This document shows, piece by piece, positions 1-20,622 of a DNA stretch of 20,622 nucleotides. Source of the stretch: a virus. The position numbers and the translations under genes were made by a program. Where the stretch lies: positions 1 to 20,622 of IMG/VR virus record IMGVR_UViG_3300031999_000236; one strand, written 5' to 3'. The notes beneath the pieces were generated by a model. It searched no databases, had not been told where the DNA came from, and saw nothing but the letters and a program-made list of their open reading frames with translations. Positions within the stretch are counted from its first letter, which is position 1, and every line of letters begins with the position of its first letter.

Positions 1-74
1 TGACATTCCACGTTGGCCCAGAACCTCTGCGCTAGAGGCTTGATGATTTCGCCTTTGCGCCGTCCCTTTGGCAT
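1..74 (-). CDS. Possible HNH endonuclease, N-terminal fragment
   Basis: ATG at 74; only the first 24 codons lie in the window. The translation begins MPKGRRKGEIIKPLAQRFW, and 'RFW-x-N/K-V' near the N-terminus is how many phage HNH_3-type endonucleases start. The HNH gene at 10106-10621 begins in the same way, with RFWPKV at residues 11-16. There is no clear Shine-Dalgarno, but an extended -10 promoter candidate would put the transcript start only a few bases before this ATG. The call rests on a short N-terminal resemblance, and the overlapping ORF starting at 165 has the better ribosome binding site. Confidence 0.4.
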   Translation of the reverse strand, partial: MPKGRRKGEIIKPLAQRFWANVEC

Positions 75-165
75 ATAGGTATGATACCATACCAGCCATC
101 ATTTGTCTAGTCAAGTGCTTTTCGCAGGGGTCGCTAGGCCGGCAGGTCAGACAGCGGGCGGTCAT
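1..165 (-). CDS. Small Cys-rich ORF, runs off window edge
   Basis: Open from an ATG at 165 to the window edge without a stop (at least 55 codons). The ATG lies one base after the TGA of the upstream gene, and a GGGGGAGG Shine-Dalgarno sits about 7 nt before it, which is the usual spacing in this operon. The N-terminus has a C-x2-C pair followed by C and H (C5, C8, C14, H17), compatible with a zinc knuckle. The rest is not recognisable. It overlaps, in another frame, both a promoter-like sequence and a second start at 74 that looks like an HNH protein, so one of the two may be spurious. No function is assigned. Confidence 0.4.
   Translation of the reverse strand, partial: MTARCLTCRPSDPCEKHLTRQMMAGMVSYLYAKGTAQRRNHQASSAEVLGQRGMS
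78..93. repeat. Palindrome over the -10 box (operator candidate)
   Basis: Perfect inverted repeat with 6-bp arms GGTATG and CATACC and a 4-nt spacer. It also contains a nested 5-1-5 repeat, GGTAT-G-ATACC. It overlaps the -10 hexamer of the promoter candidate, the classic place for a repressor site. The match is direct; the operator role is inference. Confidence 0.4.
86..114 (-). promoter_or_regulatory. Sigma70-like promoter, extended -10
   Basis: On the minus strand TTGACT (plus 109-114) is followed after 17 nt by TATGGT (plus 86-91), preceded by TGG, giving a TGn extended -10 motif. The predicted start of transcription would be about 4-5 nt before the ATG at 74, so the message would be nearly leaderless. 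If the ORF starting at 165 is real, this promoter lies inside it. No experimental support. Confidence 0.45.
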
Positions 166-166
166 A

Positions 167-424
167 TCACGCCTCCCCCGGCAGCTTGCCCTCGCGCTCG
201 ACGTGGGCGATGGTCTCCTCTCGCCAGTTGATGTAGGCAGTCCAAGACCATCCGCTTGCCTGTGGGTCAGGGGCCTTCAGCCCCGCAAGCAGGCCCTTCT
301 TGTAGCCAGCGGCGCAGCCGGCATCATAGAGGGGGCCGATACCCGCTGATGTATCCTTCGTAGGCCCAAGATACGTAGGCCCAAGATAGTAGTGAATGTG
401 CGGGGTATGTGGTCCAGGTGCCAT
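167..424 (-). CDS. Small hypothetical protein
   Basis: 85 aa. ATG at 424 is preceded by AAAGGACAAGGCG, an adequate ribosome binding site. I do not recognise a family. The N-terminal part is Pro/Gly/His/Tyr-rich and contains an exact YLGPT-YLGPT duplication encoded by a 15-bp tandem repeat. The C-terminal half (W-rich, then 'INWREETIAHVEREGKL') looks like a short helical segment of the kind common in phage accessory proteins. It is the last gene of the long minus-strand series before the promoter candidate at 86-114, and its stop is one base before the next possible start. Confidence 0.6.
   Translation of the reverse strand: MAPGPHTPHIHYYLGPTYLGPTKDTSAGIGPLYDAGCAAGYKKGLLAGLKAPDPQASGWSWTAYINWREETIAHVEREGKLPGEA
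359..388. repeat. 15-bp perfect tandem duplication
   Basis: The unit CGTAGGCCCAAGATA occurs twice back to back (359-373 and 374-388). The unit is a multiple of three, so the reading frame of the surrounding gene is kept and five residues are duplicated. This is probably a recent slippage event. Confidence 0.85.
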
Positions 425-506
425 CGCCTTGTCCTTTCTGGTGGGCCGCTGCGCCAGGGCCAGCCGGCGGGTGGCACTAGCGCAGCGAGCCCATGTGCGG
501 GGGGCG

Positions 507-577
507 GGCCTCGACCAGGAGTCGAACCTGGGCCTCTGGGTCTCTAGCCCAGCGCAGTGCCGCTCTGCTATCGAGGT
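507..577 (-). tRNA. tRNA-like gene, anticodon AGA
   Basis: The minus strand folds as a 71-nt cloverleaf. Acceptor ACCTCGA pairs with TCGAGGC (first pair A-C mismatched). The D-arm is GCAG/CTGC with a G-G-containing loop. The anticodon stem is CTGGG/CCCAG with loop CTAGAGA, so U33 is present and the anticodon is AGA (545-543). The variable loop is 4 nt, the T-arm is CCAGG-TTCGACT-CCTGG, and no CCA is encoded. AGA would be serine, but serine tRNAs normally have a long variable arm, which is absent, so identity is uncertain. Flanking bases allow an extra 7-bp stem GGCGGGC/GCCCGCC (580-586 with 503-509). It fills most of the gene-free stretch between 425 and 687, in which I see no convincing protein gene. 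Confidence 0.7.
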
Positions 578-687
578 TCGCCCGCCGCCGCTGAGGGACC
601 GTGCCGCGACACTCCACGGGGGCTTGTTGCGGCTTGCATCCCCGCTTCGAGAACATCAGTCCCCCAGCGGCGAAGGGTGAGCCCCGC

Positions 688-1194
688 TCACTGGCCCGCT
701 CCCTCCTGTATCCGCTCCCAGGCGTCGTTGATCTCCTTCGTGGCCTCTTCCGATCCACCGACATCGGGGTGCAGGCGCTTCATCTTGATGAGGTACATGG
801 CCTTGATGTCTTCCATCGGGGCATCCGGGCGCACCCCCAGGACCTCAAAGGGATCGCGGTGCCGCGCCGGCGCCGGCAGTTGGAGATAGGCTTCGCGCAC
901 CAGGTCGGCGATGCCCCGAAGTTCGTTCTTGCGCAGCGCCTCGATGGCGAGCCATAGCACACGCAGGTTGTCCTCGGCGCGATCCTGGCGATCCATCGTC
1001 AGGACGATCTCGGAGTTGCCTCGCGGCGTGTAGCGCACGGTCACCCGCCGGTCTTCCACGTTCTGGTAGCGGGCCCGGCTCAGGGGGCGCGGCGGCGTCA
1101 CCGTCCACTCGCGGATCCCCCAGAGGCGGAATGTCTCAGCCAGTTCATCGACGGTCTGCGCCCAGCTCTTCGGGGTGCGGAGGGTGTAGCTCAC
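688..1194 (-). CDS. DnaJ (J-domain) phage protein
   Basis: 168 aa from a GTG at 1194 that overlaps the upstream TGA (GTGA); a longer in-frame start at 1248 would overlap the upstream gene by 58 nt and is less likely. Residues about 112-165 form a J domain with the HPD tripeptide intact (142-144) followed by GGS and a final 'INDAWERI' helix. The N-terminal 110 residues are not a chaperone domain that I recognise; they contain 'RTPKSW' and 'DNLRVLWLAIEALR', a pattern I recall from other phage J proteins. J domains stimulate the ATPase of Hsp70/DnaK, so the protein may recruit host DnaK to a phage complex; that role is inference. Confidence 0.85.
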   Translation of the reverse strand: MSYTLRTPKSWAQTVDELAETFRLWGIREWTVTPPRPLSRARYQNVEDRRVTVRYTPRGNSEIVLTMDRQDRAEDNLRVLWLAIEALRKNELRGIADLVREAYLQLPAPARHRDPFEVLGVRPDAPMEDIKAMYLIKMKRLHPDVGGSEEATKEINDAWERIQEGAGQ

Positions 1195-1520
1195 GGCTGG
1201 CCTGCGTCCTTGCGCATCCTTTGTACCTTCGGGCTCCAGCTCGTCCACTCCGGGATCTCCACCGGCCCGCCCTCGAGGGACTTGCCGCTCAGGACGTAGG
1301 GCCCGACGCGAACGAACCCGCCGTCGAGGATGCGATCCAGCAGGCCGGGCTTCTCGGCGACGGCCGTCTTGAGCGCCTTCTTAGCGCGCCGGAGCCACTT
1401 GACCGGATCGGCGGCCGCGGCCTGGGCGTCGAAGTAGTCCCCGAGCAGCGCCTCAAGGCCCAGGTCCTGAACCTCGTGCTCCTCGAACGCGCGCTGCGGT
1501 TGCTGTGCTACTGAGACCAT
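1191..1520 (-). CDS. Hypothetical phage protein
   Basis: 109 aa. The ATG at 1520 directly follows the TAG of the upstream gene, with GGGAGG 6-7 nt before it. No catalytic motif is seen. Residues about 33-55 are Lys/Arg-rich and helical (DPVKWLRRAKKALKTAV). A 'GGFVRVGPYVLSGKS' segment around 67-81 is followed by 'IPEW', a layout I recall from small phage proteins found next to J-domain proteins, but I cannot name a family. It is coupled to the J-domain gene by a GTGA overlap, suggesting co-translation and perhaps a shared role. Confidence 0.75.
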   Translation of the reverse strand: MVSVAQQPQRAFEEHEVQDLGLEALLGDYFDAQAAAADPVKWLRRAKKALKTAVAEKPGLLDRILDGGFVRVGPYVLSGKSLEGGPVEIPEWTSWSPKVQRMRKDAGQP

Positions 1521-1712
1521 CTATGCCTCCCTTTCCTGCCGCTCAAGGGCGGCTACTGTGCGGCCCTCGGCCGCCTCGAAGACGGCCTCTAGGTGGCACC
1601 GCCAGACCTCCGTCGGCCACTCGACCGTCTGGTGCAGCCGGGCAGCGTGTACGGTATGCCAGCCCGAGAAGTTGAGCACCCGGACGGTCACGAACTCGGG
1701 GACCAGCATCAT
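1521..1712 (-). CDS. Small hypothetical protein
   Basis: 63 aa. The start is the first of two adjacent ATGs at 1712, overlapping the methyltransferase stop (ATGA) and preceded by AAGGAG at 5-6 nt; a longer reading frame upstream would lie inside the methyltransferase. The sequence 'VTVRVLNFSGWHTVHAARLH' followed by an acidic helical tail suggests a compact beta-then-alpha fold. No family recognised. Translation is probably coupled to the methyltransferase. Confidence 0.7.
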   Translation of the reverse strand: MMLVPEFVTVRVLNFSGWHTVHAARLHQTVEWPTEVWRCHLEAVFEAAEGRTVAALERQEREA

Positions 1713-2863
1713 ACCCACTCCTTGATTCGTCTCCCGATCCATTCGATCACGTTCACCGTCACCGCGTCTCCGAGGGCGGCGTAGCGCCTGCCATCGGGGC
1801 ACCGTGAGTCAGGGTCCAGCCATCCGGGAACGATTGGAGTCTGCAACATTCCGTCGGGGTCAGCCGGCGCACAGACATTGATGGCATCGGCTCGCCCCCC
1901 TTCGCCTGGGTTGGTGAGACTGGGGGTGATGCCTCCTGGCATGATTTCTGCCTGCTTCCCGTCTGCCCTAGTTCGGTTGGCGAAGGCGATAGCATCTCCC
2001 GCCGTTCCGTCAAGGGTATGGAGGATTCCATCTTCATCAATGCCCCACCCATTGCTTGATTGCTGGGCGAGTCGGATGGCGATGACATTCCCCTCATCTC
2101 CGTGGCTGTCGCTGCCTCCCCATCGGTTGGAGCGCAGGGGTTGGGCGATGCCGTGTTGGTGTTCCCGCTGTAAGGAATACATCGGCCCTTCTCGGTATCC
2201 CCGTCCGACCTCTGGGCCACCGGATTGCTTGCCGCCAATGTCTTCAATGCTAAGTACAGCGACCTCGGTAGTTCCTTCCCCCGCCTTTCCGCCCGCCGGA
2301 GTATCCCCGCCGCCGCCTTCGGACTCAAAGAGTATTTCGGGTGGGCATGGGGCACCAAGATGTCCGACAATGTAGACACGGCGGCGTCTCTGGGGGACTC
2401 CGAAATGCTGGCTGTCCAGGATTCGCCACGCCAGACCATACCCGCACTCGGAAATCGTTTCGAGGACGATCCCCATGTCTTGACCTTCGTGCGAAGACAG
2501 GAGGCCAGGAACATTCTCAATAATGAGCCAGCGGGGGCGGATCGCCGCAGCCACCCGCATGAAGTCAAAGAACAGACCACTTCTCTCTCCCTCAAGGCCC
2601 GCCCGTTTCCCTGCCACCGATAGATCCTGGCAGGGGAAGCCGCCAATGATGAGGTCAACTTTCCATCCCGGATCCGTTAGGTAAGGCATTGTCTTTATGT
2701 CGTCCCAACGGATGGCATTCGGCCAATGCCGTTCTAGTATTTTCCTCCGCCAAGGATCGAGTTCCACCTGCCACACAACATCCCAACCTGCTCGTTCCAG
2801 GCCGAGGTCGCCGCCCCCGATACCAGCAAATAGTGATCCACAGGTTGGCTTCAGATCAGACAC
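1709..2863 (-). CDS. DNA (cytosine-5) methyltransferase, motif IX out of frame
   Basis: 384 aa. It has the cytosine-C5 methyltransferase core: motif I FAGIGGGDLGL (12-22, SAM binding), motif IV GGFPCQDLS with catalytic C78, motif VI ENV (116-118), motif VIII QRRRRVYIVG (158-167), and a motif X-like end RRYAALGDAVTVNV (359-372). It would transfer a methyl group to C5 of cytosine in an unknown target, either as defence against host restriction or as a mark on phage DNA. Motif IX, VRRLTPTECCRLQSFPDGW, is present in the DNA but in a different frame (1872-1816). In the open frame, residues 331-346 are unrelated sequence, so activity is doubtful unless the assembly is wrong. The gene overlaps its neighbours at both ends by a few bases. 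Confidence 0.85.
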   Translation of the reverse strand: MSDLKPTCGSLFAGIGGGDLGLERAGWDVVWQVELDPWRRKILERHWPNAIRWDDIKTMPYLTDPGWKVDLIIGGFPCQDLSVAGKRAGLEGERSGLFFDFMRVAAAIRPRWLIIENVPGLLSSHEGQDMGIVLETISECGYGLAWRILDSQHFGVPQRRRRVYIVGHLGAPCPPEILFESEGGGGDTPAGGKAGEGTTEVAVLSIEDIGGKQSGGPEVGRGYREGPMYSLQREHQHGIAQPLRSNRWGGSDSHGDEGNVIAIRLAQQSSNGWGIDEDGILHTLDGTAGDAIAFANRTRADGKQAEIMPGGITPSLTNPGEGGRADAINVCAPADPDGMLQTPIVPGWLDPDSRCPDGRRYAALGDAVTVNVIEWIGRRIKEWV

Positions 2864-3050
2864 TTTCGATGTGGTCCTCTATTTCGTAGGTCTCGTGTTC
2901 TAATTTGGCGCCACACTCCCAACACTCGTATCCGGAATCCTCCTCTACGGTGTGGGTCTCATCCGTGTAGGTCACAGTGAAGTCAACCGTCCCCTTGCAC
3001 CCGCAGTTCGGACAGTCCATACTCACTGGCTTGTGGCCGTTGCTGCTCAT
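2856..3050 (-). CDS. Small zinc-ribbon protein
   Basis: 64 aa. The ATG at 3050 overlaps the upstream stop (ATGA) and has GAGAAGGGAA before it. A longer in-frame ORF begins further upstream but lies inside the neighbouring gene. Two knuckles, CPNCGC near residue 13 and CWECG near residue 43, flank a short beta-rich linker, which is the layout of a zinc ribbon. The C-terminus is acidic. Such proteins bind nucleic acid or protein partners; the specific role is unknown. It overlaps the methyltransferase start by 8 nt. Confidence 0.8.
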   Translation of the reverse strand: MSSNGHKPVSMDCPNCGCKGTVDFTVTYTDETHTVEEDSGYECWECGAKLEHETYEIEDHIESV

Positions 3051-3664
3051 ACTGCGATTCCCTTCTCCCGCAGTCTGGTTCGTACCGTCTCCGGCACCGG
3101 CCTTCCGGCTTTGATGGCGATTAAGGCCATCGCCTCGTCGCCGGTCAGGTTGACGTGGAGCAACGTGCCCTTGATCTCCTTCGTGTCCTGGAGGATCTTG
3201 GCCGACCGCAGGATGGTGTCCCCGGCCCGAAGACGTATGCGCCAGTCCGGGCGGGCATAATTGATCGAAAACTTTTCCTGGCACTTTGGGCAGATGACTT
3301 CTTGGCGGAGACCACGTTCGGCTTCCAGTGCCTCGTCGTACATCCCGACGGCCCGTCCCGCCATAAGTTCCAGCTCACGGCGGGTGAGTTTCGTGTCCTC
3401 AAGGCCGAAGAGATCGTCGTAGGCTTTACCGAATGCCTCATCAGTCTCCAGCCAACCGCGGACACGGCGTTCCTTGATCTCCAGGGCCGCACACGCCTTC
3501 CGCCAGCTCCCTTGAACCAGAAGTTCCTGGAAGAACTGCCTTTGTATGGCCATTAGCCCAGAAGCATCACGGCGCTGAAGACCCCGCTCCGCGCCGAGGT
3601 AGTCCTCGACCGTCGATACGACCTCTCCCTCTATAGGCACCAGGGACTTGTCGTCACTTGCCAC
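3047..3664 (-). CDS. Terminase small-subunit-like HTH protein
   Basis: 205 aa from a GTG at 3664 with GGGAGG about 7 nt upstream; the annotated-length alternative (ATG at 3700) would lie deeper inside the lysozyme gene and lacks a site. Residues about 41-76 read 'FFQELLVQGSWRKACAALEIKERRVRGWLETDEAF', the pattern of the DNA-binding helix-turn-helix of phage terminase small subunits. A helical region follows, then a CPKC knuckle (125-128) whose partner cysteines are absent. Terminase small subunits recognise the packaging site. No large-subunit gene follows within the window, so an HTH regulator is the alternative. Confidence 0.55.
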   Translation of the reverse strand: MASDDKSLVPIEGEVVSTVEDYLGAERGLQRRDASGLMAIQRQFFQELLVQGSWRKACAALEIKERRVRGWLETDEAFGKAYDDLFGLEDTKLTRRELELMAGRAVGMYDEALEAERGLRQEVICPKCQEKFSINYARPDWRIRLRAGDTILRSAKILQDTKEIKGTLLHVNLTGDEAMALIAIKAGRPVPETVRTRLREKGIAV

Positions 3665-4397
3665 CAATAAGCCTCCCGATGTCCACGAGTGCCTGTCCAT
3701 TGCCGTCTAGTAGGGCCTTCATCCCGCCCTCCAAGATACCGATACGGAGTGTCAGAAGGCCCGTGACTGCATCCACCACCGCTATCGTTGCTTGGCCGAG
3801 CAGTCGCTCGCGGGTGATGAAATACACGTCTTGGTCGGCGTAGACACCCTGTACGTTCGTCCCGCCGGTGTATTGCTCACCAATTACCTGATCTGGATTC
3901 CAGCCGCCATAGGGATAGTTCAGGAAATCCTTGTCTGTAGGGTCGCCATCCCAGAAGGCGTTGATGAGATCACAGTCAGTGAATGAGGCCGGGTTGCCCA
4001 GGTAGTTTGCCCAGGCGTTATAGCTGGTGTAGATGGTTCGCATCTTGCCAGCGGTATAGGCCGCCTCAATCGCCTCGCGGACGGCGACCTCCTTGATGCC
4101 GGGCAGTTCGATGTCTATGGGCACGCGGCACATGGCCGCCCAGAGGTCTTCTGGTATGCCAGAGCGTCCCATCCCGAAATGGCGGGCGCCCTGTCCGGCA
4201 GGGCAGTTGTTGGGCAACGACGTGTAGCCCATAATGATGAGTCCGGCCCTGCTGTAGTTCCGGAGGTTGATGACGCGAGGCGGGGGTTGTTGGGCCCCGG
4301 TCCATAAGCACTGCCAGGCAACCTCGATGCCCGCTTCCCGCAACTTGCAGGCCTCTTCGTAAGAGACCTCATCGAAAGAGGTGTCAATTCCCAACAT
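3654..4397 (-). CDS. GH25-like lysozyme-fold protein (putative endolysin)
   Basis: 247 aa, ATG at 4397 with GGGGAGGA 7-8 nt upstream and the previous stop 2 nt before. It has the order of a GH25/DUF1906-type TIM-barrel muramidase: GIDTS at the N-terminus (D5), PIDIE (D95, E97, matching the catalytic DxE of GH25), YTSYNAW (123-129), a W-D pair near 149-150, and a final QYTGG...VYADQDVYF strand (175-193). The last 45 residues are hydrophobic and glycine-rich (ATIAVVDAVTGLLTLRIGIL) and may be a wall- or membrane-contacting tail. There is no signal peptide, so export would need a holin. Cutting peptidoglycan is the expected activity. The location among DNA-metabolism genes is unusual. Confidence 0.7.
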   Translation of the reverse strand: MLGIDTSFDEVSYEEACKLREAGIEVAWQCLWTGAQQPPPRVINLRNYSRAGLIIMGYTSLPNNCPAGQGARHFGMGRSGIPEDLWAAMCRVPIDIELPGIKEVAVREAIEAAYTAGKMRTIYTSYNAWANYLGNPASFTDCDLINAFWDGDPTDKDFLNYPYGGWNPDQVIGEQYTGGTNVQGVYADQDVYFITRERLLGQATIAVVDAVTGLLTLRIGILEGGMKALLDGNGQALVDIGRLIGGK

Positions 4398-4399
4398 GA

Positions 4400-4873
4400 T
4401 TAGTCCTCCCCTCTAACAAGGCGGTAGCCCCGGTCCAGGAATGTGTCCAAGAACTCCACTGCCTCTTCGATGGTCTCTGCAAAGTAACCGGCGTAATGTT
4501 TGCACCAAGGGTGATCCTTGGAACGTGTGCCAACCACTACCACCGGCTTGTGGTGAACTCCTGCGGCTAGGAACCATTCAAAGGCTGTTCCCCAACTTGC
4601 GTGGTTTCCTGTTAGGACAAGGAGCACATCACAACGCCGGATGTCATCTTCATCCCTCTGGACTAAGGCCGCCTCTGTGACCCCCAACAGGCGCGTGGTA
4701 TCCGGGCCGTCCATCGGTTCGGCTAATGTACTGAGGATCTCACGTCCTCGAAGAGGATCCAGCACATCCCAACCCCGCTCCAGTAGGAGAAGGGTGGCCT
4801 GGTGCCGTTCCTTGGCGGCGGCGGTATACATCCGTCCGGACAGTGTGCCGGACAAATACACACACCTTCTCAC
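4400..4873 (-). CDS. DUF4406 / nucleoside deoxyribosyltransferase-like protein
   Basis: 157 aa, GTG at 4873 overlapping the upstream TGA (GTGA). It opens with VYLSGTLSG, the first strand and loop of the nucleoside 2-deoxyribosyltransferase-like fold. 'RDEDDIRRCDVLLVLTGNHASWGTAFEWFLAAG' (73-105) follows, where the D-x-x-D and the S-x-G-T-x-x-E pattern form the nucleotide-binding/catalytic part of this superfamily (E likely the nucleophile position), then 'KPVVVVG'. The family handles deoxynucleosides or related nucleotides. With the Nmad1-like neighbour directly upstream it suggests a nucleotide-pool or base-modification role. The substrate cannot be told. Confidence 0.7.
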   Translation of the reverse strand: MRRCVYLSGTLSGRMYTAAAKERHQATLLLLERGWDVLDPLRGREILSTLAEPMDGPDTTRLLGVTEAALVQRDEDDIRRCDVLLVLTGNHASWGTAFEWFLAAGVHHKPVVVVGTRSKDHPWCKHYAGYFAETIEEAVEFLDTFLDRGYRLVRGED

Positions 4874-5184
4874 TTCACGGCCTCTTCCTCAAACAGGATC
4901 CACGCGATAAGGGAATAGACAGCTATGTCCCTGAAGGAGTCCACAATAGGTTCGTTCCTAAGCGTCCCGTTCCTGATGAAGGACTTGATCCGCGTCACCT
5001 TGTCATTGAGCCGGATGACCGCCCCGACCCACGGGGGTACGCCGAAGTCCTGGCTGGCCCGGATGTTGGCGAAGGGATCTTCGCCTACGCCATAATCTTG
5101 CTGCTTCGCTGAGTGCAATGCAGCGATCTGTTCCAACTTCTCTAGGAAGCGGCGGTCGCCGCCGCGCTCCTCAAACGTACACAT
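4870..5184 (-). CDS. Nmad1 / DUF1599-like protein
   Basis: 104 aa. ATG at 5184 follows the upstream TAG directly. The pattern 'ALHSAKQQDYG..EDPFANIRASQDFG', a central 'IRLNDKVTRIKSFIRNG', and 'VDSFRDIAVYSLIAW' near the C-terminus match what I recall of the DUF1599 family, renamed nucleotide modification associated domain 1. It is an all-helical, MazG-like arrangement with conserved K-x-x-D-Y, N and D-x-x-x-D/Y residues. Family members occur in phage gene groups linked to modified bases. The biochemical activity is not established here. It is coupled to the deoxyribosyltransferase-like gene by a GTGA overlap. Confidence 0.75.
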   Translation of the reverse strand: MCTFEERGGDRRFLEKLEQIAALHSAKQQDYGVGEDPFANIRASQDFGVPPWVGAVIRLNDKVTRIKSFIRNGTLRNEPIVDSFRDIAVYSLIAWILFEEEAVK

Positions 5185-5361
5185 CTAGCTACCTACGATG
5201 CGCCGCCCAAGTAGACGGATCGTCAGTCCCCAGCCGGTCCAGTAGAAGATGAAGACGGGCCCGATGAGGATTGCGGCACAGGCGTCCTCTCGTGTCCACT
5301 CCAGGTCGATGCCCAGACCGAGCACGTCCATACCTATTGCCGCGTAGATCTTGAACTTCAT
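5185..5361 (-). CDS. Small membrane protein
   Basis: 58 aa. ATG at 5361 overlaps the phosphoesterase stop (ATGA), with GGAGAGG 4-5 nt upstream, and the stop is immediately followed by the next start (TAGATG). A hydrophobic segment 'AAILIGPVFIFYWTGWGLTI' (about residues 33-52) is long enough for one membrane span, followed by a basic end (RLLGRR). The N-terminal third is weakly amphipathic. No family recognised. It might be a holin partner for the nearby GH25-like protein, but one-span proteins of this size have many roles. Confidence 0.65.
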   Translation of the reverse strand: MKFKIYAAIGMDVLGLGIDLEWTREDACAAILIGPVFIFYWTGWGLTIRLLGRRIVGS

Positions 5362-6383
5362 TTCCCTCTCCTCCGGGGGTAGAACTCTCCCTCAGCGCGA
5401 AAACCATCGGGGTAGATTTGAACTAGGACAAGATGGACTTTGCCCTTCGCCACCACACCGTAGGTGAACCCCTGCTGCCAGTTGGGGAAGGGCGCATACT
5501 CAAGGTCAAAACGACAGAGGCAGGCATTCTCAATGTAGGAATGGCTGCCAGAAGCGTCCGTCCAGGCGTATGTACTGAGGTGGTGACTGTGCCCGCAGAG
5601 GCCAGATGAACCCGTGGCGATGGCCATGTAGCGGGAAACATTTACCGGGTAGGCTTTTGAGGCACTGGCTTTGTTCCCGTGCTCAATTCTGAAACCGAGG
5701 AAGTCCACCACACTCATGTACTTGAGGCCCTCGATCCCCAGGTCAGCAAAACCAAGTAGTTCTGGAACGTCTAGGGCACGTAGGGCGGACAGATCCTTTC
5801 CGTACCGCCACAACCAGCGGCGCAGTCTGTCCTCATGGTTGCCCTCAATGAAGATGCGGTGGGCCTTGGGGTTACGTTCTACCCTTGCGGCCAGCCAGTG
5901 GTGGGTATCGTCCAGTTCATCTTGGAGATGAAACCTTCGAGAGGGGTTCCTGTCGAAGATCGAGCAGTCGTAGAAGTCGGCGATGTCGCCGTTGTAGATC
6001 TCAATGTCTGGGGCCAGATCATTCCAGAACCGTTCAACTGCCGTTAGGGTCTTCTCGTCGTGGAATGGACGCTGGAGGTCGTTGATGACAAGGATCTTCG
6101 TCCCGTCTGGAACACTCCGAATCTTGACCTCGGCGAACTCCCGCGGAGTCTCGAAGAGGGCCTCTTTCCGTTCCCGGCTGCGGACGGCCTCATCCAGATG
6201 CTTGTTACAATAGAGGCGGTTGGGGGCCGTGGATTCAAAGGTGTTGATGCAATCAGGGAAACCACATGGCCGTGGGGCCACTCCCCCAGGATGCTTGGGG
6301 CAATATCTTGCGTTGGAGTTTGGGTTTGGCGGGGCGAAAATATCGCCACAGCCAGGGAACTGGCAGGGTCGTTCCCCACGCAC
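5358..6383 (-). CDS. Metallophosphoesterase with two N-terminal zinc fingers
   Basis: 341 aa from a GTG at 6383 with GAAGGGAGAGAG just upstream. Two similar fingers begin the protein: C7-x4-C12-x15-C28-x2-H31 and C40-x4-C45-x13-C59-x2-H62. The calcineurin-like domain follows from about residue 95: motif I NDLQRPFHD (101-109, with Gln where most members have His), motif II GD (132-133), motif III GNHEDR (181-186), then EHGN (234-237) and GHSHH (264-268). Such enzymes are two-metal phosphodiesterases or phosphatases; the fingers suggest nucleic acid as substrate, by inference. An 87-nt gap with no clear gene separates it from the polymerase. Confidence 0.85.
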   Translation of the reverse strand: MRGERPCQFPGCGDIFAPPNPNSNARYCPKHPGGVAPRPCGFPDCINTFESTAPNRLYCNKHLDEAVRSRERKEALFETPREFAEVKIRSVPDGTKILVINDLQRPFHDEKTLTAVERFWNDLAPDIEIYNGDIADFYDCSIFDRNPSRRFHLQDELDDTHHWLAARVERNPKAHRIFIEGNHEDRLRRWLWRYGKDLSALRALDVPELLGFADLGIEGLKYMSVVDFLGFRIEHGNKASASKAYPVNVSRYMAIATGSSGLCGHSHHLSTYAWTDASGSHSYIENACLCRFDLEYAPFPNWQQGFTYGVVAKGKVHLVLVQIYPDGFRAEGEFYPRRRGK

Positions 6384-6470
6384 GGGCTCTCTCCCTTCGG
6401 GGTTTAGGGCTCAGGGGATTCGCCGTCCGCCTGGGCTCCTCTTACACTTTCAGGATAGCATGTTCCGCTA

Positions 6471-9266
6471 CTACTGGTCTTCCCCTTCTTCTTTCCGTAA
6501 GTCGAGGATGTCGCCCCGCGCCGTCAACTTGTAGATCGGGTCGCCCCACGTCTTTCCCCAAGAGACTTCCACTGGGATAGACCACCCTAAGCGGGAATCG
6601 TCCGGTAGGATCAAGGTTAGGGCCGTCTGTTCCCAGAGGTGCTTGATGATCCTGGCGGTCTCCTCAGCGTAGGCATGATCCGGCCAGTAGAACTCGAACG
6701 TGATGGAGTCGTGGACCGAGATCACGGGGTAACACTGCCTCTTCTTCAACGCGGGTGCGTTCTCTGTAAGGTTGTGCGCCGCGCTGTGCAGTGTTGAGCA
6801 ACCTGACTGGATAGGATAGTTGATGCCTTCTCGTATGAGCGCCTCCAGATCGTTGAACCGCCGCATGGCCTTGAGCAGTGACGCCGCTGGGAAGTGGCGC
6901 CGCTGGCCGAAGATATTGTCTCGGTGTCCCAGTTCAATTACGTCCCGTCGCGCCTGGGAAAAGTAGACGGGAAGACTGGCCACTACCCGCATGTAGCGGG
7001 CCCGGATCTCCTGGGCATCTTCCGGACTACAATTGAGTCTGTCGGCGATCCCGTCGTCGGTGAGGCCGTACCCGATTCCGAACACAAGTACCTTGGCCTT
7101 GCGCCGGAGTTCGGGGTGCGCCTCCTTCCACTCGAAGTCCGTCATCTCCGGGTCAACTGGCCAGATGGCGCGGCCAATGTAGGCGTGGACATCCTGGCCG
7201 CTGGTGAGCACCTTCAGTAGGCCATCATCTCCCGCCGTATACGCCAGTCCCCAGACCTCGGCCTGGCTCCAGTCGGCGGTCATAAGACCGAACCCCTCCG
7301 GAGATGTGAATGTCCGGCAAAAGGCATCCTTGGTCCCCAGTTCCGGGATTTCCACGTTGGCCGGTTGGTTCTGCATGTTCGGGTCGGCCGAACTCAACCT
7401 CGTTGTTTCAGCGCCGCCCGGTCGGTAGGTACTACGGATGCGGTTGTCTGATTCAATAAAGCGGGCGAGTCCGCCATGTCCGTCCTTCCCATCGAGGTAG
7501 GTTCCCTTTGCCTTCCTTAGTTCCTTGAGTTCCATCAGGATGGGGAGGATAGGGTGGTCAACTTGGGCACGGACGGCAACCAGGGCGTCCGCCCCGGTCT
7601 GGTCGTGCTCGAAGCAGAGTCCAACGTCGCAGGCCTCACAGCCGCGGCCGCCGTCGGTCTTGAAGCCGCTGCGAGGCAACCCCAGTTCCTCGAAGAGGAT
7701 GTGCTGGAGGTTCCTGTGGTACATATAGTTCCAGGGTGCCTTGGTCTCCGGTAGGGGAATGGCCCAGAGCCGCGCCTCCGCGTCCGCGATACGCTGGGTG
7801 TAGTGGGAGCAGAGTTTCTCGAAGTAGTCCGTGTCCACGAGGACGCCGCGCTTTTCCATCTCCCAGCAGCAACGGATGAGAGGCTGAATGATCGCCTCCG
7901 ACGCCCAACGTGTGCCCTCAGCATCGGCCTTTGCCCGCAAGACCGGGACCACCCGCTCCACAGCGTCGGCATCGCCCGCACTGTATTTCCAAAGGATGTC
8001 GTCTGGGGCCTCCGCCATCTTTCGCTTGTTGCTGCTGACGGCGTTGATTTCAGCCTCGTAGTACGGCATCGGGGGATCCGCGTAATGGGCCGTCAAGATG
8101 GAGAGGCTGTGGCGTTTGGTCTTCCGTGCCTCCGGGGGCATGGCTGTCTCTGCAACCGCATGGTGCAGGAGCATGGTGTCTTCGATCTGGCCCTTGATCT
8201 CTATGCCGAAGGCGGTGGCGGCCGTCACGAATGGCCAATCTCCCCGCCTCTCAAGAAACCTTAAATCGAAGATGGCGTTCTGGCCAACCTTCTTCGTGTC
8301 GCTTCCGAAGATCTCCTTCAGGATGGTGATGACCTGGGGCCATTCGTCATCCGTCCAGTGGGAGTCAACCTCAGACTTCGGCACCTCCACGAGATAGGGT
8401 GGGCCGGATGGCCGCACAGACACGAAGAGGATCTCGGCCGCTGTCTTCGGCGGGCGCTTCTCCGCCAACAAGTTCTTTGCTATGCCCGGACTGATCTCCA
8501 CGATGTCCGGTGCCACCCGCTGGTGTGATAGGAGCGGGACCACGAATCCCTCACCGGGCTCGGTGGAGAAACTGATGCAGAGCAACTCGTCGTGCCGAAA
8601 ATCAAGCCCCGTGGTCTCGGTGTCGAAGGCTATCTCCTTCGTATCCGCATGAAGTAGGTAGTCTCTTAGGTTGGAGAGCTGGGCCAGTGTGGTGACGGCG
8701 GAGTAGTCACCAAGGCGGGGCTGGCCCAACTCTCCCGACGCTATGCGGAGGGCCTTCTCAAAATGGGTCTGCACGATGTCGGCGACGTGCCATTGGCCTC
8801 GAAGTAAGAAGGCCGGATGGTAGCTTGGAATGAATTTTATGCCTGTCTCCGGCTGTGTGAGGGTCTGTCCCAGAACCGAACTTAGGGTCACGGTCTGTCC
8901 GTAGACGCTTTGCAGGGCAACGTCTCCAAGTGTGACGACGCAAAGCGGTTTGGCCTCGGCCAACTCCTCCAGAAGGTATGGACGGCAGGCCCGGATCTCG
9001 GTTACTGTCGGGCGCCTATTTTGGGGAGGGTGGCACCGCACACTATTCGTAAGATATACCGTCTGTGGTGAGATACCCGCCATCTCGCAGAGCAGCCGGA
9101 GGAGCTGGCCGCTTGGCCCAACGAAGGCCTTGCCCTGGAGATCCTCTTCCTCGCCCGGCGCAAGTCCGACGAACATAATGCTACCGGGTGTTCCCCGGCC
9201 GCCGACGATGTGCTTACGGCACCGAGCGAGAGCAGGGCAGAGGTTACAGTCTGACGAGGGAGGCAT
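6471..9266 (-). CDS. Uracil-DNA glycosylase / family A DNA polymerase fusion
   Basis: 931 aa, the replicative polymerase. Residues 1-175 are a family-4-type uracil-DNA glycosylase: cysteines C7, C10, C78, C94 in the 4Fe-4S spacing, motif GLAPGEEED (34-42) and motif SYHPAFLLR (148-156). Residues about 205-445 are a DEDD 3'-5' exonuclease with all motifs intact: D215-T-E217, N330...D334, Y428...D432. The polymerase domain has TTRLSS..PN.QN (621-634), motif A D665-W-S-Q, motif B R721...K725...F729...Y733 and motif C H852-D853-S854 (Ser where Glu is usual). No 5' nuclease domain is present. A Cys-rich insert lies at 543-554. The position equivalent to E. coli F762 is Phe. Similar UDG-polymerase fusions are known, as I recall, in SPO1-like phages. 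It overlaps the upstream gene by 23 nt. Confidence 0.95.
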   Translation of the reverse strand: MPPSSDCNLCPALARCRKHIVGGRGTPGSIMFVGLAPGEEEDLQGKAFVGPSGQLLRLLCEMAGISPQTVYLTNSVRCHPPQNRRPTVTEIRACRPYLLEELAEAKPLCVVTLGDVALQSVYGQTVTLSSVLGQTLTQPETGIKFIPSYHPAFLLRGQWHVADIVQTHFEKALRIASGELGQPRLGDYSAVTTLAQLSNLRDYLLHADTKEIAFDTETTGLDFRHDELLCISFSTEPGEGFVVPLLSHQRVAPDIVEISPGIAKNLLAEKRPPKTAAEILFVSVRPSGPPYLVEVPKSEVDSHWTDDEWPQVITILKEIFGSDTKKVGQNAIFDLRFLERRGDWPFVTAATAFGIEIKGQIEDTMLLHHAVAETAMPPEARKTKRHSLSILTAHYADPPMPYYEAEINAVSSNKRKMAEAPDDILWKYSAGDADAVERVVPVLRAKADAEGTRWASEAIIQPLIRCCWEMEKRGVLVDTDYFEKLCSHYTQRIADAEARLWAIPLPETKAPWNYMYHRNLQHILFEELGLPRSGFKTDGGRGCEACDVGLCFEHDQTGADALVAVRAQVDHPILPILMELKELRKAKGTYLDGKDGHGGLARFIESDNRIRSTYRPGGAETTRLSSADPNMQNQPANVEIPELGTKDAFCRTFTSPEGFGLMTADWSQAEVWGLAYTAGDDGLLKVLTSGQDVHAYIGRAIWPVDPEMTDFEWKEAHPELRRKAKVLVFGIGYGLTDDGIADRLNCSPEDAQEIRARYMRVVASLPVYFSQARRDVIELGHRDNIFGQRRHFPAASLLKAMRRFNDLEALIREGINYPIQSGCSTLHSAAHNLTENAPALKKRQCYPVISVHDSITFEFYWPDHAYAEETARIIKHLWEQTALTLILPDDSRLGWSIPVEVSWGKTWGDPIYKLTARGDILDLRKEEGEDQ

Positions 9267-9465
9267 TTGTTACTTCTCTATCCCCAATGTTCTCTACCCA
9301 ATCCAGTAAGAGGGGACAACGGTTATCCTGTTCTGCGCCGCAGTTGCGGCAGGTCTCGTGGGTCACTTCTATGTCCTGCCCATCCTGCTCTATGTAGCTA
9401 GGATCCCCCAGTAACCAGTGATGCGGATGTCCGTCAGGACAGTTGTGGCCGTTTGGTGCTTCCAC
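9244..9465 (-). CDS. Small zinc-binding protein
   Basis: 73 aa if started at the GTG at 9465, which has AGAAGAAGG at 6 nt; an ATG at 9519 (91 aa) is possible but has no spaced ribosome site and would overlap the upstream gene by 86 nt. The sequence NCPDGHPHHW, then CRNCG, suggests a C-x-n-H/C...C-x2-C metal site of the kind seen in many tiny phage proteins that begin 'CP..HHW' and end near 'C..CG'. Function unknown. It overlaps the polymerase start by 23 nt. Confidence 0.65.
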   Translation of the reverse strand: MEAPNGHNCPDGHPHHWLLGDPSYIEQDGQDIEVTHETCRNCGAEQDNRCPLLLDWVENIGDREVTNASLVRL

Positions 9466-9610
9466 GGGATGCCTTCTTCTGTTCTGGGGCGGGCCATATC
9501 CTCTCTTCCCAGACGCCATCCTCGCGCTGCATCCGCAGATGCAGTCCGCCAGTGATCGTACAGCCGGTCATTGTGGAGACCGCACCCAGTGGAACTTCGA
9601 TCTTAGTCAT
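9434..9610 (-). CDS. Small hypothetical protein
   Basis: 58 aa from an ATG at 9610 that overlaps the resolvase stop by 8 nt, preceded by GGAAGG; an in-frame ATG at 9631 is a poorer choice. The first 30 residues are beta-like (EVPLGAVSTMTGCTITGGLHLRM), and the tail is basic (KKASRGSTKR). No family recognised. It overlaps the next gene by 32 nt, consistent with tight operon packing. Confidence 0.6.
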   Translation of the reverse strand: MTKIEVPLGAVSTMTGCTITGGLHLRMQREDGVWEERIWPAPEQKKASRGSTKRPQLS

Positions 9611-10103
9611 GGGGTTTCCTTCCGTTCCCACCTGTCAGCCTCATTAGGCCGAACGCGGCGATCACAGATGAATCGTACACGTCCTGAACCAAATTGTCGG
9701 GCAGACCGTAGCGGGCGATAGCCCAGGCCTTGATGTCTTCCTTACTCACCCGGTTGGTGCCGAGCATGGCGCTCTTCCAGGTTGAGGGGTCTACTAGTGT
9801 ATGCGGGACGCCCAGCCGATCTATGGCATACCGTAGGGCCCCGACCACCATCCCTAGATCGATGGCCGCTTTTCGGTTGGGGCCTACGAAAGGACGCTCC
9901 ACCCAAATAAAGTTGCACCCCCGGAGAATGCTATTGGGTAGAAGTTCCTGCATCTGGTGAACGAGTCCCAGGAAGCGATCCTCTGCCCGCTGTCCCTTGG
10001 CCTCCAGGCGCAGCCGATCTACCAGCGTGTCATCGTGGCCGTTGTTGTCAACGACGAAGATGGTGATCGCGTGGGAGTCAGGGTCGATTCCGCCCACCCG
10101 CAT
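9603..10103 (-). CDS. RuvC-like Holliday-junction resolvase
   Basis: 166 aa from the ATG at 10103, with GAGGAG 6 nt upstream; a TTG at 10109 is also in frame. The four acidic residues of the RuvC active site are in place: D7 in GGIDPDS, E69 in VERPF, and D141 and D144 in 'QDVYDSSVIAA'. This spacing is close to E. coli RuvC (D7, E66, D138, D141). The length is typical. It would nick four-way or branched DNA to allow packaging after recombination-driven replication. Its neighbours, a coiled-coil protein, a RecB-like nuclease and a RecA-like protein, support a recombination role. An HNH gene ends 3 nt before its start. Confidence 0.85.
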   Translation of the reverse strand: MRVGGIDPDSHAITIFVVDNNGHDDTLVDRLRLEAKGQRAEDRFLGLVHQMQELLPNSILRGCNFIWVERPFVGPNRKAAIDLGMVVGALRYAIDRLGVPHTLVDPSTWKSAMLGTNRVSKEDIKAWAIARYGLPDNLVQDVYDSSVIAAFGLMRLTGGNGRKPHD

Positions 10104-10105
10104 TG

Positions 10106-10621
10106 TCAACTCCTCGGTCGCGGCGCGGCCAAGTCTCTCGACCCACCGGCGGCCACTATCTGGTCGGCTACAGCTTTACTTCTCACTCTGGCCTGGTAGT
10201 CGCGGCTCCGTCGGGCACAACAGGCCCTACACCGCCGACGGCCATCTGATTCGACACGTAGATTTCCTCCACTGAGGGGATGGTCGTGGACACAACGGAC
10301 TCTGTTCGTATTCTGGTTTCCTCTATGCCGTCCCTTTGCCATCATGTCTTGGGTGTTGTCCTTGTGTGTACCCAGAAACAGATGACCGTGGCGCACACAA
10401 AGCCGATTGTCGCAGTGGTGCAAGACGCACAGACCGGGAGGTATTGGACCATAAGCCATCTCCCAAGCCACACGATGGGCCAAAAGTTGATGCCCATGTT
10501 TACCGCCAGACCCTATGGTTCCGTAGCCGTTCGCGGTGCAGGCAGCCCACAACCAGCAGTCCGGTCCTTTCCTGACCTTGGGCCAAAACCGCTCGGCGAT
10601 GGATCGGCGGTCTGTCTTCAT
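10106..10621 (-). CDS. HNH endonuclease
   Basis: 171 aa. The ATG at 10621 shares a base with the upstream stop (TAATG). The HNH_3-type pattern is clear: RFW (11-13), CWLW (22-25), GYG (32-34), AHRVAWE (48-54), then 'VLHHCDNRLCVRHGHLFLGT' (66-85) with H68/H69 and H80, ending in DNTQDMMAKGR. A C-terminal finger C110...C132-x2-C135 follows. These enzymes cut DNA and are often free-standing homing endonucleases that sit between core phage genes, as here between the recombination genes. Whether it cuts a phage site or a competing phage is not known. Confidence 0.9.
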   Translation of the reverse strand: MKTDRRSIAERFWPKVRKGPDCWLWAACTANGYGTIGSGGKHGHQLLAHRVAWEMAYGPIPPGLCVLHHCDNRLCVRHGHLFLGTHKDNTQDMMAKGRHRGNQNTNRVRCVHDHPLSGGNLRVESDGRRRCRACCARRSRDYQARVRSKAVADQIVAAGGSRDLAAPRPRS

Positions 10622-11349
10622 TAGTCCGCGTAATCTCTCTTCACGGGCGGCGCGAGATCCATATTCCGTGCCGCTACAATACTGTCGGATACTACCCGTA
10701 CACCCGGATAATCGAGAGCTGTCTTCAGGGCGCGGGCCTGGGCGTTCAGCACTACCAAGTTGGGCAGTAGTACCACCTCTGGTACGTGACCTTCGGCCAC
10801 AGCCCGGATGAGCGCCGTCCAGTCCACGATCTCAGCGTGCCAAGTCAGACGGGTACTCAGACCAGAGATCCGGGGGGTGTCGGACACGACGATGGGAACC
10901 GGCACCATAGACGCCTGTTCCTCCAGCACCTCGGCCATCTCGTCCTTACCAGCGGCAGAGGCACGCTGTGACCGCGCCAACAAGCGTTCCTGCTCCTTGC
11001 GGGCCAACTCTCGAAGGTGGGCCTCTTCCTCTGCCCGGATGCGCTCCTGTTCGCGCTGGTAGGTGAGGACGCCGCGCTTGATGGCGACCTCAGCATTTGT
11101 TAGCATAACCATCGGACGCTCAAAGAGGTCCATGATGCGCCGCTTGGCCTCATCCAGGGGCCGGGTCAGGGACCGGCGTAGATCGTCCAGCTCCTTGCTC
11201 CGACTCTTTATGCGCTGAAGGGTGGCCGCGGCGTCCTCATAGTCCTCGGACGTTGCGATGTGGACCTCGGTGCCGATGGCTGCGAGCATGGTCTCGGTGT
11301 CTGCTGTGAAGGACTGAACCTTCATGTTGTCGTTGGGATCGATTGTCAT
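10621..11349 (-). CDS. Coiled-coil protein of the recombination module
   Basis: 242 aa, ATG at 11349 overlapping the upstream stop (ATGA). Residues about 40-130 are a long charged helix with Glu/Lys/Arg heptads (ERIRAEEEAHLRELARKEQE). The C-terminal half is a globular domain with 'WHAEIVDWTALIRAV' and a closing 'YPGVRVVSDSIVA', a layout I recall from phage proteins that sit beside RecB-like nucleases and SSBs. No active site is visible. A structural or DNA-end-binding role alongside the exonuclease is plausible but unproved. Confidence 0.75.
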   Translation of the reverse strand: MTIDPNDNMKVQSFTADTETMLAAIGTEVHIATSEDYEDAAATLQRIKSRSKELDDLRRSLTRPLDEAKRRIMDLFERPMVMLTNAEVAIKRGVLTYQREQERIRAEEEAHLRELARKEQERLLARSQRASAAGKDEMAEVLEEQASMVPVPIVVSDTPRISGLSTRLTWHAEIVDWTALIRAVAEGHVPEVVLLPNLVVLNAQARALKTALDYPGVRVVSDSIVAARNMDLAPPVKRDYAD

Positions 11350-11948
11350 GGTGTAAATCTCCTCCGCCAGTTGTAGACCGTAAGTAGGGACAAAAAAGTT
11401 GACCAGTCAGCGGGGTCTTTGTACTCATGCAGACGGTAGGTGCCGTCCGAACGGAGTTGCACTACCCACCGCTCCTTGGCCTTGTTGCTGGGATGTTGCT
11501 CATTGTAGGCTGTCTGATAGGCTGCTATCTGAAGTGCCGCCACCGGATTAGGGGAGGCACCTGTCTTAATGTCCATGACGGCCCGGACGCCGCGCAACAG
11601 ACCTACACGGTCGATGGTCCCGGCGTAGCGGTAGCGTGTCGAGTAGACCTGGAACTCGATGGCTTCCGGGATGAACAGAACATCGTCCCTGAACTTCACC
11701 CAGGCCCAGATGTAGGGTTCGAGAACCTTGTCTGCCTCCATCTCCTCTATGGTCAGGGCGTCTCGGTCGTAGAGGGCGGTGGCTGTGTGGACAAAGGTGC
11801 CTCTCTCCTGCGCTGCGGCCATGATCTCCGGGTCGATGCCCAGGAAGTCATTTATGCCCGTCATTACCTGGGTGACACTGGGGATGCGAAGGCCCTTCAG
11901 GTAGTAGGCGTGGGCCTTGGCCTCATAGCGGAAGTCTGGGTGGGTCAT
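11346..11948 (-). CDS. RecB-like PD-(D/E)XK nuclease
   Basis: 200 aa, ATG at 11948 overlapping the upstream stop (ATGA). It has the RecB/Cas4-type nuclease motifs: a GTFVHTATALYD helix with H54, E98 in the 'PEAIEFQVYS' strand, D113 in GTIDRVG, D126-I-K128 in VMDIKTG, and Q140...Y144 in 'ALQIAAYQTAY'. The length is usual for a single-domain phage exonuclease. It probably resects double-stranded ends to give single strands for the RecA-like protein encoded upstream. No Fe-S cysteine cluster is seen. Confidence 0.88.
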   Translation of the reverse strand: MTHPDFRYEAKAHAYYLKGLRIPSVTQVMTGINDFLGIDPEIMAAAQERGTFVHTATALYDRDALTIEEMEADKVLEPYIWAWVKFRDDVLFIPEAIEFQVYSTRYRYAGTIDRVGLLRGVRAVMDIKTGASPNPVAALQIAAYQTAYNEQHPSNKAKERWVVQLRSDGTYRLHEYKDPADWSTFLSLLTVYNWRRRFTP

Positions 11949-12760
11949 CCTCGTTCCTCTAGTAGGACAGGGGCGCAGTTGGGCGGAACAGGGCGGGCCT
12001 GGATGTCATACAGCCGATGGTTCCCGTCCCCAACTGCGCCGTGCGACCTACGGTATTCGGACTGCCACATGTCACGCAGCAGACGCTTGACGGTGTAGCG
12101 TTTGGCATCCGCGAAAGCGTGGCCCTTCGACCAGTCGGCATGCGTCTCTGCCGTGTGCTCTCGGCGACCTTCGTACACGGAGCGGTAGTACGGCTTTGGT
12201 GTACACCGCCCACTCTTCACACCTACGTTTTCTGAGATGGTGTAGAAGATTGCCCTCCGCTCAGGGTTGAATCCAAAGAGTTCGGCTAGGGCTTTATCTT
12301 TTGCCCGCCTCTGGATCATCCCATTCTTTATTCCCACACCCGCCCGTGCCCAGACCTTGGCTGGATTCGCGTAGCAAGTGAAGTCGCCGATCTCTCCGCG
12401 TATCTGGCCGATGCTCAATAGGCCGAGCATGGGAACAGTCTGAAACTCAGCCAGTGGGTCTTGTGCGGCAAGTCCCTCTAGTTGCCGGTCTAGTTGCTTC
12501 TGCTCCACCGCAAAGACCGCGTGCTGATCTAGGTAAGTATCCAGCATCCAGGTAACGGCGACACTGGGGGCCGACTCCTGGGTGCACTGCACCCACTTCC
12601 GAAAGGTTCGGCGCTTGTCTTCCTTGGTCGGCGGTCGATTGAGTATCCGACGGCACAGACCAATGATCTCGGTCTCGCGGCGGCGCCGTGCCCGTACCAC
12701 CTGTTGCCGCCTGCGGTGGACTTCCCGGATGTTACTGATGAGGTTGGTCAGATCATCCAT
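11945..12760 (-). CDS. Transposase_20 (IS110-type C-terminal) domain protein
   Basis: 271 aa, ATG at 12760. The first 100 residues are basic and helical and are not an IS110 RuvC-like domain. From residue 105, 'FQTVPMLGLLSIGQIRGEIGDF' and 'ARAGVGIKNGMIQRR' follow the C-terminal domain of IS110/IS116/IS902 transposases (usually 'iPGIG...A..l.aeiGd...f' and 'aGl.P...SG'). 'YYRSVYEGRRE' and 'AKRYTVKRLLRDMW' follow. The serine that IS110 enzymes use at 'SG' is Asn146-Gly147 here, so strand cutting by that route is unlikely. It may act as a helix-hairpin-helix DNA-binding protein. No element ends are visible and it sits in operon register, so it is a phage gene, not an inserted IS. Confidence 0.65.
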   Translation of the reverse strand: MDDLTNLISNIREVHRRRQQVVRARRRRETEIIGLCRRILNRPPTKEDKRRTFRKWVQCTQESAPSVAVTWMLDTYLDQHAVFAVEQKQLDRQLEGLAAQDPLAEFQTVPMLGLLSIGQIRGEIGDFTCYANPAKVWARAGVGIKNGMIQRRAKDKALAELFGFNPERRAIFYTISENVGVKSGRCTPKPYYRSVYEGRREHTAETHADWSKGHAFADAKRYTVKRLLRDMWQSEYRRSHGAVGDGNHRLYDIQARPVPPNCAPVLLEERG

Positions 12761-12878
12761 CGGTTCTCTCTTTTCGGGACCACCAGCCGCGCAGATAGGG
12801 AATGGGTAACAGGGGAGTTCTGGCGCGGCCGGTGATCTCGATGTCGGACTGGGCGGGCACGCGGGCTTTGGGTAACAT
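12753..12878 (-). CDS. Very small hypothetical protein
   Basis: 41 aa from ATG at 12878, ending 8 nt inside the next gene, the overlap style used throughout this operon. The reading 'MLPKARVPAQSDIEITGRARTPLLPIPYLRGWW' then a basic tail looks like real protein rather than chance. The frame stays open further upstream without an obvious ATG/GTG, and GGAG lies 11 nt and GGGG 3 nt before the chosen start, so the start is uncertain. No family recognised. Without it, 12761-12913 would be an unusually long gap for this region. Confidence 0.5.
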   Translation of the reverse strand: MLPKARVPAQSDIEITGRARTPLLPIPYLRGWWSRKERTDG

Positions 12879-12913
12879 GACCCCTATGGCTCCGTCCAGC
12901 CCGATTTCCCTAC

Positions 12914-13450
12914 TTAGGCCACCTCCGCCTCTGCCGCCTTGTGCAGCTCTTCGAGGCGTGTGATGCCGATGCCGCTCTCTTCGGCGCGGGTTCCCTTGAA
13001 GTGGGCCTTCTTCAGTGCGGCGACAACCTTCTCCTGGAACAGGGCCTTGGTCAGATAGGTTTTGCCTTGGCTGCGGAAGAAGGCAGCCGACTGCGCTATT
13101 TCCTCGATGGTGGCATCACCCAACCTCTTGCCCCCGTAGAGGATGAAGTCCCAGAACGTTTCGGCCACGGACATTATGCGTTCCCCTTGGGAGCACGTCC
13201 CGAATGCGCCGCCATTGTCGTTGTGGCCGGAAGGTGTCTGCCGTAGCGCCGTTCGGATGGCGGCGATGGCGAGTTCCGCCCGCCGACGCACGGAGTCCTT
13301 GGTCATGGCCCTATACAGGGCGCCATCCTCCTCCGCGTAGCGGATCAGGGTGTTTACGGCTTCGATTTCACAGTTTCCTGCCTCTTCGCACGCCCTCCTT
13401 GCAGCCGCCTGGATTGACTCCTCGGTGTTGGTAATCGTTGCTGTTGTCAC
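12914..13450 (-). CDS. Hypothetical phage protein
   Basis: 178 aa from GTG at 13450 overlapping the upstream stop (GTGA), with AAGGAGAGG 4 nt before. Two parts: an N-terminal helical region (residues 1-70, 'AARRACEEAGNCEIEAVNTLIRYAEEDG') and a C-terminal one starting at an internal Met (93) with 'FILYGGKRLGDATIEEIAQSAAFFRSQG', a 'GG-x-LGDAT' pattern I recall in short phage replication-region proteins. The linker (72-92, Gly/Asn/Ser-rich) looks flexible. An internal start at Met93 is possible but has only GGGAACGC before it. Function unknown. Confidence 0.7.
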   Translation of the reverse strand: MTTATITNTEESIQAAARRACEEAGNCEIEAVNTLIRYAEEDGALYRAMTKDSVRRRAELAIAAIRTALRQTPSGHNDNGGAFGTCSQGERIMSVAETFWDFILYGGKRLGDATIEEIAQSAAFFRSQGKTYLTKALFQEKVVAALKKAHFKGTRAEESGIGITRLEELHKAAEAEVA

Positions 13451-13668
13451 GGTTCCTCTCCTTGTTTGGGCATACGTTTCCGCATGATGTCGCGTATGGC
13501 TTCGTCCGGGAGGTCATCATCCGAGGAGTCCCACACATCCCCGTCCTTGAGGAAGTAGTAGTCTCCCGATCCCCGCTCGTGCTGGTGCATGACCCAGACC
13601 CCCGGCAGATCGCTCGTTAGGTCCGGTAGGCAGGCCCCATCGTTGCCAAAATCTACATGTTCGGGCAT
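13447..13668 (-). CDS. Small acidic hypothetical protein
   Basis: 73 aa, ATG at 13668, overlapping the upstream gene by 16 nt and the downstream gene by 4. It is strongly acidic in the middle ('DGDVWDSSDDDLPDEAIRDIM'), with an N-terminal 'GVWVMHQHERGSGDYYFL' strand pair and a short basic end (RKRMPK). Acidic small phage proteins sometimes mimic DNA or bind replication proteins, but nothing here proves that. No family recognised. Confidence 0.65.
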   Translation of the reverse strand: MPEHVDFGNDGACLPDLTSDLPGVWVMHQHERGSGDYYFLKDGDVWDSSDDDLPDEAIRDIMRKRMPKQGEEP

Positions 13669-13889
13669 CCCAGTTCCTTCAAGACCGCACGGGCGGCCTC
13701 TTCTCCCTGTTCTGCGGTTCCTTGGCGCAGGATGCTCTGCTGAATGTGGTGGGAGGCCGTCCTACCATTTAAGCGGACGCGGATCGTCGCCCCCGGACGG
13801 TCGCGTGTTACTCGGATCGTAATGTTCTCTGCACCGGCCTGAGTCAGAGTCGTGTGATAGGCGGCCAAGAAACCTTTGGGCTTAGACAT
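13653..13889 (-). CDS. Small hypothetical protein
   Basis: 78 aa from ATG at 13889, which overlaps the recA-like stop by 8 nt and has GGAGGAG about 8 nt upstream. A longer in-frame ORF to 14171 lies within the recA-like gene and is discounted. The sequence 'ENITIRVTRDRPGATIRVRLNG' is a beta hairpin rich in Arg, followed by a helical 'AEQGEEAARAVLKELG' end. This alpha/beta layout could bind nucleic acid. No family recognised; coupling to the recombinase suggests an accessory role. Confidence 0.68.
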   Translation of the reverse strand: MSKPKGFLAAYHTTLTQAGAENITIRVTRDRPGATIRVRLNGRTASHHIQQSILRQGTAEQGEEAARAVLKELGCPNM

Positions 13890-14955
13890 CTGCCGTCTCC
13901 TCCGCCTTCTCATTCGGGTCCGGGCGCCATAGGAGCGGCGCCTCTTGTATCTTTTGGAGTAGTTCCGGACGCTCGGCCAGGACGGTAGGAAATTGACGCC
14001 GCTGAAACTTGATGCCGTCCAGCGAATACCACGGCCCCGCCTTGGTGACGATCTTGAGTGTCTCCAACAGGTCGAGTTGGCTGCCTTCTTTGTCCACACC
14101 ATCGATGGCGTCGATGTCGAACAACGTCTGCTTGCCCTCCGGGGCGATACTGCTCTTGCGGATCTCGGCACGCACGGTGATGCCCGTCTGCGCGTCGTCG
14201 TCTTTGATGACGCCCGTGCTGGTGAAGTAGACGAGCAACGAGCCCCAGAAGACCAACGCCCCCTCGCCCGTCATCGTGTGGCGCTTCATCGCCTTCCGCC
14301 GTTCCCTACTTCGTGGATCCCCCATGATGTCTAGGTGTTGGCGGAGTTGGTTGACAATGATGAGCGCGACCTTGTGCTCTGCGAGCATGGGCCCCAACCG
14401 TTGCATCTCCCGACTTATCGTTCGGGCAGCAAGGCCGAGTTGCGCCTGTTCACCGACAGCCAAATCCAGGTTCTTTTTGGCGTCCAGCGCCGAGAGCGAG
14501 TCAATAACGATACACACCAGACGGGCGGGGTCTTCCTCGCGGACCCACTTTATGATCTCTTCGATGACCACAAAGCAGTCCTCAAGGGTTGTGGGCGTCG
14601 GCATCACCAGCCGGGCAGGGATGAGGCCGAGGCGTTCTCCTCGGTCGCGGCTGTACCGATGCTCGGCGTCGATGAGGATCGCCAACCCGCCTCGGCGCTG
14701 GGTTTCCGCCAACACGTGGTATGCTACGGAAGACTTCCCGGCCCCCTCTTTGCCATAGAAGACGGTCACACGGCCAACGGGGATGCCGGGGCGCCCGATG
14801 GCGTAGTCCAGCATCGCGCATTGGGTACTGATGTACTCTTCTATGTCAGAGGTAAGGGGTTGAGAAGCGAGTTTCAGTTCAAACTTGGCAGCGAGACGCT
14901 CCTCAAACGTGCCGGATGCGTCCTCTGTTGGAGACGCTTTCGCCTTCCGTGCCAT
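13882..14955 (-). CDS. RecA/UvsX-like recombinase
   Basis: 357 aa, ATG at 14955 with GGGAGAGAG immediately before. Walker A GKEGAGKS (68-75) follows 'VGRVTVFY', Walker B is 'LVCIVIDS' (146-153), and a RecA-type L2 start 'IVNQLRQH' is present, followed by 'TGEGALVFWGSLLVYF' in place of the bacterial 'ggG.alkfyas'. The last 100 residues form a C-terminal region unlike bacterial RecA. It would form a filament on single-stranded DNA and carry out strand exchange, working with the gp32-like SSB upstream and the RecB-like nuclease and RuvC-like resolvase downstream. Annotation could equally be UvsX-like. Confidence 0.92.
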   Translation of the reverse strand: MARKAKASPTEDASGTFEERLAAKFELKLASQPLTSDIEEYISTQCAMLDYAIGRPGIPVGRVTVFYGKEGAGKSSVAYHVLAETQRRGGLAILIDAEHRYSRDRGERLGLIPARLVMPTPTTLEDCFVVIEEIIKWVREEDPARLVCIVIDSLSALDAKKNLDLAVGEQAQLGLAARTISREMQRLGPMLAEHKVALIIVNQLRQHLDIMGDPRSRERRKAMKRHTMTGEGALVFWGSLLVYFTSTGVIKDDDAQTGITVRAEIRKSSIAPEGKQTLFDIDAIDGVDKEGSQLDLLETLKIVTKAGPWYSLDGIKFQRRQFPTVLAERPELLQKIQEAPLLWRPDPNEKAEETADV

Positions 14956-14987
14956 CTCTCTCCCTCCAAAGATTAGGGCCGGATATG

Positions 14988-15236
14988 CTAGAGCGAACCG
15001 CCCAGCCCGTCGCGTAATTTCGCCAGTCCGTCAGCCAATACTGTGGCCATATCCTGGCACTTCGCTACTAGGCTGGAGAGCGTTGCTGGTGACGGGCCTC
15101 GATCCTCTCCTTCGGGCCATCCAAGAATCTCGGATAGAAGCCCATGTGCGCGGCCAAGTTCCTGCGTCGTCCCCACAAGCCTCTCATGGATCGGTGCGAC
15201 CTCTGGTGCCTTAAAGTTCTCTATTGTTCCTGTCAT
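14988..15236 (-). CDS. Small hypothetical protein
   Basis: 82 aa, ATG at 15236 with AAGGGAGAGAG directly upstream, the same translation start used by several neighbours. All-helical by eye: 'PIHERLVGTTQELGRAHGLLSEILG', a Pro/Gly/Asp linker, then 'LSSLVAKCQDMATVLADGLAKLRDGLG', with hydrophobic spacing that suggests a coiled coil or helical hairpin. No family recognised. Its place between SSB and recombinase suggests a mediator or partner role, by context only. Confidence 0.7.
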   Translation of the reverse strand: MTGTIENFKAPEVAPIHERLVGTTQELGRAHGLLSEILGWPEGEDRGPSPATLSSLVAKCQDMATVLADGLAKLRDGLGGSL

Positions 15237-15281
15237 CTCTCTCCCTTCAAAAGCCGGGGTTCGCCGCCCCTATCTACTGGT

Positions 15282-15362
15282 CTCCAGGGGGAGGACTCGA
15301 ACCTCCATCTCTCGGCACCTGATTCGGTGCCGGGTGTCCTGCCTGTTAGACGACTGCCTGGA
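15282..15362 (-). tRNA. Degenerate tRNA-like element
   Basis: The minus strand has a perfect T-arm GGAGG-TTCGAGT-CCTCC, an acceptor of six pairs TCCAGG/CCTGGA, and a D-region 'GTCGTCTAACAGGCAGGACA' like those of Glu/Asp-type tRNAs. The anticodon arm is abnormal: a 7-bp stem CGGCACC/GGTGCCG closes a 6-nt loop GAATCA without the usual U33, so no anticodon can be assigned. CCA occurs one base after the expected position (15280-15278). It lies directly downstream of the SSB stop, within the 133-nt gap. It could be a decayed tRNA, a processing signal in the operon RNA, or a tRNA with an unusual arm. Confidence 0.55.
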
Positions 15363-15369
15363 TCGGACC

Positions 15370-16260
15370 CTATTCGGCCGCCGCCGTTTCCTTCCGGGCT
15401 GCCTGCAACTTCGCCCGAAGTGAGGCTCTACTCGCGGTCTCTTCTGCGGTCGGGGCCGCCTTTGCCTTCGGTGCAGGCGCGGCGGGTGGTTCCTCCGATT
15501 CCTCGGCGCTGAACTCACCCTCCACCACATCACCATCGGGCGGAGGTGGTAGTCCGGCACCCAACCGGGGGCGTGCCGCTGGTGCAGCCGCCGCCCCAAA
15601 GGGATCAGCCGGACCCGCCAGGATTTCCAGCATCCGCGCTGCGGTCAGCACCTCGTAGTTTGCCACGAGGTCGTTCATGTTCTCCAAGAGTTCCGGTGCC
15701 TCAAGAGGCAACGCGTCTGGAGCCAGGAGAACCTGATACCGGGTGTCCTGTACGCCTGTACCCTTGCGCCGAATGAGCACCGGCCGCCCCGTGTCCGGGT
15801 CGGTGATGTCCCGTTCGTCTTCGGGCAGTTCCTCGATGGCCTGGGTAAGGTCATCCAGGGTCGTTCGCGGACACGGCCAGATGCGAACAAGGTTTTCCTT
15901 TGGGGTGCCGTCGTCCTTCAACTCGACGACGTTCATGGCCGCATACCAACGCGGCCCCTTACCGTCGCCTTGCTCCCGTGCCTGGGCACAGGCCGGACAG
16001 GACTCGTCGTACATCTTCCGCAGGCAGACGAACGGCGCCCTGTTCGCCCCGTAGAAGTGTACGGCCACCGGGTAATAGAACAGGGTCTTTCCTGTGTCGG
16101 GATTCGCGGGCAGGTCTTCCCTCGGCGGGAGGATCCTGATCCAGTTGTCCCCCCACTTGCCGCCGGGCCCCGACTGCGGCTTGAACAGCGGGGTGCCCTC
16201 CGATAGGGCCTTGGCCGCCTCAACCGAGGCTTGTATGTCGGGCCTTCTCCATCCAGGCAC
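15370..16260 (-). CDS. T4 gp32-like single-stranded DNA-binding protein
   Basis: 296 aa from GTG at 16260, one nt after the upstream stop, with GGAGGG about 7 nt before. A zinc site H68-x10-C79-x8-C88-x2-C91 closely matches the spacing in T4 gp32. The OB-fold core reads 'WIRILPPREDLPANPDTGK..FYYPVAVHF' and later 'IRRKGTGVQDTRYQVLLAPDALPL'. Residues about 215-296 are a low-complexity Pro/Ala tail with an acidic patch (VVEGEFSAEESEE), the expected docking tail for replication partners, ending in a mixed-charge helix. It would coat single strands at the fork and during recombination. Confidence 0.88.
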   Translation of the reverse strand: MPGWRRPDIQASVEAAKALSEGTPLFKPQSGPGGKWGDNWIRILPPREDLPANPDTGKTLFYYPVAVHFYGANRAPFVCLRKMYDESCPACAQAREQGDGKGPRWYAAMNVVELKDDGTPKENLVRIWPCPRTTLDDLTQAIEELPEDERDITDPDTGRPVLIRRKGTGVQDTRYQVLLAPDALPLEAPELLENMNDLVANYEVLTAARMLEILAGPADPFGAAAAPAARPRLGAGLPPPPDGDVVEGEFSAEESEEPPAAPAPKAKAAPTAEETASRASLRAKLQAARKETAAAE

Positions 16261-16261
16261 G

Positions 16262-16435
16262 TTATCCCTCCACCTTCTTGAGGTAGTCCCTCACCAATTC
16301 ACCGGCACCGACGATGACGATGACCAGGAACGCCGTGGTGCTGGCACTGAAGCCCAGTGCCCCCACGACTGTCGCCGCCTTCGCCAACGCACCGGCCAGG
16401 GCCGCCAGCCCTATGATAAGTGCGTACTTCTTCAC
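16262..16435 (-). CDS. Small two-span membrane protein
   Basis: 57 aa from a GTG at 16435, with GGGAGAGAAC about 6 nt upstream; it ends one nt before the SSB start. It starts KKY, then a hydrophobic 'ALIIGLAALAGALAKAATVVGALGF', a short turn 'SAST', a second span 'TAFLVIVIVGAG', and a charged end 'ELVRDYLKKVEG'. This is the look of a small membrane hairpin. No family recognised. It could be holin-like or a membrane tether; placement between the SemiSWEET-like gene and SSB favours a role tied to those genes, by context only. Confidence 0.65.
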   Translation of the reverse strand: MKKYALIIGLAALAGALAKAATVVGALGFSASTTAFLVIVIVGAGELVRDYLKKVEG

Positions 16436-16454
16436 TACTGTTCTCTCCCTTCAG

Positions 16455-16742
16455 TTATTGCCACATGATAATCGCAACGATGGTGGCGCCGGTACATCCG
16501 GCACCCACCAGATTGACCGCTTCCAGAGCGCGGGAGTGGGCCTTTATGCTGGTGCCGATGAGCCCCACGCATCCGATGAGCAAGGCGATGAAGGCGGGGA
16601 GGCTAAGGCCGGAGACATTGCGTTGGGTAAAGACGGTCACGACCTGGGTTCCGTAGAAGACCAGGAGTCCGCCAATACCGGCGATGTTTGCCGTAGCCCC
16701 AAGGATTTGGGGAAGTCGCCGCCTTCTCATTTCCATTTTCAT
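16455..16742 (-). CDS. SemiSWEET / PQ-loop-like membrane protein
   Basis: 95 aa with three predicted spans at about 11-34, 47-64 and 74-93, the size and topology of a SemiSWEET half-transporter. At the end of span 1 the sequence TQVVTVFTQRNVSGLSLPAF (32-51) matches the family signature 'PQ-x-x-x-x-x-x-K-x-V-x-G-x-S-x-P', with Thr for Pro. Asn77 in span 3 sits where the family has its conserved Asn, while the Trp of span 2 is missing. SemiSWEETs are dimeric sugar transporters. A phage copy is unexpected, and substrate and activity are unknown. The start has a poor ribosome site; nearby in-frame ATGs (residues 3 and 5) are alternatives. Confidence 0.65.
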   Translation of the reverse strand: MKMEMRRRRLPQILGATANIAGIGGLLVFYGTQVVTVFTQRNVSGLSLPAFIALLIGCVGLIGTSIKAHSRALEAVNLVGAGCTGATIVAIIMWQ

Positions 16743-16751
16743 TCTGCCAGA

Positions 16752-17669
16752 TCACCCTACATAATTGTCAAGGGCTTCCTTGATCGTGCCTTCCAGAATC
16801 CCAGGAGGTGCGTCGCTGGGGTCCATTCCTTCTGGCAGCCGGGCCTCGACGTGGGGTATGCCGTGGCTCCAGAGACTCTTGTGTATCTGACCGCTGGCAC
16901 TACGTCCGGCCTTGTCGCCATCCATGAGAATGACGAACGGTCGCCACCCTACCGGCAGACGCCCGACCAGGGTGATCTGTTGCGCCGACATCTGGCTACC
17001 CAGGATGGCGACTGCACAGTTGGGCATCCGCAACGCATCGAAAACACCCTCCGTGATGATGAGGGGCCGCGGATGTTGCAGCCGCTCCAGTCTGTCGAGG
17101 TTGAACACCACATCGCTCCGACGGCTGCCTTTCGGATAGAGCACCTTTGGTTCGACTTCCGGGACGACAGCACGAGCGACGAAGGTATAGAGTTGCTTGC
17201 GGTACTCGACCGGAATGATGAGGCGCCCCGCGTAGTATCCAGTTGGGCAGAAGCCGATCCGATATGCGCAAGCGCGAGCCGGAGGAATGTGGCGGGCCTC
17301 CAAGTAGAAGCGCACTTCCGGCCATGCGGTTGCTGGCGCGTACTCCGCCGGTAGTTCTACCCCTGGTACTGGTGCCGGGATGTTGCCACCGAACCGGAAC
17401 TTGGGATCTGTCCGGAAGCGCACTTTGCGCCGGGCCTCGAACGCCTCTGTTGGTTCTAGACCTACGACACGGTGGAAGAAGTCGAACAAGTCGCCCCTCT
17501 CCTGACAGCGGAAACATATCCAAACCCCAGTCTCCGCCTCGATGTAGAGTGTATGCTTTTCCTCACCACAGAGCGGACAGGCCCTCCGAATCTCGGTGCC
17601 GTCCTCCACCAGTTCGGCCTCGATGCCGCCGTCGATGAGGAACTCTATGAGGGCATCTGGATCTATCAT
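16752..17669 (-). CDS. DNA primase, zinc ribbon plus TOPRIM
   Basis: 305 aa, ATG at 17669 overlapping the helicase stop (ATGA). The N-terminal zinc ribbon has four cysteines, C31-x2-C34 and C52-x2-C55, where DnaG primases usually have CHC2. A short linker region with 'FYLEARHI...CAYRIGFCPTGYYAGRLIIPVEY' matches the DnaG RNA-polymerase entry. The TOPRIM core has E207 in ITEGVFDAL and D250-G-D252 in ILMDGDKAG, the metal-binding residues. The short length and the lack of a helicase-binding C-terminal domain are typical of phage primases. It would lay primers for the lagging strand together with the overlapping helicase gene. Confidence 0.92.
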   Translation of the reverse strand: MIDPDALIEFLIDGGIEAELVEDGTEIRRACPLCGEEKHTLYIEAETGVWICFRCQERGDLFDFFHRVVGLEPTEAFEARRKVRFRTDPKFRFGGNIPAPVPGVELPAEYAPATAWPEVRFYLEARHIPPARACAYRIGFCPTGYYAGRLIIPVEYRKQLYTFVARAVVPEVEPKVLYPKGSRRSDVVFNLDRLERLQHPRPLIITEGVFDALRMPNCAVAILGSQMSAQQITLVGRLPVGWRPFVILMDGDKAGRSASGQIHKSLWSHGIPHVEARLPEGMDPSDAPPGILEGTIKEALDNYVG

Positions 17670-19021
17670 GGTTCCTCTCCTCCTACCAGCACGGGGAGGC
17701 CGTGCGTTGTTTGTACTTCGAGTGCCGGGAACCCATTATCTCCTCGTCCGAAGCTGGAGACACAACGCAACCAACCGCCGGTGGTGCCGTGTAAACTATC
17801 CTTGAGAACAAAAATGTTTGCCCAAGGCCCCTCCACGTCGTCCCGTTCCTGGTCTGTCTGGGCCAGCCCCAAGACAAAGTGCGCTTTCTGGGCCTTGGCA
17901 AAGGAGGCCCCCACATGCTTGAGGCTTATGCGGGCCTTGTCCACCGCCTCCCTTGTGGCCTGGCCGGTGGTCCAGATCGGTACTTCCCGCCCCTGTGCTA
18001 CCTCGCCGCGGAGCGTACTGAAGATCTCCTTCAACTCTTCCCATCCCTGCTTCCTCTGGCGCTCCGGCACAAGCTCATCCGCTGAGTCCAAAACTATCAA
18101 CCCCGGTGGTTGGCCGGTCTCGGCGATGTACTGGTCGATGTCGTGGATGAGGTCGCGCACAGTCATAAGCCCCGTCCGAACATCTATGTCTGCGACCGGG
18201 GGTTCCTTCATGTGCCGACCCTTGGTGGCGCGGCCCACCTCCGTCTGCCAGAGTGTCTTGTGTAAAGGCTCGTTCCTGCCCCACCCCAAACTGCGGGTGC
18301 CTTTCTGGAGGATGCCTGTTACCACACGACGCAATATCTGGTTGGGCGTCAGTTCGAAAGTGTAGTAGAGGACGTTCCTGTTTTTCCAGAAGGCCTCCAC
18401 CGCCATGCCGACGGCTATCATCGATTTCCCTACCCCTGTGGGGCCGAGTATGATCCCCAATTCGCCGGGGTGGATTCCGCCTTCCCAGAGTTTGTCCAGA
18501 TCGTAGAGGCCGGTAGGGATAGCGCCGCCGGAGAACCCATGTGGCGGTTGCCCTATGAATGCAGACAGCCGCACGTTCTCGTCGATATCCACGGTGCTGG
18601 ACAGGGCCGTACTTAGTTTCTCCCTGGCCTTGTCCACGTCGCCCCGGTCCAGGGCGGCACCCGCCTGCTCGACATAGGCGCCCATCGAATACTGTTCCAA
18701 CCATGCCGTACACACTTCGCGGGTGTAGGGTAGGGCGGATTTGTCCGGTGCATAGGCATCCAGATCCAGGTACAGACGAATGACCGCTTCCTCCGTCGCC
18801 CGCATCTTCCGGAGTTGGGTGTACTCGACTTCGAGGGCCTGGTTCAGGACCGAGGACGTGACTGTGTTGCGGTACTTGGTCCATTGCCGGAGGGCGAGGT
18901 CGGCCAGAAACTTCATTGGTCCCGGTGGGAAGATTGAGGGAGACAGGTTCTTGTGGGCCCGGAGGAAGTCCTCGTCGTGCAGAATCAAATAAATCGTGCG
19001 GTAGGCGGTCTCATCCGTCAT
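17666..19021 (-). CDS. DnaB-like replicative helicase
   Basis: 451 aa, ATG at 19021 overlapping the upstream stop (ATGA). Residues 1-110 are a helical DnaB-N-like domain. The RecA-fold motor starts near 165 with 'IPTGLYDLDKLWEGGIHPGELGII', Walker A GPTGVGKS (193-200), an acidic 'YTFELT' (220-225), Walker B LIVLD (308-312), a 'TTGQATREA' sensor strand (351-359) and 'HFVLGLAQT'. It would be a ring-shaped 5'-3' helicase that unwinds the fork. The order small protein, helicase, primase, all overlapping by 4 nt, is a standard phage replisome operon. Confidence 0.93.
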   Translation of the reverse strand: MTDETAYRTIYLILHDEDFLRAHKNLSPSIFPPGPMKFLADLALRQWTKYRNTVTSSVLNQALEVEYTQLRKMRATEEAVIRLYLDLDAYAPDKSALPYTREVCTAWLEQYSMGAYVEQAGAALDRGDVDKAREKLSTALSSTVDIDENVRLSAFIGQPPHGFSGGAIPTGLYDLDKLWEGGIHPGELGIILGPTGVGKSMIAVGMAVEAFWKNRNVLYYTFELTPNQILRRVVTGILQKGTRSLGWGRNEPLHKTLWQTEVGRATKGRHMKEPPVADIDVRTGLMTVRDLIHDIDQYIAETGQPPGLIVLDSADELVPERQRKQGWEELKEIFSTLRGEVAQGREVPIWTTGQATREAVDKARISLKHVGASFAKAQKAHFVLGLAQTDQERDDVEGPWANIFVLKDSLHGTTGGWLRCVSSFGRGDNGFPALEVQTTHGLPVLVGGEEP

Positions 19022-19365
19022 CTAAGGATCGCCTCCAACATTGGTATCTTAGAAGCGAAGAGCTTCATTGCGTGTGGGTACTCCTCCTCCCGCAATGCGC
19101 CCGACTTCCACAGCCAGAAGTACCCAGCCAGTTCCTTCAGCCGTCCCTCCCCGTGCTTCTTGAGCAACCGGGCCGCTATCCCGTAGTCCTCTGACTGGAA
19201 CGGTGGGCACGGCATCCTACAGTCCCCACCACGTTTTCGGAACCAGGCGAGGAACTCGCCGACCGTATTGACCGGTGGTGCCTCACTCCCAGGGGTCGGG
19301 CGGTACTCGGATCTCCGGACGTTTATGGAATACCTTTGGTTCCCGTCCGTCAGTGTCGTCCGCAT
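19018..19365 (-). CDS. Small protein preceding helicase (possible helicase loader)
   Basis: 115 aa from ATG at 19365, with AAGGGAGAGAG directly before; the longer frame to 19548 lies inside the HNH gene and is discounted. The C-terminal 80 residues are helical: 'GEFLAWFRKRGGDC', 'EDYGIAARLLKKHGEGRLKELAGYFWLWKSG', and 'HAMKLFASKIPMLEAIL'. In many phages a short helical protein that loads or inhibits the helicase lies just before the dnaB-like gene, and the 4-nt overlap with the helicase fits. No diagnostic motif is seen, so the loader role is inference from position. Confidence 0.72.
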   Translation of the reverse strand: MRTTLTDGNQRYSINVRRSEYRPTPGSEAPPVNTVGEFLAWFRKRGGDCRMPCPPFQSEDYGIAARLLKKHGEGRLKELAGYFWLWKSGALREEEYPHAMKLFASKIPMLEAILR

Positions 19366-19792
19366 CTCTCTCCCTTCGCATCGCCTTGTGCAACTTGAGG
19401 TGCTTAGAGCGTGTCTTCCAGGCCAGATTGGTATCACAGTTATGGGATCGGTTCCAATCTTTGTGGTGAATAATCTGGCATGGGTCTTTCCAGGTTTCTT
19501 CGGGCACCGGCGATAACCACGCCGCAACCACCAGTCTGTGTAAGGCAATGAAGCAGCGTTTGGGGCGGGGGCGGTTGGTATTGCGCAACCTCTCCCCGTT
19601 GCCGGGTGGTAGGTAGACGAAGAAGTGGCCGTCTGGTCGCTGCGTAGGCTTAACGATCCGCCCTACGTGGGTGCCCTTGCTGGGTGTCTCCCGCCGCACC
19701 CGACCGAGGTTAGAGATCATGTAATCTGGAACGTCTGCCAGACGTGTCCACTTCTCTTCTCTCTCGCAGCAGGGGCCGAAACCGTCCGGCAA
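19283..19792 (-). CDS. NUMOD4-HNH homing-type endonuclease
   Basis: 169 aa, ATG at 19792. The N-terminal 'EKWTRLADVPDYMISNLGRVR' (13-33) is a NUMOD4 motif, a DNA-binding element common in phage homing endonucleases. 'FIALHRLVVAAWL' and 'IIHHKDWNRSHNCDTNLAWKTRSKH' (109-133) give the HNH nuclease, with the paired His, the Asn and a final His. The downstream gene starts 83 nt before this one ends, an overlap much longer than elsewhere, which suggests this gene arrived by insertion. Its site is next to the putative control region and helicase operon, where a homing enzyme would target conserved sequence. Confidence 0.88.
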   Translation of the reverse strand: MPDGFGPCCEREEKWTRLADVPDYMISNLGRVRRETPSKGTHVGRIVKPTQRPDGHFFVYLPPGNGERLRNTNRPRPKRCFIALHRLVVAAWLSPVPEETWKDPCQIIHHKDWNRSHNCDTNLAWKTRSKHLKLHKAMRRERDADDTDGREPKVFHKRPEIRVPPDPWE

Positions 19793-19845
19793 GGGTTCTC
19801 CCTCTTTCTTTAAGTATGACGTACTCTATAGAATATGATCAGGTG

Positions 19846-19938
19846 CTAACACTGATAAGCGCCCATCAACAGGCAAGAACCGTAGGTCAGTCTAAGGCTA
19901 CTGGTATTAGGGTTGTGAGTCTGAGCCCTTAAGGGCAT
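19846..19938 (-). CDS. Possible short leader ORF
   Basis: 30 codons from ATG at 19938 with a very strong GGAGGGAAGG 3 nt upstream. It begins inside the GCCCTTAAGGGC palindrome and covers one arm of the 14-bp inverted repeat. The peptide has no recognisable features. It could be a leader peptide affecting the operon, or the ribosome-site resemblance may be chance in a purine-rich control region. Confidence 0.22.
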   Translation of the reverse strand: MPLRAQTHNPNTSSLRLTYGSCLLMGAYQC

Positions 19939-19979
19939 ATACCTTCCCTCCATTTTCACTCTACTCCTAATACCAGTAG
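19898..19979. repeat. 14-bp perfect inverted repeat
   Basis: CTACTGGTATTAGG at 19898-19911 and its exact reverse complement CCTAATACCAGTAG at 19966-19979, separated by 54 nt. The second arm lies between the -35 and -10 hexamers of the promoter candidate at 19958-19987. A pair of operator sites, a large RNA hairpin or part of an origin are all possible. Confidence 0.85.
19925..19936. repeat. 12-bp perfect palindrome
   Basis: GCCCTTAAGGGC, with no spacer, midway between the arms of the 14-bp inverted repeat. No run of T follows on the transcribed strand, so it is not a typical terminator. A dimeric protein site is more likely. Confidence 0.7.
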
Positions 19980-19987
19980 TCTGTCAA
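19958..19987 (-). promoter_or_regulatory. Promoter candidate for the replication operon
   Basis: On the minus strand a perfect TTGACA (plus 19982-19987) is followed after 18 nt by TAGAGT (plus 19958-19963), a weak -10. It sits just after the zinc-ribbon stop and faces the HNH-helicase-primase genes. The spacer contains one arm of the 14-bp inverted repeat, which could allow repression. The weak -10 and long spacer lower confidence. Confidence 0.4.
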
Positions 19988-19990
19988 CCC

Positions 19991-20218
19991 CTAATACTGT
20001 AACGTACTGTGGCTTCGGAAAGGGTAGTTTCCGTTACCATTATTAGGAGTACCTACCCGCCGTCTGCCGTAGCCAAACTCTACAGAGAAGTCGTCCCGTG
20101 TAGGTAGGCTGTCGATCTCCCCTGCGTAGCCACAGTCATGGGCGTAGAGGCAGCGGGCCCGCTTACGAATGGTGTCGTACTCTAGGCTGAAGCGGTGACA
20201 CTGTGGGCACTCAGGCAT
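19991..20218 (-). CDS. Small zinc-finger protein
   Basis: 75 aa, ATG at 20218 overlapping the upstream gene by 8 nt. CPQC (4-7) and C23-x5-C29 in 'CLYAHDCGYAG' form a likely four-cysteine zinc site. The C-terminal third is Gly/Asn/Arg-rich and probably disordered (GYGRRRVGTPNNGNGN). The stop codon falls in the repeat cluster that follows. Small ribbon proteins of this kind bind nucleic acid or partner proteins; nothing more specific can be said. Confidence 0.75.
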   Translation of the reverse strand: MPECPQCHRFSLEYDTIRKRARCLYAHDCGYAGEIDSLPTRDDFSVEFGYGRRRVGTPNNGNGNYPFRSHSTLQY

Positions 20219-20423
20219 GGCACCACTTCCCCAGATGCTGATAGCCGCGCTTCCCAGAGTGCCGTAGCCGAGCGGTACGGATCATCGTTGTCCGCCCAGT
20301 CACAACATTGCAGGCCCACGCGGTATCACCGAAGACCCGAATGATCTCGAACCTGCGGCCATCGCAGCGCGGGTCTTCACTCTCCCAGAGTTGACCTACC
20401 TTGACGGCGATGGGGTCAGTCAT
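20211..20423 (-). CDS. Small SH3-like phage protein
   Basis: 70 aa from ATG at 20423, which overlaps the upstream stop (ATGA); a longer frame to 20504 lies inside that gene. The sequence 'VKVGQLWESEDPRCDGRRFEIIRVFGDTAWACNV' then 'GRTTMIRTARL' has the G-x-x-W...D-x-R...R-x-x-x-I pattern of a small beta-barrel found in many actinobacterial and other phages as an uncharacterised protein. The role is unknown; such folds often bind nucleic acid or peptides. Confidence 0.78.
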   Translation of the reverse strand: MTDPIAVKVGQLWESEDPRCDGRRFEIIRVFGDTAWACNVVTGRTTMIRTARLRHSGKRGYQHLGKWCHA

Positions 20424-20622
20424 GGGTACACATCTCCATTTTCTTCGGCTTTCTGCTGTTCGTAAGGTGCCACGACACGGCGGTACAGCTCCAGCTTGAT
20501 GCACTCCAAGACCCCAATGACCTCGTTGAAGTCCCTGTAGTGGGGGTTCGGGCCGAGGTAGGCGAGGATGGCCGTGGTGAGGGCAAAGTTCAGGCGCCCC
20601 GGTCCTAACGCTATGGCACCCA
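20420..20622 (-). CDS. DUF6899-like phage protein, C-terminal part
   Basis: The gene enters from the window edge; 67 codons are visible. The reading 'LGPGRLNFALTTAILAYLG', 'YRDFNEVIGVLECIKLELY', 'RRVVAPYEQQKAEENGDVY' closely follows what I recall of a widespread phage family (DUF6899), whose end is 'N-E-x-I-G-V-L-E-x-x-K-x-E-x-Y-R-R...P-Y-E-x-x-K-x-x-x-N-G-D-V-Y'. The function of the family is unknown. It is translationally coupled to the next gene by ATGA. It is too short within the window to judge whether the N-terminus is intact. Confidence 0.8.
   Translation of the reverse strand, partial: GAIALGPGRLNFALTTAILAYLGPNPHYRDFNEVIGVLECIKLELYRRVVAPYEQQKAEENGDVYP

Follow-up and report, generated by a model that had tools for sequence, protein, structure and literature searches.

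The whole 20,622-nucleotide stretch of viral DNA analysed here, referred to as the window (IMG/VR record IMGVR_UViG_3300031999_000236), carries on its minus strand, at 16455-16742, a gene for a 95-residue membrane protein of three spans that is probably related in fold to the PQ-loop/SemiSWEET proteins. What sets it apart from the viral PQ-loop proteins already annotated is the loss of transport residues together with a fixed position within a run of replication genes. The genes that define this position are:

17666..19021, minus strand: DnaB-like replicative helicase (phrog_19, E 4e-43)
16752..17669, minus strand: primase with zinc ribbon and Toprim (phrog_47, E 5e-50; Toprim_2, E 1e-7)
16455..16742, minus strand: 95-aa three-span PQ-loop/SemiSWEET-like protein (ORF, four homologues in the same slot, dN/dS, sub-threshold MtN3_slv/PQ-loop matches, profile comparison against shuffles)
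16262..16435, minus strand: 57-aa hydrophobic protein, probably of two spans, beside the three-span gene in all five phages (hydropathy, homologues)
15370..16260, minus strand: gp32-like single-strand DNA-binding protein, SSB (PF08804, E 8.8e-9; phrog_1192, E 4e-14)
13882..14955, minus strand: RecA/UvsX-like recombinase (RecA, E 4e-34)

The 95-aa ORF is a genuine gene and no chance frame, because homologues occupy the same position in four further phage contigs and pairwise dN/dS values lie between 0.21 and 0.56 (four of the five members). Its product reads MKMEMRRRRLPQILGATANIAGIGGLLVFYGTQVVTVFTQRNVSGLSLPAFIALLIGCVGLIGTSIKAHSRALEAVNLVGAGCTGATIVAIIMWQ. Codon 1, 3 or 5 may serve as the start, the homologues beginning with MRRRR in two cases and with MEMRRRR in one. 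Scans of IMG/VR returned homologues 73-77% identical (76, 77 and 73%) in three contigs (L002, L003 and L005/L006), and alignment searches with the primase and SSB returned only these same three; a fourth contig (L108), reached through a scan with the 57-aa neighbour, encodes a three-span protein of 59% identity. At the sensitivity of the searches run, no relatives of the 95-aa protein were found in 50,697 phage records or 72,556 plasmids (tblastn), nor in 84,980 bacterial and archaeal genomes scanned with the four-member alignment. The initial annotation gave the coordinates exactly while leaving the strand unstated; the plus-strand reading of 16455-16742 is an unrelated antisense frame. It also placed the gene between primase and SSB, which is correct as to the flanks, except that the 57-aa gene intervenes before the SSB.

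Along the minus strand the order runs from the helicase through the primase, the 95-aa gene, the 57-aa gene and the SSB, with the recombinase further on. Nine bases separate the primase stop from the start of the 95-aa ORF, and the intergenic gaps from primase to SSB measure 1 to 19 bases, so that these four genes likely share a single transcript. The order primase, 95-aa gene, 57-aa gene and SSB is identical in all five phages. One phage (L005) differs in carrying an extra 131-aa ORF ahead of the SSB, between it and the 57-aa gene (L005 6443-6838; G003 35098-35493), with no family match. The 57-aa protein is 74-96% identical across the five phages (tblastn) and is better conserved than its three-span neighbour; family scans gave no informative match for it.

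Several other minus-strand ORFs of the window were recognised in passing. A 931-aa protein (6471-9266), conserved in the other contigs, joins an N-terminal uracil-DNA-glycosylase domain (E 3.7e-30) to 3'-5' exonuclease and family A DNA polymerase domains. A Nucleoside 2-deoxyribosyltransferase-like protein (4400-4873; PF05014, at its cut-off) is adjoined by a DUF1599 'nucleotide modification associated' protein (4870-5184; below cut-off), and a 186-aa phage protein (688-1248) ends in a C-terminal DnaJ domain (E 1.1e-8).

Within the 95-aa protein hydropathy and both AF2 models place three transmembrane helices in fewer than about 100 residues, as is characteristic of SemiSWEETs. The elements referred to below are:

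16716..16727, minus strand: invariant RRRR (R6-R9) adjoining TM1, part of the basic N-terminus (five of five members; charge table)
16629..16700, minus strand: TM1, roughly residues 15-38 (hydropathy; helix in both AF2 models)
16644..16649, minus strand: T32-Q33, the PQ motif position, with Pro replaced and Gln kept (SemiSWEET alignment)
16596..16613, minus strand: SGLSLP, residues 44-49, equivalent of the SemiSWEET (D/G)(I/L)S element (alignment)
16539..16601, minus strand: TM2, residues 48-68, with F51 (inner gate), G57 and L61 (Trp in SemiSWEETs) (AF2 model, alignment)
16461..16532, minus strand: TM3, residues 71-94 (AF2 model, hydropathy)
16512..16514, minus strand: N77, equivalent of the pocket Asn, EcSemiSWEET N66 (five of five phage members and 37 of 37 SemiSWEETs)

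The case for kinship begins with family scores that are consistently low. MtN3_slv (PF03083) is the top Pfam match in three of the five members, always below the gathering cut-off of 23.7 bits: the matching members score 13.5-18.7 bits, with E-values of 0.076 (window), 0.038 (L002) and 0.0018 (L005), and the Pfam family scan gave no MtN3 match for the L003 and L108 proteins. Searched by itself, the MtN3_slv model recovered the gene in all four records tested. A search of the PDB with the protein or its profile returned no relative. When the phage family was aligned by hhalign with 37 SemiSWEET sequences gathered from genomes, residues 28-79 fell on SemiSWEET residues 15-66 as an ungapped match with a score of 24.9 (P 4e-4). 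Control alignments, in which columns were permuted within each predicted segment to preserve hydropathy and topology, scored 12.0 +/- 2.5, and the real score (z 5.3) was reached in 0 of 400 and 0 of 1,000 trials; a reversed SemiSWEET profile scored 11.7. With HMMER, a single sequence among 4,997 shuffled ones exceeded the bit scores of four real members. By both methods the profile similarity to the PQ-loop/TOG superfamily extends beyond composition and topology.

Structure prediction adds compatibility rather than proof. From four phage sequences alone AF2 built three helices at pLDDT 59, a confidence too low for use, and Foldseek and VIA searches with this model retrieved a mixture of three-helix bundles, among which SemiSWEET 4rng ranked fourth (E 2.8). 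Once 26 real SemiSWEETs were included in the alignment, the model took on the SemiSWEET fold, in crystal structures a TM1-TM3-TM2 bundle, with a pLDDT of 87. The best matches to it in the PDB were SemiSWEETs (5uhs, VIA Z 13.1, 1.2 A over 81 residues), followed by the mitochondrial pyruvate carrier (Z about 10) and SWEETs. The added sequences bring the fold along with them, so that this second model is partly circular and demonstrates only that the protein is compatible with the SemiSWEET fold. The mitochondrial pyruvate carrier, likewise a half-unit of this fold, is a heterodimer with amphipathic N-terminal helices (PMC12007569); it has no sequence match to the phage protein, and the MPC family is absent from the Pfam hits.

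The SemiSWEET likeness could in principle reflect convergence among short hydrophobic proteins of unrelated fold, a reading that overlaps the functional alternatives considered below. It draws on the fact that every family score lies under its cut-off and that AF2 leaves the fold unsettled unless sequences are borrowed. We regard it as improbable, given that the landmarks match without gaps and that shuffles preserving topology and composition fall short of the real score. An absent PQ-loop profile match or a different predicted topology had been named beforehand as grounds for abandoning the kinship; an MtN3_slv/PQ-loop match is found, at sub-threshold scores only, and three helices are predicted, at low confidence where phage sequences stand alone. 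The three spans and the signature TQVVTVFTQRNVSGLSLPAF put forward in the initial annotation hold, as does the conserved third-span Asn, which is N77, and the PQ-loop/SemiSWEET kinship is probably correct at the level of the fold. The motif reads TQ and not PQ in the window protein.

What the protein retains of a SemiSWEET is specific. Q33, S47, G57 and N77 match Q20, S34, G44 and N64 of LbSemiSWEET (4QNC) at a constant offset of 13 with no gaps, and in all five members these four residues (S47 within SGLSLP) are kept together with the inner-gate aromatics Y30 and F51. Three spans and this spacing are thus common to the phage protein and to bacterial SemiSWEETs (MtN3_slv, PF03083), including EcSemiSWEET (4X5M/4X5N). 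What it has lost is equally consistent. The proline of the PQ motif, present in 37 of 37 SemiSWEETs, is replaced in every member (T, T, V, T, F) while the Gln remains; the TM2 pocket Trp, likewise present in 37 of 37 SemiSWEETs, is Leu in 5/5; the TM1 pocket Thr pair has become LL in 5/5; and the outer-gate Tyr is gone from all five (T, T, T, T, A). In EcSemiSWEET substitution of the hinge proline (P21A) nearly abolishes sucrose uptake, N66A, F19A and Y40A reduce it, and W50A and Y53F cause no reduction of transport (PMC4309421). The absence of the proline is therefore the strongest argument against ordinary transport, and the absence of the Trp and Tyr weighs less.

The distribution of charge also departs from that of SemiSWEETs. 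The N-terminus carries +3 to +4 and loop 1 carries 0 to +1 in the four members measured, whereas in the SemiSWEETs used for comparison the N-terminal charge is about 0 and that of loop 1 mostly +2 to +3. By the positive-inside rule this pattern predicts an N-in orientation, opposite to that of SemiSWEETs, in which the TM1-TM2 loop is cytoplasmic. The mitochondrial pyruvate carrier was considered as a precedent for inversion and dropped, its orientation being disputed and a recent paper placing the N-terminus outside (PMC12007569). These comparisons do not support the sugar-transport role suggested at the outset, since every member lacks the hinge proline, both pocket elements (the Trp and the Thr pair) and the Tyr of the outer gate, and the charges predict the opposite orientation; the accompanying suggestion of a membrane anchor lies closer to the reading we favour.

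That reading, which we hold tentatively, is of a phage-specific, degenerate half-PQ-loop membrane accessory of infection rather than a sugar carrier. The protein would descend from the SemiSWEET/MtN3 family, or have its fold, its three helices probably assembling as a dimer. It lacks the parts of a sugar carrier (the TM1 hinge proline, the Thr/Trp pocket and the outer gate) and retains the Gln, the TM3 Asn and the aromatics of the inner gate. Produced together with the replication proteins and acting alongside the 57-aa protein as a membrane partner, it would be embedded in the inner membrane of the host, its basic RRRR N-terminus facing the cytoplasm, and may either dock the replication apparatus or alter the host membrane. 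The same gene order within the replication run of five phages and the basic N-terminus of all five members speak for an accessory of this kind. On the other side, an invariant TM3 Asn and inner-gate aromatics are not obviously needed by a pure anchor, and the neighbourhood by itself is weak evidence for a physical link to the replisome. We infer the dimer, the orientation, the co-expression and the accessory role, and taken together they have somewhat less than an even chance of being right. It is unlikely that the protein goes further and represents a SemiSWEET-type half-transporter turned into a standing component of the replication machinery, which, inverted relative to its ancestor and together with its 57-aa partner, would hold primase, helicase or SSB at the inner membrane.

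The main rival to an accessory role is a working small-solute facilitator, a SemiSWEET-fold dimer in which, while the phage replicates, N77 and the inner gate would pass a non-sugar metabolite such as a nucleoside, organic acid or ion. It owes this standing to the invariance of N77 and the inner gate and to the mitochondrial pyruvate carrier, which achieves transport on the same fold although its sequence does not resemble that of SemiSWEETs (PMC12007569). The invariant residues include Q33 beside N77, Y30 and F51, and EcSemiSWEET is still a working transporter with W50A and Y53F (PMC4309421). Working against a facilitator are the absence from all five members of the hinge proline that EcSemiSWEET requires, a pocket made up mostly of leucine with one polar residue, and the opposite orientation predicted by the charges, and on balance we consider it somewhat unlikely.

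A role in superinfection exclusion or host-membrane takeover, as an early small membrane protein hindering the DNA entry of competing phages, is unlikely. The protein is small, basic and hydrophobic, occurs only on phage contigs in these searches and is encoded among genes expected to be expressed early, and early T4 proteins with an exclusion role exist, such as Spackle (PMC7677548), which is periplasmic and unrelated. It shows, however, no sequence relationship to known exclusion proteins, and it is conserved inside the replication run and not among accessory genes.

A true SemiSWEET acquired from a host and acting as a plain sugar transporter would account for the fold-level similarity and the TM3 Asn; it is very improbable in view of the residues lost from every member, the failure to find a close host homologue in the 84,980 genomes, and the lack of sugar genes noticed among the window proteins scanned. 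Equally remote is a holin/antiholin pair inside the replication cluster, for although a three-span protein of 95 aa and a probably two-span protein of 57 aa with a charged C-terminus fit holin classes in size and spans, the one weak match of a member to a holin PHROG (E 0.31) is at chance level, no recognised endolysin adjoins the genes, a holin would not be expected to space Q, S, G and N in the manner specific to PQ-loop proteins, and neither holin family similarity nor a lysis-cassette location was found, the neighbourhood being one of replication genes in 5/5.

If the fold relationship holds, the phage protein has preserved a PQ-loop architecture although parts of the transport apparatus are gone, and its gene, unlike an optional metabolic one, travels with core replication genes. 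It would then offer a test case for the reuse of a transporter fold and a lead on the membrane tethering of replication in tailed phages of this group. It is also a warning not to annotate genes of this kind as sugar-transport auxiliary metabolic genes.

PQ-loop proteins are already annotated in viruses. Within the collection of papers searched, none dealt with SemiSWEET or PQ-loop proteins of phages. BFVD lists a 'SemiSWEET' (A0A8S5P1N9, Myoviridae sp. ctrf010), a 'PQ-loop repeat' protein (A0A6J7X7D0, uncultured Caudovirales phage) and several giant-virus examples. Compared through their Foldseek matches, these are of similar size to the phage protein, reach a TM-score by query of 0.75-0.77 to the alignment-assisted model and share 10-20% identity with it. 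A SemiSWEET also occurs on MT837855.1, an unverified 10-kb scaffold from a faecal 'phage', which was disregarded because it may be host DNA. Queries with SemiSWEETs or PQ-loop proteins hit three PHROGs of 'unknown function', phrog_25992 (E 9.7e-6), phrog_37682 (E 5e-4) and phrog_2642 (E 0.028), two clearly and one weakly, so that these may be PQ-loop families that lack the label. A 315-kb viral contig (L015) also encodes, at 5983-6249, an evident PQ-loop protein (PF04193, E 3.6e-11), which keeps the PQ, W and YG and has Ser at the position of the TM3 Asn. An SSB-like ORF lies three ORFs upstream of this gene, and small hydrophobic and SPFH-like ORFs lie just downstream, the SSB and SPFH assignments having been made by eye.
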